A stretch of 64,000 nt of DNA from SAR86 cluster bacterium AG-390-O18 (GTDB lineage Bacteria; Pseudomonadota; Gammaproteobacteria; Magnimaribacterales; AG-339-G14), in the NCBI GenBank assembly GCA_003279605.1, contig QCHF01000001.1:338075-402074 (forward strand), given 5' to 3'. A model generated the notes under the pieces. That model ran no database searches and was not told the origin of the DNA. It saw nothing but the letters and a program-made list of their open reading frames with translations. Of the stretch, positions 1 to 64,000 are shown piece after piece (within the stretch, counting starts at the first letter, position 1; each line of letters begins with the position of its first letter). Position numbers and translations under genes: made by a program.

Positions 1-1183
1 GTGCAAATGATCGTGCTGCCAGAAGAGTTCCTTCCATTCGTCTTCCAGTTTTAATCTCAACTTCTTCCACTGTATCCCAAACCATTGAATTAAGAGTTGT
101 AAAAGAAATTACAGAGGTAGCAACTCCAATAAAATGAAAAACTAAAACTCCAGCAAGAATAATAGGAGATCCATTTTCAGGTAGTAAACCTAGAAGCCTT
201 AAAATAATTATTCCGTTTTCTACTGTTAGTGAAATTGCGAATAAAACTAGTGCCCCATTTTTCTTACCAAACTTGTTAGCTAAAAATGGAGATACCACAA
301 TACCTACAAGAGGAGCTAAAAATAAGCTTAATCCGATTGTAAGAATATTTAGAGGGGTAAATTCCCAAAAGAAACTGTAGTAATAAAGAGTTAAATTGGT
401 GCCAATACCGCCTGCTACTCCCATCATAATCATGGCAATAAATAAAATTATATAATTTCTACTGACAGTCATAGTTTCATATAACTCTCTAAGAATTATC
501 CTTAAGGTTTTTCTTTCCATTTCCGGAGCATGAAGATCTTTTATATGTCTATGAGTACCTGTAGCAGTTACCACTATGGCAATGAACATTATTGGGCTGC
601 AAACTAGACCGTAAGTTATCCAAGTATCAGCGACAAATCTTGCATCTTGAGTACCTGTAAGAGTGCTATAGACAACAAATATCCATAACGAGTTCCAAAC
701 CGCTAAACCTCCCCACCAACCAAACCAATATCGATAAGATAAAAGAGAACTTCTTTCTACATAATCCTTTGAAAGTTCTGGTCCTAAAGCGTTACTTGGA
801 ATTTCATAGATTGTAATTGCTGTTCTTATGAAAGCGCCTACAATCAACAAAAACCAAAATAATTCCATTTGACTTAGATTCTCTGGAGGATCCCAAATCA
901 AAAAAAAGGATACTGCAACAGGAATTGCTGAACTATACATCCAAGGATGCCTTCGCCCCCATTTTGATTGAGTTTTGTCAGAGAAATATCCAATTAATGG
1001 GTCGGATATAGCATCAATCACAAGCATCAATAATATTGCTAATCCTGCTAGATTAGGTGCCAATCCAAAAACTTGAACGTATACAAATAATAAAAAATAA
1101 TTAAAAGCATTATCTTTAATTCCATAAGCTAAAGATCCAAATCCATAAAAAAACTTGGTTAGAAAAGGCAATTTCTCTCTCAT
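1..1183 (-). CDS. GPH-family sugar:cation symporter (MFS), C-terminus cut off
   Basis: The frame is open to the left edge, so the C-terminus is missing. The N-terminus shows the GPH (glycoside-pentoside-hexuronide:cation symporter) layout. A short cytoplasmic lead is followed by membrane helices, then the loop motif DAISDPLIGYFSD and a basic SKWGRRHPW stretch, as in MelB-type carriers. The segment near the window edge contains KTGRRMEG, matching the KTGRRDEG loop of the carrier at 4282-5727. The ATG at 1183 was chosen because the conserved N-terminal helix starts right after it; no clear Shine-Dalgarno is visible. It lies 85 bp downstream of the DUF3604 gene on the same strand. The family call is firm; the substrate is unknown. 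Confidence 0.85.
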   Translation of the reverse strand, partial: MREKLPFLTKFFYGFGSLAYGIKDNAFNYFLLFVYVQVFGLAPNLAGLAILLMLVIDAISDPLIGYFSDKTQSKWGRRHPWMYSSAIPVAVSFFLIWDPPENLSQMELFWFLLIVGAFIRTAITIYEIPSNALGPELSKDYVERSSLLSYRYWFGWWGGLAVWNSLWIFVVYSTLTGTQDARFVADTWITYGLVCSPIMFIAIVVTATGTHRHIKDLHAPEMERKTLRIILRELYETMTVSRNYIILFIAMIMMGVAGGIGTNLTLYYYSFFWEFTPLNILTIGLSLFLAPLVGIVVSPFLANKFGKKNGALVLFAISLTVENGIIILRLLGLLPENGSPIILAGVLVFHFIGVATSVISFTTLNSMVWDTVEEVEIKTGRRMEGTLLAARSFA

Positions 1184-1268
1184 TTAATTGATCTAGCAAA
1201 TTAGGAAATAAGTATTACATACTTCTTCAGAATATTAACTGTTGACAGTGCCAAGTTTAATTTAAAAA

Positions 1269-3506
1269 TTATTGGTAGTTTACATATATTGGAGATGACC
1301 AAGCTCTTTCTTCAGACATCATCGTACAATTATCTTCTCTTGAAGTTTTATAATTGCCATAACAAATATTCACTTTTTTACAGTTACCCTCATCATCAAA
1401 ATCACATCTTAAGTTACCCGCATTTATTCTAAGTGAAGGTTCCTCAATTGCTCGGACGTAATAAACTGAATCTCTCTTATCTGAAGAATAATCCTCATCT
1501 GAGAAACGAACCCGACAACCATTTCCTTCTCTAGGACAGTCTATTGTTTTCCAAGGATCCATAATCAACTTATCAACATCTTCGTTATTTGAATTCTGGG
1601 GATTAATTTTTATTACTTCAATTCTGGTAATTATATTCCTTTCTTCTGAAGGGTTATAACATTCGTTTTTACATAAAGTTTTTATTTTTTCACTGGAAAG
1701 ATTTCCCAACTTATAATCAGGACATCCAGGTTTTTGCTTAAAAGATCCTATGGCTTTAACTTCAAAAACTGGGTTTTCTTTTTTTGAAGTTTCAGTTCCC
1801 ATAGGAAGAGATTCAGTTGTATCTATTAAGTTGAACCAGAGCAGAATTCTTGGTCCACTGGTAGCATAAGTTTCCCTTTTTTTGAAACTATCCCAAATCC
1901 CCTCTCTTGATCTATTTTCTACATGTACTGCAGCCAATCCACCTGTAGTAAAAAAAGATGATTGTCTTATTGGTTCCCATAAAGAAAATGGATCTGGGAT
2001 ATCTAATTCTTCTAAATTCACTTTTCTAGGTTGATCTGATCTTTCTTCTTGAGGAGTTAAATTTTCTTCAACAAATTGAAAAGCTGGACCGTTTGCTTCG
2101 GTTGTTACCATTCTATCGATTGGTTTATAACCCGTTCCTGGTCTTGATCGATGATTATCACTTGATGCAATAAAACCAAATTTAAATCTTTGTTCTAGCC
2201 CGTTTTGAAAATTTCTTAAAGCTAATGCATATTGAGCTGAGCCTCTGGGTCGATAATTGAAAGCAGGAATAAAACAATCTTTACATTGACCAGAATCTAA
2301 CCATTCTTCAGGAGTGATACCTTTTACAGCAAACTTTCCAGATAATCCTCCCTCAATGTATAACTGCCTTGCTAAGGCAGCCCTTTTGTCACAAATTGCT
2401 TCACTATTTTGATTTTTAAGGCATCTTTCCTTGATAATTTCACCGGCCTGCCAGCAAGAAGGTAGATAATTCTTAGAAGGTTCTGGACAAAATTGCATGT
2501 TGTTATCTGTAAGACTAGCTGTCCATGATCGATATTCTTCAGAATTACCGTGTCCCGACATGATTTCAAAAGAAATTTGTTTATCAGAATTGTTATGTTC
2601 ATTAGATAATTGTTTATCCCAGCTTGATTCACTAGGCGTGTAAAAACCCCATGTATTTCCATGAGGTATGACAATAGAGTCGGATTCTATTTTATCTAAT
2701 GCAGTAAAAAGATCTTTTGGGGTTAATGCTGAGAAGTAACAGGAATTTTCAGGACTATAAAAATCATCATCACAATCCTCAGTTTTAACTATATGCTCAC
2801 TAAAGGTTATTAAATCTGCGTATCTATTTCTGTTTTTGAAATCAACTAGTGCCATAGATAGCATATTCGATCTCACAACTGGTAGTCTATCTACACTTCG
2901 CATTCCATCAGTTGCTACGCCGCCTGAGCCAATTGGCATAACTGGAACAGATTCTTCACCTGTTTCTAAAAACATAACGTTTTTATGGCCATAATGATTT
3001 TCTTTATCAGGATCAATCTGAGTCCATTCAAAACCTAGAAAAGATATCAAATCAGGAGTTTTGCTATTTTCATGAATTGCATTACATTGTCTTACGGCTT
3101 TTTTTGCTTCCATCCACTTTGAAGGAGTAGCGGCTTCTGCATGATCAGAAATTACCCAAAAATCTAATGCTGAGCAAAATCTTGCGTAATCACATGCATC
3201 TGAAACAGGATGAGGACCTTCACCGTTATTCAAAGGCAAGCTCCATAGAAAAGCATCAGAAGAATATGTTGAGTGAACATGAGTATCGCCAAAAAGAATT
3301 TGTTTATTCGATAGGTTATGCTCCAATTGAGATTGTATCTTTTTGGTTAATAAATCCTTTGGGTAAGTAGAATTAATATTTGGTTCAGCTTTTTCTAGAA
3401 CTCCAAAAAACCCAAAATAAAAGGCTAATAAATAAATACCTATGATTGATGTTATCGCTAATAAAGTTCCAAAAACCCAAAAAATAACTTTCAGAATTAA
3501 ATTCAA
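1269..3506 (-). CDS. DUF3604 domain protein, membrane-anchored
   Basis: This 745-residue protein has a hydrophobic anchor at about residues 5-35 and then a large extracytoplasmic domain. Residues 73-79 read GDTHVHS and residues 118-123 VISDHA. These His/Asp motifs resemble PHP-type metal sites and are typical of DUF3604 proteins. Further conserved-looking motifs include FGFIASSDNHRSRPGTGY and a C-terminal Cys-rich half with pairs such as CPREGNGC and CDFDDEGNC, consistent with disulfides outside the cytoplasm. The start codon overlaps the rhomboid stop by 4 nt (3503-3506), so the two are probably translated together. The family has no established reaction; a metal-dependent hydrolase of envelope or extracellular substrates is inference. 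Confidence 0.85.
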   Translation of the reverse strand: MNLILKVIFWVFGTLLAITSIIGIYLLAFYFGFFGVLEKAEPNINSTYPKDLLTKKIQSQLEHNLSNKQILFGDTHVHSTYSSDAFLWSLPLNNGEGPHPVSDACDYARFCSALDFWVISDHAEAATPSKWMEAKKAVRQCNAIHENSKTPDLISFLGFEWTQIDPDKENHYGHKNVMFLETGEESVPVMPIGSGGVATDGMRSVDRLPVVRSNMLSMALVDFKNRNRYADLITFSEHIVKTEDCDDDFYSPENSCYFSALTPKDLFTALDKIESDSIVIPHGNTWGFYTPSESSWDKQLSNEHNNSDKQISFEIMSGHGNSEEYRSWTASLTDNNMQFCPEPSKNYLPSCWQAGEIIKERCLKNQNSEAICDKRAALARQLYIEGGLSGKFAVKGITPEEWLDSGQCKDCFIPAFNYRPRGSAQYALALRNFQNGLEQRFKFGFIASSDNHRSRPGTGYKPIDRMVTTEANGPAFQFVEENLTPQEERSDQPRKVNLEELDIPDPFSLWEPIRQSSFFTTGGLAAVHVENRSREGIWDSFKKRETYATSGPRILLWFNLIDTTESLPMGTETSKKENPVFEVKAIGSFKQKPGCPDYKLGNLSSEKIKTLCKNECYNPSEERNIITRIEVIKINPQNSNNEDVDKLIMDPWKTIDCPREGNGCRVRFSDEDYSSDKRDSVYYVRAIEEPSLRINAGNLRCDFDDEGNCKKVNICYGNYKTSREDNCTMMSEERAWSSPIYVNYQ

Positions 3507-4279
3507 TGTTTTCTCCGATTAATTTCTTCTTCTGATTTTTTGATGAAATCTAACACGACGCTGTCATTTTTTTGAAATGAAAATTCTTTAGAGTCTCTAT
3601 TAAAAACTTGCCATGATGAAGTGTTTTGTTCATGAAACAATTTTACATCTTTGTTTTTAAAGAAAGGGATTAAGATCATTCCTGCTAAAAAACCTCCAAT
3701 GTGTGCAAAATAAGCTGTTCCTCCATCCACATCTATAGATCCCGGAATACTGAAGAATTGAAAGACAAGCCAAAAACCTAAAACCAAGAAAGCAGGTACT
3801 CTTATCATTTGAATAATTATGATAATAAATACTAAGCATTTAATATTAGCTTTTGGAAATAACATTAAATAGGCGCCCAAAACACCAGCTATTGCTCCAC
3901 TAGCACCAACCATAGGAATTTGAGATGTAGGATCTACCAACCCCTGACACAATGCAGCAATTATTCCGCAGAGAAGATAAAAGATGATAAATTTTACCGT
4001 CCCCATAGAGTCTTCTACATTGTCGCCAAAGATCCATAAATAAAGCATGTTGCCCGCAATGTGGAATAACCCACCGTGAAGAAACATAGAGGTAAAAATA
4101 GTAAAAGCCGAATAATTAGAAAAAAAATCAGCTGGAATGAAACCAAAATTATAAAAAATTGAGGAATTCATTTGACTTAAGTATTGAAGAACAAAGACAA
4201 AACTACAAAGTCCGATTAATAAATAAGTTATATAAGGGGTTGAAGAACTTGGATTATCGTCCGATATCGGAAAAAACAT
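3503..4279 (-). CDS. Rhomboid family intramembrane serine protease
   Basis: The 258-residue protein has about six membrane helices. The rhomboid signatures are present: HIAGNMLYLWIFG (His73, Asn77), the catalytic serine motif GASG (Ser127), and the catalytic histidine in AHIGGFLAG (His193). The frame extends 36 codons further upstream to 4387, but that part lies inside the preceding symporter gene and is not rhomboid-like. The ATG at 4279, 2 nt after the symporter stop, starts the typical cytoplasmic lead before helix 1. It sits between a sugar symporter and the DUF3604 gene. Whether it cleaves one of these neighbours is unknown. Confidence 0.92.
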   Translation of the reverse strand: MFFPISDDNPSSSTPYITYLLIGLCSFVFVLQYLSQMNSSIFYNFGFIPADFFSNYSAFTIFTSMFLHGGLFHIAGNMLYLWIFGDNVEDSMGTVKFIIFYLLCGIIAALCQGLVDPTSQIPMVGASGAIAGVLGAYLMLFPKANIKCLVFIIIIIQMIRVPAFLVLGFWLVFQFFSIPGSIDVDGGTAYFAHIGGFLAGMILIPFFKNKDVKLFHEQNTSSWQVFNRDSKEFSFQKNDSVVLDFIKKSEEEINRRKH

Positions 4280-4281
4280 TC

Positions 4282-5727
4282 TTAGTAACCTAAATCTTTT
4301 ACAGCAGACTCGTATTCGTCTCTCGTAATTGTATAAAAGTAAATGAAAGTAAGTCCGCCTATATTTAAAACTGGACCAATGATACAAATAAATAGAACTA
4401 AGTTGTTTACTGGCTCTTTCATCTCTAGGATGGTTGATTCCGTATTACTAAAACCTAAAAATTGAAGGACAAAACCGAGAATGAATACACCTAGACCAGA
4501 AAATACTTTTTGAAATAATCCTGGACCAGCAAGAAATAAACCCTCATCTCTTCTTCCAGTTTTTTTCTGAGAATCTTCAACAACATCAAAAACCATTGAA
4601 ATTAAAATTACCCAGCCCATTACGGATAAAACGTCAGTAATACACTGATGAGAAATCATAATCCACCACAATGCATTTGATCCATTACTAGGGAAAGTTT
4701 GAACTTCAAAGAGAGGATCAATCAATCTTAATATAAAAGGAATATACGAAATTAACACAGTTGCTGATAAAGCAAAAAGAGCGATATTCTTTTTTTCTCT
4801 GCCTTGAGAAATCACAACTGCAATAATTGCACCAATGATCGCAGCAACGCCTCCTGCTAGAGGAAATACAGAAATGTCTGAAGGCGTCCATTCCCAAAAA
4901 TAAATACTTATGTAATTCCCTACTCCAGTATTAAGGCCTAAAAATAAAGCATAAAGACAACCTCCAAAAAAAATCATAAGCCAAGACTTATTGGATAATG
5001 TTTCTATGACCTCTCTAAAGACTATTTTTATATCAATATTTAAAGTTTCAGGTACAACATGTAGATCATTTATATGTTTATGAGTGCTTGAGGCCGCAAT
5101 AAAGCCAAGCACCAAAGTAAGAAAGCCTGCAAAATATGCTAATTTTTCATATCCCTCGGGATTAAGATATGCTCTAGATCCCATAAAACTCGATGTTTCA
5201 GGAAGGAAAAACTCCAACATTACGAAGCCTATAAGAATCGCTCCACCATATCCAAAAAACAAGCCCATCGCGTTTAAAGTATTTCTGCGATCGTAATCTT
5301 TAGTAAGCTCTGGTCCTAAAGCAGCTCTTGGTGTTTCAAAGAAGGTAATTGCCAGTCTTATGCATACTGTCAAAGTTAATAATTTTAAAAATAGATAGGT
5401 TTGATCATAAGATGAAGGAGGAACAAAGAGTAACCAGATACAAAATGCTAAAGGGAAAATGCTTGCATAAATAAAAGGATGCCTCCTGCCTAATTTTGAC
5501 TTGAATCTATCTGACCAAACACCGACCAAAGGATCTGAAATGGCATCAAAAAAAAGAGAGACTCCAAGTGCAATAGATGCCAAATAAGGTTCTAAGCCTA
5601 AAACTTGATTATAATAAAGTAATACCCAAGTCCCAAAAATTACATTTTTAATTCCAACAACGCCGGAGCCAGCTGAATGTAAAAAAAGTGTTACGTTAGA
5701 AACATCGATGCTCTTATTTTCTGACAT
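4282..5727 (-). CDS. GPH-family sugar:cation symporter (MFS)
   Basis: This 481-residue protein has about twelve helices and the GPH hallmarks: FDAISDPLVGVWSDRFKSKLGRRHPF in the first cytoplasmic loop region (residues about 60-86) and KTGRRDEGLF in the central-to-late loop. It is a full-length paralogue of the truncated carrier at the left edge. It is the first gene of a minus-strand run with the rhomboid and DUF3604 genes, with gaps of 2 nt and overlaps of 4 nt. By family it should import a sugar or glycoside with Na+ or H+. The substrate cannot be read from the sequence. Confidence 0.9.
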   Translation of the reverse strand: MSENKSIDVSNVTLFLHSAGSGVVGIKNVIFGTWVLLYYNQVLGLEPYLASIALGVSLFFDAISDPLVGVWSDRFKSKLGRRHPFIYASIFPLAFCIWLLFVPPSSYDQTYLFLKLLTLTVCIRLAITFFETPRAALGPELTKDYDRRNTLNAMGLFFGYGGAILIGFVMLEFFLPETSSFMGSRAYLNPEGYEKLAYFAGFLTLVLGFIAASSTHKHINDLHVVPETLNIDIKIVFREVIETLSNKSWLMIFFGGCLYALFLGLNTGVGNYISIYFWEWTPSDISVFPLAGGVAAIIGAIIAVVISQGREKKNIALFALSATVLISYIPFILRLIDPLFEVQTFPSNGSNALWWIMISHQCITDVLSVMGWVILISMVFDVVEDSQKKTGRRDEGLFLAGPGLFQKVFSGLGVFILGFVLQFLGFSNTESTILEMKEPVNNLVLFICIIGPVLNIGGLTFIYFYTITRDEYESAVKDLGY

Positions 5728-5794
5728 TTAAAAATTTTTAAAAATAATATACTCTAGTTATAAGCAATTATGCACTAATACTAGGAGTGAAAAC

Positions 5795-6697
5795 ATGGGA
5801 GTTCTTAATAATAAAGTAGCAATAATTACAGGAGCCGGAAGGGGTATTGGTATGGAAACAGCACTATTATTTGCTAAAGAAGGGGCCAAGGTTGTAGTCA
5901 ATGATTTAGGTGCTAATCCTGATGGTTCTGGTCATGAAAAAATAGCTGATGAAGTTGTAGCTGAAATTAAAGATCTTGGTGGAGATGCGGTTGCAAATTA
6001 TGATTCTGTAGATTCATATGAAGGCGGAATTAATATCTTTAACACAGCAATGGATGCCTTCGGCGCAGTAGATATTATTATCAATAATGCCGGAATTTTA
6101 AGAGATAAAACTTTATTCAACATGGAAGAGTCTGATTGGGATGCAATCATGGCCGTTCACTTAAAAGGTCACTTCAACTGCACTCAACCATTTGTTAGAT
6201 ACATAAGAGAAACCAATAGATTGAATTGTAGAATCATAAACATGTCTTCAGTTTCTGGCCTTATTGGAAACTTTGGGCAGACTAACTATGGTGCAGCCAA
6301 AGCAGGTATTGCTGGCTTTAGTCGATCGTTATCTATGGAAATGGCTAAATATAAGTGTACTGTAAATACAATTTCACCAGGAGCAGCAACAAGATTAACA
6401 ATTGATTTAATGAAAGCAGCAGGCAGAGATGTTGACCCTGAAGATTGGAGTCAAGGACCTCAGCAAATTGCACCTATCATTACTTGGATATGCTCTGATG
6501 AGGCTAGTGAAATCACAAATCAGATTTTTCATGTGTCTTCCGGAACAGTTGGAATCATGCAACAACCAGCGGTAATTAAATCCTATAAAAGTGATGAGCT
6601 TTGGTCTATGGATCAGTTAAATCAAGTAATGCCAGAACTGGTTGAGGCTAAAAAAACTCACGATAAGGAAGTTGAAGAGAAAGGCAAACCTTCTTAA
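5795..6697 (+). CDS. SDR family dehydrogenase, (3R)-hydroxyacyl-CoA type
   Basis: The 300-residue protein is a classical short-chain dehydrogenase: TGAGRGIG nucleotide-binding motif at 12-19, NNAG at 97-100, and the catalytic YGAAK at 165-169 with a serine pair just upstream (SSVSG). The VVNDLGANPDGSG segment after the second strand and the C-terminal tail resemble the dehydrogenase part of peroxisomal-type multifunctional enzyme 2, so a 3-hydroxyacyl-CoA substrate is likely (inference). AGGAG lies 6 nt before the ATG. It ends exactly where the convergent HD gene ends (6697/6698), leaving no room for a terminator. Confidence 0.88.
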   Translation: MGVLNNKVAIITGAGRGIGMETALLFAKEGAKVVVNDLGANPDGSGHEKIADEVVAEIKDLGGDAVANYDSVDSYEGGINIFNTAMDAFGAVDIIINNAGILRDKTLFNMEESDWDAIMAVHLKGHFNCTQPFVRYIRETNRLNCRIINMSSVSGLIGNFGQTNYGAAKAGIAGFSRSLSMEMAKYKCTVNTISPGAATRLTIDLMKAAGRDVDPEDWSQGPQQIAPIITWICSDEASEITNQIFHVSSGTVGIMQQPAVIKSYKSDELWSMDQLNQVMPELVEAKKTHDKEVEEKGKPS

Positions 6698-7267
6698 CTA
6701 GGCTTCAGCTTTGTAAATTGATTTTTTAGTCTGAGATAAGACATTTTTGAGCATCGGCATAAAAGTTTCAATAGGAAGACTCTCATACTCAGGATCAAAT
6801 GAATTTTGATCATATTTAGCACAAAACTCTACGCAATCTTTCCAATGTTCGCTGTCTTTAAATTTATCACGCATATGTCTATCAAGACCAAGAAAATGAA
6901 AAAAGTAATAGCCTTGGAAAATACCATGATGTTTTAAAATCCAATAGTTCTTTTCAGAGATATAAGGCTCCAATAAGGTAGCCGCAAAATCTGCATGATT
7001 CGCAGGAGCTAAAATATCTCCAACATCATGTAAAAGAGCACAAACAACATATTCTTCATCTCTACCATCTCGATAAGCTCTAGAGGCTGTTTGCAAACAA
7101 TGCTCATATCTATCAACTGCAAAACCTCCAAAATCATCTTTTAACATATTGAGATGTTCAATAATTCTCTCAGGAAGATTCTCTGAATGAACCATCGCTG
7201 CTTCAACTATAGGTACATAGTCTTCTTCTGTACCTTGAGTCATTTTTGTAAATGTTGCTTTTTTCAT
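6698..7267 (-). CDS. HD-domain protein, PhnZ/MIOX-like
   Basis: This 189-residue protein has the HD metal-site pattern: His56, the His80-Asp81 pair in LLHDVGD, His91, and HH at 113-114, with a late aspartate in AKYDQNSFDP. The spacing, the WILKHHGIFQGYY segment and the short length fit the mixed-valent diiron oxygenase branch of HD proteins (PhnZ, myo-inositol oxygenase) better than ordinary nucleotide phosphohydrolases. That is inference from recalled motifs. No phosphonate genes are adjacent; its neighbours are a convergent SDR and a divergent ferritin-like gene. The exact substrate is unknown. Confidence 0.8.
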   Translation of the reverse strand: MKKATFTKMTQGTEEDYVPIVEAAMVHSENLPERIIEHLNMLKDDFGGFAVDRYEHCLQTASRAYRDGRDEEYVVCALLHDVGDILAPANHADFAATLLEPYISEKNYWILKHHGIFQGYYFFHFLGLDRHMRDKFKDSEHWKDCVEFCAKYDQNSFDPEYESLPIETFMPMLKNVLSQTKKSIYKAEA

Positions 7268-7311
7268 ACTGCTATTTTCTCTAAATTTTGATCTTCATAC
7301 AAATCTTTTTA

Positions 7312-7326
7312 TGAAAATAATTCTCA
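7312..7326. promoter_or_regulatory. Fur-box-like inverted repeat
   Basis: The 15 bp read on the minus strand are TGAGAATTATTTTCA. They match the Fur 7-1-7 consensus (TGATAAT-N-ATTATCA) at 12 of 14 arm positions. The site lies in the divergent gap between the HD gene and the ferritin-like gene, about 70 bp before the latter's start, a sensible place for iron control of iron storage. Function is inferred from sequence and context only. Confidence 0.5.
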
Positions 7327-7395
7327 TTGCTATCTTATTTCTCATCAAGAGATATTGCTAAATAAGCTGATAAAATTTAAAAAATGGAGTTTAAA

Positions 7396-7833
7396 ATGCA
7401 AAATAAATTAGATTTAAAACAAGTTTGTACTACCTTAAATGAAATCATGGAGTATGAATTAGCAGGTGTAGTTAGATATACTCACTCTGCATTGATGATA
7501 GTAGGACCTCATAGGATACCCATAGTAAGTTTCTTACAAGAGCAAGCTAACGAGTCGCTACAACATGCTCAACAAGCTGGAGAACTTCTTACTGGTTTAG
7601 ACGGGCACCCCAGTCAAAGAATAGCTAAGATCGTAGAGACCAATAATCATTCTATAAAAGATATTTTAGAAGAAAGTTTGGAACACGAGCTTCATGCTTT
7701 AAGTTTATACAAAAAACTTCTCACTATGGTTGAGGGAGCGTCTATATATTTAGAAGAATACACTAGAGATCTTATTGGCCAGGAAGAACAACATCAGCTT
7801 GAGTTAAGAAAAATGTTAAAAGACTTTAGTTAG
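7396..7833 (+). CDS. Ferritin-like / bacterioferritin-type protein
   Basis: The 145-residue four-helix protein carries the ferroxidase-type residues in order: E in EYELAGVVRY (helix A), EQANESLQHA (E and H, helix B), EHELHALSLY (helix C), and GQEEQHQLE (E and H, helix D). The length is slightly below the usual 155-160 of bacterioferritin, and I see no clear haem-ligand methionine, so a non-haem ferritin-like protein is also possible. Two in-frame ATGs exist at 7384 and 7396. The second has GGAG 6 nt upstream and was chosen. A Fur-box-like site lies upstream. The gene overlaps the convergent GST gene by 8 nt. Confidence 0.82.
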   Translation: MQNKLDLKQVCTTLNEIMEYELAGVVRYTHSALMIVGPHRIPIVSFLQEQANESLQHAQQAGELLTGLDGHPSQRIAKIVETNNHSIKDILEESLEHELHALSLYKKLLTMVEGASIYLEEYTRDLIGQEEQHQLELRKMLKDFS

Positions 7834-8623
7834 AATCCTGAAGTTTTCTTTTATACCAATCCAAATAAGTTCCGCTAACTGATGAAAATTCATCTACTTC
7901 GGAAAGTTTTATTAAATGATTAAATGTTTTGGGATAATCTGAAACAAAACTCTCTGAAACAAGAGAAAAGCCTTTTTCTTTTAAGTTATCTACGTAATGT
8001 CCTTCTCTCAAAAATTGCGAGAAATCACAAAAAAATGAAATATCTACAATAGTTAAATGATCAAAGCCAATATATTTAGTATTTATTAAGGACTCTTCTA
8101 TTCCATTAAGGAAAAATTCATAAGCTGATTTCATCCTTTGATACAAAGCTTTGTTCATATCATTAAGCCCGAACAAGTACTCTTGGTGCTCTCTAGAGAA
8201 AACAAGTCCTGAATCTAAAAAACTGTCTACTCTTGACGCTTCAAAGACATCTTTTCCATACAAATTTTTAGTTTCGTCTTGTCTAGCAATAGCTCTTAAA
8301 ATACTATTTGATTCAAATATACCTATTTTTCCATCAGGGCTAAATGCTGCTGGAACGGTTCCAAAAGGAATTAATTTTATAAAGTCATCAGTTTTATAGA
8401 GAGCTGAACTAAAACCTCTTTTACCAATTCTTTCAAATTGTTTTAATTTTTTTTTATCGGCATGTGATAATTTTTTGGGTTTAGAATCCCAAAGCCAATT
8501 AGGAATCTCAGTAGGTTTATCGCCAATAACTTCAACTGGAATACCAGCAATCTTTGCAGCAATCTCAGCTTTCCAAACTCTTGGATTGGGTAGATAAGAA
8601 AAGATTTTGAGTCCCTTTTCCAT
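7826..8623 (-). CDS. Glutathione S-transferase family protein
   Basis: The 265-residue protein has an N-terminal thioredoxin-like part (IFSYLPNPRVWKAEIAAKIAGI), the cis-Pro motif FGTVPAAF, and the glutathione-contact motif FESNSILRAIAR. A helical C-terminal domain follows, with the N-capping-like segment FDHLTIVDISFF. An insert of about 30 residues between the first helix and the cis-Pro strand is longer than in small GSTs and resembles eEF1B-gamma-like or other elongated GSTs. The substrate is unknown. It is the last gene of a minus-strand run with the MAPEG gene, itself a membrane glutathione-enzyme family. Confidence 0.8.
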   Translation of the reverse strand: MEKGLKIFSYLPNPRVWKAEIAAKIAGIPVEVIGDKPTEIPNWLWDSKPKKLSHADKKKLKQFERIGKRGFSSALYKTDDFIKLIPFGTVPAAFSPDGKIGIFESNSILRAIARQDETKNLYGKDVFEASRVDSFLDSGLVFSREHQEYLFGLNDMNKALYQRMKSAYEFFLNGIEESLINTKYIGFDHLTIVDISFFCDFSQFLREGHYVDNLKEKGFSLVSESFVSDYPKTFNHLIKLSEVDEFSSVSGTYLDWYKRKLQDSN

Positions 8624-8632
8624 AGACTCAAT

Positions 8633-9061
8633 CTAAATTAATGAGGAAAATCTTACCCACATCCAAATTACGATCAACCAGCTTGGTAACCATAGTAAAG
8701 CTCTTAGAGGCATGTCTCCAATAAAGCCATTAATGAAGATGTGATACAAAGAATGTGCAACTCTTAGGCCTACAAACCAGTACGCTAAAAGTACGAAATA
8801 TGCATCTACTTTTCCCGTGACGTACAAAACGACACAAATTGCGTAAAACAAAATAGGAAATTCAAAAAGATTTATCAAATTTCTATCTGCTTGTTTAGTT
8901 ATTTGTGCTGCAGATGAAGGCAAAGGTATTTTCATCAGTTCACTTCCAGTATGACTTTTATCTACCAAAACATTCTTAAATCTAATCAATGTGCTCAACA
9001 AAAATACTGATCCAGTAAGCAAAACCATGTAATACATAGGTATAAATATTTCAGCGTTCAT
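8633..9061 (-). CDS. MAPEG family membrane protein
   Basis: The 142-residue protein has four hydrophobic segments. The motif NLINLFEFPILFYA after helix 1 and the segment RVAHSLYHIF, followed by a short loop into the last helix, are the pattern of bacterial MAPEG proteins (membrane-associated proteins in eicosanoid and glutathione metabolism). It lies 9 nt upstream of the GST gene on the same strand, which suggests a shared role in thiol or lipid-peroxide chemistry (inference). Confidence 0.82.
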   Translation of the reverse strand: MNAEIFIPMYYMVLLTGSVFLLSTLIRFKNVLVDKSHTGSELMKIPLPSSAAQITKQADRNLINLFEFPILFYAICVVLYVTGKVDAYFVLLAYWFVGLRVAHSLYHIFINGFIGDMPLRALLWLPSWLIVIWMWVRFSSLI

Positions 9062-9080
9062 TTATTTCTCCCAAAAAAAA

Positions 9081-9509
9081 TTATTCTTTATCATGTTCTC
9101 TAGCTCTTAATTTTTCAAGACTTAATTTATCTTTCAAACTCATTAAGTATGCGGCACCTGCAAGAATTATTACTGCAGAAGCCTCAGCAATGATCATCAA
9201 AGCATCCATTTCCTTATTTTGCATTACTATCAAACGACATAAGGCAGTGATTGCAATAATAATTGGTAAAGTTACAGGTATCCTTGAAGTTGAGTAAAAT
9301 GCGCCGACCATGCCAAGAATCTCTGCATAGATAAATAGCATAAATAAATCAGGCAAAGTAATTTGTCTTGCTAAAAACATCTCATAGCAATACAAGGCTG
9401 CAGCAATGCAAGTTGAAATACCAATAATTGCTAGCAAAACTTTTTCACTGGCAATAGTAGTCCAGTGAAGTCCTTTGTTAACTGATTTATCATTTAATTT
9501 CTCAAACAT
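9081..9509 (-). CDS. PsiE family membrane protein
   Basis: The 142-residue protein has about four membrane helices. The segments ITLPDLFMLFIYAEILGM, RIPVTLPIIIAITALCRLIV and MIIAEASAVIILAGAAYLM follow the phosphate-starvation-inducible PsiE family. The C-terminus is a charged tail. It starts the minus-strand run PsiE-MAPEG-GST, with a 19 nt gap to the next gene. I see no convincing Pho box upstream. The molecular function of the family is unknown. Confidence 0.78.
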   Translation of the reverse strand: MFEKLNDKSVNKGLHWTTIASEKVLLAIIGISTCIAAALYCYEMFLARQITLPDLFMLFIYAEILGMVGAFYSTSRIPVTLPIIIAITALCRLIVMQNKEMDALMIIAEASAVIILAGAAYLMSLKDKLSLEKLRAREHDKE

Positions 9510-9587
9510 AAAATAAGTTTATCTAGTTCTTAACTTCTAGCAAATAAAAATTATATTGAATTATTATTTTTGAAAATTTATCAAGAG

Positions 9588-9606
9588 TTAAGATTGTAAG
9601 TCTTAA
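9588..9606. repeat. Small inverted repeat before the FAD-protein gene
   Basis: TTAAGA at 9588-9593 and TCTTAA at 9601-9606 form a 6-bp inverted repeat with a 7-nt spacer, 9 nt before the ATG at 9616. It could be an operator or a weak hairpin covering the translation start. In AT-rich DNA this may be chance. Confidence 0.3.
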
Positions 9607-9615
9607 AATATAAAA

Positions 9616-10743
9616 ATGTATGAAATAGCAAACAGAGAAAAGTTAGAATTTATTCAAAATGGACTGAAAGATTATTCTGCACAAAGAAATTATGATTTTG
9701 GTCCTAAATCTAGAGAAAACATTTCGACTTTATCAAAATATATATCTCATCGAATTATTAACGAATATGACCTCATTAGAGAAATTCTCTCTCAATACAG
9801 TCTTCAAAAAGTAGATAAATTCATACAAGAAGTCTTTTGGAGAGTTTATTGGAAAGGTTGGCTAGAACATAGACCCGAAGTCTGGAAAGATTTTGTAATT
9901 TCCACTCCAAGTTATAGTGATGAAGATTATGAGAAAGCTATTAATGGAAAAACTGGAATTGAGTGTTTCGATGATTGGGTGAATGAATTAAAAACAGAGA
10001 ATTATTTACACAATCACAGCAGAATGTGGTTCGCAAGTATTTGGATATTTACTCTTAATCTTCCATGGGAGCTTGGCGCTAGATTTTTTATGAAATATTT
10101 ATTTGATGGGGATGCTGCCTCAAATACTTTGAGTTGGAGATGGGTTGCAGGCATTCAAACACAAGGTAAAAATTATATTGCAAGAGAATCCAACATAAGG
10201 AAATTTACCAATCAGAGATATATGAATACTGCTCTAAATGAAAATGCCTCGCCCTTAGAAAATCATAAAATCTACCCCCTAAATGAAGTCAGACAATTAC
10301 ACACCAAACAAAAATACAAAAATATTGTTTTATTCGAATCAGATCTGAATGTAAATGTAAGAAAATCTTTTTTTGAAAATTACGAAAATGTTTTTTTGTT
10401 ATTACTTGAAAATAAAAATAGAAATATAAAATTAGATGATGCAGTCCTGAATTTTAAAAGGGCTTTACAAGAAGCGTTTACGAGCGAAATAACTAATTCT
10501 GAAATTGTTACTGTAGACGATATTAAGAAATTAAACGAAGGATTTGATGTGTTATACCCTTCCATTGGAGAAAATATGGATTTTTTGAATCATGAAATAA
10601 AAGATATTAATAAATTGCATTTTATAGGCGCAAAAGAAGATATTTTTTGTTGGAATTTTTCAAAAAAAGGATTTTTCAATTTTAAAAAAAACATTCCTGA
10701 AGTTATTAATTTTTTACTCCACGAGGATGATTTTTTTAATTAA
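9616..10743 (+). CDS. Cryptochrome/photolyase FAD-binding domain protein lacking the N-terminal antenna domain
   Basis: Residues about 15-205 match the FAD-binding helical domain of photolyases and cryptochromes: SRENISTLSKYISHR, FIQEVFWRVYWKGW, LHNHSRMWFASIW (131-143) and DAASNTLSWRWVAGIQT (166-182), the FAD-contact region. The normal N-terminal alpha/beta antenna domain is absent: the protein starts directly with the segment preceding the FAD domain. Instead there is a C-terminal extension of about 145 residues beginning YKNIVLFESDL, which looks alternately hydrophobic and charged like a Rossmann-type domain. DNA repair versus light sensing cannot be decided. There is no clear Shine-Dalgarno before the ATG. 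Confidence 0.85.
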   Translation: MYEIANREKLEFIQNGLKDYSAQRNYDFGPKSRENISTLSKYISHRIINEYDLIREILSQYSLQKVDKFIQEVFWRVYWKGWLEHRPEVWKDFVISTPSYSDEDYEKAINGKTGIECFDDWVNELKTENYLHNHSRMWFASIWIFTLNLPWELGARFFMKYLFDGDAASNTLSWRWVAGIQTQGKNYIARESNIRKFTNQRYMNTALNENASPLENHKIYPLNEVRQLHTKQKYKNIVLFESDLNVNVRKSFFENYENVFLLLLENKNRNIKLDDAVLNFKRALQEAFTSEITNSEIVTVDDIKKLNEGFDVLYPSIGENMDFLNHEIKDINKLHFIGAKEDIFCWNFSKKGFFNFKKNIPEVINFLLHEDDFFN

Positions 10744-10785
10744 AAAAATTTAATTTATCTTATTATTCTTTGATACTATTTTTTT

Positions 10786-11775
10786 ATGTATACAAGAAAA
10801 TACTCCCAAGATATAAATATCAATAATCCTGAGAAATATCATTTAACTGAAAATATAGTTTGGTCCTCTCCTCAAGGCTTTGACTTAACTCTGGATATAT
10901 ATTCACCAAAAGAAGTTCCTGAGAATTGTCCTGTCGTAGTTATGTTTCATGGTGGAGGTTTTCTCATTAGAAGAAAAGAAATTTTGAATAACATGTCGCA
11001 ATACATTGCAACAAATCACGATTACGTTGTCTGCAATGTAAATTACCGATTGCTCAAAGATCAAGGCAATACAGTTATGTTTTATGATTTAATTGGTGAC
11101 GCATTTGGATCTATTTTATGGATCAAAGAAAATATTCATAAATTTAATGGAGACAAAAATAGAATAGGAATTACTGGAGATAGTGCAGGAGCATACATCT
11201 GTGCGATGATCCTAAATCTTGGAAACAAAATAGGCAACAGAGAGGATTTTGCAAAAGATTATGCTTTTGAACCAACCTATTTACCCAATAATATGTCTTT
11301 AGATGAGATCTCTAGAGAGAATCTCTTGGATGTAAAAGCAGCTGTATTGAGTTATGGAGGTTACGATTTTTATAAATATGCCCTCCAAAATGCCGAAACT
11401 TATAAAAATATTTTTTGGTGGCTCGCCTTAGCTAAACCACGAGGCGTATTAGGAGAAGAATTTAATCCAATTGATCATCCCGAAATATATAAAGCTATTT
11501 CTCCTATCTATAATATCCCAGATGTATCAGAACGAAAGTTGCCTCCGCAATTATTAACTGCAGCAACTAGAGATAGGATTACGCCTGTTCATATGATTGA
11601 AGAATATGGAAAAGCTTTGGAAGAAAAGAATCAAGAATTTGAATTCTGGGAGCATTTGGGTAGGAATCATGCTTATTTAGATTCAGGAAGAACATTGATT
11701 GCTGGAAATGATTTCGTTAGAGATGGAATTCCTGCGTTAAAAGTTATGATGAATTTTTTTGAAAAACATCTCTAA
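10786..11775 (+). CDS. Alpha/beta hydrolase, HSL-type carboxylesterase
   Basis: The 329-residue protein has the oxyanion-hole motif HGGGF (55-59) and the nucleophile elbow GDSAG (Ser133), the signatures of hormone-sensitive-lipase-type esterases. The likely acid is the Asp of ATRDRITP and the likely base is the His of GRNHAYLDSG near the C-terminus. It has no signal peptide and is probably cytoplasmic. The preceding gene on the same strand ends 42 bp upstream, and the convergent kinase-like gene ends 1 nt away. The substrate is unknown, presumably short-chain esters. Confidence 0.88.
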   Translation: MYTRKYSQDININNPEKYHLTENIVWSSPQGFDLTLDIYSPKEVPENCPVVVMFHGGGFLIRRKEILNNMSQYIATNHDYVVCNVNYRLLKDQGNTVMFYDLIGDAFGSILWIKENIHKFNGDKNRIGITGDSAGAYICAMILNLGNKIGNREDFAKDYAFEPTYLPNNMSLDEISRENLLDVKAAVLSYGGYDFYKYALQNAETYKNIFWWLALAKPRGVLGEEFNPIDHPEIYKAISPIYNIPDVSERKLPPQLLTAATRDRITPVHMIEEYGKALEEKNQEFEFWEHLGRNHAYLDSGRTLIAGNDFVRDGIPALKVMMNFFEKHL

Positions 11776-11776
11776 A

Positions 11777-12826
11777 TTATTTCAGGAAACTTAACGCATC
11801 AAGATGCAAGGCTTGCCAGCCCGATCTTTCTGCCATCACAGCAAACATCTTATCCCCTCGTTCTGTTCTTTCTACAATCATGGCAGACATAACAGCCATT
11901 AAGAATCCCACAAAAGAACCTCTACGATAATCGTTCCATGCTTCTTCGAAAGAATAACTTTCATCAATATTAAGCAATGAGTGATATTCCTTCACCAGAC
12001 TTTCTTCAGCGTCAGCGCGATCGTTTGGGTTATCAAAACTTGTAGAAATACAATAAGCTACATCATTGAGGGGTAATCCAACTGCAGCAGTTTGCCAGTC
12101 TAGAAGAATCGCCCTATTGTTTTGATCAACAAATAAAATGTTATCCAACCTCAAATCTCCTTGAACTAAGGTCATAGGACCTTCTCGAACTTCAGAGTAT
12201 TTATCGTAATTAGCAATTAATGCATCGCCCATTTCAAAAATATCTTCAGAAATTCTTCCTCGATACCGCTGTTTCCATTCTGGATAAACAGTAGGAAGTA
12301 AATTAGCAACGAACTCTTTTCGTTCTTCGCTAACGCCATAAGTTAGCCAAGGATAAGACAAAAGTTTCTCATCGTTCCAATAGCTTTTGTGTAAGGCTGC
12401 TGCTTCTTTTAAAATCTGAGAGACTTCTTTAGCTGTACACCCATCCATTTGCGGAATTTGTTTAGCTGGATGCATATCTTCCAAAAGTAAAATTCCATCA
12501 TCTGAATTAGGATCAAAATCTGAAAAATATAATTCTGGTACCCTTGCTGAACATTTTTTTGATAAATACTTGTAAAAAGAAGTCTCAATTTCGTAGAGGT
12601 GCAGATTTCTTGCAGTGTCTCTACTGGATGGATCGGCAGCAGGACACTTAGCTATAAATGATGTAGGAAGATTATTTTTTTCTTTCCAGTCTAAATTTAC
12701 TCTAAAACAATCTCCAACTTGGCCTGAGCCTACTGGTACAAAGTCAAAGGTTATTAAATTTGCTTCTAGAGAATTGAATAAGCTTGAAATGAATTTTTTA
12801 GAAAACTGACTTGGGTGATCTAACAT
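11777..12826 (-). CDS. CHK/APH-like phosphotransferase
   Basis: The 349-residue protein has a kinase-like fold related to aminoglycoside phosphotransferases and ecdysteroid-type (CHK) kinases. Landmarks are SFIAKCP with the ATP-site lysine (about residue 60), LLLEDM hinge-like segment, catalytic loop QGDLRLDN (222-229) with Asp224 and Asn229, and the metal-binding LLDWQ (241-245). The usual His before Gly-Asp is Gln here. The small-molecule substrate is unknown; in marine bacteria such genes often sit with acyl-CoA metabolism. The gene is 10 nt downstream of the small membrane protein gene on the same strand. Confidence 0.8.
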   Translation of the reverse strand: MLDHPSQFSKKFISSLFNSLEANLITFDFVPVGSGQVGDCFRVNLDWKEKNNLPTSFIAKCPAADPSSRDTARNLHLYEIETSFYKYLSKKCSARVPELYFSDFDPNSDDGILLLEDMHPAKQIPQMDGCTAKEVSQILKEAAALHKSYWNDEKLLSYPWLTYGVSEERKEFVANLLPTVYPEWKQRYRGRISEDIFEMGDALIANYDKYSEVREGPMTLVQGDLRLDNILFVDQNNRAILLDWQTAAVGLPLNDVAYCISTSFDNPNDRADAEESLVKEYHSLLNIDESYSFEEAWNDYRRGSFVGFLMAVMSAMIVERTERGDKMFAVMAERSGWQALHLDALSFLK

Positions 12827-12836
12827 TCTTAAAAAA

Positions 12837-13238
12837 TTATGAGGAATTTTTCATTTCTTTCCAAAGAATGCGTAAACCAAAATAAGCTGGTAAATAACAC
12901 ATCAACGAAAAAATAATAATTTGTCCGATTATTGGTGACTCTCTAAACATTTGAAATGCTGGAAAATCAATCAGATCTATAATTAACCTTACTAATATCA
13001 GGATGAAAAGCATTGATGCATTCCTCAAATAAATTGCAAAAAGAAAAGCCACTCCTATAGCAAGATTTCGTGCAACAAATAGAGTGGATCCCAAACTTAA
13101 ATCGTTATCTCCAAGTCCTTCAAAGAATTCTGGATTAAATAGAGCAATTAAAGGACCAAAAAACATGGGAGAAATTAATAGAAATAAGATTAACGACAGT
13201 TGCCACGAGAAATTAATTTTTTGATCTAATAAGTTCAT
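12837..13238 (-). CDS. Hypothetical four-helix membrane protein
   Basis: I do not recognise this 133-residue protein. It has four hydrophobic segments, at about residues 13-35, 50-70, 73-95 and 100-122, and a lysine-rich end (LWKEMKNSS), so the C-terminus is probably cytoplasmic. It starts 20 nt after the tRNA-Ala gene on the same strand and is followed after 10 nt by the kinase-like gene. Its size and layout resemble DUF4345-type or DoxX-like small membrane proteins, but no motif supports a choice. Confidence 0.65.
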   Translation of the reverse strand: MNLLDQKINFSWQLSLILFLLISPMFFGPLIALFNPEFFEGLGDNDLSLGSTLFVARNLAIGVAFLFAIYLRNASMLFILILVRLIIDLIDFPAFQMFRESPIIGQIIIFSLMCYLPAYFGLRILWKEMKNSS

Positions 13239-13257
13239 GCTTGTTATCTTTATTTTT

Positions 13258-13333
<76 letters not shown>

Positions 13334-13334
13334 A

Positions 13335-13742
13335 TTAATTTCTTTTTGTGCAATCAAAGTAAGAATAAGAATTTACACTGATTGCCTTATTATCCCAAAC
13401 GTTTTTATTTAAAGATGACTGTAGAGTCTTTTTATCAATCACGAGTTTGTTTTCAATAGCAAAAGTTCTTTTATTCCCTTTAAAATAAGTTCCTTCATAT
13501 ATTCTAAGCTTGTTTCTTAACTTGTAAGGAATCGCTTCAGAACCAAAAAAAATAGTTTTTGCTTTAAGGTTAATATCAATTACTTCAGTATCGTTTGATG
13601 CTTTATCTTTTCCCTCAATGCCAACTAAAGTTACATCGCAATCCAAAATAATATTTCTCGAAAATGCTTGAGAAGAAAAAAAGATACTTATTAAAAGAAT
13701 CTTAAGAAGAAAAACTACTACCAGCTTCATAAAAGATTTCAA
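13335..13742 (-). CDS. Small secreted hypothetical protein
   Basis: I do not recognise this 135-residue protein. It begins with a signal peptide (lysine-containing start, hydrophobic core to about residue 24, likely cleavage after SSQAFS). Mature residues form a beta-rich-looking domain with two cysteines (CDVTL near the start, FDC near the end) that could form a disulfide in the periplasm. The first 41 nt overlap the end of the MBL-fold gene upstream; an internal ATG at 13730 still overlaps. It ends 1 nt before the tRNA-Ala gene. Confidence 0.6.
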   Translation of the reverse strand: MKSFMKLVVVFLLKILLISIFFSSQAFSRNIILDCDVTLVGIEGKDKASNDTEVIDINLKAKTIFFGSEAIPYKLRNKLRIYEGTYFKGNKRTFAIENKLVIDKKTLQSSLNKNVWDNKAISVNSYSYFDCTKRN

Positions 13743-14430
13743 TCTTATCCTCTATGAAATCATTATCAAGTTTATTTAGTTTTAAAAAATGATTAATAAA
13801 GCCAGTATTTTTTAAAGGATTAGATCCGGTTATAAATAACTTTTTAGCATCCAATAAATTACAAGCGATCATTGTATTTTTTAAGTTCATACTTAAAGTA
13901 AGCAATCCAAAAAACTTAACCTCTTCTGCAGTAAGGATAGCAATATCAGCTTTGATATTATTATTTTGGATAATTTTTTTATTAACCACATGGCCTTCAT
14001 GAAAAACAGCAAAGCCCTCTTTATTCATAATGTGTAGACAGTAAGCTGTTGTGTTATAGGGAAATCCTGCGGGATAAGCTCTAACTTCTAAGTTTCCAAT
14101 TAAATTTGATGATGAGAGTTCATAAATTTTATTTTTGAGATTTTTTTTTAATAGAATTGATTTAACCTGAGGCGAACACCAAATATTAGCAGTTGAAAAT
14201 TCTTTTAAAGTCTTCAGATGAAGATGATCTGCAAATGGTGCGGTAATAATGATATTTTTAACAAGAGAAATTTCTTCTTCTGTTAAGCATGTTTGTTTTT
14301 CTTTTTTTCTTTGTAAAAACCAACCTTTTCCATCTACTAACGATAAATCAAACCACGGATCTATTAGGAGAGCTTCATCTCCCTCTTTGATAAACCAAGA
14401 TTGATAGTCGTCAGCTTTTTTTACTTTCAT
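13702..14430 (-). CDS. Metallo-beta-lactamase-fold protein with degenerate metal motif
   Basis: The 242-residue protein has the MBL-fold outline: an early strand pair ending in ALLIDPWFD (20-28), then the strand and loop IIITAPFADHLH (60-71). There the family motif T-H-x-H-x-D-H has become TAPFADH, losing the first two histidine ligands but keeping Asp-His. Later segments include VFHEGHVV and MIACNLLDAKKLFITGSNP. Loss of two ligands suggests a non-hydrolytic or differently liganded protein (inference). It diverges from the serine hydrolase at 14476 with a 45 bp gap. Confidence 0.68.
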   Translation of the reverse strand: MKVKKADDYQSWFIKEGDEALLIDPWFDLSLVDGKGWFLQRKKEKQTCLTEEEISLVKNIIITAPFADHLHLKTLKEFSTANIWCSPQVKSILLKKNLKNKIYELSSSNLIGNLEVRAYPAGFPYNTTAYCLHIMNKEGFAVFHEGHVVNKKIIQNNNIKADIAILTAEEVKFFGLLTLSMNLKNTMIACNLLDAKKLFITGSNPLKNTGFINHFLKLNKLDNDFIEDKIEIFYEAGSSFSS

Positions 14431-14475
14431 TAATCTATGAATTAAGGGTATTCTATCTTTTTTATGGGAGAAAAA

Positions 14476-15682
14476 ATGATAAGTGGATACTGCGATGAAA
14501 AATTCTCTTCTGCCAGAGAATTATTTGAAAAAAATCTTAAATCAGGCTTTGAACGAGGAGCAGCGATTACCGTTGAAATTGAAGGAGAAAAAGTTGTAGA
14601 TCTTTGGGGGGGGTATTGACTCCGAAGAAGAAAATACTACTTGGCAGGAAGATACAATCGTTAATGTTTTCTCTACGACAAAGGGATTAGCAGCAGTTTG
14701 TCTTTTGCAATTAGTTGAAGAAGGCAAAGTCAATTTAGATGATCCAGTTGCAAAATATTGGCCAGAATTTGCCCAAGAAGGCAAAGATAAAATTCCAGTC
14801 AGATATTTGTTCTGCCACAAATCTGGTTTATGTGGAGTTACTAAACCTTTACCAGATGATGCCTATTATAACTGGGACGTCATGGTTGATGCATTAGCAG
14901 CACAGAAGCCTCAATGGGAACCTGGTAGTCGTCACGGATATCATGCCCTTACTTATGGTCATTTGATTGGTGAAATGGTGAGAAGAGTAACAGGTCAAAC
15001 CATAGGACAATATTTTAATGAAAAAATTGCTGAACCTTTAAATTTAGACTTTTGGATTGGTTTACCAGATGAACAGTTTGATAAAGTAACAGATATTCAG
15101 CCAAGTCTTTTCCCAGCTTGGACTAAAATTCTTGCGCCAATTTTTAAAATCATCCCCAAGAGTATGTTAAGCGGTGACCTTGCTTTGATTAAAGATTTTG
15201 ACGATCCTTCAACCATTGCAGGCTCAGCATTCAATAATCCTAAAATGGAAATGAAAAATCCCTTTTATGCAAACTCCAGAGAATGGCGTAAAGCAGAAAT
15301 ACCTGCGGCAAATGGTCATGGAAGTGCCAGAGCAATAGCTAAATTCTATGGTGTTTTAGCAAATGGTGGTGAACGCGATGGAGTACATTTGCTTAATCCA
15401 GAAACAATCGATATGGCACGCCAAACAGAATCAGAAGGTTCCGACTTAGTTTTAGCTAACCTACAAACTCGTTTTGGATTGGGTTTCATGCTTGGCTCAA
15501 AAGATGTCTCAATGGGTCCTGCTGAAGGCGCTTTCGGTCATGGAGGAGCCGGTGGATCTCTAGGTTTTGGAGATCCGGATAATCATGTTTCAATCGGATT
15601 TGTGATGAATCAAATGCATCCTGGAATAACTGCTTGGGAAACTGCAACAACATTTATAGAAAAAGTTTATGAGAGTAAGTGA
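14476..15682 (+). pseudogene. Serine beta-lactamase-like hydrolase, frameshifted at a G8 tract
   Basis: The gene reads in two frames. Frame 1 starts at ATG 14476, with GGGAG 5 nt upstream, and stops at TGA 14617-14619 after 47 residues, just past VVDLWGGY. The rest continues in the frame holding the class-C/esterase motif VFSTTKG (SxxK nucleophile, about 14666-14686) and runs to 15682. The switch falls in a run of eight G at 14606-14613. With seven G the protein would be one 401-residue chain with WGGIDSEEEN across the join, the normal length for this family. The downstream piece alone, from an internal TTG at 14705, would lack the nucleophile. Either a sequencing or assembly error, a phase-variable tract or a real pseudogene. 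Later motifs include the tyrosine region (GSRHGYHALTYGHLIG) and GHGGAGGSLGFGD. Confidence 0.8.
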
Positions 15683-16502
15683 GAATTTATCTAAAAATGG
15701 TATTGGAGTAGAAGTCTCTGATTTTTCTTTGTCTGATTTGACAGAAAAAAATATAAGCTTTTTAAGATCAAAATGGGTTGAATATGGCTTGATTGTTTTT
15801 CCTAAGCTCCCTTTATCTCATGATGAATTTAAAGACTTTGCATTAAGCTTTGGGGACTTTGGAGATGATCCATTTATCTCATCTCTTCCAGATTACCCTA
15901 ATATTGCTGAAATAAAGAGAAGTGCTAATGAAAAGGCTACACCTTTTGGAGGAACATGGCATTCGGATTGGTCTTTCATGAAAAGACCCCCTTCTGCAAC
16001 GTTATTGCATTCAAAAATTATCCCTCCAGTTGGAGGAAATACTTTGTTTGCTAATACAGAGAGATCCTTTGCCGCACTTCCAGAGGAGATGAAAAATAAA
16101 TTAAGGAATCTCAAAGTAATCCATTCTGCAAAAATTCCTTATGCCGACGATGGTTTTTATGCTCTCGAAAAAGAAGAACGATCAATGAAAATCCTACCGT
16201 CTAAGGAAGCTAAAGCTACTTTCTCTCATCCAATGATAAAAATTCATCCAGAAACCAAAAAAGAATGTTTATTTATAAATCCCGTCTATACCATCAATAT
16301 CGAAGGTTTCTCAGAAGATGAATCCCAGCAACTTTTATGGGAGCTTTATGAACATATGATTCAAGATCAATTTATTTATGAGCATGCATGGAACGAAGAT
16401 ATGTTAATCATGTGGGATAATCGGACTGTTATGCACCAGGCTATGGGTGGATACGATGGCTATGACAGGTTATTGCATCGCATAACTCTTGCTGCAGTTT
16501 AA
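15669..16502 (+). CDS. TauD/TfdA-type Fe(II)/2-oxoglutarate dioxygenase
   Basis: The 277-residue protein carries the iron triad: His98 and Asp100 in TWHSDWSF, and the distal His in WDNRTVMHQA near residue 256. The 2-oxoglutarate carboxylate-binding arginine is probably in HRITLAAV at the end. The segment LLHSKIIPPVGGNTLFAN is typical of TauD/TfdA enzymes. Length is normal for the family. The start overlaps the end of the broken serine hydrolase by 14 nt, so the two were probably co-transcribed. The substrate is unknown; no sulfur or aromatic catabolism genes are adjacent. Confidence 0.9.
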   Translation: MRVSENLSKNGIGVEVSDFSLSDLTEKNISFLRSKWVEYGLIVFPKLPLSHDEFKDFALSFGDFGDDPFISSLPDYPNIAEIKRSANEKATPFGGTWHSDWSFMKRPPSATLLHSKIIPPVGGNTLFANTERSFAALPEEMKNKLRNLKVIHSAKIPYADDGFYALEKEERSMKILPSKEAKATFSHPMIKIHPETKKECLFINPVYTINIEGFSEDESQQLLWELYEHMIQDQFIYEHAWNEDMLIMWDNRTVMHQAMGGYDGYDRLLHRITLAAV

Positions 16503-16505
16503 AAA

Positions 16506-18494
16506 CTAGTTGCCCGTTTCTAGATATCTCAGATCTTCTTTGGATAGCTTAATATTTGTTGCCTCAATACAACTATCCAGCTCGAAAAAATTTCTTGGCC
16601 CAACTAAAGGATAGGCAGATATTTCAAGATTTACCACATAGGAAAGAGCTATTTGGATTGGTTGACAACCTTTTTCTTTAGCTAACTCGATAGCTCTATC
16701 TTTTCGAGCAAGATTAAGCTCATCATGCCAAACTCTTTTTTCTTCTTCGTCTGTTGGATTAGCAAAATGTTCATTCGCAGCAAATTCAACATGATTGACA
16801 AAAAACCCTCTCGCTTGCGAAGACCACGGAAAAAGATGGATATTGTTATCTGTAAGATATTTCAGATAAGTTTCGTCACAAGAAAAACATCCAGGCCAAA
16901 CAGGCTCAATCATTCTAGCCAAACTAAAATTGTTACTCAAAACTTTGAAGCCAGTCTTTTGTTGTTCATTTGCATAGTCATTTGCCAATTTAAATCGCTC
17001 TAACTCCCAATTAGATGCGCCTAACACATCTATTAATCCCTCTTTCTTACATTCATTAAGAGCATCGATAAATTCAGTCACTGGAACATCAAGATTATCT
17101 CGATGCAGGCAGTAAATATCTAACTTATCAATATTGCCTCTAGAGAGCGATTCTTCAATTTGAGGTCTGATTTTGTCTGGAAAACAATCAGGAGTGTGTG
17201 CGCCTTTGCCCAAAACGACTATATCTTTTTGGTTTCTGGAATTTATCCAATCACCCAAATATTTATCGCTCAATCCATGGTTATAAATATAGGCAGTATC
17301 AAAAACCCTGCCGCCTTTGCTGTAGTAATAATCAAACATGGCAAATGCATGTACTTCGTTTATCTGGTTATCACACCCAAAAACTATTGAAGAAATTTCC
17401 TTGTCCAATTCAGGAATTTTTATGGAACTTAAGTCTTTTGATGGTTTTGAAAAAACTGAACGTTTTAGTGACGATGTATCAATTGAGTTAGCAGGATAAA
17501 CTACTTTTAATTCGTTCAGCCATTTATCAAGCCAAATCGAATTACTTAATGAATCAGCATGAGACATGAATGTAGATTCAATTTTTCCTGCTTTAATACA
17601 AAAACTAGCTTCGTCAATTTCTCGAGTGAATAGACCAACATCATCTATTACTTCGATAACTTTCTCTTGATTATTTTCTAAAATTTTAATTTCTGCTTTT
17701 TGACCTTGAAATTGGCCACAGTGCCATGGCTCTTTTACAAAAATTTGCTTCTCACCAGATGAAACTCTTAATGAGTTTTCGTATTCTTCATTAATTGCCG
17801 ATTTAATTGAAGCTTTAATTTTTGGACTAAATTCAAGCTCTGCTTTTGCATTTAAATCGATATTATTTGGAGATAGTTCTCCAGAAGCTGATATTGTAAG
17901 AGGATCTGCAAAAGCATCTTCAAGCAAACTACCTGCGATCAATCTAGCCATAGATAATGGATAGCAACCTATATCTAAAATTGAACCTCCACCTAATTCT
18001 GGATTTTTGAGTCGATGTTTTTCATCAACTTCAGCAGTAAAGCCAAAAGAAGACTCTATCAATACTTCTTGATTAGAAAATTCTTGTTTGACTAGTTCCA
18101 GAATTTTATGAGTAAGTGGATGGCATCTATACATAAAGGCTTCCATAAAGAATAGATTAAGCCTTCTCGCTTCATTGAGTAGAATCATTGCCTCAGTTGA
18201 ATTCATCGTCATTGGTTTTTCACACAGAAGATGTTTGCCGTTCCTAAGAGTTTTGAGACTCAAATCAAAATGGCTATTATGCGGGGTACCAATATAGATA
18301 GCGTCTATTGAAGAATCGTTCAGTAAAGCATCATATGAATCGTGAGTACCTACACCATACTTATCAGAAAAGTGTTTTAGATTTTTAGATGATCTACTTG
18401 CAACTGCAACCAATTCACCTTCTTTGGAATATCTAATAGAGTCACAGAAAGCCTTAGAAATTGTTCCTGTACTGATAACTCCCCATTTAATCAT
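16506..18494 (-). CDS. Fusion: Gfo/Idh/MocA oxidoreductase + aldo/keto reductase
   Basis: This 662-residue protein joins two oxidoreductases. Residues 1 to about 335 are Gfo/Idh/MocA-type, with NAD motif GVISTGTISK at the start, catalytic-lysine motif CEKPMT (91-96) and GGSILDIGCY in the C-terminal sheet domain. From about residue 355 an aldo/keto reductase follows: FDTAYIYNHG (Asp, Tyr), VVLGKG (Lys), IYCLHRD (His), and a late NADP-type segment LVGPRNFFEL. Both active sites look complete. The frame extends 17 codons upstream, but ATG 18494 begins the nucleotide-binding strand and overlaps the symporter stop by 8 nt. Downstream of a GPH symporter, it probably acts on an imported sugar or sugar derivative (inference). 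Confidence 0.88.
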   Translation of the reverse strand: MIKWGVISTGTISKAFCDSIRYSKEGELVAVASRSSKNLKHFSDKYGVGTHDSYDALLNDSSIDAIYIGTPHNSHFDLSLKTLRNGKHLLCEKPMTMNSTEAMILLNEARRLNLFFMEAFMYRCHPLTHKILELVKQEFSNQEVLIESSFGFTAEVDEKHRLKNPELGGGSILDIGCYPLSMARLIAGSLLEDAFADPLTISASGELSPNNIDLNAKAELEFSPKIKASIKSAINEEYENSLRVSSGEKQIFVKEPWHCGQFQGQKAEIKILENNQEKVIEVIDDVGLFTREIDEASFCIKAGKIESTFMSHADSLSNSIWLDKWLNELKVVYPANSIDTSSLKRSVFSKPSKDLSSIKIPELDKEISSIVFGCDNQINEVHAFAMFDYYYSKGGRVFDTAYIYNHGLSDKYLGDWINSRNQKDIVVLGKGAHTPDCFPDKIRPQIEESLSRGNIDKLDIYCLHRDNLDVPVTEFIDALNECKKEGLIDVLGASNWELERFKLANDYANEQQKTGFKVLSNNFSLARMIEPVWPGCFSCDETYLKYLTDNNIHLFPWSSQARGFFVNHVEFAANEHFANPTDEEEKRVWHDELNLARKDRAIELAKEKGCQPIQIALSYVVNLEISAYPLVGPRNFFELDSCIEATNIKLSKEDLRYLETGN

Positions 18495-19827
18495 TTTTTC
18501 TTGTCTCAATATTGATAAGTAATTCTCTATGATATTCAGAATCAATTGGATAAAAATACATTAAGAAGATGGAAATAGCGATACCAGATGCAGGTATTAA
18601 AGACATAATATTTTTCAAGCCAGAAAGAGTTTCAGGAGTCTGAACTTCATTTGGCGAAAAGTTTATTAAGGTTAATAAAACTCCTAAAATTAAAGCAGCA
18701 ACTGCAATGGAAGATTTTTGAGCAAACGTCATAAACCCATATAAAGAGGATTCACTTCTAATGCCTGATTTCCACTCACCGTATTCAATGGTATCGGGCA
18801 ACATTGACCAAAATAATACACCCCCCGCTCCTGATGCTAAGCCTATCAAGCAAACTATGATAATCAATTCTCGCAATGAGTTGATTTGATAAAAATAAAA
18901 TAACGCAAATGCGAGAAGTAACAAGGACATAGATATTTGCCATGTATTTCTTTTACCAATTTTTAAAGATACGTATGACCAAAAAGGTATTGATGCAAAA
19001 CTACTCAGCCCGCTTAACCCTAAAACTAATCCCTGATAGTTATGTAAGTCCAAAGCATATTTTATGTAGTAAATTAAGTTTTTATTAAACATAATCGTGG
19101 TTGAACCTAAGATAAGAATTGAAGAAAAGACAATCCAAAAAGGATAATTTTTTAGAATTGATAAAATTATCTTTGTTATTGAAGGATAAATTTCCTTTAC
19201 TTCTTCGGTAGAAGATTCTTTAACAGATGTATATGTAATATAAAGAATAATGACGGCGAAAAAAGCTGCAAAGCTTGATAAATAAATTATTCCAAGAGAT
19301 TCATCATTTTGACCAAAGTAATTAATTATAGGAAAACCCAAAGATGACATTAATAATGTTCCAAAAGATGCTCCTATCATTCTTGCTGTAGTCAACTTTG
19401 TTCTTTCTTCACTATCAGAAGTTATTCTTGGGGTTAAAGAAGAATAAGGAACACTTACAATCGTAAAACATGTTCGATGGAAAACATTAACAAGCAATAA
19501 ACATATAAATAGGGATAATCCTGTAAAAGGAGGCACCCAAAACAACATAACAAAAGATAAAGCCAAAGGAATCGTTCCAAAAAAAATATATGGTCGATAT
19601 TTACCTCTTTTTGAAGAAGTTCTTTCTGCTAAATAACCCATGAATGGGTCTGTAATTGCATCCCAAGCAATACCAAGAGCATATATCCAACCAGCTAAAT
19701 ATGGACTGATTCCTACAATATCTGTGTAAAAATATAAAAGATAGAGACCAACTCCTGACCAATAAAAGCAGATAGCAATATCGCCGACTCCATAGCCAAC
19801 TCTTTGTCTATTGGATAATGGGCTCAA
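18487..19827 (-). CDS. GPH-family sugar:cation symporter (MFS)
   Basis: The 446-residue carrier has about twelve helices and the GPH motifs WDAITDPFMGYLAERTSSKRGKYRPY (residues about 55-80) and DTIEYGEWKSGIRSES (central-to-late loop). It starts with TTG, part of the TTGA overlap (19824-19827) with the CoA transferase stop, and ends 8 nt inside the fused oxidoreductase gene. Such overlaps indicate a translationally coupled operon. The substrate is unknown, but the order transporter then sugar-type oxidoreductase points to a carbohydrate or glycoside. Confidence 0.88.
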   Translation of the reverse strand: MSPLSNRQRVGYGVGDIAICFYWSGVGLYLLYFYTDIVGISPYLAGWIYALGIAWDAITDPFMGYLAERTSSKRGKYRPYIFFGTIPLALSFVMLFWVPPFTGLSLFICLLLVNVFHRTCFTIVSVPYSSLTPRITSDSEERTKLTTARMIGASFGTLLMSSLGFPIINYFGQNDESLGIIYLSSFAAFFAVIILYITYTSVKESSTEEVKEIYPSITKIILSILKNYPFWIVFSSILILGSTTIMFNKNLIYYIKYALDLHNYQGLVLGLSGLSSFASIPFWSYVSLKIGKRNTWQISMSLLLLAFALFYFYQINSLRELIIIVCLIGLASGAGGVLFWSMLPDTIEYGEWKSGIRSESSLYGFMTFAQKSSIAVAALILGVLLTLINFSPNEVQTPETLSGLKNIMSLIPASGIAISIFLMYFYPIDSEYHRELLINIETRKND

Positions 19828-20960
19828 TTACCTAAAGACTCTATGATTTCTTGTTTATGTTCACCTAATGCTGGAGCAGGCTTGTCGTTGAACATTTCAT
19901 TGTCATTAAATTTAGTTGGATATCTTAATGCTCGAACCTTCCCTTGCGAAGCACTATTTATAAATTGGAAAAGATTATTTGCTTCGATTTGAGGATGTGA
20001 CATCAATTCATTTAAGGAAATTGTTTTTGAGCAAGGTACATCTTCATTCTGTAATTTTTGAAGAGCATCATCCACGGTTAATGATTCAAAAATTGTTAAA
20101 GCTTTAACCAACTCAACCATGTTTTCACTTCTAGCAAAGGCATTATTAAATCTTTCATCTTCAATGTACTCTGGTAATTCTAAAGCTCTAAAGATTCCAA
20201 ACCATTGAGCATCAGATAATGCTGCAATTGAAAGAAATCCATCTTTGCATTTATAAAGACTGTAAGACTTAGTTAAAGGCGGTAAAGTTGCCACATCATC
20301 ATCTAATAAAGTGTGATTCATCATGCCATCTGGCCAAAGGAAAAAAACTGCAGAATCAATCATAGATAGGTTAAGACGATCAGCAGTACCAGTTCTTTCT
20401 CTTTTAAAAAGTGCAGATGATAAGGACTGACAAACTGTATAAGCAGTAATCTTGTCACATAAAAGTGTTTTTATGTATGCTGGCTCATCAAGATCAGATT
20501 GAATGTCAGTGGCTCCTGCCATGGCCTGCACAACGTGATCGTATGCAGGTGCATTAGAGTAAGGACCAGAATCACCGAAGCCGTTAATTGAAGCATAAAT
20601 CAGTTTATCGTTTATTTTTTTACAATCATTCTCACCAAGGCCCAATTTATCCATGACGCCAGGCCTAAAATTATTGATTAAAATATCTGCATTGGAAATT
20701 AGTTTTTTTACTATTTCTAAATCATCTTTCTCTTTTAAATTTAAATCTATCGATCTTTTACCTCTATTACAGTTTGCAAATAACGCAGACACTCCACCCT
20801 TTTGAGTTCCCAAATAACGCATAGGATCTCCTATACCAGACTGCTCTATTTTTATGACTTCAGCACCTTGATCAGCCATCATCATAGTTGCCAATGAGGC
20901 TGTAACAATTGTAGAAATTTCAACAATTTTTACTCCTTCTAAGGGTTTTTTATAACTCAT
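19824..20960 (-). CDS. CaiB/BaiF family CoA transferase
   Basis: The 378-residue protein matches class III CoA transferases: KPLEGVKIVEIS at the start, ADQGAEVIKIE (about 28-38), GDPMRYLG, NRGKRSIDLNLK, and the catalytic aspartate probably in LLCDKITA (about residue 168). It swaps CoA between an acyl-CoA donor and an organic acid acceptor. GGGAGAGAG precedes the ATG. It is the first gene of the minus-strand operon with the symporter and fused oxidoreductase, and diverges from the alkylsulfatase-like gene (58 bp gap). The acid substrate is unknown. Confidence 0.9.
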   Translation of the reverse strand: MSYKKPLEGVKIVEISTIVTASLATMMMADQGAEVIKIEQSGIGDPMRYLGTQKGGVSALFANCNRGKRSIDLNLKEKDDLEIVKKLISNADILINNFRPGVMDKLGLGENDCKKINDKLIYASINGFGDSGPYSNAPAYDHVVQAMAGATDIQSDLDEPAYIKTLLCDKITAYTVCQSLSSALFKRERTGTADRLNLSMIDSAVFFLWPDGMMNHTLLDDDVATLPPLTKSYSLYKCKDGFLSIAALSDAQWFGIFRALELPEYIEDERFNNAFARSENMVELVKALTIFESLTVDDALQKLQNEDVPCSKTISLNELMSHPQIEANNLFQFINSASQGKVRALRYPTKFNDNEMFNDKPAPALGEHKQEIIESLGN

Positions 20961-21018
20961 TCTCTCTCTCCCGAAAAATTATCTATAATTAAGATACTTC
21001 GTCTTGTGGACATATTCA

Positions 21019-22320
21019 ATGGGAAAAATAATGAACAATTTAAAAGAATTATCAGAGCTTGCTTGGCAAGGAGAATTAGATACTAAATTTGAGCATCATC
21101 CAGTACATACCTTCTATGAAGGTTCCACCGAACTTGCTGAGAACTTGTTAGGACTCAAAGGAATTGGAGGTTTTTACGTTGTTGATACAAACGATGGATT
21201 AGTAATGATAGATGCCGGAAGTCACCTAGATATAGATTCTGCATATACTGAAATAAAGAAATGGAGGCCGAAAAGCAATGTTAGAGCAGCTATTTTTACT
21301 CACCACCATGTAGATCATATCTTTGCTACTAAAAAATTTGATGAGGATGCTGATCAATCTAATCAAAATAGACCAGTAGTTTACAGCCATAAACTTTTAC
21401 CCGATCACTTTGATAGATATAAGAAAACACTTGGGTGGAACACCGCAATTAATAAAAGGCAATTTGCGATTAATGTTCCTCATTTCAAATGGCCAGAAGA
21501 ATATCGCTACCCAGATATAACCTTTGAAGATGAATATACTTTTAAGATTGGAGATTGTAATTTTGAACTCTTTCATGGTCGTGGTGAAACAGATGACCAT
21601 ACCTGGATTTACATCCCTGAAAGAAAAATTTTAGCTCCAGGAGATTTATTCATTTGGGCAGTACCGAATGGGGGTAATCCACAAAAAGTTCAGAGATATA
21701 TAAGTGATTGGTCAGATGCTTTGAAATTGATGATGAAAAAGGATGCAGAAATTATGATTCCAGGACATGGTCTACCTATATACGGAAAAGATAGAATTCA
21801 GGAAGCTTTATCAACTACAGCAGACTTTTTAGAAGATATTGAAGAACAAACTCTAAATCTAATGAATCAAGGTAAATCGTTAAATGAAGTTTTTCATAAA
21901 GTAAAAATTTCTTCTGAAATTAGTAATAAACCCTGGTTAAGACCTGTTTATGACGATCCAAAGTTTTTAATTAAAATGATTTGGAGAAGATATGGCGGTT
22001 GGTGGGATGGTGAATATGATAGATTGTTACCTGATACCAGAGAAAATGAAGCAAAAGAATGGGTTGAGTTAAGCGGCGGAATCGATGCAATCATTAACAA
22101 AGCTTTAGATAATTTAAATAATAAAAAATACAAATTGGCAGCTCATCTTATTGAGGTCGCTTATTATGCTGATAAAAAAAATAAAAAACTCCATGATGCT
22201 AGGAAAGAAATATATGCAGCTTTCTCTAAAGAACAAGATTCTTCAATGGCTAGAAATATTTTTAATCACGCCAATTTAGCTTCAAACGAACTAAAAAGAG
22301 ATTTAGCATCAGAGGATTAA
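21019..22320 (+). CDS. MBL-fold alkylsulfatase-like hydrolase
   Basis: The 433-residue protein has an intact metallo-beta-lactamase site: [14 protein letters not shown] (His, His, Asp, His), [11 protein letters not shown], and [11 protein letters not shown], with a C-terminal extension carrying [27 protein letters not shown]. That tail is typical of the alkylsulfatase dimerisation region of SdsA1/Pseudomonas-type alkyl sulfatases. Three starts are possible (TTG 21004, ATG 21019, ATG 21031). The last has GGGA 6 nt before it and may be the true one. It may hydrolyse a sulfate ester or lactone; the reaction is inferred. It ends in a 4-nt overlap with the convergent Trm112-like gene. Confidence 0.82.
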
Positions 22321-22499
22321 AGTTTCTCAAGCTCTTCTTGAGATAATTCTCGAGCTTCATCTATAAGCATGATAGGGATGCCATCTCTTATTGGGTATGC
22401 CAATTTAGCTTCTGTGCTAATCAATTCATCTCCATGTTGAATGAGAGGTGAATGTGTTTTTGGGCAGACTAAAATTTCAATTAATTTTTGGTCAATCAT
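22317..22499 (-). CDS. Trm112 family small protein
   Basis: This 60-residue protein matches bacterial YcaR-type Trm112 proteins: [14 protein letters not shown] near the start and [13 protein letters not shown] near the end. Only one Cys remains of the zinc-site cysteines seen in eukaryotic Trm112. In bacteria its role is unclear; it may be a methyltransferase partner. The start lies 8 nt inside the end of gltX and the stop shares TTAA (22317-22320) with the convergent MBL gene. Confidence 0.88.
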
Positions 22500-23853
22500 C
22501 TAGGGTATATTCTATCCTTTTTAAAGAAGTTTCTTTACCCAATATAAACAAAAGTTCTGAAATAGATGGCGCATTTTCTTTCCCCGTTAAAATAACTCTT
22601 AAAGGTTTACCCAGTTCGGGAAACTTTAAATCATTGGATTGCAAAAATTCTTTGATATATTTTTCTATCTTGCTTTTTTCAAAATCTGTCTCTTTTAATT
22701 GCTTACTAAATGCAGAAAATAATACTTTCTTATTGGTATCGATATTTAACATATCGAATTTGATTCGAGGTTCTTCAAAAAAGTAAATTGACTCTTCGGC
22801 AATTTGATTAAATGAATTTGATCCTTTTGCTAATAAAGAGATTGCTAGTTTTCCATTTTCTATTTCACTGAAATCAACTCCTGAATTTTCTTTGACTTCT
22901 TTTATCAATTCTTCAGATGTTAAAAAATTTAAATATTTATTGTTATACCAATCTAATAGATCTTGAGAGTATTTTGATGGAGAAGAATTAACATCATCTA
23001 ATTTAAAAATTTTTTGAAGTTTTTCTAAAGAAAATATTTCCTCTTCTCCATAAGACCATCCCAATCGAACTAAATAATTTATTAAGGCATCACTCAAATA
23101 GCCTTTCTTTTTATAATCCAAAATATCTTCTGCTCCGTCTCTTTTAGAAAGTCTTTTGCCTGATTCAGCTAACACCATTGGGAGATGAGCATAGCTAGGA
23201 ATTGTTGAATTTAATGCATATAGAACATTAATTTGTTTGAGAGTATTAGTAATATGATCATCTCCTCTAATTACCGTAGTAATCTTCATATCCATATCAT
23301 CAACAGCAGCAGAAAAATTATAAGTTGGAGAGCCGTCACTTCTTAGGATTATAAAATCATCAAATTCTTTATTATTTATAGCAATATCTCCCAAAATTAA
23401 GTCTTTAAATTTTGATTCTCCTTCCAAAGGAAATTTAAATCTTAAAACCATACCTTCTGCAAATTCGATATTTTTATTTCTGTTTAACCCGTCGTACTTT
23501 GGCTTTTGTTTTTTAACAATCTGCTCTTCTCTCATCTTGGTAAGTGTTTCTTCGCTACAATCACAAGCATAAGCAAAACCTTTTTTATAAAGTTCAATTG
23601 CGAGTTCTTTGTGTCTCGAAATATTTCTTGATTGATATATAGGTTCAGAATCAAGCTTAATTTTCATCCAATCAAGAGAATTGAGAATAGAGTCAACATA
23701 CTCATCTTTGGAACGCTCTTGATCAGTATCTTCAAACCTTAGAAGAAACTTTCCTTTATTTGCTTTTGCAAATAAATAAGAAAATAATGCAGTTCTTGCC
23801 CCGCCTATGTGCAAATGTCCTGTCGGACTGGGTGCAAATCTAGTTATTTCCAC
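22492..23853 (-). CDS. gltX: Glutamyl-tRNA synthetase
   Basis: The 453-residue class I synthetase charges tRNA-Glu. It shows the HIGH-type motif in [18 protein letters not shown] (residues 6-23) and the KMSKS-type motif as [10 protein letters not shown]. The segment [15 protein letters not shown] is the usual sub-site after the first half. It starts with GTG, 14 nt inside the end of dnaQ, because the conserved start [11 protein letters not shown] follows immediately. Length is close to other short bacterial GltX proteins. It is part of the run rnhA-dnaQ-gltX-Trm112. Confidence 0.96.
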
Positions 23854-24520
23854 GATCTATCTTTAAGGAATTTAGGTAATTTTGATGCTGATTAGCATCA
23901 GAATCTGAAGCTTTAATTTTAACTAAATTGAAATCGTTTGAGACATTATTAGAAAATCTTGATTGTAATTCTTTTGACGAGTTGTCATCAAATCCTAGAT
24001 CTCTTTGCCCTCCCGTCATAGCAAGATATACATCAGCTAAAATTTCAGAATCAATCAAAGCACCATGATAGCTTCTGTCATAACCAGTTATTTGATATCT
24101 ATCTGTTAAAACTTCTAAGCTATTTCTTTGACCTGGATGTTTTTCTCTTGCAATTGATAAGGTATCGGTAATTTTACTCACGTAATCTTCAATTTTTATA
24201 TCAAGATCAGCGAGAAAAAGTTCGTGATTTAAAAATCCAATATCGAACTCAGCATTATGAATTAATAATTCTGAGTCTTTTATAAAGTCTAAAAAATCTT
24301 GATAAATATCTTTAAATAAAGGTTTATCAGACAGGAAATCATCAGATATTCCGTGAATCTTGAAGGATTGTCCAACTGTTCTTTCTGGATTCAAGTAAAC
24401 TTGATAAGAATTTTTTGTTAATTTTCTATTTACTAGTTCTACTCCAGCAATTTCAATAATTCTGTGATCGTTAGCAATATCTAAGCCAGTAGTTTCAGTA
24501 TCAAGTACAACTTGTCTCAT
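23840..24520 (-). CDS. dnaQ: DNA polymerase III epsilon subunit (3'-5' exonuclease)
   Basis: The 226-residue protein has the three exonuclease motifs: VLDTETTGLD (Exo I), HNAEFDIGFLNHEL (Exo II) and YHGALIDSEILADVY (Exo III, with the HxxxxxD pair). The C-terminal tail of about 50 residues would bind the polymerase alpha subunit in the DnaQ family. It starts with the ATGA overlap to rnhA (24517-24520), the common dnaQ-rnhA pair, here on one strand rather than divergent as in E. coli. Confidence 0.94.
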   Translation of the reverse strand: MRQVVLDTETTGLDIANDHRIIEIAGVELVNRKLTKNSYQVYLNPERTVGQSFKIHGISDDFLSDKPLFKDIYQDFLDFIKDSELLIHNAEFDIGFLNHELFLADLDIKIEDYVSKITDTLSIAREKHPGQRNSLEVLTDRYQITGYDRSYHGALIDSEILADVYLAMTGGQRDLGFDDNSSKELQSRFSNNVSNDFNLVKIKASDSDANQHQNYLNSLKIDRGNN

Positions 24521-24957
24521 GTCAGCTCATCTATACCTTTATTAGCCAAAGCATCGGCAATGTCGTTTTCTCTATGATTGCTATGGCCTTTTACCCAAAA
24601 CCAACTTACTTCATGGTGATTTGTCATTTGATCTAACTCAATCCATAGTTCTGAATTTTTTACTGGTTTCTTTGAGGAATTTTTCCAGCCATTTTTTTTC
24701 CAATTGATAATCCATTCAGTTATACCGTCTTTTACATATTTTGAATCTGTATAAAGTTCAATAGTTTTAGGGTCCTTATAAAACTTTAATGCCTCTATGG
24801 TTGCTGTCAGCTCCATCTTGTTATTTGTTGTATTAAAACTACCGCCGTAAATCTCTTTTTCTTCACCATTTTCAATAATAAGTGCGCCCCAACCACCTAA
24901 TCCAGGATTGCCTTTACAGGCGCCATCTGTAAAAATCTTAATTGTATTTTCAGACAT
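24517..24957 (-). CDS. rnhA: Ribonuclease HI
   Basis: The 146-residue enzyme degrades RNA in RNA-DNA hybrids. The catalytic residues are visible: Asp in IFTDGACKGNPG (about residue 11), Glu in KMELTATIEAL, Asp in LYTDSKYV, and the late Asp in HRENDIADALAN, with the basic handle NWKKNGWKNSSKKPV. Length matches the family. It is the first gene of the minus-strand run and diverges from gloB. Confidence 0.96.
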   Translation of the reverse strand: MSENTIKIFTDGACKGNPGLGGWGALIIENGEEKEIYGGSFNTTNNKMELTATIEALKFYKDPKTIELYTDSKYVKDGITEWIINWKKNGWKNSSKKPVKNSELWIELDQMTNHHEVSWFWVKGHSNHRENDIADALANKGIDELT

Positions 24958-24995
24958 CTATAAGAAAAGAGATAGATGTTAATATTACTTTAAAA

Positions 24996-25763
24996 ATGAT
25001 TTCTAATATAGAAGCTATCCCAGCATTTTCAGATAATTATATTTGGATATTGATAAAAGGTAACTCAGCAGCTGTTGTTGATCCTGGTGATGCCTCTGAG
25101 GTAGAGAGTTTTTTAAACAAAAATAATCTTAATCTTGAAGCAATATTAATCACTCACCATCATTTTGATCATACTGGAGGAATATCGGAACTTTCTTCTA
25201 AATGGAAAACGAAAGTATATGGACCTAAGGGAGGTCACATAAAAGGTATTGACTTAGAATTATCTGAAAATTCAAATATTTCAATTTTAGATACAAAATT
25301 TCATATTTTTGAAACTCCAGGACATACTCTTGATCACATTGCCTACTATTCTAAAGATATTGATTCCCTGTTTTGCGGCGATACTCTTTTCTCTGGTGGG
25401 TGTGGGAGACTGTTTGAAGGAACTCCACTACAAATGTTTGATTCATTGAATAAATTTTCTAATCTACCTAAAGAAACCAAAGTTTATTGCACACATGAAT
25501 ATACTCTGAGTAATTTAACTTTTGCATTAGAAGTAGAACCCGACAATATTGATTTAAGGAAATATTTTGAGGAGGTTAGTTCTCTAAGAAACTCCAATCT
25601 AATGTCTCTTCCATCAAGCATTAACTTAGAAAATAGAATTAATCCTTTTTTAAGAACTTCTGTTGAGCAAGTTAAAGAAAATGCTGAGAATTATGCTAAC
25701 AAACAAAACTTACAACCCGTGGAAATATTAGCAGCAATCCGAGATTGGAAAGATAATTTTTAG
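24996..25763 (+). CDS. gloB: Hydroxyacylglutathione hydrolase (glyoxalase II)
   Basis: The 255-residue protein has the glyoxalase II metal motif ITHHHFDHTGG, FETPGHTLDHIAYY, LFCGDTLFSGGCGRLFEG and CTHEYTLSNL, with the glutathione-binding C-terminal part. It splits S-lactoylglutathione in methylglyoxal detoxification. The frame could open 18 codons earlier at 24942, but that would overlap rnhA; ATG 24996 gives the standard start before IEAIPAFSDNYIW. mltD follows after 1 nt. Confidence 0.95.
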   Translation: MISNIEAIPAFSDNYIWILIKGNSAAVVDPGDASEVESFLNKNNLNLEAILITHHHFDHTGGISELSSKWKTKVYGPKGGHIKGIDLELSENSNISILDTKFHIFETPGHTLDHIAYYSKDIDSLFCGDTLFSGGCGRLFEGTPLQMFDSLNKFSNLPKETKVYCTHEYTLSNLTFALEVEPDNIDLRKYFEEVSSLRNSNLMSLPSSINLENRINPFLRTSVEQVKENAENYANKQNLQPVEILAAIRDWKDNF

Positions 25764-25764
25764 A

Positions 25765-27168
25765 ATGAATAAGTATCTTCTCCTTTGTTTTGGATTTCTT
25801 TTAAGTTTTGTATCTCTAACTCAATCATCTAATGATTTATGGGGTGAAATCAGAGATAGAATGATGTTTGACCATGCATTGGAACAGCCATCTGTTTTAT
25901 ATGAGCTTGAGAAATACAACGATAATCAATATGTCATCAACAGACTTGCAAAAAATGGTCAGCGATATCTTTACTACACAGTAACTGAGTCAATTAAAAG
26001 AAACTTGCCTGTAGAACTTGCATTACTTCCTTTTATTGAGAGTCAATTTGATCCTTACGCGCAATCTTCTACTGGAGCATCAGGAATTTGGCAATTTATT
26101 CTCAGTACTGCTCGTGAACAAAAACTTAAAAAAAATTGGTGGTACGACGGGAGAAGAGACATTGTTGCCTCAACGGATGCTGCATTTAATTATCTAACTA
26201 AACTTTATAATAAATATGATGACTGGTTACTTGCAATTGCAGCTTACAATGCTGGTCCTAATAGAATTTTAAAAGAAATTAAGAAAAATAAAGCCAAAGG
26301 ATTTCCTACAGATTTCTGGTCATTAAACCTTCCTAAAGAGACGAAAGCTTATGTTCCAAAACTTTTAGCTCTGCTTGAGGTCATTAAAAGCCCGGAAAAA
26401 TTTAGTGTTGTTATTCCAAATTTACCTAATAGGCCCTATTTTCAATTGGTTACTCTTCCTTCTCAAGTAGATCTAATGCAGGTAGCCAATATTTCTGGTT
26501 TAAAACTAGAAGTAATTTACGAACTAAATCCTGGTTTCAATCAGTGGGCAACAGATCCAAATGGCCCATTTCATATTCTTCTGCCTGTAGGTATAGCTGA
26601 TAGATTTCAAGTCATTCTAGATAATACCGATCCATCTGAATTGGTTCAGTGGGATAAGTATTTAGTTAAAAAAGGAGATACGCTAACTTCTATTGCAAAA
26701 AAATATCTTATTGATTTTGCTCTATTAAAAGAAATTAACGGGTTTAAAGACGATACCATATATGAAAATGAAGAGTTGATTGTCCCAAGAGGTCCAAGTT
26801 GGATCAAAGATTATCTGAATAAACCTGATATTTATTATGTTAAAGCTGGAGATAGCATGTGGTCTATAGCAAAGAAATTTAATGTGACCATAAGAGATTT
26901 ATCAATTTGGAATGATCTAAATCCAGAAAAATTTCTTCTAACGGATACTAAAATACTGATTTACCCAAAATATTTTAAAGAGATTAAGCCAAAACCTGTT
27001 CCTAAAAATGACATCGCATATCCTGTAAAAAGAGGCGATAGTATTATTAAGATATCTAATAAGTTTGGCATCCCTAAAGAATGGATTTTGAAGTGGAATG
27101 ATATACCAGATGAAACCTTAATTTATCCTGGTCAAATAATTGAATTGAAACTATCTGAGATCAATTAA
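25765..27168 (+). CDS. mltD: Membrane-bound lytic transglycosylase D with three LysM repeats
   Basis: The 467-residue envelope protein has a signal peptide (residues 1 to about 21) and a Slt-type lysozyme-like domain with catalytic Glu in LLPFIESQFDP, then SSTGASGIWQF and AIAAYNAGPNRI. Three LysM repeats follow at about residues 295-335, 350-393 and 412-455 (YLVKKGDTLTSIAKKY, YYVKAGDSMWSIAKKF, YPVKRGDSIIKISNKF). It cleaves peptidoglycan glycan strands. No lipobox cysteine is evident, so the anchor may be the signal segment or LysM binding. It shares TTAA (27165-27168) with the convergent permease gene. Confidence 0.93.
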   Translation: MNKYLLLCFGFLLSFVSLTQSSNDLWGEIRDRMMFDHALEQPSVLYELEKYNDNQYVINRLAKNGQRYLYYTVTESIKRNLPVELALLPFIESQFDPYAQSSTGASGIWQFILSTAREQKLKKNWWYDGRRDIVASTDAAFNYLTKLYNKYDDWLLAIAAYNAGPNRILKEIKKNKAKGFPTDFWSLNLPKETKAYVPKLLALLEVIKSPEKFSVVIPNLPNRPYFQLVTLPSQVDLMQVANISGLKLEVIYELNPGFNQWATDPNGPFHILLPVGIADRFQVILDNTDPSELVQWDKYLVKKGDTLTSIAKKYLIDFALLKEINGFKDDTIYENEELIVPRGPSWIKDYLNKPDIYYVKAGDSMWSIAKKFNVTIRDLSIWNDLNPEKFLLTDTKILIYPKYFKEIKPKPVPKNDIAYPVKRGDSIIKISNKFGIPKEWILKWNDIPDETLIYPGQIIELKLSEIN

Positions 27169-28010
27169 TTTTCTAATTTCTGAGTATCCCTTGGATCTAA
27201 AATATCTCTTAAGCCATCGCCTAAGAAATTTAATGCAAATAAGGTTAAAGAAAATAAAAAAGCTGGAAAAATAAGTAACCACCAATACTCCTCCATAGTA
27301 TTAGCTCCCTCTCTGATTAAGATTCCCCAAGAACTATCAGGTGGTTGAACACCCAAACCTAAAAAACTTAAAAAAGCTTCTAAAAGCATAAATTGGGGCA
27401 CCAACAAGGTCGAATAAATTATTACAGTGCCTAAAACATTAGGAATAATATGTTTAAACAAGATTCTGAAAGAGCTGGCGCCCATAATTTGCGCAGATAT
27501 AACAAACTCTTTTTTTCTTAATCCCAAAACTTGCAAACGAACAATTCTTGCCATAGAAAGCCAACCGAAAGCTCCAATTGAAATAAATAAAAAATAAATG
27601 TCTCTACCAAAAATGACGAGAATGAGAATAATAAAAATAACAAAAGGCAGCCCATCCAATATATCTACCAACCTCATCATCAATGAGTCTATTTTCCCTC
27701 CAAAATAGCCAGATACTGCTCCATACGAAAGACCAATAGTTATTGCTACAAAAGTAGCTAAAAAGCCAACCAGCAAAGATATTCTACTTCCGTAAAGTAT
27801 TCTCGAAAAAAGATCTCTACCAAGAACATCGGTACCTAAAATGTATTGCAAAGATGGAGCAGAAGCTCCTAGAGATAAATTCTGCTCAGATACTTCATAA
27901 GGAGAGATTATAGGCGCGATGAGAGCAATACATATAAGGAACAAGGTATACAAAAGAGAAATCAAAAGAATTTTTCTTTGTTTAATCTCTTGAAATAATT
28001 CTAACCACAT
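27165..28010 (-). CDS. Oligopeptide-type ABC transporter permease (OppC/DppC-like)
   Basis: The 281-residue inner-membrane protein has about six helices and the EAA loop around GASSFRILFKHIIPNVLG, which contacts the ATPase. The N-terminal OppC segment has an early helix and LSLGASAPSLQYILGTDVLGRDLFSRILYGSR, the OppC signature. It is the last gene of the minus-strand operon TonB receptor-binding protein-OppB-OppC. No ATP-binding subunit gene follows. Confidence 0.92.
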   Translation of the reverse strand: MWLELFQEIKQRKILLISLLYTLFLICIALIAPIISPYEVSEQNLSLGASAPSLQYILGTDVLGRDLFSRILYGSRISLLVGFLATFVAITIGLSYGAVSGYFGGKIDSLMMRLVDILDGLPFVIFIILILVIFGRDIYFLFISIGAFGWLSMARIVRLQVLGLRKKEFVISAQIMGASSFRILFKHIIPNVLGTVIIYSTLLVPQFMLLEAFLSFLGLGVQPPDSSWGILIREGANTMEEYWWLLIFPAFLFSLTLFALNFLGDGLRDILDPRDTQKLEN

Positions 28011-28943
28011 CTATTCAAGACCACCTGAATCTCTCAAAGTTGGATTTAAAAAGGAAGCTACAATATCTGAGATCAACACAAAAGTTAAAGTCATAAAAGT
28101 AAATAAAATAGAGGTTCCTAAAATCATCGTATAATCTCTATTAAAGGCTGCTTGAACATAAAATCGACCTACTCCATTTATTTGGAATATGGTTTCAACT
28201 ACAAATGAACCTGCAAGAAGTCCGGCAATTGCAGGACCCAAAAAACTTATGACCGGTATAATTCCACCTCTTAGAGCATGAACAATAACAATCCTAATCT
28301 CTGAAAGACCCTTTGCCCTTGCAGTTCTTATATAATCTTGACCGAGAATTTCTAACATCCCTCCTCGAGTAAGTCTTGCAAAAATAGCAGCATAGGCAGT
28401 ACCAAGGGTTATTGTAGGCAGAATTTTATCGCCGGGATTATCGCCCCATCCATAAACAGGTAAAACTTCATACCAAATTCCAAAAATTAAAACCAATGCT
28501 GGTCCTAGAATAATTGAAGGAATACAAATGCCTAGTAACGATATGGACATCGGCACAATATCTAAAGTTTTTCCTGGATTTAGTGATGCTACAAGTCCAG
28601 AAATTACTCCTAAAAAGATAGCGAAAAGAATTGAGTAAATTGCTAATTCAATAGTTGTCGGTAATCCTGACATAATGAGTTCTGTCACTGTTCTGCCAGG
28701 ATATTTAAAGGACGGTCCAAAATCTCCTTGAATAGCATTAAATAAATAATTATAAATTTGAACGTGAATCGGTTTATCTAAATTATAAGCTTCGTTTAAT
28801 TTCTCAATTATTTCAGGTGAAGCCACCCTTTCAGCATCAAAAGGTCCTCCCGGTGCAGCATGGATCATTAAGAATGTAATAATGACTACAACTAATAAAA
28901 CAGGGATGTAAGTAAATAATCTTTTTAAGATTAATTGAATCAA
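28011..28943 (-). CDS. Oligopeptide-type ABC transporter permease (OppB/DppB-like)
   Basis: The 310-residue permease starts ILKRLFTYIPVLLVVVIITF and has the OppB motif HAAPGGPFDAERVASPE, then DFGPSFKYPGRTVTELI. The EAA loop is ARAKGLSEIRIVIVHALRGG. About six helices are present. It begins with TTG (28943) because this gives the typical first helix; GGA lies about 9 nt upstream. It abuts the OppC-like gene with no gap. Confidence 0.92.
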   Translation of the reverse strand: MIQLILKRLFTYIPVLLVVVIITFLMIHAAPGGPFDAERVASPEIIEKLNEAYNLDKPIHVQIYNYLFNAIQGDFGPSFKYPGRTVTELIMSGLPTTIELAIYSILFAIFLGVISGLVASLNPGKTLDIVPMSISLLGICIPSIILGPALVLIFGIWYEVLPVYGWGDNPGDKILPTITLGTAYAAIFARLTRGGMLEILGQDYIRTARAKGLSEIRIVIVHALRGGIIPVISFLGPAIAGLLAGSFVVETIFQINGVGRFYVQAAFNRDYTMILGTSILFTFMTLTFVLISDIVASFLNPTLRDSGGLE

Positions 28944-28947
28944 AATA

Positions 28948-30540
28948 TTATTCCAAACTTAGAAATTGATATGGATTGGTATCTAAAATATTGTTTTGCC
29001 AATTTTTAACCCTTTCACTTAAGAGATATGTTCTAGTGTAAGTATATAAAGGAATGACAGGCAGTTCATCTATGAGAATTTTTTCTGCTTCTTCGTATAG
29101 TTCATATCTCTTTTTTGCTGAAATTTTTGACGCTGCATTATTTAAAATTTCATCGTATTTAGCATTACTCCAGCCGGTTTTATTATTTCCTCTATCTGTC
29201 ACCATCATATCGAGGAAAGTAAAGGGGTCAGGATAATCGCCAATCCAACCGGCTCTAGATATATCAAATTCTCCTTGAGTTTCTCTTGCTAAATAAACTT
29301 TCCAATCAACATTAGTTAAAATTACATTCAATCCCAAATGTTTTTTCCACATTTCTTGAATAGCTTGGGCAATTTTCTGATGCCCTTCGGAGGTATTATA
29401 GAGCACCTCAAGGGGTTGATTATTTATATCATATCCTGATTCTTTAAAAAGTAGTTTTGCTTTAACTGGATTAAATTCCAGTTTGGTATTTGGGTTATAG
29501 CTATTTTCATCAGGAGGAGTGAAAGAATAAGATACTTTTTGATTGCCTTTTAAAATACTTTTTACAATTAAGTCACGATCTATAGATAGAGATAATGCCT
29601 TTCTGAAATTTACATCGTTCAAGGGAAATTTATTTGTATTGATCCTGTAGTAATAGGTTCCAAAATAATTATGTTCAACTAATTCCTTTGGTCTTTCTTC
29701 TCTATATCTAATTATTTTTTCTGTTGGAACAGTATTTGCTAAATGAATTCCACCAGACCTAAATAAACGATCTTGAGTTAATTCATTATCAATAGGGATA
29801 AATTCTATACCATTAATTTTATTTAAATCGTTACCCCAATAAAGATCATTTCTTGATACCTTAAGAGATTTATTTATTTCCCATGAATCTAATTTAAAAG
29901 GACCATTACCGATAAAATTATTTACCCTGGTCCATTTATTATTTCTACTAGTCATTCCACCAAATTTTTCAACGGTTTCAGGGTGAACTGGCCACGTCGA
30001 ATAATGAGTCAAAATATTTAAAAAATAAGGGGTAGGGTTTTCCAATGTAACCACAAGCTTATTTTCAAAGACAGAAACTCCGACCTTAGAAAAATCTTTA
30101 ATTTGCCCTTTATGAAAGCTCTCAGCATTTTTGATGACATATAACATGTCTGCATACTGCGCTCCTAGCTCAGGCGAAAGAATTCTTTCCCAAGAATAAA
30201 CAAAATGTTCAGGTTTTACTGATTCACCGTTTGTCCATTTCGCCTCTGGATTAAAAATAAAAGTATAAGTTACGCCATCCTCACTTATCATCCATTTTGA
30301 TGCTACTCCAGGAACCACTCCGTTGTTTTCTGGATTAAAAATAACTAGCCCTTCCAAAAGAGCTAACAATATTTTATGTTCTGGAACTCCTGTAACAATA
30401 TGAGGATCTATTCCAGAAGGTTCTGTACCATTTCCAAGAAGTAAAATTCCTTGCTCTGAATAAAGGTCAACTTTTGATTTCTGATCAGTGTTTCCTGAGC
30501 AACCAACAAGAAATAAAAAAAATATTATTAGCCAATGCAT
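28948..30540 (-). CDS. ABC-type peptide-binding lipoprotein (SBP family 5)
   Basis: The 530-residue protein is an extracytoplasmic solute-binding protein of the OppA/DppA class. It has a short lipoprotein signal with lipobox LVGC (Cys about residue 14), NGTEPSGIDPHIVTGVPEHKILLALLEGL, the family signature region WTNGESVKPEHFVYSWERI, and the late GWIGDYPDPFTFLD. The ATG at 30540 forms a TGATG overlap with the stop of the TonB receptor, preferred over a TTG one codon upstream. It should bind peptides or similar solutes in the periplasm. Confidence 0.93.
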   Translation of the reverse strand: MHWLIIFFLFLVGCSGNTDQKSKVDLYSEQGILLLGNGTEPSGIDPHIVTGVPEHKILLALLEGLVIFNPENNGVVPGVASKWMISEDGVTYTFIFNPEAKWTNGESVKPEHFVYSWERILSPELGAQYADMLYVIKNAESFHKGQIKDFSKVGVSVFENKLVVTLENPTPYFLNILTHYSTWPVHPETVEKFGGMTSRNNKWTRVNNFIGNGPFKLDSWEINKSLKVSRNDLYWGNDLNKINGIEFIPIDNELTQDRLFRSGGIHLANTVPTEKIIRYREERPKELVEHNYFGTYYYRINTNKFPLNDVNFRKALSLSIDRDLIVKSILKGNQKVSYSFTPPDENSYNPNTKLEFNPVKAKLLFKESGYDINNQPLEVLYNTSEGHQKIAQAIQEMWKKHLGLNVILTNVDWKVYLARETQGEFDISRAGWIGDYPDPFTFLDMMVTDRGNNKTGWSNAKYDEILNNAASKISAKKRYELYEEAEKILIDELPVIPLYTYTRTYLLSERVKNWQNNILDTNPYQFLSLE

Positions 30541-33326
30541 CAATAAATTCTCTTTGAAATATTAAGATAAATAAATCTTCCTAGTGGATCATAATAAGAT
30601 GGGTAAGTATTTGCGTTCCCGGGTACATAATTGATCGATCTACCATTTAAAGGCGGATTCTTATCTAGAATATTATTAATACCAAAAGAAAAATTTATAT
30701 CGTCAATCAAATTTATTGAAAAATTTGTATCTAAATAATAAAAACTACTGAAATCAATAGGATTGGTTGCGTTTGAATCTTCAACACTATCAATGTAGCG
30801 GATTGTGAGATTTGTTGAAGTATCAAATTGTGCAATTTTATAAATAAATTCCATGTTAAATACATTTTGAAATTTTGGTGATGGTAGACCACAGGTATTT
30901 TCATACTTACCTTTACAATCTTCAATAGGAAGCGATGATGTAAGCTGAATATCATTTTTAAGCAAGTAGGAAAGAAAATTATTAATTCTTAATTCGCCAA
31001 AATCCATAAAAAGTGTCTTAACAATATTTATATCTAAACCGGAAATTTTTTGACTGGATACATTTAAAAGAGGTGAGGCAATTTTTCCTGTTCCTTCATA
31101 AAAAGTTCCTGTTGTTGAATTTCTTTCTATTAAATTACAAAAATAAGATTCTCCAGAATCCAAACATCTATTTAAAATAAATGAAGCATCTGCAGATCCA
31201 ATTTTATCTTTAAGAGAAATTGAATAAAAATCTATTTCCAAATCAATTTCATCAGAAAAAAAGTAACTTAAGCTATTTGTATTTGCAGTTTCAGGACGTA
31301 AATTTAGATTACCTCCAACAAGAGAATTGACTTGATCTTCAGTATTTGAAATTGTTCCGTATAAAGATTGAGTTACCCCAGTTCTCGAGCAATCAGAAAA
31401 AGATCTTTGAGGATTTGCCCCGGAACAAGGATCATTGTCTAGAAAAGTTTGTTGTACTTTTGCAGGACTATAAAGATCATTAATATCCGGCATTCTAATA
31501 GCTTTTTGCTGAGAAAATTTAAGTGTATGTTTATTATTGAACAGATGTACCAGACCTAAGTCGTAAGTCAAAGCATCGTCCTCTAATGAATAATCGGAAT
31601 ACCTAATACTTAAGTTTAAATTGGTGTCTGTCACTAAAGGCAAATAAATTTCGGAAAAAAATTCTTTGACCTCTAAGTCTCCATACAAGCTTGAATGAGG
31701 ATATTGTTGGCCTGCTCCGTCAGAGAAATCTTCCGCATTTTTCTTTAAATTTAAATCTCTATATTCAATGCCTAAGGCTAAATCTAAAGAAGGTAAAATT
31801 GAATTCTTTAATATAAAAGATTTTGAGGTCACAAACCTATACTGATTTTCAGTCAGTTCGGCATCTACATTTAAATTCATTGATATATAGTCTAAAGCTT
31901 CTTGTGTGACGCCTAATGCTGCTGAATTCTGTACATTACCGTTTGTTAATCTAAAAATATTCCAAGGTTTACAGTTACCCCCTGATACACAAGCAGGATT
32001 TGATGCCGATCCAGTAACATTTAATGCATTTATTGCTCTAGATTTAGAAATGTCGTTGAAGTAAGTAAAATCAGCAGTTGTTCTAGAACTTTGAAGGCTA
32101 AAATTGTAAAACCAGTCATTGTTAATTTTACCTTCAACATCGAAGACCACCCTATCGGTGGAATGCTTAAAGCTCTGTCTTCTTGGATTGCCTTCAATGT
32201 TTCTTCTGCTGATATATAGAGGAGCAGTATCTGATAATGACAAACCGTTATTAACACAAATTGTATTAAATTGTTGATTTGATAAAAAAGGATTGTTACA
32301 AGGAAGATCTACAGAAAGTCGAAAAACCCCAGAATAATCTAATTGGCCAGTAGTTTTGTGAGATGTCTTAAAGTAATCTAAATTAAAAATATGATTCTTG
32401 AGATTTTCAAAAGTTAGTAAGATTCCTATATCATTTTTTTTATCGGGTCTAAGTAAATGGTTCTTTGACGCAAAATTATATCGAGTTGTACCTTCAACAA
32501 AGGTTTCGTTTTGTACATAAAAGTTTTTCCCCCCAACTCTATTTTCACTAAATTTACCCTCGGGCGATGTACTTGAGCCCCTACAAGTATTATTTCCACT
32601 TAAAGCACAGACGCTTATGTCTCTTTGAGACCAAGTGACTTCATCAACAGACCTATAATTAAAGAAAGAGGTAAGATGAATATCTTGAAAAATTTCATAT
32701 CCTAAAGAAATTTGTATAGCATTTTCATGACCATCGGATACAGATTTTGGAGAAAAATCATAATTATTAGAAATATGCAAAGCTCTCAAATTATTATCAT
32801 CATTTTGATGATTGTAAAAAGAATGTTGATATGAGATATCTATGCCTGAAAATTTTCTATCCAATTGAAAATTAATTACTCCACCTATTGCATCAGAACC
32901 ATAAATCGTTGACTTGCCTCCTGTAAGAACATCAACTTTCTTAATCAACGAGAAAGGAATTTGGCTTAAATCTTGCTCTGCTGTGCCATTCATTGGCGTT
33001 CCAGGAGAAAGTCTTTTTCCATTCAAGAGAACTAAAGTCCTGGTGCCTCCCAGACCTCTTAAACTCACAGATGCTGTCCCAGTAGCTTTATTAGAGTGAA
33101 AAGATGAGTTACTAGGATTTATTTGAGGTAAAAAACTAAGAAAGTTTTCAATATGAAGAGTTCCCCTATTTTTAATATCATCTAAATCAAACGAAGATAT
33201 TGGATTGGCAACCAATAATGAAGATTTCTTAATTGAGCTACCAGTTACATAAACATCCTCAGAGACTTCACCAAATATAGTTTCAAAAAAAGAAAAAATT
33301 AAAAAAAATAGTAAAAAATTTTTCAT
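30540..33326 (-). CDS. TonB-dependent outer-membrane receptor
   Basis: The 928-residue protein has a signal peptide (1 to about 19), a TonB-box-like start ([12 protein letters not shown]), a plug domain with [20 protein letters not shown] and [23 protein letters not shown], and a long beta-barrel ending in an aromatic strand ([11 protein letters not shown]). Several CxxxC-like pairs occur in predicted loops. The plug resembles the peptide/carbohydrate-type receptors common in marine Gammaproteobacteria rather than siderophore receptors (inference). The binding protein and two Opp-type permeases follow in the same operon, so the likely job is uptake of an oligopeptide or similar molecule across both membranes. 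Confidence 0.94.
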
Positions 33327-33404
33327 GGGAAAAAAACGATTATATTTGATTTAAATTACGATAAAAAATCTTTTTTACCAATTGCAATGCTAAAATTATT
33401 TTCG

Positions 33405-34199
33405 ATGTCATTTCTTAAAGATAAAAAGTTTCTAATCGTTGGTGTAGCGAACAAATTTTCTATTGCAGCTGGTATAGCAAAATCTATGTCTGATCAAGGA
33501 GCTGATTTATTTTTATCTTATCAAAGCGAAAGATTATTAAAAAAAGTCTCCCAGGTTGGAGATCCTTTGGGATGTAAAAATTATTTTGAATGTGATGTAA
33601 GTGATGATGAATCAATAGATTCTTTGATTGAAGAAATTGAAGCTAAATGGGGATATTTAGACGGAATAGTTCATGCTGTTGGATTTGCACCAGCAAACGA
33701 GCTAGACGGAAATTTTGTAGATGTTGCTACCAGAGAAGGTTTTAAGATTGCCCATGATATTAGTGTTTTTAGCTTTACGGCTCTTGCCCAAAAAGCTAAG
33801 TATTTAATGAAAAATAGAAATGCCTCATTATTAACTCTCTCTTATCTTGGAGCACAAAGAACTTTACCAAACTACAATGTCATGGGAGTTGCAAAGGCGG
33901 CTTTAGAATCTACTACAAGATATCTTGCAAATAGTATGGGTGCTGACCAGATTAGAGTAAATGCAATTTCTGCTGGACCAGTAAAAACATTAGCTGCATC
34001 AGGAGTAAAAAGTTTTAAGAAAATGCTCTCATATAATGAATCCAGAGCGCCGCTGAAAAGAAACATCACTTCTGAAGAAGTAGGTAATGCAGCTGCTTTT
34101 CTTTGTTCAGATTTAGCAAGCGGAATAACAGGTGAAATACTTTATGTTGATGCAGGATTTAATATCACTGCTATGGGCGATTTATCTGAAGTTAATTGA
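33405..34199 (+). CDS. fabI: Enoyl-[acyl-carrier-protein] reductase (NADH)
   Basis: The 264-residue enzyme performs the last step of fatty-acid elongation. Close E. coli FabI-type motifs run throughout: [39 protein letters not shown], catalytic [24 protein letters not shown] (Tyr-x6-Lys), and [17 protein letters not shown]. The frame opens at 33387, but ATG 33405 gives the FabI-type start [12 protein letters not shown]. The end overlaps ppiD by 8 nt. Confidence 0.95.
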
Positions 34200-35991
34200 T
34201 ATAAGAACTTGACTCTAATTCTTTAAAAAAAGTATCGAGATAAGATCTTGAATTCAATGCTTTCAAAGAATTCTTTGCTTCTTGTATATCTTCTTTTTTA
34301 GCAAGATTTTTTGAATTTTTTACTTTTGTTAATCTGACCACATAGATATCTCCATTTTCTTGAGAAGAAATAAAGACCGGTTTATCAAGGTCAACCGTAA
34401 ATAAGTCACTAAGCAAGTTATCTGGTAAAAGACTGCTATCTCTTTTTATCAATGAATAGGAATTAAATTCTGATAACTCATTATCATTAGCTTTGGCTTC
34501 ATACTTTTCTAACTCTTGAAGAATGGTATCCTGCGCTAACTCAAGTTGAAGTATCTTTTTAATTTCTGGCTCTACTGCTGATTGGGAAAGTAAAGTTTCT
34601 TGCTTTACTTCTCTAACTTCGTATAAAAGAAAATTACCTATTTCATCTTCATAAGGACCAAAAAACTCAGTACTTACATCATTTTGATCAAAGATTTCCT
34701 CAGAAATATTAAAGGAAAATAATTCTTCTGGTAAATTATCTTTATTAAATTCCTCTGATTTTTGGACTTTGAGGTTCAAATCAGAACTAAGAACATCTAG
34801 AGTAAATCCAAAATAGTTATCTTCAATATTTAAAAGGGTTTGATTAAGAATTTCTTGAGATTTATTTGATAAAATCATTTCTTTAATTTCATCATCTGAA
34901 AACAAAAAATCATTTTTTTCTGTAACTTTTAAAATATGAATTGAACCCGGCATTTCTATAATTTGAGAAACATCATTAATTGATAAATTTTTTATTTGTA
35001 ATTCAAATTCTTCAGGAAGAATTGTTCCATCGGTAAAACCTAAATCTCCACCATTACTATTACTACCAAAATCATCAGAATATTCTTCAACTAGAGACTC
35101 GAAGGTTATTGAATCGGAAAGTTTCTTTAGAATTATATTGGCTATTTCTAGTTTTTCTTTTCTGTCCTCTTCGGAAGAAAAGCTGAGTTGGATATGACTT
35201 ACTCTTGTTTGAGACTTATCGTCGCCCTCTTCTAACAGATTTCTCTCATCTAGAATCTCTTGAGAAGAAACTTCTAAAGAATCTCTATAAAGATTCTCAT
35301 TTAGTAAAATATAGTTAATAGCAATCTTCTTTGGTTCAATAAAATTAAACTGATTTTGTTGATAATAGTTCAAGATATCTGAATCTGGGATTACTTCCTT
35401 TTTAGAAATTTCGATAAGATCTAATTTAAAAAAACTTAAAGATCTTTGTTGATTTGTAGCCTGAATAAAATTCAATGCTGAAGAATCTAAAGAAAATTCA
35501 GAACGAGATATGAAGTCGCTTAGGCTATTCGCTATATATTTTGATTTTACTAGTTCTCTATAATCGTTAACTGTTAAACCGAGTCTTGCCATGTACCCTG
35601 AAAATAAAGATGTATCAAATTCATCATTTATTTTAAATGAGATATCATTTGCAATTATGCTGTTTACATAATTATCGGAAACATTTATTTTTAAATCTAG
35701 AGCTTTTTGATATACCAACTCTTTAGAAATTATAGAGTTTCTAGTTATTTCGCTGATTAATTCTTCGGATACTTCACCTTCAGAAAATAATGTAGATAGT
35801 CTGCTAAATTCTAAATTGTATTCTCCAAAAGAAATATTTTTACCGTTTATCTTTAATGGTGTATTTGAAGGAGCAGATGGATCAGTTAAAAAGCCACCAA
35901 ATGTTGCAACCAAACCAAAAATTAAAACTGCCACAATAATAGATGAGCCAGTTGATGATAAACCTTTCCTTATGTTTTGAAGTGCAGACAT
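34192..35991 (-). CDS. ppiD: PpiD-type SurA/parvulin periplasmic folding factor
   Basis: The 599-residue protein has one N-terminal membrane anchor (about 12-34, [18 protein letters not shown]), a SurA_N-type chaperone domain, and a parvulin domain at about residues 255-350 (VSHIQLSF...[23 protein letters not shown]), followed by a second degenerate PPIase-like region. It helps fold envelope proteins at the periplasmic face of the inner membrane. The position downstream of hupB and lon is the usual gammaproteobacterial order. Confidence 0.92.
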
Positions 35992-36009
35992 TTTTAGATT
36001 ATAAAATAA

Positions 36010-36043
36010 AAACGCGCCCTATAAATATAGGACGCGTTTTAAA
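36010..36043 (-). terminator. Intrinsic terminator after hupB
   Basis: An inverted repeat, AAACGCGCCCTAT against ATAGGACGCGTTT (12 of 13 pairs), has a 4-nt loop and is flanked by T-rich sequence on the minus strand. It lies in the 60-bp gap between hupB and ppiD and could stop transcription leaving hupB; partial read-through into ppiD is plausible. Confidence 0.75.
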
Positions 36044-36051
36044 AAATAAGT

Positions 36052-36321
36052 TTATAAACTATCTTTGAGACTTTTACCGGCTTTGAAGCCTACGCCTTTA
36101 GAAGCGGCAATCTGGATAGTTTCACCAGTTGCTGGGTTTCTTCCCATTCTTGCTGCTCTTTCTCTTACGTTGAAAGTTCCAAATCCTACAAGAGCAACGG
36201 AATCTCCATTACTTAAAGCTCCTGAAATTGAATCTAGCACAGCATCTAAGGTTCTGCTGGCTTCTGCTTTTGAGGTATCAGTTGCATCAGCAACTGCTTC
36301 TATTAATTCGGCTTTATTCAC
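36052..36321 (-). CDS. hupB: DNA-binding protein HU-beta
   Basis: The 89-residue nucleoid protein matches [16 protein letters not shown] at the start, [22 protein letters not shown] (the DNA-binding arm with the conserved Pro), and [10 protein letters not shown] at the end. The start codon is GTG with AGGAGA 7 nt upstream. Two TTGACA hexamers lie upstream on the minus strand (36365-36370 and 36401-36406), without an obvious strong -10 partner. It lies between lon and ppiD, as in E. coli. Confidence 0.96.
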
Positions 36322-36434
36322 TAGTCTCTCTCCTAAATAAAGTTGTTAAAATCCTTCGACACAATGTCAATAAAGTGATTTAGACATGTAGATATATTTC
36401 TGTCAAGCGAGATTTAGCCTCTGAAACACCTTTT

Positions 36435-38819
36435 TTAATGGGTTTCAAGCTTATCTTTTTTTGTTTTTCTTCTTCTTGTAGTTTTAGAAGAATTTTCACC
36501 TTTTTCTTCCCAGATTTTAGGTTTTTCAGTCAAAACTAGATCAAAAACTTCATCAATCCATTTAACAGGTCTGATTTCTAATTTGGTTTTTATTTTGTCA
36601 GGAATTTCTCTTAGATCTCCGACATTACCTTCAGGAATTAATACTGTCTTAATACCGCCTCTTTTTGCAGCTAACAGCTTTTCTTTTAAGCCTCCAATTT
36701 TTAGAACTTCGCCGCGTAAGGTAATTTCACCTGTCATGGCAACGTCCGCTCTAACGGGAATTTCAGACAACACTGAAGCTACAGCAGTACACATTCCTAT
36801 ACCCGCACTAGGCCCATCTTTTGGAGTTGCTCCTTCAGGAACATGAATATGAAGATCATTTAATTCGTGAAAATCTGGGTTAATCCCTAATGATTCTGCT
36901 CTAGCTCGTATTACTGAAATTGCTGCTTGAATAGATTCTTGCATAACATCTCCCAGTTTTCCGGTTTTAATTATTTTACCCTTACCCTTAAATGCTGAAG
37001 CTTCAATTGTTAAGAGTTCCCCACCAACTTGAGTCCACGCTAATCCGGTTACTTGGCCGATTCGATCTTTATCTTTAGCTTCACCGTAATCAAACTTTTT
37101 AACGCCTAAGATATCTTCAAGTATTTTTGGAGTAACTTTTATTAATTTTTTTTCTTTGAGATCAGCAATCTTTTTAATTGTTTTTCTGCAAATTTTTGCG
37201 ATCTCTCTTTCTAAAGATCTAACACCAGCTTCTCTGGTGTAATATCTAATTACATCTAATATAGAGTTATCTGAAATATTAATTTCAGTTTCATCCAGTC
37301 CATTATTTTTGAGTTGTTTTTTTACAAGATAGTCTTTGGCAATACTTAATTTTTCATCTTCTGTATAGCCAGGAAGTCTAATAATCTCCATTCTGTCTAG
37401 TAAAGGAGCAGGAATATCCAAAGAGTTTGCTGTACAAACAAACATGACATCAGATAAATCATAATCAACTTCGAGGTAATGGTCATTGAATGTATGGTTT
37501 TGCTCAGGATCTAAAACTTCAAGAAGTGCAGAAGAAGGATCTCCTCGGTAATCCATTCCAATTTTATCTATTTCATCAAGAAGAAATAAAGGGTTTTTCA
37601 CGCCTACTTTTGACATTTTCTGAAGTATTTTCCCAGGCATAGAGCCAATATAAGTTCTCCTATGTCCTCTTATTTCTGCTTCATCTCTTACCCCACCTAG
37701 AGAGACTCTAGTGAATTTTCTTCCAGTTGCCCTTGCAATGGATTCTCCTAAAGAAGTTTTTCCTACTCCTGGAGGACCAACTAAACACAAAACAGGGCCT
37801 TTAAGTTTTGAAACTCTTTTTTGAACTGCAAGGTATTCAAGAATTCTTTCTTTGACCTCTTCAAGACCATGATGATCTGTCTCCAAAACTTTACTAGCAT
37901 TTTCAATATTTTTTTGAATTTTAGATTTCTTTTTCCATGGAATGCTTGTCATCCAGTCAATATATCCTCTCACCACTGAAGCCTCAGCTGACATAGGAGG
38001 CATGAGCTTAAATTTATTTAATTCTGTATTAACTTTTTCTTTGGCGTCATCAGGCATTCCAGAGTCATTTATTTTCTTTTCTAGAATCTCCACCTCATCA
38101 TCAAGGTCATCCCCTTCACCCATTTCTTTTTTAAGAGCCTTCATTTGTTCGCTTAAGTAATATTCTTTTTGACTCTTTTCCATTTGTTTCTTAACTCTAT
38201 TTCGAATCTTTTTTTCCATTTGTGTAAGATCAAGTTGAGTTTCAAGAAGATTAACTAAATTTTTAGCTCTTTCCTCTAAATCAAGTTCCTCAAGTAAGAT
38301 TTGTCTATCTGCTATAGAGATGGATAAATGTCCAACTAAGGTGTCAATTAACTTTTCTAATCTTTCTACCGATCTAACTTGATTAGCAATTTCAGGTCTA
38401 ATTTTTTGAGATGTTTTTGAAAGCTCTTTGAATTGAGACTGCAAAGTATTTACATAACTTTTCTTAAGATCATCTTCCATTTCAGTATCTTCAAGAATAT
38501 CAACCTCGGCTTCTAAAATATCTTTTCCAGCAATCAGATTCTGCAATTTTGCTCTTTTTATTCCCTCTACCAGAACTTTGTAAGTTCCATCAGGAAGTTT
38601 AATTAACTGTAGTATGGTGGAAACGGTTCCAATTTCGTATAAATCTTTTTGATTGGGATTCTCAGTATTTGCTTCTCTTTGAGCAACTAACATCACGGAT
38701 TTATCATCTGACATAGCCTTTTGAAGAGAATTAATTGATGATTCTCTGCCAACGAATAAAGGTGTAACTACGCCTGGAAAAATTACTACATCTCTAAGGG
38801 GGACTAATGGAATATTCAT
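36435..38819 (-). CDS. lon: ATP-dependent protease Lon
   Basis: The 794-residue protein has the N-terminal substrate domain ([23 protein letters not shown]), Walker [10 protein letters not shown], Walker [13 protein letters not shown], and the Ser-Lys protease dyad in [11 protein letters not shown] and the lysine of [14 protein letters not shown]. It degrades misfolded and regulatory proteins in the cytoplasm. The C-terminus is lysine-rich. GAGG lies about 6 nt before the ATG, and a sigma-32-like promoter is proposed just upstream. Confidence 0.97.
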
Positions 38820-38836
38820 AATAACCTCTAACTTTT

Positions 38837-38864
38837 ATATTGGGTCTGAAGAAAAAAAAACAAG
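38837..38864 (-). promoter_or_regulatory. Possible sigma-32 (heat-shock) promoter of lon
   Basis: On the minus strand CTTG (38861-38864) is followed, at a spacing compatible with sigma-32, by CCCAATAT (38837-38844), close to the CTTGAAA / CCCCATNT heat-shock consensus in its two key blocks. It lies in the 45-bp gap between clpX and lon. Lon is heat-inducible in E. coli, which supports the idea, but the -35 block is only a partial match. Confidence 0.35.
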
Positions 38865-40127
38865 TTATTGTAATTTTTTTGAATCTAAATCAGTTTCGTA
38901 AACTAATAAAGGCTTAGAATCGCCTTTGATACAAGTAGCATCTAATACAACTTTTTCAAGATTTTCTAAAGACGGAACCTCGTACATAGTATCTAGAAGA
39001 GATTTTTCTAAAATTGATCTCAAACCTCTAGCGCCAGTTTTCATTTCAATTGCAAGTTTAGCTATTTCCAGTAATGCATCATCTCTTATATCAAGATCTA
39101 CTTCCTCCATTTCGAAAAGTTTTTTGAATTGTTTTGTTAATGAGTTTTTTGGTTCTGTAAGGATTGTAACGAGAGCATCTTCATCTAGCTCATCTAAAGT
39201 AGCCATTACTGGAAGCCTACCTACAAACTCAGGAATTAGACCGTATTTAATTAAATCTTCGGGTTGAGAATTTTTAATTACTTTCGAATCAAAGCCTTGT
39301 GATTTTTTCTTAACAGATGCTTCAAATCCCATACCCCTCTCTTCTGATCTAGCTTTAATTATTTCCTCTAATCCAGAAAAAGCTCCACCACAAATAAATA
39401 AAATATTTGATGTATCAACTTGAAGAAATTCTTGTTGTGGATGTTTTCTACCGCCTTGAGGAGGAACTGATGCTGTAGTTCCTTCTACAAGCTTAAGTAA
39501 TGCTTGTTGAACTCCTTCACCAGAAACATCTCGAGTAATTGAAGGGTTATTTGATTTTCTTGCGATTTTGTCTATCTCATCAATGTATACAATTCCGACC
39601 TGAGCTTTTTCAACATCGTAATCACATTTTTGAAGGAGTTTTTGAATAATATTTTCAACATCTTCGCCAACATACCCAGCTTCGGTTAATGTTGTTGCAT
39701 CAGCAATGGTAAAAGGAACATCTAAAAGTCTAGCTAAAGTCTGTGCTAGTAAAGTCTTACCACTACCTGTAGGTCCTAACAAAAGAATATTACTTTTTCC
39801 TAACTCAATATCTTCACTGGAAGATTGCGAACTCTTCAATTTTTTATAATGGTTGTAAACCGCAACTGCTAATGTCTTTTTTGCAGATTCTTGTCCAATG
39901 ACGTACTCATCAAGAATAGATTTTATTTCTTCTGGAACAGGTAACTTTTCTTCAGAAGCTTCTTGATTTGCTTCAGCTAAATCTTCTTTAATTATGTCGT
40001 TACAAAGAGATACACATTCATCGCAAATGTAAACAGAAGGTCCGGCGATTAGTTTTTTAACCTCGGACTGATTCTTTCCGCAGAAAGAACAAAATAACTT
40101 TTTATCTGTTTCTTGATTTTCAGACAT
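38865..40127 (-). CDS. clpX: ClpXP ATPase subunit ClpX
   Basis: The 420-residue AAA+ unfoldase has the N-terminal zinc-binding domain (FCSFCGKNQ ... [10 protein letters not shown]), Walker [13 protein letters not shown], Walker [12 protein letters not shown], and the C-terminal [11 protein letters not shown] sensor-2 segment. It feeds substrates to ClpP. It starts 2 nt after clpP ends on the same strand. Confidence 0.97.
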
Positions 40128-40129
40128 AC

Positions 40130-40732
40130 CTATTTATCTCTTTTATCAATAACTTTATCTATTAAACCATATTTTACAGCTTCGTCGCCGCTCATAAAAT
40201 TATCTCTTTCAGTATCTTGACTTACTTTGTCAATATCTTTTCCACTATGATGAGACAGAATTTCATTCAATTTAGTTCTAATTTTTAGTATTTCTTGAGC
40301 ATGAATTTCTATATCGGTTGCCTGACCTTGAAATCCTCCCAAAGGTTGATGGATCATTATTCTAGAATTGGGGAGCGCAAATCTTTTTCCTTTCGTACCG
40401 CCTGTAAGTAAGATTGCTCCCATACTGGATGCTTGGCCTATACATAAAGTACTTATGTCTGGCTTGATATAAGACATTGTGTCGTAGATAGACATGCCTG
40501 AAGTTACTGAGCCGCCTGGTGAGTTTATATAAATATTAATATCTTTTTCAGGATTTTCAGCTTCGAGAAAAAGTAACTGTGCCACAACCAAATTTGCCAT
40601 ATGGTCTTCAATAGGACCTGTAATAAAAATTACTCTTTCTTTGAGAAGTCTAGAGTAGATGTCAAAAGCCCTCTCTCCTCTTGGTGTTTGTTCCACAACC
40701 ATTGGAACAAGCTGATTTTTTATATTTGTCAT
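40130..40732 (-). CDS. clpP: ClpP protease subunit
   Basis: The 200-residue serine protease has the catalytic Ser103 in [11 protein letters not shown], His128 in IMIHQPLGG and a later Asp, with the [14 protein letters not shown] start typical of the mature form. It forms the proteolytic chamber used by ClpX. It lies 9 nt after tig, in the usual tig-clpP-clpX-lon order. Confidence 0.97.
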
Positions 40733-40741
40733 AATCTTAAT

Positions 40742-42034
40742 TTAACCCATAGAAACTACTTCTTCAAAACTTAACAACTCCTCTTCTACTTTAGATTTGC
40801 CTTCTAAGTATTCTGATACTTTATCCTCTAAAACGAGAGACTCAATGTTTTTTAGTTGTTCTTCATTACCATATATCCAATTGACATATTGTTCAGGATC
40901 TTTAAATGATTTTGATTTATCTTCAATTTCTTTCTTCAAAGTATCCTTATCTACAGAAATATTGTTTTCTTCAATTAATTTATTTATCAAGACGCCTAAC
41001 CTCACTCTTTTGAGAGCGTTATCTTTGAAATTATCAATAGGGAATTTATCGTCCTCTAATTTGCTAATATCCAATCCCATTTGTTGAGCAGTATTATTTC
41101 TTAAATTATTTGCCTCAGAAATAATCATACTTTGAGGAATATCAATTTGATTTGAACTTTCAAACGCATCAAATATTCTTTGTTTGGTTTTTGTTTTTAG
41201 ATTTGCTTTTAAATCTGTTTGAAGTTGTTCTTCTATTTTTTTCTCAAATTCTTCTTTTGTCTTAACATCCATATTTATGGATTTAAAAAATTCCTCGTCA
41301 AGATTAGGGAGTTTTACCTCTGAAACCTCTTTTATTTTTATTTTAAAAACTACCTTTTGACCTTTTAAATTTTCTGCTTGATAGTCTTCTGGAAAAGTTA
41401 CCTCAATTTCTTTAGTTTCTAAAGCTTTCATACCAATAATTTGTTCTTCAAAACCTGGGATCATAGTATTTGATCCGAGTTCAAGAGAATAATCTTGGGC
41501 TTCACCACCTTCAAACTTTTCACCATTTAAAAAACCTTCAAAATCAATTTTTACAAAATTACCTTCCTTACTTTTTTCATCTATTGGCTCTGCTTTACCA
41601 TATCTCTTTAAAACCAAATCAATAGCTTTTTTAAGGTCTTCATTTGTAACTTTTGAGACAGGCTTTTTGAAGGATAGAGAGCCCATTTTGGTTAGAGAAA
41701 ACTCTGGATAAATTTCATATGAGACTTCAAATTTAATATCTTTTTTTATATCAAAAGATTCTGGAGCAAAACTAGGCTGGCCAACTACAGGTATATTTTC
41801 TTCAGAAATCTTTTTATAAAAAATATCTCCCATTTTATCCATGATTAGTCGTTGTTTAATTTGATCTCCATAGTATTTTTCAATAACATCCAAAGGAGCT
41901 TTACCTTTTCTAAATCCCTTCAAGTCAGAGGAAGATTGCTGAGATAAAAGTCTTTTTTTAAAGTCGCTTTCAAGATCTTTAGATGGAATATTTAATTTTA
42001 TTTTTTTTTCTAGATTATTTTTTTTACCGAACAT
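40742..42034 (-). CDS. tig: Trigger factor
   Basis: The 430-residue ribosome-bound chaperone has the N-terminal ribosome-binding motif (DLKGFRKGKAPLDVIEKYYG, the GFRxGKxP signature), an FKBP-type prolyl isomerase domain at about 150-235 (VKIDFEGFLNGEKFEGG, GFEEQIIGMK), and a long helical C-terminal domain. The frame extends 21 codons upstream into the tRNA-His gene; ATG 42034, preceded by AAGGA, is the true start. Confidence 0.95.
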   Translation of the reverse strand: MFGKKNNLEKKIKLNIPSKDLESDFKKRLLSQQSSSDLKGFRKGKAPLDVIEKYYGDQIKQRLIMDKMGDIFYKKISEENIPVVGQPSFAPESFDIKKDIKFEVSYEIYPEFSLTKMGSLSFKKPVSKVTNEDLKKAIDLVLKRYGKAEPIDEKSKEGNFVKIDFEGFLNGEKFEGGEAQDYSLELGSNTMIPGFEEQIIGMKALETKEIEVTFPEDYQAENLKGQKVVFKIKIKEVSEVKLPNLDEEFFKSINMDVKTKEEFEKKIEEQLQTDLKANLKTKTKQRIFDAFESSNQIDIPQSMIISEANNLRNNTAQQMGLDISKLEDDKFPIDNFKDNALKRVRLGVLINKLIEENNISVDKDTLKKEIEDKSKSFKDPEQYVNWIYGNEEQLKNIESLVLEDKVSEYLEGKSKVEEELLSFEEVVSMG

Positions 42035-42052
42035 ATTATCCTTCTTTTTAAT

Positions 42053-42129
42053 TGGGGTGGGCGATGGGGCTCGAACCCACGACAACCGGTACCACAAACC
42101 AGTGCTCTACCAACTGAGCTACGCCCACC
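42053..42129 (-). tRNA. tRNA-His (anticodon GTG)
   Basis: The 77-nt cloverleaf on the minus strand has anticodon loop TTGTGGT giving GTG. It carries the extra 5' G (G-1) paired to C73 that marks histidine tRNA, encoded at 42129, and an encoded CCA at 42053-42055. Confidence 0.97.
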
Positions 42130-42134
42130 ATTAG

Positions 42135-42211
42135 TGGCCTCCCGGGCAGGATTCGAACCTGCGACCCTCTGCTTAGAAGGCAGATGCTCTATCCAGCTGA
42201 GCTACCGGGAG
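42135..42211 (-). tRNA. tRNA-Arg (anticodon TCT)
   Basis: The 77-nt cloverleaf has acceptor CTCCCGG/CCGGGAG, anticodon stem TCTGC/GCAGA with loop CTTCTAA giving TCT, T-arm GGTTCGAATCC, and an encoded CCA at 42135-42137. It is 5 nt from tRNA-His on the same strand, so they are probably one transcript. Confidence 0.97.
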
Positions 42212-42251
42212 TAAATTTTTGCTATTGTATAAAAATACTTGCGATTAGTCT

Positions 42252-43058
42252 TTATTTACCAAAATTGACTAATGAGCCAAAGAGAAATCTTAAAACTTTA
42301 TTTGGTATGAATTTAGATATAAAAATCATCGTTTTGTTAAAACCACCTTTAACAACATAAATTTCTTTTCCTTTTAAACAAGCTTCTACTCCCTGCACTG
42401 CCACTTGTTTGGCAGACATCAAGAATAATGAAGGAACATCTGAATATTGCATATTAAATCCAGCTCTTTCATTAAAGCCTGTTTCTGTAAAACCTGGGCA
42501 AAGAGAACTTACATGCACATTGTATTTCTTATAAGTACTATTTAGCGTTATAGTGAATTCATTAACGAAATTCTTTATATTTCCATAAATACCAATCGCT
42601 CCGCTTCCGCTTGGAATTATTCCTGCTATTGAAGATACCTGAAGAATCTTTCCAGATTTTCTTTCTTTCATATCTTTGATAAAAAGACGCGTTAATTTAA
42701 CCAAAGAGTTTAATAAAACATTTAGAAAATCATCAAGTTTTTCAAGATCATACGAATCAAAGTCTTCAGTAAATCCATATCCTGCATTATTTACCAAAAA
42801 ATCGACTTTGTAGTTATTGCTTTGACAGAAATCATAAATCTCTTTAGGGCTTTCTGATCTAGCCAAATCTTTTACCAAAACTATTACTTTTGAATTAGAG
42901 TTAGACTCAACTTCTTTTTTAAGTTCTTTTAATTTTTCTTCTCTTCTCGCTATGACGATTATCTGCATATCAAAATTTGAAAGATATTTAACTATTTCAA
43001 AACCAATACCAGAAGACGAGCCTGTAACGAGAGCAGTTCTATTTCTTAAATAAGTCAT
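42252..43058 (-). CDS. SDR family oxidoreductase (DltE/YqjQ-like)
   Basis: The 268-residue classical SDR has TGSSSGIGFE near the start, NNAGYG, and a YGNIKNF catalytic motif with the Ser of VSSIAG upstream. The C-terminal part includes YVVKGGFNKTMIF, and the chain resembles general ketone/acyl reductases. The frame can be extended 17 codons into the tRNA-Pro gene; ATG 43058 gives the normal MTYLRNRTALVTG start. It is wedged between tRNA-Pro and tRNA-Arg. The substrate is unknown. Confidence 0.86.
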   Translation of the reverse strand: MTYLRNRTALVTGSSSGIGFEIVKYLSNFDMQIIVIARREEKLKELKKEVESNSNSKVIVLVKDLARSESPKEIYDFCQSNNYKVDFLVNNAGYGFTEDFDSYDLEKLDDFLNVLLNSLVKLTRLFIKDMKERKSGKILQVSSIAGIIPSGSGAIGIYGNIKNFVNEFTITLNSTYKKYNVHVSSLCPGFTETGFNERAGFNMQYSDVPSLFLMSAKQVAVQGVEACLKGKEIYVVKGGFNKTMIFISKFIPNKVLRFLFGSLVNFGK

Positions 43059-43065
43059 TATATTT

Positions 43066-43142
43066 TGGTCGGGGTGGAGGGATTTGAACCCCCGACATCC
43101 TGCTCCCAAAGCAGGCGCGCTACCAGGCTGCGCTACACCCCG
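43066..43142 (-). tRNA. tRNA-Pro (anticodon TGG)
   Basis: The 77-nt cloverleaf has acceptor CGGGGTG/CACCCCG, anticodon stem CCTGC/GCAGG with loop TTTGGGA giving TGG, T-arm GGTTCAAATCC, and an encoded CCA at 43066-43068. Confidence 0.97.
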
Positions 43143-43181
43143 TTAATTTTTAAATAAGGGGTGGTATGATAACAAATAACA

Positions 43182-44027
43182 ATGGCTATAGTACTCGACG
43201 GAAAAAAATTATCTCTAGAATCAGAAAAAGATTTTTCTAAACGTGTTGAAAAAATTAAGGCCAAAAATCATTCCACTCCTATATTGGCAACGATTTTAGT
43301 AGGAAGCGACCCTGCATCAGCAACTTATGTAAAAATGAAAGGAAATGCTTGTAAAAGAGTCGGAATGGACTCTTTGAAAATTGAACTTGACGAAGCTACA
43401 ACCACTTCGGAATTGATAAAAAAAATTGAAGAGCTAAATGCAAATAAGGATGTGCATGGAATTTTATTGCAGCATCCTGTTCCAGAGCACATTAATGAAA
43501 GATTTTGCTTTGATGCGATAGATATAAAAAAGGATGTTGATGGAGTTACTAGCTTAGGATTTGGAAGAATGAGTATGCAAGAAAAAGCATATGGTTCCTG
43601 TACTCCCTATGGAATTATGCGTCTCTTAAAAGAATATAATATTCCTTTGGAAGGTAAATCTGCGGTTGTAGTTGGAAGAAGTCCTATATTGGGAAAGCCT
43701 ATGGCGATGATGTTATTGAATGAAAATGCGACAGTAACTATTTGTCATTCTAGAACAAAATATTTACCTGAAATTATATCCACAGCGGATATTGTAGTAG
43801 GTGCAGTTGGAATTCCAAAGTTTATCAAAAGCGATTGGATTAAAGATAATGCTGTTGTGGTCGATGCAGGATATCATCCCGAGAAATGTGGTGATATTGA
43901 TCTTGAGGGTGTCATTTCAAGGTCATCTGCTTACACTCCCGTTCCAGGAGGTGTTGGACCAATGACTATCAATACCTTAATCATGCAAACTTTGGAAAGC
44001 TGTGAAGCTCAATTAGGTCTTGACTAA
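43182..44027 (+). CDS. folD: Methylenetetrahydrofolate dehydrogenase/cyclohydrolase FolD
   Basis: The 281-residue bifunctional enzyme interconverts 5,10-methylene- and 10-formyl-tetrahydrofolate. Motifs: [16 protein letters not shown] (catalytic Tyr and Lys), [45 protein letters not shown] and [11 protein letters not shown]. An extended -10-like TGGTATGAT lies 11 nt before the ATG, suggesting a very short leader. It shares CTAA (44024-44027) with the convergent acyl-CoA synthetase. Confidence 0.96.
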
Positions 44028-45565
44028 TTTTTCCAGTACTCGTCTTTAAGAAGTCTTTTATAAAGTTTCCCAGTTGGATGTCTGGGCAGCTCTTCTCTAA
44101 AATCTATAGATTTAGGACACTTCACATGAGATATGTTTTCTCTACAATACGCCATAAGTTCGGCTTCTAGATCTTCTCCGGCAAGATTCATATCTTCTGG
44201 TTGAACTACAGCTTTTACTTCTTCACCCATTTCTTCGTTGGGCACTCCAAAAACAGCAACATCAGCAACTTTAGGATGCATGATTAATACATCTTCTGTC
44301 TCTTTAGGATAAATATTCACGCCTCCAGAAATAATCATAAATGCTTTTCTATCTGTTAAGTATAGAAAACCCTCTTCATCTAAATAGCCAATATCTCCTA
44401 AAGTTGTATAGCCTTGTTTTGAAGTAGCACCTTTAGTTTTTTCTTTGTCATTATGATATGAAAAACCATTGGCAGTAGGTCCTTCAAAGTAAATTGTTCC
44501 TTCTTCTCCAACAGCAACTTCATTTTGATCATCATCTAAAATATGTATTGGACCAAGTAAGGACTGACCAACTGTACCTTTATGAGAAAGCCATTGTTCA
44601 GAATTACATGCTACAAAGCCATTAAATTCAGTTCCTGCATAATATTCATGAATGATGGGCCCCCACCAATCTATCATTTTTTCTTTCACTTCTACTGGAC
44701 ATGGTGCTGCAGCATGAATAGCTATTCGATGTGATGACAAATCATATTTATTAAAAATCTCCGAATCACTTTTTAAAAATCTGATGAACATTGTGGGAAC
44801 CCATTGACTATGAGTGATCTTGTATTTTTCTATGGCAGCTAACGCAGCTTCAGGATCAAATTTTTCTAAAATAATGCTAGTGGCTCCCAAAGCAAGAAAT
44901 CCTGTATTGAAACCCATTGGCGCTGAATGGTAAAGAGGAGCTGGAGACAAGTAAACAGAATCTTCATCAGCAGAATATAATCCTTGAACAACGCGAGTGA
45001 GACCTAAGTCATCTTCATCTGCTTTATAGGGAAGAGGACTTAAATTTATTTCACGACTGACACCTTTAGGCTTTCCAGTTGTTCCTGAAGAATACAACAT
45101 AGCAGCTCCCTGACATTCATCCTCTATAGGCGTATCTGGCATATTTTTTATCTCTTCTTCATAAGACTTAAAGTCGTCTGTTGTTCCGTCAAGCATGAAT
45201 TTGTGAACCCCTTCTAAAGAATCAGCTAAAGATTTTGCAGATTCTTCAAGGAATTTACTGGTGATGAAAACTTTAGCACCACAATCCTTGACAATATATT
45301 CAACCTCACTTGCCTGAAGTCTCCAGCTTATAGCTGTATATTTCAATCCGCTTCGATAAGCTGCAAAAGCAATTGGAAAAAATAACTTATGGTTTTCCAT
45401 CATAAAAGCCATACTATCTCCAGGTTTAAGACCTAAAGATCTAAACAATTGAGCTCCTTGATTTGATAGTTCATTTAATTCTTGATGAGTGATTACGTCT
45501 CCACTCCCTGCCATGATAATGGCTGGTTTATCTTTTAATTTAGGTCCGTTTATTCCTGGATGCAT
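44024..45565 (-). CDS. AMP-binding acyl-CoA synthetase
   Basis: The 513-residue ANL-superfamily ligase has the P-loop [16 protein letters not shown], the A5-like [33 protein letters not shown] with the hinge Asp, and the C-terminal catalytic lysine in [13 protein letters not shown]. It activates a carboxylic acid with ATP and CoA. GAGGAGAGG precedes the ATG. It diverges from the ketosynthase-like gene across a 58-bp gap holding a 12-bp palindrome. The chain-length preference is unknown; it lies closer to medium/long-chain or aryl-CoA ligases than to acetyl-CoA synthetase. Confidence 0.9.
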
Positions 45566-45593
45566 GTCCTCTCCTCTAAATAATGTAAAATTA

Positions 45594-45605
45594 AACTTAT
45601 AAGTT
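45594..45605. promoter_or_regulatory. 12-bp palindrome in divergent promoter gap (candidate operator)
   Basis: AACTTATAAGTT is a perfect 12-bp palindrome midway between the divergent acyl-CoA synthetase and ketosynthase genes, the position expected for an operator controlling both. It does not match FadR or PsrA sites as I recall them, and chance is possible in AT-rich DNA. Confidence 0.35.
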
Positions 45606-45623
45606 AATTTAAATAAAATTTAC

Positions 45624-47276
45624 ATGCAAGATTTTAAAAGATTTCCAGTAATTTGTAGTGTTGGAGGCATAAACTCAGCAGGAAGATCTTCTTTTGATTT
45701 TTCATACAAACGACTTGTTATAGACAATCTTGATGCAAATTCTAAAAAATCTCTACTGAAAGACTTAAATTCTCTAACGAATTCTGAAATTTCATCAGAA
45801 AAAGATATTTTTGAGAAAACCTTAGTAAGAAAAGTTAATTCAGATCTTTTTGATCCAGATTTATTAATGAAAGATGTCATGAATGTGAATGCCGCTGGAC
45901 AATTGCCTGAAGGAATAAATCTTTCAAAGATGTATAACTCCAGACAACATCCCAAAGGAATTCAAATGACTATTTTTGGTGTTACTGATTGCTTAAGAAA
46001 TATGGGCAAGGACTGGGATACTGAAATAAAACCATTATTGGATCCAAAAAAAATAGGTGTTTTTTCTGGTCCTGCAATAGGGCAACTAGACTACGAAGGA
46101 ATGGGAGGTCTTTTACAGTCAAGAAAGATTGGTAAAAGAGCCAGTTCTAAACATTTATCAATGTCTTTGATTGGTATGTCAGCAGATTTCATAAATGCTT
46201 ATGTACTTGGATCCTTGGGAAAGACAGGGACTGTAGCTGGAGCTTGTGCAACTTTTCTCTACAACTTAGATTTGGCTTTGAAAGGAATCAAAAATAATGA
46301 ATTAGACTTTTCAATCGTTGGATCTGCAGAAGCGCCTATAAATCCAGAGATAACAGATGGCTTTTTAGCTACTACAGGAATTGCTGATGATAAAAAAGTT
46401 CTAGAAATGCAGATTAGAAATAACGATGATAACTCTGAAGAAGTAGACCATAAAAATGCTTGTCGGCCCTTTGGAGATAATGCTGGAATGATTTTGGGAG
46501 AAGCAGCTCAATTTGTAGCTGTTACGACTTTGGAATTTGCTATAAAAAACGGTCTAAAGATACTTGGTGGTTTTACAGATGTTGCAATAAATGCCGATGG
46601 CTTCAAAAAATCTATCAGTTCTCCAGGAATTGGTAACTACATAACAATGGCTCAAGCTCTTTCAAATACTTTAAAAATAGGCTGTTCCATTCAAGAAAGT
46701 ATTGTTATCGCTCATGGCACGGGGACCTTTCAAAATCGAAGTACCGAATCTGATGTACTAAATAGAGTCGCCGATGGATTTAAATTAAAAAATTGGAAGG
46801 TAACTGCTTTGAAAGGTATGTTAGGTCATACCATGGGTCCTGCTGCTGGAGATGAATTAATAACAGCTTTAGGAATTTGGAATCATGGTTTGATTCCAGG
46901 AATAAATACAACTAAGAAATTAGCTGATGATGTGTTATCAGATAATTTAGATTTTTGTCTGAATACTCAAGAAGTAGATACAGAAAAAGTAGATGCTATC
47001 TATTTAAATGCTAAAGGTTTTGGGGGCAATAATGGTTCTTGCGGCGTGGTAAGTCCAAGCTTCATCAAATCAAAAATCGATAAAAAAGATTTAAAAGATT
47101 ATGAGGAAAAACTTTCTGATACTGAAGCGAAAAGAAAAATTTATTTAGAAGAAAGTAATAATGGAAATTACGACTTAATTTATCGCTTCAAAGAGGAAGT
47201 TCTTGACCCTTCAGAAGATATGAAAATAACAATAGATAAAATATCTATCTCTGATTACAAAGATATAGATTTGTAA
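45624..47276 (+). CDS. Beta-ketoacyl synthase-like protein (550 aa)
   Basis: This thiolase-fold condensing enzyme has the full Cys-His-His set: Cys208 in VAGACATF, His364 in AHGTGTF and His402 in MLGHTMG, as in FabB/FabF-type ketosynthases. At 550 residues it is about 130 longer than FabF. The excess is an N-terminal stretch and a C-terminal tail (from about 500) with an acidic, lysine-rich character. No ACP, acyltransferase or chain-length factor is adjacent. It may condense an acyl-CoA or ACP made by the divergent synthetase (inference). Confidence 0.85.
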   Translation: MQDFKRFPVICSVGGINSAGRSSFDFSYKRLVIDNLDANSKKSLLKDLNSLTNSEISSEKDIFEKTLVRKVNSDLFDPDLLMKDVMNVNAAGQLPEGINLSKMYNSRQHPKGIQMTIFGVTDCLRNMGKDWDTEIKPLLDPKKIGVFSGPAIGQLDYEGMGGLLQSRKIGKRASSKHLSMSLIGMSADFINAYVLGSLGKTGTVAGACATFLYNLDLALKGIKNNELDFSIVGSAEAPINPEITDGFLATTGIADDKKVLEMQIRNNDDNSEEVDHKNACRPFGDNAGMILGEAAQFVAVTTLEFAIKNGLKILGGFTDVAINADGFKKSISSPGIGNYITMAQALSNTLKIGCSIQESIVIAHGTGTFQNRSTESDVLNRVADGFKLKNWKVTALKGMLGHTMGPAAGDELITALGIWNHGLIPGINTTKKLADDVLSDNLDFCLNTQEVDTEKVDAIYLNAKGFGGNNGSCGVVSPSFIKSKIDKKDLKDYEEKLSDTEAKRKIYLEESNNGNYDLIYRFKEEVLDPSEDMKITIDKISISDYKDIDL

Positions 47277-47277
47277 A

Positions 47278-48180
47278 CTATCTATCTAAAAGCTTGTCCT
47301 TAGGAAATAGCCTTCCAATGAGAGGTATGAGTGGTAACAAATAAATATATTTTTTTGGAAAAAATCTTTGGATTCTATCAAACCAGCGAGCATCTCCTCC
47401 AACCAATATTCTTTTATTTTTTTTCTTGATGTTTTTTAAAATAATTTTTGCCGCTGTATTGGCATTAATCGGAGCTTGATTCTTAAATAACTCTCCAACT
47501 TCTTCTTTAGTTTTGGCTTTAGGACCAAACAAATTAGGTCTTTCGTCCTCTCTATCAAGATCTATTTCCAACTTATTGTTTTTAACACCATAATTAGCAA
47601 TGTTAGTGCCGATATGACCTGGATGAACCGAATACACCTCTACTGGAGAATCTTCCATTTTCATTTCTAAAGCTAAAGTTTCTGTAAAAGCTCTTACACC
47701 ATATTTGCCGACATGATAAATGGATTGTGTAGGAACAGATAAAAGTCCAAAAATAGAAGAAGTGTTTATTATAGCTGCTTCAGGTCTTTTTTTTAGATGG
47801 GGTAAAAAAGCTCTAGTTCCATTTATTACTCCATGAAGGAGAATTCCTAAACCCCAATCCCAATCTTCGTCAGTAGAATCTTCTATTGTTTGAGATAAAG
47901 CCACACCTGCATTGTTAAAAACCATATCCACAGCGCCATGTTCATCAATCACTTTCTGTGGCAAAGCGAAAACTGCTTCTTTGTCGCTGACATCTATTAC
48001 ATGTTTTGAAACACCTACGTTGTAATTTTTTAAAAGTTCAGCAGTTTCATTAAGCGTATCTTCATTCCACTCAGCTAAGGCTATATTAGCTCCAGATTTA
48101 GCTAGTTCTATAGCTAGTTCTCTCCCCATACCAGAACCTGCTCCAGTAATAACGGCAACTTTGCCTTCAAAATTCTTCAT
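47278..48180 (-). CDS. SDR family oxidoreductase
   Basis: The 300-residue SDR has TGAGSGMG, NNAGVAL, TSSIFG and the catalytic YHVGK, plus a C-terminal extension ending in a hydrophobic segment (YIYLLPLIPLIGRLF), which may touch the membrane. GGAGG lies 5 nt before the ATG. It ends 1 nt from the convergent ketosynthase gene, so the two could act on related acyl substrates, but this is speculative. Confidence 0.87.
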   Translation of the reverse strand: MKNFEGKVAVITGAGSGMGRELAIELAKSGANIALAEWNEDTLNETAELLKNYNVGVSKHVIDVSDKEAVFALPQKVIDEHGAVDMVFNNAGVALSQTIEDSTDEDWDWGLGILLHGVINGTRAFLPHLKKRPEAAIINTSSIFGLLSVPTQSIYHVGKYGVRAFTETLALEMKMEDSPVEVYSVHPGHIGTNIANYGVKNNKLEIDLDREDERPNLFGPKAKTKEEVGELFKNQAPINANTAAKIILKNIKKKNKRILVGGDARWFDRIQRFFPKKYIYLLPLIPLIGRLFPKDKLLDR

Positions 48181-48198
48181 ACTTTCCTCCGCTTAATC

Positions 48199-48228
48199 AA
48201 TATAATTTATGACTGTAGGACTGTCCAA
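48199..48228 (-). promoter_or_regulatory. Possible sigma-70 promoter of the SDR gene
   Basis: On the minus strand TTGGAC (48223-48228) and TATATT (48199-48204) are 18 bp apart, near the TTGACA/TATAAT consensus. The transcript would have a short leader containing GGAGG before ATG 48180. Confidence 0.4.
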
Positions 48229-48243
48229 TTTTTAATAAATGTT

Positions 48244-48849
48244 TTAGTTGGCTATAACCTTTTTAGAACCTAAGAATTTTAATATTGGATTTAAAGTCAA
48301 TCCTTGAATGGTAGTTTCATCACCTTGGGTAGATGAAAATAAATTTTTTCCTAGAGATTCAAATCTATAGGCTCCACAAGCCATGAAAGGCTCATCTTTA
48401 TCAATGTAATCCTTAATTTCTAAATCTGATAACAACTTCATTGTAAGAGCTGCTTGAGCATAATGTGACCAAATTTCTTTTCCATCCTTGCAGATACTTA
48501 TACCGCAATTTTGGTAATGAGTATTTCCAGATAATTTAGATAATGTTTTGAAGCAGCTTTCCTTTGTTAAAGGTTTGCTAAAAATTTCGTCTTCATAACA
48601 GCATATTTGATCTGAACCAATTACATATGCATTTTTCTTCTTATTGCTTACGTCTAAAGCTTTAGCTCTAGCCAGAGCAAGACAGTAATCTTTGAAACTT
48701 TTACTAGAAAAAGATTTCTTCAGCTCTTCTTCGTCTACTTTTGATGCTATAACTTCAAAAGTTATTCCAGCATCTTCTAAAATTTTTTTTCTTATAGAAG
48801 AATTTGATGCAAGGATAACTTTGTGTGCAGGTATTGATTCTGAACTCAA
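48244..48849 (-). CDS. maf: Maf-family nucleoside triphosphate pyrophosphatase
   Basis: The 201-residue protein has the Maf signature near its start (ILASNSSIRKKIL with the conserved S-x-R), VDEEELKKS, ALARAKAL, and VIGSDQICC with the catalytic Asp. It hydrolyses non-canonical or methylated nucleotides in this family. It starts with TTG in a TTGA overlap with the folE stop (48846-48849). Confidence 0.9.
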   Translation of the reverse strand: MSSESIPAHKVILASNSSIRKKILEDAGITFEVIASKVDEEELKKSFSSKSFKDYCLALARAKALDVSNKKKNAYVIGSDQICCYEDEIFSKPLTKESCFKTLSKLSGNTHYQNCGISICKDGKEIWSHYAQAALTMKLLSDLEIKDYIDKDEPFMACGAYRFESLGKNLFSSTQGDETTIQGLTLNPILKFLGSKKVIAN

Positions 48850-49466
48850 GATTGGTTGGAGTTAGAATGTATGAGATTCATAAATTCTGTACGAGTGATA
48901 GCATTTTCTTTAAAAACACCCAACATTCTACTTGTTACAGTGCTGGTTTCAGTTTTATGAATTCCTCTTGTGGTCATACATTGGTGCGCAGCATCAATTA
49001 CTACGGCAACTCCTTTTGGTTTTAAAACATTATTGATAGTGTCAGCAACTTGGGCTGTCATAGTTTCTTGGGTTTGTAATCTTTTACCAAAGATATCAAT
49101 TATTCTAGCTAATTTACTAATGCCTACTACCCTTTGGTCAGGTATATAGCCGACATGAGCAACGCCTAATATAGGGACCATATGATGCTCGCAATGAGAC
49201 TCAACTCGAATACCCTTAACTATGACCATTTCATCATAACCTTCAACTTGTTCAAAAGTTTTAGATAGCACTTCTTCAGGATCTTCATCGTAGCCAGCAA
49301 AGAATTCACCATATGCTTTGATAACTCTCTTAGGAGTCTCTACTAATCCTTCCCTGGAAGGATCATCTCCAGCAAAAGCTAAAAGAGTTTTTACAGCTTC
49401 CATTGCTTCTTCAGGCGATGGCCTAGAAATTGGTATAGCTTTTTTGGCAAAATTTTTCTTACTCAT
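48846..49466 (-). CDS. folE: GTP cyclohydrolase I
   Basis: The 206-residue enzyme starts folate or pterin synthesis. The zinc and catalytic residues lie in VESHCEHHMVPILG and the late Cys of AAHQCMTTRG; GVGKLARI-type sequence appears as GISKLARIIDIFGKRLQ, and QETMTAQVA follows. Length is typical. It is followed by maf in a 4-nt overlap. Confidence 0.96.
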   Translation of the reverse strand: MSKKNFAKKAIPISRPSPEEAMEAVKTLLAFAGDDPSREGLVETPKRVIKAYGEFFAGYDEDPEEVLSKTFEQVEGYDEMVIVKGIRVESHCEHHMVPILGVAHVGYIPDQRVVGISKLARIIDIFGKRLQTQETMTAQVADTINNVLKPKGVAVVIDAAHQCMTTRGIHKTETSTVTSRMLGVFKENAITRTEFMNLIHSNSNQS

Positions 49467-49513
49467 TATTAATCCTTTAAAACAGTTATATTTTACAGAC
49501 TTTTTTATAACTT

Positions 49514-49861
49514 TTAATCATTATCTTCTTCAGGTAAGGGATTAAAAGGAAAAGGTCTTTCTTGGCTACTATATGTTACAAAATCTACTATTTGAACAAT
49601 ATAATTTCTTAATTTAATCGAAAAATTTGATAAATGCGAATTTGGTTCTTTTTTAAACAAGGTAAATAAGAATTGTGTCCCTGCGATAATCCATAAGACA
49701 AAGTCCAAGAATCCTAATAGGAAAAGGTAGAAAACAACTAGCCCAGCTGTAATCCATGTAGATGGATGCTTTACCTTTTCAGGTATGACATCTTTAAACT
49801 TCTTCTTTTCTTCTGTTTCAACTTCGGTAATTATCGAAGAATCATCGTTTTTTTCAGTCAT
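49514..49861 (-). CDS. DUF4389 small membrane protein
   Basis: The 115-residue protein has an acidic-to-charged N-terminus, one or two membrane segments (ITAGLVVFYLFLLGFLDFVLWIIAGTQFLF split by a short turn), and a C-terminal part NYIVQIVDFVTYSSQERPFPFNPLP that fits DUF4389. The frame can be extended 7 codons to 49882, but ATG 49861 gives only an 8-nt overlap with gpsA. The family function is unknown. Confidence 0.75.
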   Translation of the reverse strand: MTEKNDDSSIITEVETEEKKKFKDVIPEKVKHPSTWITAGLVVFYLFLLGFLDFVLWIIAGTQFLFTLFKKEPNSHLSNFSIKLRNYIVQIVDFVTYSSQERPFPFNPLPEEDND

Positions 49862-50858
49862 ATGCGGTGTCAATATTACCACTTTCGTGGATAAACTTTA
49901 AAAAACATTTTTTAGGGTCTTTTTTTAAATAAACAATCTTGTATAAAGCATCAATTATAGGCATATTCAAAGAGAGCTTATTCTTTTCTAAATAAAGTAC
50001 TTTTAAGGTTCTATACCCTTCTACAGACTGTTTTACCATTGATAAAGCCTTATTAGGACTATTTCCTTTTCCTAAAAGCTTTCCAAAAGAATAATTTCTA
50101 CTTTTTTCAGAGCTACTTGTGGCTATTAAATCTCCAACTCCAGATAAACCTAGAAGAGTTAAAGGATTAGCATTAATTTTTCTAAAAAGTTCGGACATTT
50201 CTGACAAGGATCTTGTTAGTAACATAGCCTTTGTATTTGATTCAAAACCCAATCCATCAGATAAACCAGAGCATATTGCATACAAGTTTTTTAAGGCTCC
50301 GGCCATTTCTATTCCTTTAGTGTCATTTGATAAAAATATTTTAAAAAAATCTCTATTAAAGAGATCTGATACATGTTTTAAAGATTTTTTGTCACTTCCT
50401 GCGATTACTGATGCGGATATATTCTTTCTCATAATTTCATCAGCAATATTTGGACCTGAAAGAACCATGATATTTTTTTTTGAATGATTTGTTTCATCTA
50501 CAAATACTTCACTCATTGTCATAAATGATTTATTTTCAATCCCTTTGGAAGCAATTAAAATCTTATGATTATCTAAGTATTTAGAAATTTTTGATGAAAT
50601 TGATCTAAAGCCTTTTGATGGAATTGCAATAATAACAAGATCTACATCTTTAAAAGCATCGTGTAAATCGGAAACAATTTTTAAATTTTTTGAAAGTTTA
50701 TATTTCGGAAGATATTGATTATTGATCAAATTGTTTTTAACTATTTTAAATATTTTTGAATTTCTTGCCCATAAAGACACATCACAATCTTTCTCTGCCA
50801 GAAGATTACCTAATGTTGTTCCCCATGAGCCTCCACCTAAAACTAAAATCTTTTTCAT
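49854..50858 (-). CDS. gpsA: Glycerol-3-phosphate dehydrogenase [NAD(P)+]
   Basis: The 334-residue enzyme makes sn-glycerol-3-phosphate for phospholipids. Motifs: GGGSWGTTLGNLLAE at the start, VLSGPNIADEI, the catalytic Lys in GALKNLYAICSGLSDGLGFESNTKAML, and LTLLGLSGVGDLIAT. It lies between the patatin gene (8-nt gap) and DUF4389. Confidence 0.96.
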   Translation of the reverse strand: MKKILVLGGGSWGTTLGNLLAEKDCDVSLWARNSKIFKIVKNNLINNQYLPKYKLSKNLKIVSDLHDAFKDVDLVIIAIPSKGFRSISSKISKYLDNHKILIASKGIENKSFMTMSEVFVDETNHSKKNIMVLSGPNIADEIMRKNISASVIAGSDKKSLKHVSDLFNRDFFKIFLSNDTKGIEMAGALKNLYAICSGLSDGLGFESNTKAMLLTRSLSEMSELFRKINANPLTLLGLSGVGDLIATSSSEKSRNYSFGKLLGKGNSPNKALSMVKQSVEGYRTLKVLYLEKNKLSLNMPIIDALYKIVYLKKDPKKCFLKFIHESGNIDTAYD

Positions 50859-50866
50859 ATGAAATT

Positions 50867-51733
50867 TTAAGAAATGAAGTTAAGTGATTTGTCTCCAAAT
50901 TTTTTCCACCAACTTTCTCCCAAAAGCCTTATGGAATTGAGATTTCTTTTTGACGTGTTATCAAAAGATGACTTAATACCTGATAAAGACGAATCTACTC
51001 TTAAATAGTTTTCTTCAAAAAGAGATTGGGCAATGACATGTTCGATATTTGATTCCATGAGGATTTGTATAATTCCTGCGTTCAGCCAAGATAACGACCC
51101 CCATTTTCTAGCACGTCTTCCATCTAATCTTCTGGAGTTATATCCGGTTCCAACACTCAAAACCTTAATCTCTTCGTTAGGCCATAGCTTCTTAGCTTCG
51201 GCATAAGCTATTAATACTGGGTTGTTGGTAGATACTGCTCCATCAATGTACCACTGACCTTCTATAGATTCAGCTGGAAAATATGTTGGCGCAGCAGAAG
51301 TTGCTGCAGCAACTCTTCTTGCAGGTAAATATCCTTCTGTCCAGGATTTAAACATTTTTACTCTTCTTTTTTCTAAATCAAAGGCTGTAATTATTGTTGG
51401 AATTTTTGCTGCGCTGAGAGTTTCTGTTTTGAAATAATCTTCAAATACTTTTCTTTTTACCTTTCCTGCATATTTTGAGCCTAGAATTCTGAATCTAAAA
51501 GGCGAAAAGATTTTTTTTATATTTTCTTTAGAGTAAATCTGAACTAAATCATCTTTTTGTAAATCGAGAATTGATATAGCAAGAGCAATAATACCTCCTG
51601 TTGACGTTCCCACAATCAAATCAAAACTTTCAGAAAGTTTCTTTGGAACTGCCTTATCTAATTCACTTAGAAAAGTTGCAGAGGCTAGGCCCCTTACACC
51701 GCCTCCGTCAATAGATAAAACGTATTTAGTCAT
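50867..51733 (-). CDS. Patatin-like phospholipase
   Basis: The 288-residue protein has the patatin features: oxyanion motif SIDGGGVRGL (7-16), nucleophile elbow GTSTG (Ser44) and the catalytic Asp in YIDGAVSTN (Asp164). There is no signal peptide, so it probably acts in the cytoplasm on membrane lipids or acyl esters. It is 8 nt upstream of gpsA, a lipid-precursor gene, on the same strand. The closest named group is uncertain (lysophospholipase versus CapV-like effectors); no CBASS genes are adjacent, so a defence role is unlikely. Confidence 0.88.
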   Translation of the reverse strand: MTKYVLSIDGGGVRGLASATFLSELDKAVPKKLSESFDLIVGTSTGGIIALAISILDLQKDDLVQIYSKENIKKIFSPFRFRILGSKYAGKVKRKVFEDYFKTETLSAAKIPTIITAFDLEKRRVKMFKSWTEGYLPARRVAAATSAAPTYFPAESIEGQWYIDGAVSTNNPVLIAYAEAKKLWPNEEIKVLSVGTGYNSRRLDGRRARKWGSLSWLNAGIIQILMESNIEHVIAQSLFEENYLRVDSSLSGIKSSFDNTSKRNLNSIRLLGESWWKKFGDKSLNFIS

Positions 51734-51789
51734 TGTTATTTTTAGATAAATTCAGCATATTATGGACGAAACTATACTAAGTATTTTAA

Positions 51790-53229
51790 ATGAATTCATT
51801 GAATGCCAAAAAAATAGGCTTTTGGATTGGACTTGCAATTTTTATCTGCATCTATTTCTTACCTACCCCTGAGGGTCTATCAAACGAAGGTAAATTAACT
51901 GCAGCGATATTTTTATTGATGGGAGTGTGGTGGGCTACTGAAGCAATGCCGCTTTATGCAACTGCCCTTTTGCCTTTAATCTTTTTTCCTTTATTAGGAA
52001 TAGATCCAATTGGAGTAATCAGCAAGGAATATATGAACAAGGTTCAATTCCTTTTTGCTGGTGGCTTCATGATTGGAATTGCTATGCAAAAATGGAATTT
52101 ACACAAAAGAATTGCACTCAACATTCTTAAGTATAGTGGTTTGCAGGCAAAAAATATCGTTGCTGCTTTCATGCTTACAAGTGCAATTTTAAGTATGTGG
52201 GTTATGAATACTTCAACTGCTATTATGCTTTTACCCATTGGAGTATCAGTCATAGCTGTAATCAATGAGACGGTAAAAGATTTACTTCCAGGAGAAAGTA
52301 AAAATTTTCAATTTGCCCTGCTTCTTGGAATAGCATATTCAGCTTCTCTTGGAGGAATATCTACTCCAATCGGAACTTCTCCAAATGGTTATCTAATTCA
52401 ATATGCAAATGATAACTTCAATCAAGATATAGGCTTTATTAGTTGGCTAGCAATAGGACTTCCTGTGACACTTGTCATGGTGCCCCTTGTTTGGTTTATT
52501 CTAACTTCTTTAATTTTTCCAATAAATTTTAAAGCTTCTCCAGAAACAAATTCCAAACTAAGAACAATGCTTGAAGATTTAGGAAAAATAACTCCAGAGC
52601 AAAAAATGGTTGCTACCATTTTCTCAATTACTGCTTTTTGTTGGGTGTTTAGAAAATTACTGGATGATTTGCCGGGGCTTGGATTTTTAGAAGATGCTGT
52701 CATTGCAATGATTGGTGGGATTTCTTTGTTCTTTGTAAGTTCTAAAAATAGAGAAGATTATTTGCTTAATTGGGATGATTTGCAGCAAAAATTTCCATGG
52801 GGGTTAATTTTTTTATTCGGCGGAGGAATGGCCTTAGCTTTTGAAGTAAACTCTACGGGCTTAGCTTCATGGTTAGCAAATTTAATACCAGCAGACGTTA
52901 ATCCTATTATAGTAGTTGCTTTGATTATATTATTAGTCTTGTTTCTTACAGAGCTTACAAGCAATCTCACAACAACCATTACTTTTATGCCTGTAATTGC
53001 GAGCGTAGGTTTAAATTTAGATATAAACCCTTTGCTTCTTACTTTACCTCTTACAATTGTTGCTAGTTGTGCTTTCATGTTGCCAGTTGCAACTCCTCCC
53101 AACTCTATAGTTTTTGCCTCAAACTTAGTTCCCATTCAACAAATGGTGAGAGCAGGAATTTTTATTAATATAATTTCATTTCTATATATCCTTCTTTTAT
53201 CGGTCTTTTATTACCCTCTCGTCTTATAG
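51790..53229 (+). CDS. SLC13/DASS-family sodium:dicarboxylate symporter
   Basis: The 479-residue carrier has about eleven membrane segments and the two family motifs: SLGGISTPIGTSPN in the first half (SNT-type substrate/Na+ site) and ELTSNLTTTITFMP plus LPVATPPNSIVFAS in the second. It likely imports a C4-dicarboxylate or similar acid with Na+. A -10-like TATACT lies about 12 nt before the ATG. The hairpin at 53251-53288, followed by T-rich sequence, may be its weak terminator. Confidence 0.9.
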   Translation: MNSLNAKKIGFWIGLAIFICIYFLPTPEGLSNEGKLTAAIFLLMGVWWATEAMPLYATALLPLIFFPLLGIDPIGVISKEYMNKVQFLFAGGFMIGIAMQKWNLHKRIALNILKYSGLQAKNIVAAFMLTSAILSMWVMNTSTAIMLLPIGVSVIAVINETVKDLLPGESKNFQFALLLGIAYSASLGGISTPIGTSPNGYLIQYANDNFNQDIGFISWLAIGLPVTLVMVPLVWFILTSLIFPINFKASPETNSKLRTMLEDLGKITPEQKMVATIFSITAFCWVFRKLLDDLPGLGFLEDAVIAMIGGISLFFVSSKNREDYLLNWDDLQQKFPWGLIFLFGGGMALAFEVNSTGLASWLANLIPADVNPIIVVALIILLVLFLTELTSNLTTTITFMPVIASVGLNLDINPLLLTLPLTIVASCAFMLPVATPPNSIVFASNLVPIQQMVRAGIFINIISFLYILLLSVFYYPLVL

Positions 53230-53250
53230 TAAAATATCCACAAGTGTTGC

Positions 53251-53292
53251 ACTTAGGTTCAATATCAGGGGTTCCTAATAAAGTGCGTTTTA
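53251..53292 (+). terminator. Possible weak terminator after the SLC13 carrier
   Basis: GCACTTAGG pairs with CCTAA-TAAAGTGC (with a small bulge) across a loop of about 16 nt, followed by GTTTTATT. The long loop makes it a doubtful terminator. It also separates the carrier from the structured element downstream. Confidence 0.3.
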
Positions 53293-53471
53293 TTCTTACC
53301 CTGTGAAGGAGGTGGTCCAAATTAGTATTAACGAATTAGCAGGAATTTCAGGGGGTGCCTCTTGACAACGGGTTAACCCGATTCCGACCTTTTGCCGGTT
53401 CGCCCGCTTAAGGTAAGAATTAAGTTGAAATACTTATTCTTAAACCCCGTCAGAAATGACGGGGTTTTTTT
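53292..53471 (+). ncRNA. Unidentified structured plus-strand RNA element
   Basis: In a gap otherwise without genes, ATTCTTACC (53292-53300) pairs perfectly with GGTAAGAAT (53412-53420), closing a domain of about 129 nt with internal helices (for example GGAAT 53342-53346 with ATTCC 53380-53384, and the palindrome CGGGTTAACCCG at 53369-53380). The 3' closing strand can instead pair with ACTTATTCTTA (53432-53442) in an 11-bp hairpin. Just after it comes a strong intrinsic terminator. Within the domain AAGGAGGTGGTCC (53306-53318) is complementary to the 3' end of 16S rRNA (13 bp including one G-U). No downstream plus-strand gene follows, so a leader or riboswitch is unlikely. I could not match it to 6S, SRP, tmRNA or RNase P RNA. 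Confidence 0.5.
53442..53471 (+). terminator. Strong intrinsic terminator, GAAA loop
   Basis: AAACCCCGTCA and TGACGGGGTTT form a perfect 11-bp stem around a GAAA tetraloop, followed by a T run. The orientation is plus. It ends the structured element and abuts the stop of the convergent SDR gene. Confidence 0.88.
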
Positions 53472-54270
53472 ATTCGCTCAAATCGTGACCAGTTGCAGAG
53501 ATGGTTCCGCCATCGCAAGTAATAGTTTCTCCAACAGTGTAAGAACCAGCTTTTGATGAAAGATATAAAGCTAAACCGCCAACATCTTCGGCTCTACCCA
53601 TTCTATGGACCGGATTTCTAGAAATAATACCTTCGTAGTTATGGGCTACTGCTGAACCCAACATATCGCTAGGAAAAGGTCCTGGGGCAATGGCATTCAC
53701 TAAAATATCTTCTCTAACAAGTCTAGCGGCGAGAACTCTTGTCATATGATGAACAGATGCTTTTGATGCGCTGTAAGGATATGTTTCAAAAACAGGAGTA
53801 CCGATGCCATCAATTGAACCTATGTTTATAACTCTAGAAGGATTTTCCCTTGTAGCTTTTTTCTTCAGCAGAGGAAGAAACTTTTGCGTAGAGAAGAATA
53901 CACTTTTGACATTCAAATCCATCACCTTATCCCAGCCTTTTTCTGAGAAAATATCTATAGGTTCCGCCCATGCTGCTCCAGCATTATTTACCAAAATATC
54001 AATCCCAGATTCTATCGCTTCTACTTCTTTTACAAACTTCTCTATTCCTTCTAGAGAAGATAAGTCAGATGGAAGAGATGTGCATTGAGCATTATATCTT
54101 TCCGAGAGTTCTATTGCTTTTGCATCACAAACATCGGCCTTTCTAGAAGTAATATAAACCGTTGCGCCGTTTGCTAAATATGCCGACGCAATCATTTCTC
54201 CTATTCCGCGAGATCCTCCAGTAACAACAGCAACTTTATCTTTTACTGAAAACAGTTCTTCAATTTTCAT
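53470..54270 (-). CDS. SDR family oxidoreductase (RhlG/FabG-like)
   Basis: The 266-residue SDR begins KIEELFSVKDKVAVVTGGSRGIGEMIA and carries NNAGAAWAEPID, the Ser of NIGSIDGIG, and the catalytic YSASK. The start segment and the C-terminal ITCDGGTISATGHDL resemble RhlG-type 3-ketoacyl reductases. GGAGA precedes the ATG. panD lies 9 nt upstream on the same strand. Confidence 0.88.
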   Translation of the reverse strand: MKIEELFSVKDKVAVVTGGSRGIGEMIASAYLANGATVYITSRKADVCDAKAIELSERYNAQCTSLPSDLSSLEGIEKFVKEVEAIESGIDILVNNAGAAWAEPIDIFSEKGWDKVMDLNVKSVFFSTQKFLPLLKKKATRENPSRVINIGSIDGIGTPVFETYPYSASKASVHHMTRVLAARLVREDILVNAIAPGPFPSDMLGSAVAHNYEGIISRNPVHRMGRAEDVGGLALYLSSKAGSYTVGETITCDGGTISATGHDLSE

Positions 54271-54279
54271 CTTTATCTC

Positions 54280-54609
54280 CTAATCTTCAATTTTTAAAAT
54301 TTTTGGTTCTTGAAATTTATCATCTTTACTACACATCATGTAGGTACATACGATTATTAAATCTCCTGTGTTTGCTTTATGGGCAGCTGCGCCATTTAGA
54401 GAGATCTTTTTGCTTCCGGCATTTTCATAAAAGGCATAAGTAATAAATCTATTTCCATTTGAAATATTATAGATATGAACTTGTTCATATTCTTTGATAT
54501 CAAGAGCATCCATCCAGTCCTTATCAATTCCGCAAGAACCATCGTAGTCAATATTTGTAGAAGTAACCTTTACTCTATGTAGCTTAGATTTAAGAACAGT
54601 AATGTACAT
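54280..54609 (-). CDS. panD: Aspartate 1-decarboxylase
   Basis: The 109-residue proenzyme makes beta-alanine for pantothenate and CoA. The self-cleavage site is G24-S25 in DYDGSCGID; Ser25 becomes the pyruvoyl group. LKSKLHRVKVT and SLNGAAAHKANTGDLIIV are further signatures. It is about 15 residues shorter than the E. coli enzyme at the C-terminus. panB and panC are not in the window. It starts near the tRNA-Asp gene and is followed by an SDR. Confidence 0.94.
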   Translation of the reverse strand: MYITVLKSKLHRVKVTSTNIDYDGSCGIDKDWMDALDIKEYEQVHIYNISNGNRFITYAFYENAGSKKISLNGAAAHKANTGDLIIVCTYMMCSKDDKFQEPKILKIED

Positions 54610-54616
54610 ATTTTAA

Positions 54617-54695
54617 TGGCGGACCGGACGGGGCTCGAACCCGCGACCTCCGCCGTGACAGGGCGGCGTTCTAACCAGAACTGAACTACCGGTCC
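54617..54695 (-). tRNA. tRNA-Asp (anticodon GTC)
   Basis: The 79-nt cloverleaf has acceptor GGACCGG/CCGGTCC, an 11-nt D-loop, anticodon stem CCGCC/GGCGG with loop CTGTCAC giving GTC, T-arm GGTTCGAGCC, and an encoded CCA at 54617-54619. Confidence 0.97.
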
Positions 54696-54709
54696 AATTT
54701 AGGAAAACA

Positions 54710-54715
54710 ATTATA
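54710..54715 (-). promoter_or_regulatory. Consensus -10 box (TATAAT) upstream of tRNA-Asp
   Basis: TATAAT on the minus strand lies 14 nt before the tRNA-Asp 5' end. The matching -35 is weak (TTAC-like at about 16-17 bp). Confidence 0.4.
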
Positions 54716-54763
54716 CATAGTATGAAACGAAAGTAACTTACAAAAACAATATAAAAACCTAAT

Positions 54764-56380
54764 CTAAATGATTGCTTCGCTATGATTAACTTTAAAAGTT
54801 ACGGGTTTTAAATTTTTATAATTTTTAGATTTAACCGAAGAAACAAAATTGAATTTGACATCTACATATTCCGAGTAAATATTAAGTTCTACATAACCCT
54901 TATTCCTTCCATTAGTCCAAATAAGACCTTTATTTGAATCAATAAATGATTCATCCAATGCGCTTGTAAAATCTCCAAATGTATCAACAAAATTAGGAGA
55001 AGTGATAGAGGGAGCTCCTATCTCAACGCCAACGAATTTATTATTTTTATCAAATAGATTTGAAAGCCATGAATTGTGTGAATCACCCGCAAGAATAAGG
55101 TTGGATTGAGAATTGCTTAGAGCTTTATAAAACTTCTCCCTTTCCTTTGGATATCCATCCCACTGATCTGTATTGTAAGGAATCTCAGTACCAGCTAATG
55201 ATAGATATTTATGAAGAAATTTTGGAAAGTTTTCTTTGTCAACGGTCTTAAAAATTTTTGGTAAATATTTTGGCCCTATTAGAATTTGTTGTCCAAAAAT
55301 AGACCATTTGAAAGAACTATCTACTTTGGTTCTTATCCAGTTGAATTGTTCTTTACCAAGAAGTTTTCTTGGTTTGTTAATATCTTTTAAATAAGAAATT
55401 TTATTAAAAGAATTACCATCGAAGTATTTTTCTATATCTAATTGTTTATCTCTTTCGTATGATCTGGTATCCAACATCATCAAATTTATAAGATTTCCTA
55501 CCCTGAAATTTCTCCAAATTTTATCTTTTCTACCTCTCTCACGGATTGGCATCCATTCGTAATAAGCTTGTAAAGCATTCTTTTTTCTATTAGCAAATAT
55601 TCCTTCATCTTTAGAATGGTTTTGAGCTCCTTTTTGCCAACTATCATTAGTAAATTCATGATCGTCCCAAACAGAAATCATGGGTTTTTTTTGATGTAGT
55701 AATTTTAGATCTGAATCAGATCTATAAGTCGCATACCTTTTTCGATAATCATCCAATGAAACCATTTCATGTTTTGGATTTACGACTCTGCCCATTTGTT
55801 CTGCATCTTTTGACGCATAGCCACCGTGTCCATATTCATAGAGATAATCTCCAAGATGCAATACCAAGTCTATTTTTTTGTTTTTTGCTATCTCTTTATA
55901 AGCATTAAAATATCCTGCGGGATAATTTGAGCAACTACAAAAAGCGATATTAAAATTATTTGGATTTTTACTAGGTAACGTTGATGTCATTCCAATATCA
56001 GAGGTTTTGCCATCTGCAAGAAATCTGTAATAAATTTTTTTACCGTTAAACTGTTTTGGAATTTTTGCATCAACTTTAACTGAAAAGTCTTTTCTAGAAT
56101 TTGTCCTGACATGCCCATAGGTAATAAGATTTGAAAAATCATTGGAACTTGAAACTTCCCACCTCACTCGAATTTCTGGATTGCCCATGGGTAAGATTTT
56201 TGTCCATAAAATTACATTAGTATTTGTAGGATCTCCACTTGCCACACCATACTTAAAAGAAATAACCGATTCTTTATTTAGTGAGGGAAAAATACGTATG
56301 GGTAAAAAAAGTAAAAGTAAGGCTAAACTTTTTAGAAAATTTCTTCTATTTTTATTCACGAAGGTTAATTTAACACTCAA
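54764..56380 (-). CDS. phoD: PhoD-type alkaline phosphatase/phosphodiesterase
   Basis: The 538-residue protein begins with a twin-arginine-like signal (NRRNFLKSLALLLLFL, RR at 12-13), then the PhoD N-terminal domain (KYGVASGDPTNTNVILWTKI). Metal motifs: FCSCSNYPAGYFN, HLGDYLYEYGHGG, VWDDHEFTNDSW, and LAGDSHNSWLSN. It releases phosphate from phosphomono- or diesters outside the cytoplasm, probably exported folded by Tat. No Pho box is evident in the short gap to the tRNA-Val gene upstream. Confidence 0.9.
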   Translation of the reverse strand: MSVKLTFVNKNRRNFLKSLALLLLFLPIRIFPSLNKESVISFKYGVASGDPTNTNVILWTKILPMGNPEIRVRWEVSSSNDFSNLITYGHVRTNSRKDFSVKVDAKIPKQFNGKKIYYRFLADGKTSDIGMTSTLPSKNPNNFNIAFCSCSNYPAGYFNAYKEIAKNKKIDLVLHLGDYLYEYGHGGYASKDAEQMGRVVNPKHEMVSLDDYRKRYATYRSDSDLKLLHQKKPMISVWDDHEFTNDSWQKGAQNHSKDEGIFANRKKNALQAYYEWMPIRERGRKDKIWRNFRVGNLINLMMLDTRSYERDKQLDIEKYFDGNSFNKISYLKDINKPRKLLGKEQFNWIRTKVDSSFKWSIFGQQILIGPKYLPKIFKTVDKENFPKFLHKYLSLAGTEIPYNTDQWDGYPKEREKFYKALSNSQSNLILAGDSHNSWLSNLFDKNNKFVGVEIGAPSITSPNFVDTFGDFTSALDESFIDSNKGLIWTNGRNKGYVELNIYSEYVDVKFNFVSSVKSKNYKNLKPVTFKVNHSEAII

Positions 56381-56416
56381 AAAAAATATGCCAATTAAAA
56401 AATGATGTTTTTTAGA

Positions 56417-56492
56417 TGGTGGGCGACACAGGACTTGAACCTGTAACTTCCACCTTGTAAGGGTGGCACTCTACCAATTGAGTTAGTCGCCC
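56417..56492 (-). tRNA. tRNA-Val (anticodon TAC)
   Basis: The 76-nt cloverleaf has acceptor GGGCGAC/GTCGCCC, anticodon stem CCACC/GGTGG with loop CTTACAA giving TAC, T-arm GGTTCAAGTCC, and an encoded CCA at 56417-56419. Confidence 0.96.
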
Positions 56493-56504
56493 AAAAGAGA
56501 AAGC

Positions 56505-56510
56505 ATTATA
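56505..56510 (-). promoter_or_regulatory. Consensus -10 box (TATAAT) upstream of tRNA-Val
   Basis: TATAAT on the minus strand lies 12 nt before the tRNA-Val 5' end. A TTGATT-like block upstream is at a shorter spacing than usual, so the -35 is uncertain. Confidence 0.4.
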
Positions 56511-56580
56511 CCGAAATTAAATATAATCAAATGGACATTCTGAAAAAATTAGTGCATATTTTTTTCTTTATAAAGAAGTA

Positions 56581-58212
56581 ATGAAACAACTAGAATCTCA
56601 ACCCTTTCAATCAAAACTAAATTTAAATTCTGAAGAATTTGAAAATAACAAGTCATCCATGCTTGAGATGATTTCTGAATTAAATGAATTATTAGATGAA
56701 GCTGAAGCTGGTGGTGGTCCAGACCATCATAAAAGATTAGCAGCAAGGGGAAAACTTCCAGTTCGAGAAAGAGTTTTCCACTTCTTGGATCCAGATAGTC
56801 CTTTTTTAGAAATTAGTGGTTTAGCGGCCTATAAATCTGAATATCCTATCGGTGGCGGTGCTTTTGCCGGTATTGGAGTTTCCTCAGGAATCGAGTGTGT
56901 AATTTTTGCAAATGATCCTACTGTTCTTGCAGGAGCAATGCATTTTTACTCTGTAAAAAAATGGATGAGATGTATGCAAATTGCGCGAGATTGTCGAATT
57001 CCTTTCATTCAATTTGTTGAATCTGCAGGAGGTGATTTGCGTCCAAGAGCCGGAGCTGCTGTTGGTGGAATGGGTCATTTTGCTGAATCAGGAAGACAAT
57101 TTTATGAAATTACGGAGCTTTCAAAACTAAACATTCCAACTGTAACTGTTGCTTTCGGAACTGCTACCGCCGGTGGAGCTTATCAACCTGGAATGTCTGA
57201 CTATAATATTTTTGTTAAAAACCAAGCAGATGTTGCCCTTGCAGGTCCGCCTCTAGTTCAAATGGCAACTGGTGAAATTTCTTCCAGAGAAGATATTGGA
57301 GGAGCAAAAATGCATGCCGAAAAATCGGGTTTAGCTGAATACCTGGCTGAGGATGACTTAGACGGGATAAGAATTGCTCGAGAAGTAATGTCCCATCTAA
57401 ATTGGGACAAAGAAGGAAATAATCCTCGATTTGAAATAAATCCTCCAAAATACAGTCAAGAAGACTTATTGGGAATTATCGAGCCTAGTCTAAAGACTCC
57501 TTTTGATATCAGGGAAATAATCGGTCGTATTGCTGATGAATCTAAGTTCGAAGAATTCAAACCGCTTTTTGGACCGACAATAATTTGTGGTTTTATTTCC
57601 ATTCATGGATACCCAGTTGGTGTGCTAGGTAATAACGGTATGCTTTTTCCCGATGCTTCTCAAAAAGCAGCTCACTTCATACAACTATGTAATAAAAGAA
57701 ATTTGCCTTTGGTTTTTCTTCAAAATATCACTGGATTTATGGTCGGAAAAGATTACGAGCAAGATGGTTCTATTAAAAAAGGAGCTCAAATGTTAAATGC
57801 TGTTTCCAACTCAAATGTTCCGCATCTTACAGTGATAGTAGGTAATTCATATGGGGCTGGAACTTATGCAATGTCTGGAAGAGAATTTGGGAATTCTTTC
57901 ACTTTTCTATGGCCAACTGCAAAAATTGCGGTCATGGGTGGAGAAGTTATCGCAGGAGTAATGTCTATCGTAAGAAGAGGCCAAGCTGCAAGAAAAGGTC
58001 TTAAATTTGATGAAAAAGCTGATGCAGAAATTGTTAAAAATCAACAAATCTCACATGACAAGGGCTCCAAAGCTTTGAGAGCTACAAGCGTTATCAGTGA
58101 TGACGGAATTATAGATCCTCGAGATACAAGAAATGTATTGGGGATGTGTTTATCGATTGTTAATAATAAAGAAGTTAAAGGATCAGAAGGATTTGGAGTA
58201 TTTAGGTTATGA
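56581..58212 (+). CDS. Acyl-CoA carboxylase, carboxyltransferase (beta) subunit
   Basis: The 543-residue subunit transfers the carboxyl group from biotin to an acyl-CoA. Signatures: RLAARGKLPVRERV, the oxyanion-type FVESAGGDLRPRAG, ATAGGAYQPGMSDYNIFV, the GPPLVQMATGE segment, and GNSYGAGTYAMSGREF in the second half. The GHFAESGRQFYEITELSKL region differs from the classic methylcrotonyl-CoA (LiuB) pattern and looks nearer geranyl-CoA carboxylase or related AtuC-type subunits (inference). Its end overlaps the biotin subunit gene by 4 nt. AtuA and an enoyl-CoA hydratase converge on it. Confidence 0.88.
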   Translation: MKQLESQPFQSKLNLNSEEFENNKSSMLEMISELNELLDEAEAGGGPDHHKRLAARGKLPVRERVFHFLDPDSPFLEISGLAAYKSEYPIGGGAFAGIGVSSGIECVIFANDPTVLAGAMHFYSVKKWMRCMQIARDCRIPFIQFVESAGGDLRPRAGAAVGGMGHFAESGRQFYEITELSKLNIPTVTVAFGTATAGGAYQPGMSDYNIFVKNQADVALAGPPLVQMATGEISSREDIGGAKMHAEKSGLAEYLAEDDLDGIRIAREVMSHLNWDKEGNNPRFEINPPKYSQEDLLGIIEPSLKTPFDIREIIGRIADESKFEEFKPLFGPTIICGFISIHGYPVGVLGNNGMLFPDASQKAAHFIQLCNKRNLPLVFLQNITGFMVGKDYEQDGSIKKGAQMLNAVSNSNVPHLTVIVGNSYGAGTYAMSGREFGNSFTFLWPTAKIAVMGGEVIAGVMSIVRRGQAARKGLKFDEKADAEIVKNQQISHDKGSKALRATSVISDDGIIDPRDTRNVLGMCLSIVNNKEVKGSEGFGVFRL

Positions 58213-60128
58213 CAATTAAAAAATTGTTGATTTCAAACAGAGGAGAAATCGCAAGTAGAATTATAAAAAGTGCTCATGGCATGGGAATAAGCTGTGTAGC
58301 CGTTTATACAGAGGCTGATAAAAATACTCCTTATGTTAGAGAGGCAGATCAATCTTTTAAACTTTCAGATTCATATCTAAATGCTAAAGAAATTCTAGAA
58401 ATTGCTAAAAAAAATAATGTAGATGCAATTCATCCTGGATATGGATTTTTATCTGAAAATGCTAATTTTGCAAATAATGTAAAAAAAGCAGGAATTAAGT
58501 GGGTTGGTCCTTCTGCAAATGCCATAAAAAAAATGGGAGATAAAATTACTGCAAAAACTTTAGCAGAAAAAGCTGGTGTTCCCACCCTACCTTCGGGTTC
58601 TTCAGCTAAAGATGCAAATAAAATTGGTTATCCTATCCTTGTAAAAGCTGCTGCAGGAGGTGGTGGTAAAGGTATGCGTATTGTCAAAACTTCAAAGGAT
58701 TTAAAAGAATCTATTGCTTCTGCAGAGAGAGAAGCTGAGGGTGGCTTTGGCGATAAGAGAGTTTTCTTAGAAAGATACATTGAAAAGTCTAGACACATAG
58801 AAGTACAAATTCTTGGCGATTCCTATGGTAATTTGGTTCATTTAGGAGAAAGAGAATGTTCAATACAAAGGAGACATCAAAAGGTAGTTGAAGAATCGCC
58901 CTCGCCCATGGTTGATGATTCCATGAGAGAAAAAATGGGAGATGCTGCCATAAAGTTAGCTTCCAAATTAAAGTATGAATCAGCTGGAACTGTTGAATTT
59001 CTCGTTGATGAGAAGACAAAAGAATTTTGGTTTCTTGAGGTTAATACCAGGCTTCAAGTTGAACATCCTGTTACTGAAGAAGTTACCGGAATCGATCTTG
59101 TTAAAGAACAGCTCAGAATAGCCGATGGTGAGTCTCTAGGTTATGACCAATCCGATATAGATTGGTTTGGAAATTCTATAGAGGTGAGACTGTATGCCGA
59201 AGATCCAAATAATGATTTTTTACCGGTAACTGGAAAAATGATTTCTTTTGTACCGGCAGATGCTCCACTCGTTAGATGGGATGTAGGAATTGAATCAGGG
59301 TCAATCATTACTTCTGATTTTGATCCGATGTTAGCTAAAGTTATTTCTTATGGAGAAACCAGAATAGAAGCAGCAAAGAAACTAGCTCTTGCTTTAGAAA
59401 ATAGTCACTTCGGGGGAATGCAAACAAATCGAGAATTCTTAATAGCTGTTTTAAGATCTGAGAAATTTCTAAAAGGTGCTACCACAACTGATTTTATCGA
59501 GAAAGAAAAACTAAGTGGAGAAGTCGACCTTTCCGAAGAAGAAATAAAAAATTATGCAAAAGCAGCAAGTTTATGGATTCAAGGATTAAATAGGAAAAAC
59601 GCGTCTGTTTTAACCAATATGGATTCAGGATGGAATAATGCAAGGTTACCTTTTCAAGAAGTGAAGCTTTCTTTAAAGGATACAAATTTCGTTATTAACT
59701 ATAAAAAATCTAGAGACGGTAAGTTTGAATTTTCTGATTCAGAATTGGCAACAGTCTACGAATGGCAAGACAATTTTATAGATGTAGAAATATCAGGATC
59801 TAGACTAAGATCAAAAATATCTTTTGAAAAAAATCTTTTATTGATTCATACCTATAAGGGTGATTTGCTTTTTAACGTTTTGCCTAAGTTTGAAGTTAAA
59901 GATTCAGGAATAATTGAAGGTGGTCTTAATGCCCCAATGCCCGGAAAGGTAGTGGAAGTTCAAATTAAAAAAGGTTCTTCCGTTAAAAAAGGAGATACTT
60001 TGATTATCTTAGAGGCAATGAAAATGGAACATAAAGTAAGTGCTCCGTCTTCTGGAAAGATTAAAAATATTTTAGTTTCTAAAGGTGAGCAAGTGGAAAA
60101 TGGTCAAACCTTGGTTGTTTTAGATTAA
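58209..60128 (+). CDS. Acyl-CoA carboxylase, biotin carboxylase/carrier (alpha) subunit
   Basis: The 639-residue subunit combines an ATP-grasp biotin carboxylase (KKLLISNRGEIASRII at the start; VKAAAGGGGKGMRIV; EVNTRLQVEHPVTEEVTG) with a C-terminal biotinyl domain whose lysine is in EAMKMEH (Lys605). Length is between MCC and AtuF-type alpha subunits. It starts in the ATGA overlap with the beta gene and shares TTAA (60125-60128) with the convergent hydratase gene. The acyl-CoA partner depends on the beta subunit. Confidence 0.93.
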   Translation: MTIKKLLISNRGEIASRIIKSAHGMGISCVAVYTEADKNTPYVREADQSFKLSDSYLNAKEILEIAKKNNVDAIHPGYGFLSENANFANNVKKAGIKWVGPSANAIKKMGDKITAKTLAEKAGVPTLPSGSSAKDANKIGYPILVKAAAGGGGKGMRIVKTSKDLKESIASAEREAEGGFGDKRVFLERYIEKSRHIEVQILGDSYGNLVHLGERECSIQRRHQKVVEESPSPMVDDSMREKMGDAAIKLASKLKYESAGTVEFLVDEKTKEFWFLEVNTRLQVEHPVTEEVTGIDLVKEQLRIADGESLGYDQSDIDWFGNSIEVRLYAEDPNNDFLPVTGKMISFVPADAPLVRWDVGIESGSIITSDFDPMLAKVISYGETRIEAAKKLALALENSHFGGMQTNREFLIAVLRSEKFLKGATTTDFIEKEKLSGEVDLSEEEIKNYAKAASLWIQGLNRKNASVLTNMDSGWNNARLPFQEVKLSLKDTNFVINYKKSRDGKFEFSDSELATVYEWQDNFIDVEISGSRLRSKISFEKNLLLIHTYKGDLLFNVLPKFEVKDSGIIEGGLNAPMPGKVVEVQIKKGSSVKKGDTLIILEAMKMEHKVSAPSSGKIKNILVSKGEQVENGQTLVVLD

Positions 60129-60916
60129 TCCCACTTAGGTTCTCTTTTCTCTAAAAAAGCAGAAATTCCTTCTTTTGCATCAGGACCAGCAAAAGTTTCA
60201 GCGCTTTTTTTCCCTAAATAAGGTAATGCTTCATCAAAATTCATATTATCTTGATTTACATATGCCTCAAGACCAAATTGCATAGTGCCAGGAGCAAGAC
60301 TGGCTAAATCCTTCGCTAATTTGGCGACAGTATCATCTAAAGCTTCTGATGTTACGGATTCATTAATTAATCCCCACTCTTGAGCTTTATTCGCATCTAT
60401 TGCCTGACCACGCATACAAAAATCTAATCCAACTCGCTTAGGCATAACTCTAAATAATCCAGCCATAACCATATGGGGCCAAACCCCGCGAAGAATTTCA
60501 GGAGCTGAAAATTTTGCAGATTGAACAGCAATTGCATGAGTGCAATTTGTAACCATTAAAAGAGCACCGGCATGAACCGACCCTTGAATCTTACAAATAA
60601 CTGGTTTGTATAAATGCCTAATTGAGAGACTTATGTCGTCTGAACCCTCCAGCCTAGGAACGTTAGATTCCTCCTGTTTTCTATTTAAGTCTGCTCCTGC
60701 ACAAAAAACATCTCCTTCTGCTGCAATAATTACAACTCTTATACCTCTTTCCTGTTTGGCATATGCAAGAGCATAATTTATTTCATTCATCATTACGTTG
60801 TTTAGAGCATTTTTCTTTTCGGGTCTGTTCAAAGTAATAGTTAAAATATGGTTGGAAACATCTATTTTTGTTGCTTGAAAGGTTAGATTTTCTATTGAAA
60901 GTTTTTTACTTGTCAT
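60125..60916 (-). CDS. Enoyl-CoA hydratase/isomerase family protein
   Basis: The 263-residue crotonase-fold protein has LTITLNRPEKKNALN, the oxyanion segment AAEGDVFCAGADLN, and KIQGSVHAGALLM. One catalytic glutamate of typical hydratases (in the A-x-F-x-x-E region) is not clear here: the corresponding part reads SAKFSAPEILRG. Hydratase, isomerase or hydrolase activity thus remains open. By context it is a candidate AtuE-like (isohexenylglutaconyl-CoA) or methylglutaconyl-CoA hydratase (inference). It follows AtuA by 6 nt. Confidence 0.85.
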   Translation of the reverse strand: MTSKKLSIENLTFQATKIDVSNHILTITLNRPEKKNALNNVMMNEINYALAYAKQERGIRVVIIAAEGDVFCAGADLNRKQEESNVPRLEGSDDISLSIRHLYKPVICKIQGSVHAGALLMVTNCTHAIAVQSAKFSAPEILRGVWPHMVMAGLFRVMPKRVGLDFCMRGQAIDANKAQEWGLINESVTSEALDDTVAKLAKDLASLAPGTMQFGLEAYVNQDNMNFDEALPYLGKKSAETFAGPDAKEGISAFLEKREPKWD

Positions 60917-60922
60917 TTCGTT

Positions 60923-62686
60923 TCATTTTAAAATAATTTTAGGTACATTTATTTTTTTTGCTCTTAAATATTCTCCTAATGACTTTGCCTGTCCATCCAT
61001 CCTCGTTGATGAAGAAACTCCATCTTGCAAAATTCCATGAATATAAAAATTTAAAGATAAAATATTTGGTAATTCAAACCTATCAATTTCAAAAGATTTT
61101 AAATCTGGAAGCAATTCTTTTAATGTATCAACGGTTAAAAAATCAAATAAAAATCCATAAGCTTCTGAATTTTTACTCCAAACACCAAGATTAGCACAGC
61201 CACCTTTATCCCCAGATCTAGTGCCAAAGATATCTCCAAAAAATATTTCCGTATCAGGATTTTCAGTTATTTTTTTTACTTCCGTAGGTTCCTTTTGGTA
61301 ATAAACTTCTTCAAAGTCCTGTTGGCTAGTTGGAATAACTTCTATGGTCTTACCGTCAAAATGAACCTTTTCCTTTATAAATTTACTATCAACCAAAGCT
61401 GGCCAATACTCAATATAAGGGCCGCTGGGGACAACTCCACTTCTTCCTGTCCAGCCTGGAAAGTTTGCTAAAGCTAATTCAATTATTTTAGCGCTAAATA
61501 ATCGTCCAACTAAATCAGAGTTTTGAGACATCACATCAATCCTAAGAAAGGCTTGTGCCTGTTCATTGCTTTCTGGATTTTCTTTATCAGTTCTATGTAA
61601 CTGAATATCAACCTTATCAAACTGCTCTTTACCGCCAACCGAATCAAAAATAGTTTCAGTAATTAATTTAGCTTTTTCTTCAATATCTAAACCTGTTAGA
61701 AGTAACTCAGTACCATTTCTGAAACCTCCAGCAAGATTGATACAAACTTTATGATCTTTAGGTGGGCTACTTCCCCTGCAACCAGAAACAAAAACTCTAT
61801 CTTCAGCCTCTTGTTCAATTCTTAAAGTGTCAAAATGGGAAATAACATCTGGATTTACATAAGCTGGAGAACCTATCTCATAGAGAAGTTGTGCTGTTAC
61901 AGTCCCAATCGAAACCAATCCTCCAGTATTTGGATGTTTAGTAATTATAAAGCTACCATCTTGGTTAATTTCGGCAATTGGATAACCAATATCTTTAAAA
62001 GAAGGAACTTCTTTAAAAAAAGAATAATTACCTCCAGTAGCTTGAGCACCGCATTCGATTATATGGCCAGCTGCAAGTGCTCCAGCAAGCTGATCGTAAT
62101 CATTTCTTGACCAATTAAATTTCCATGCTGCAGGACCTATAACTACAGCGGCATCCGTGACCCTAGGGCATATGACCACATCTGCGCCATTATCTAAGGC
62201 CTCTTTAATGCCCCAAGCTCCTAAATAAGCATTTGCAGTGAGTGGTTTTTTCTCGTAAGAAAAAAGATCGTTATTCTTATCAATATTTTTTAGCTTTTCT
62301 CCGGAGGAAGATAGTTCATCTAGTCTAGGCATCAAATCGTCACCATCAATGTAAGCCACCTTCAAATCAAGCTTTAATTCATTGATAATATTTTCAACTT
62401 CAGCTGCCATTGAAGCAGGATTTAAACCTCCTGCATTAGATACAATCTTAATTTTTTGATCATTGCAGAGTTTTGCTACATCTCTAAATTGTTTCAGAAA
62501 AGTTCCTACATATCCTAGATTTTCTCCCCTTTTAATTTTCTGGTTATACAGAATAGTCATCGTCAATTCGGCAAGATAATCTCCTGTTAAAACATCGATT
62601 GGTCCGCCTTCAACCATTTTTTTTGCTATGGATAGATTATCTCCATAAAATCCACTGCAATTTGCTATCTTTATTACTTCTGACAT
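60923..62686 (-). CDS. atuA: AtuA family protein (DUF1446), acyclic terpene utilization
   Basis: The 587-residue protein starts KIANCSGFYGDNLSIAKKMVEGGPIDVLTGDYLAELTMTIL, the DUF1446/AtuA opening, and carries SNAGGLNPASMAAEVENI, VVICPRVTDAAVVIGPAAW and a C-terminal domain with IFFGDIFGTRSGDKGGCANLGVW. AtuA is required for citronellol/geraniol breakdown in Pseudomonas, but its reaction is unknown. With a convergent acyl-CoA carboxylase and a crotonase it forms an Atu-like set, so a branched terpenoid or other methyl-branched acyl-CoA is the likely substrate (inference). Confidence 0.9.
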   Translation of the reverse strand: MSEVIKIANCSGFYGDNLSIAKKMVEGGPIDVLTGDYLAELTMTILYNQKIKRGENLGYVGTFLKQFRDVAKLCNDQKIKIVSNAGGLNPASMAAEVENIINELKLDLKVAYIDGDDLMPRLDELSSSGEKLKNIDKNNDLFSYEKKPLTANAYLGAWGIKEALDNGADVVICPRVTDAAVVIGPAAWKFNWSRNDYDQLAGALAAGHIIECGAQATGGNYSFFKEVPSFKDIGYPIAEINQDGSFIITKHPNTGGLVSIGTVTAQLLYEIGSPAYVNPDVISHFDTLRIEQEAEDRVFVSGCRGSSPPKDHKVCINLAGGFRNGTELLLTGLDIEEKAKLITETIFDSVGGKEQFDKVDIQLHRTDKENPESNEQAQAFLRIDVMSQNSDLVGRLFSAKIIELALANFPGWTGRSGVVPSGPYIEYWPALVDSKFIKEKVHFDGKTIEVIPTSQQDFEEVYYQKEPTEVKKITENPDTEIFFGDIFGTRSGDKGGCANLGVWSKNSEAYGFLFDFLTVDTLKELLPDLKSFEIDRFELPNILSLNFYIHGILQDGVSSSTRMDGQAKSLGEYLRAKKINVPKIILK

Positions 62687-63568
62687 TTAATTCTTAATAG
62701 TTTTTTGATCGGAAATTCCTGCTAAGTAAATTCCAATTAAAAGAATAATAGCACCGAAAATCTGCTGCATTAAGAACATTTCCTGAAAAAACAGAAAACC
62801 AAGAAATGCTGCCGTAAGAGGTTGTAACAATAATATTAATGAAGAAAATTGAACTCTTATTAAAGATAATCCGTAAATTATTAAACCTTGACCAGCTATC
62901 TGAACAAATACAGCCTGTGACGTAACGTTCAACCATCCAAATAAAGTTGTAGGGATCATTTGAACTGATTCAAAAAAAATACTTCCTAAGAATAGAGGTA
63001 TACATCCAAATAGTGCTGAAAAAAACATTAAATCAAAAGTTTCATATTTTTCTGAAAAGATTTTTACAGAGATTAAGTATCCTGAATAAAAAATTGCTGC
63101 TATCAAAGATAATAAATCACCTCTAAAAGATTGATGCTCATTTTGTTCAAATAAAATCAAAATTACTCCTAACAAACAGCATGAACCTGCAAAATAAAAA
63201 AATAAATCTAGACTATCCTTAAAAAAGAAATAAGAAATTATGGCAACATAAATTGGTGCTGTATTTACAAAGAGTGCTGCATTTGCAACAGAGGTCTGAT
63301 TAATTGACCAATGCCATAAAGTAATGTCGCTCCCAAAAAATAAACCTGGAATAGAGAGAATTAAGATATCTTTTAAACGTAAATTAGAAAATTTCCTTCT
63401 GTAAATTCCATAAATAAATAAAATAATTGATGCAATTAAAAATCTATAAAATCCTGTCAGCGCAGGTGATAGTTCACTCGTTCTTACTAAGATAGGTACA
63501 ATTCCTATTAAAATAGCTCCTAGAGACGTGGACAAAATACCAATTTTTCTTGTTGTAAGACTCATCAT
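62687..63568 (-). CDS. EamA/DMT-family transporter
   Basis: The 293-residue protein has ten membrane segments in two EamA halves; the first half ends near the SWAF-like DITLWHWSI region and the second carries FYSGYLISVKIF. It probably exports or imports a small metabolite. Two adjacent ATGs (63568, 63565) are possible starts. AtuA follows without a gap, so it may be in the same operon; xseA diverges after 30 bp. Confidence 0.88.
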   Translation of the reverse strand: MMSLTTRKIGILSTSLGAILIGIVPILVRTSELSPALTGFYRFLIASIILFIYGIYRRKFSNLRLKDILILSIPGLFFGSDITLWHWSINQTSVANAALFVNTAPIYVAIISYFFFKDSLDLFFYFAGSCCLLGVILILFEQNEHQSFRGDLLSLIAAIFYSGYLISVKIFSEKYETFDLMFFSALFGCIPLFLGSIFFESVQMIPTTLFGWLNVTSQAVFVQIAGQGLIIYGLSLIRVQFSSLILLLQPLTAAFLGFLFFQEMFLMQQIFGAIILLIGIYLAGISDQKTIKN

Positions 63569-63598
63569 TTTTATAGGAACTATCGATATACTGTAGCA

Positions 63599-64000
63599 AT
63601 GTTAGATAAAGAGCAAAAAAATTTACCTGAGATTTTTTCTGTCTCTCAACTCAATAAAAGTGCCAAATTTTCTCTGGAAAAAAAATTTAACGACGTCTGG
63701 GTGAAAGGAGAAATTTCTGAATTTACCAATTACCGTCAATCTGGCCATTGGTACTTTACCTTAAAGGATGAGAATTCATCCATTAGTTGTGTGATGTTTA
63801 AATTTAAAAACTCCTATCTTAAAAATATTCCTGAAATTGGTGACGAGATAGTCCTCAAAGGAAAATTATCCTTATTTGAGGCTCAGGGTAGATATCAATT
63901 TATAGCAGAAAGCTTAGAGTATTCAGGTGAAGGTGACTTGTTAAAGGCTTTTGAAAACTTAAAAAATAAACTTTTAAAAGAAGGTCTCTTCGATGAATCA
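63599..64000 (+). CDS. xseA: Exodeoxyribonuclease VII large subunit, partial
   Basis: The gene begins at ATG 63599 and runs off the right edge with 134 codons present. The visible part is the OB-fold domain: IFSVSQLNKSAKFSLEKKF, VWVKGEISEF, SGHWYFTLKDENS, and GRYQFIAESLEYSGEGDLLKAFENLKNKL. XseA degrades single-stranded DNA with XseB. The catalytic part lies outside the window. Confidence 0.93.
   Translation, partial: MLDKEQKNLPEIFSVSQLNKSAKFSLEKKFNDVWVKGEISEFTNYRQSGHWYFTLKDENSSISCVMFKFKNSYLKNIPEIGDEIVLKGKLSLFEAQGRYQFIAESLEYSGEGDLLKAFENLKNKLLKEGLFDES

Follow-up and report, generated by a model that had tools for sequence, protein, structure and literature searches.

A knotted, putatively translated small RNA conserved in the SAR86 order

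The locus, its transcription signals and its occurrence

The window analysed here, a 64,000-nt stretch of DNA from a 1.28-Mb SAR86 genome, carries at 53242-53474 of its forward strand an RNA element of about 230 nt (Table 1). SAR86 ranks with the most abundant bacteria of surface seawater and has tiny genomes with little non-coding sequence, and the RNA is kept in nearly every SAR86 genus despite this scarcity of non-coding DNA.

Table 1. Predicted features of the RNA and its transcription signals, in window coordinates
Feature	Position	Strand	Remarks
-10-like box TAAAAT	53230..53235	+	predicted start site; RNA 5' end about 53242-53244
P0a GUGUU, RNA 5' terminus	53244..53248	+	pairs with 53364-53368 around the stop codon
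P1 5' arm GCACUUAGG	53249..53257	+	covarying helix
P2a CAGGG in P1 loop (pseudoknot)	53266..53270	+	pairs with 53299-53303
P1 3' arm CCU...AAGUGC	53274..53286	+	covarying helix
P2b CCCUG	53299..53303	+	partner of P2a
Extended Shine-Dalgarno site AAGGAGGUGGUCCA	53306..53319	+	14 nt, one G.U wobble, to the SAR86 16S tail
14-codon micro-ORF, AUU start, UGA stop	53321..53365	+	predicted product (f)M/I-SINELAGISGGAS
P3 5' arm GGAAU (ORF codons 8-9)	53342..53346	+	covariation
P0b GACAA, overlapping the UGA stop	53364..53368	+	partner of P0a
P6 hairpin CGGGUUAACCCG	53369..53380	+	families f1/f2 only; CGGG/CCCG versus AGGG/CCCU in relatives, by inspection
P3 3' arm AUUCC	53381..53385	+	covariation
P4 hairpin	53387..53414	+	by inspection of 40 representatives
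P7 hairpin, AGUUGARAUACU core	53414..53442	+	families f1/f2 only; by inspection
Intrinsic terminator	53442..53474	+	hairpin 53442-53467 found in the window; homolog comparison

Both ends of the predicted transcript are marked by signals that recur among its relatives. In the 10-nt slot corresponding to the -10-like box, at least five of six positions match TATAAT in 89 of 129 homologs (61 at one offset), against 23 homologs in a slot 60 nt further upstream that served as control, and because the box stands 14 nt ahead of P0a in 61 of the 129, the transcript 5' end should be P0a itself. A terminator-like site lies within 180 nt past the stop codon in 127 of 129 homologs, compared with 5 of 225 control slices. 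The gene downstream in the window, which belongs to family f1, is an antisense SDR gene, and neighbours on both sides differ between families, with other genes, often antisense, in family f2 and in the outgroups. Since the downstream neighbour varies and the RNA has a promoter and a terminator of its own, these computational signals show a predicted stand-alone gene.

The first-pass annotation of this DNA had also favoured a structured RNA standing alone over a cis leader; the terminator hairpin and the lack of a following plus-strand gene that it described are both borne out in the window's genome, and its start was set about 50 nt too far downstream of the one given in Table 1. Two of the four SAR86 families, f3 and f4, have an EamA/DMT-type transporter gene directly 3' of the RNA (for example at L027, L029, L034 and L084). 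Conservation of a same-strand downstream gene, as expected of a cis leader or riboswitch, is thus confined to f3 and f4. Of 40 representatives, 28, belonging to these two families, have the EamA gene next on the plus strand, beyond the terminator, which would suit a cis-regulatory leader or attenuator of the downstream gene that became detached in the other families; yet in f1, f2 and the outgroups the neighbour is different or antisense while RNA, ORF and terminator persist, the RNA is fully conserved where no gene follows, and the shared EamA neighbour may be plain inheritance by sister families. We consider such an origin highly improbable, although a cis effect on the EamA gene within f3 and f4 is possible.

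Searches with covariance model R1 located the RNA in 137 of 203 genomes of the SAR86 order (proposed Magnimaribacterales), including 35 of 40 high-quality genomes and 21 of 22 genera, as a single copy per genome, and a DNA search among near relatives recovered the locus in 34 of 61. A scan of 84,980 species genomes for the pattern GGAGGTGRTC N1-4 ATTARTAT N28-40 TGAC returned 117 matches, and among the matches listed (80) all were SAR86 or uncultured marine Gammaproteobacteria. Retention of the anti-16S block, the Shine-Dalgarno (SD) site, throughout the order places it beyond chance. Outside the order, five genomes in two other small gammaproteobacterial orders (24 and 13 genomes examined) carry the RNA: G500 and G253 were recovered by R1, G574, G576 and G596 by pattern searches around those two, and rescoring with R1 in one further search matched all five, at 26.9-41 bits. 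We rejected one R1 match that sits within a transporter gene (L191) and six pattern matches at which the RNA is absent (L221-L225 and L215), and a search of 398 Pseudomonadota with model R2 gave marginal matches, all without the SD block, that we judged to be chance. Viral, phage or plasmid origin was likewise dismissed, as matches of these kinds were looked for and none was found: the pattern above is absent from viral contigs, and three viral matches to another pattern are ordinary gene starts.

In Rfam 15 no family reached the gathering cut-off with the window, which was also searched at E<=10, or with 8 SAR86 loci and 5 further loci; what matched were tRNAs or sub-threshold chance and terminator matches. 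The first-pass annotation, which had assigned the RNA to no family and proposed this search, agrees with that outcome, and judged by Rfam 15 and the open-access papers searched, the RNA represents a new family.

The predicted fold

Comparison of homologs shows a predicted knotted fold in which the RNA 5' end pairs around the stop codon (P0), the loop of P1 pairs with the segment upstream of the SD site (P2) and ORF codons 8-9 pair with a 3' segment (P3). In alignment A2 (66 sequences), 86.9% of the cells of P0, P1, P2 and P3 are paired, against 69.1% in shuffled and 39-45% in slid controls, with 320 two-sided-change cells against 112 shuffled and a covariation score of 0.466 against 0.163 shuffled and at most 0.11 slid, totals that favour P1 and P3, which were part of the aligning model. 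P0 and P2 alone, which lie outside that model, are 81.4% paired against 36-49% when slid and show 35 two-sided cells against 19.6 shuffled (0/500), yet 21 with a +1 slide, and we regard the covariation support for these two helices as moderate. With the outgroups added and structure ignored in aligning (alignment A3), two-sided change is seen in 10 cells of P0, compared with 3.2 after shuffling and no more than 1 after sliding.

The individual helices change sequence while remaining paired. All 11 pairs of P1 have both-sided changes, as do four of the five pairs of P3, where 95.6% of cells are paired, and P2 occurs by clade as CAGGG/CCCUG, AAGGG/CCCUU or GAGA/UCUC. P0 is weak in the window's genus, with 4 bp including one G.U, and its GUC/GAC core is paired in every aligned SAR86 copy. 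The outgroups form 5 bp with other letters: GCGUC/GACGC accompanies a UGA stop, GCGUU/AACGC a UAA stop. G500 ends its ORF with UAA and has U in place of C as the pairing base, so that P0 changes along with the stop codon.

Relatives thus supply the conservation and covarying pairs that the first-pass annotation had named as a check, and its claim of a real structured RNA stands, although it missed the conserved fold and the ORF. The 9-bp perfect match that it took for a closing stem (53292-53300/53412-53420) is present in the window but is not a conserved feature, as 40 distinct relatives average 5.4 bp with native partners and 5.7 bp with swapped ones; the two-state switch of exclusive pairings, which rested on this stem, falls with it. 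What it called an alternative hairpin is P7, located between P4 and the terminator, which has a near-invariant AGUUGAGAUACU core and is absent from f3, f4 and the outgroups. An SD-sequestering hairpin, seen in the minimum-energy fold, was rejected as a general feature, since neither family f4 nor the outgroups can form it.

The extended Shine-Dalgarno site and the micro-ORF

Upstream of the ORF lies a long complement to the SAR86 16S tail, TGGATCACCTCCTT (...GGCTGGATCACCTCCTT), a tail that we read from four relatives and did not find in the window's own draft genome. The first-pass annotation had reported complementarity of AAGGAGGTGGTCC over 13 nt (53306-53318); the pairing is real and extends over 14 nt (53306-53319) with one G.U. 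It is the longest anti-16S match in the window, and GGAGGUGRU(C/U) is kept in all copies, outgroups included. A 13-nt anti-16S match with wobbles, AGGAGGTGATTTG, also occurs at 57027-57039, inside a carboxylase ORF (56581-58212), so the length of such a match is by itself no proof. The complementarity is best read as a predicted extended SD site, correctly spaced, of the 14-codon ORF, so that among the roles first suggested a coding small RNA stands and a bare ribosome sponge does not.

The ORF is defined by its fixed length. UGA lies 42 nt from AUU in 147 of 147 pattern-found loci, in a search that allowed 36-48, while the spacer between SD and AUU varies from 2 to 4 nt, which indicates a frame set from AUU onward. 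SAR86 copies start with AUU apart from two with AUC (L198, L199). AUC starts are seen in G130 and in the divergent order member G070, whose ORF is a 39-nt version with an in-frame codon loss. Among the variants at L198, L199, L202 and L207 are an AUC start, UUU or AAU in place of AGU at codon 2, and one ORF of 13 codons. An upstream GTG was rejected as start, because a spacer of 2 or 4 nt, as many copies have, puts it out of frame, and an RF2-type frameshift site (AGGGGG...UGAC) is unsupported, as the codon ahead of UGA varies (UUU, UUC, UCU, UGC, AUC, GCC). At the sequence level, SAR86 copies have the marks of an IF3-regulated start, namely a conserved codon other than AUG, GUG or UUG behind a strong SD site. 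IF3 represses non-canonical starts such as those of infC and sigR (PMC5472188), and AUU and AUA starts with extended SDs are used in S. aureus (PMC13009471).

Openness of the frame is under strong selection. Frame-0 stops number 0 in 66 distinct ORFs, where column shuffles predict 26, and 0 in the 27 ORFs at <=90% identity, where they predict 11.5; a tree-based simulation expects 46 +/- 26, with none of its 1000 replicates free of them. In frames 1 and 2 stops are as numerous as expected, with no depletion, and no sequence had been removed from the collection for containing a stop. Changes within SAR86 fall equally on codon positions 1, 2 and 3 (74/87/79), and neither BLOSUM similarity nor the synonymous fraction exceeds a column-independent null, a comparison of limited power on 14 codons. 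Purifying selection on residues is therefore not detectable within SAR86, and it looks as though translation, rather than residues, is selected.

One rival explanation is a trap for small subunits. In such a ribosome-sequestering RNA the extended SD site, found in every copy and in the outgroups, would hold 30S subunits, the structured flanks would keep the molecule in the mRNA channel and release of the ribosome would be the ORF's sole task; AUU is a poor initiator, and the stretch from the SD site to codon 7, the sole long unpaired one, would be about as long as the mRNA channel. A trap has no need, however, of a stop-free 14-codon frame with a fixed stop position, and a single gene copy per genome would demand very high expression, so we hold this explanation to be unlikely.

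The outgroups bear instead on the possibility of a micropeptide gene, a small mRNA that would make a functional 14-residue peptide under the control of a structured leader and the extended SD site. The ORFs of the five outgroup genomes also have 14 codons, with an AUG start and a UGA or UAA stop, and their peptides (MSNECINGASGGTC, MSNDSMCAASGATC, MSHRCIIGFSGGAC, MSNRCIIGAPGGTC and MSNRCMYRTSGGTC) have the consensus M-S-N-x-C-x-x-G-x-S-G-G-T-C and align with SAR86 ISINELAGISGGAS and ISIKTNSGLLGGNC; the SAR86 peptide resembles them in S2, G8, GG and a small/Cys end. Together with the selected open frame, this speaks for a functional product. Within SAR86, however, amino-acid similarity and synonymous bias show no surplus, codons 4-7 accept nearly any residue, and many conserved residues fall on paired or SD-like bases, with P3 inside the ORF, and we find a micropeptide gene doubtful.

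Proposed function and relation to known RNAs

The reading that we prefer, with a probability of roughly 0.45, is that of an independent regulatory RNA serving as a readout of translation, its fold being reset by a ribosome on the micro-ORF, which would probably work through being translated rather than through its peptide. A 30S subunit would dock at the exposed extended SD site and initiate at AUU, an IF3-disfavoured codon for which the long SD would compensate; the 70S ribosome would then cross the 14 codons as far as UGA, and in doing so melt P3 and P0 and release the RNA 5' end, whereas with few initiations the RNA would remain knotted. The two states may have different stabilities or different access to a trans target, and the RNA would thereby report initiation capacity, that is, free 30S subunits or IF3, with the peptide dispensable in SAR86.

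A bolder form of this proposal, which we offer tentatively, is that the RNA founds a new class of translation-gated RNAs in which ribosome transit over a content-free ORF is itself the signal, sensing initiation capacity without a peptide by means of an AUU start reached through an extended SD site and a stop codon with which the 5' end of the RNA itself pairs. If the preferred reading is right, what preserves the open frame would be translation as such and not its product, an AUU start would be conserved order-wide, and a stop codon would serve as base-pairing partner of the transcript 5' end. A SAR86 isolate now exists (PMC11582366).

By analogy, the RNA would be a dual-function or translated small RNA with putative trans activity. 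The base-pairing sRNAs SgrS/SgrT, AzuCR and VcdRP, which encode proteins of 28-43 aa (PMC8672173), are likewise short, stand-alone, terminated RNAs with a tiny ORF in the same molecule, and the predicted promoter and terminator of the SAR86 RNA accord with that layout; it differs from them in its 14 codons, non-AUG start, extended SD, pseudoknots and a stop paired to the 5' end. It shares with infC, sigR and cvfC1 a non-canonical start, AUU (or AUC) in that type, rescued by a strong or extended SD site (PMC13009471, PMC5472188), but those starts belong to ordinary protein genes, whereas this one lies inside a structured small RNA and opens a 14-codon ORF.

Two further comparisons concern pseudoknots. 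The pseudoknotted ribosome sites of the alpha operon and S15 mRNAs entrap the 30S subunit, precede ribosomal-protein genes and are bound by the protein in question; the SAR86 RNA resembles them in having a pseudoknot beside a ribosome-binding site but precedes no ribosomal-protein gene. In layout only, it is analogous to tmRNA, another structured, pseudoknotted RNA, in which the ribosome reads a very short internal ORF; it lacks a tRNA-like domain, however, and matches no Rfam family. The element matches neither the tmRNA (RF00023) nor the 6S RNA (RF00013) model, and the window's genome has a normal tmRNA elsewhere (184 bits). Contig 2 of the same genome has a weak 6S candidate (47071-47242, minus strand), which scores 41.4 bits against the Rfam cut-off of 46.4; the 6S RNA of SAR86 seems to be divergent.
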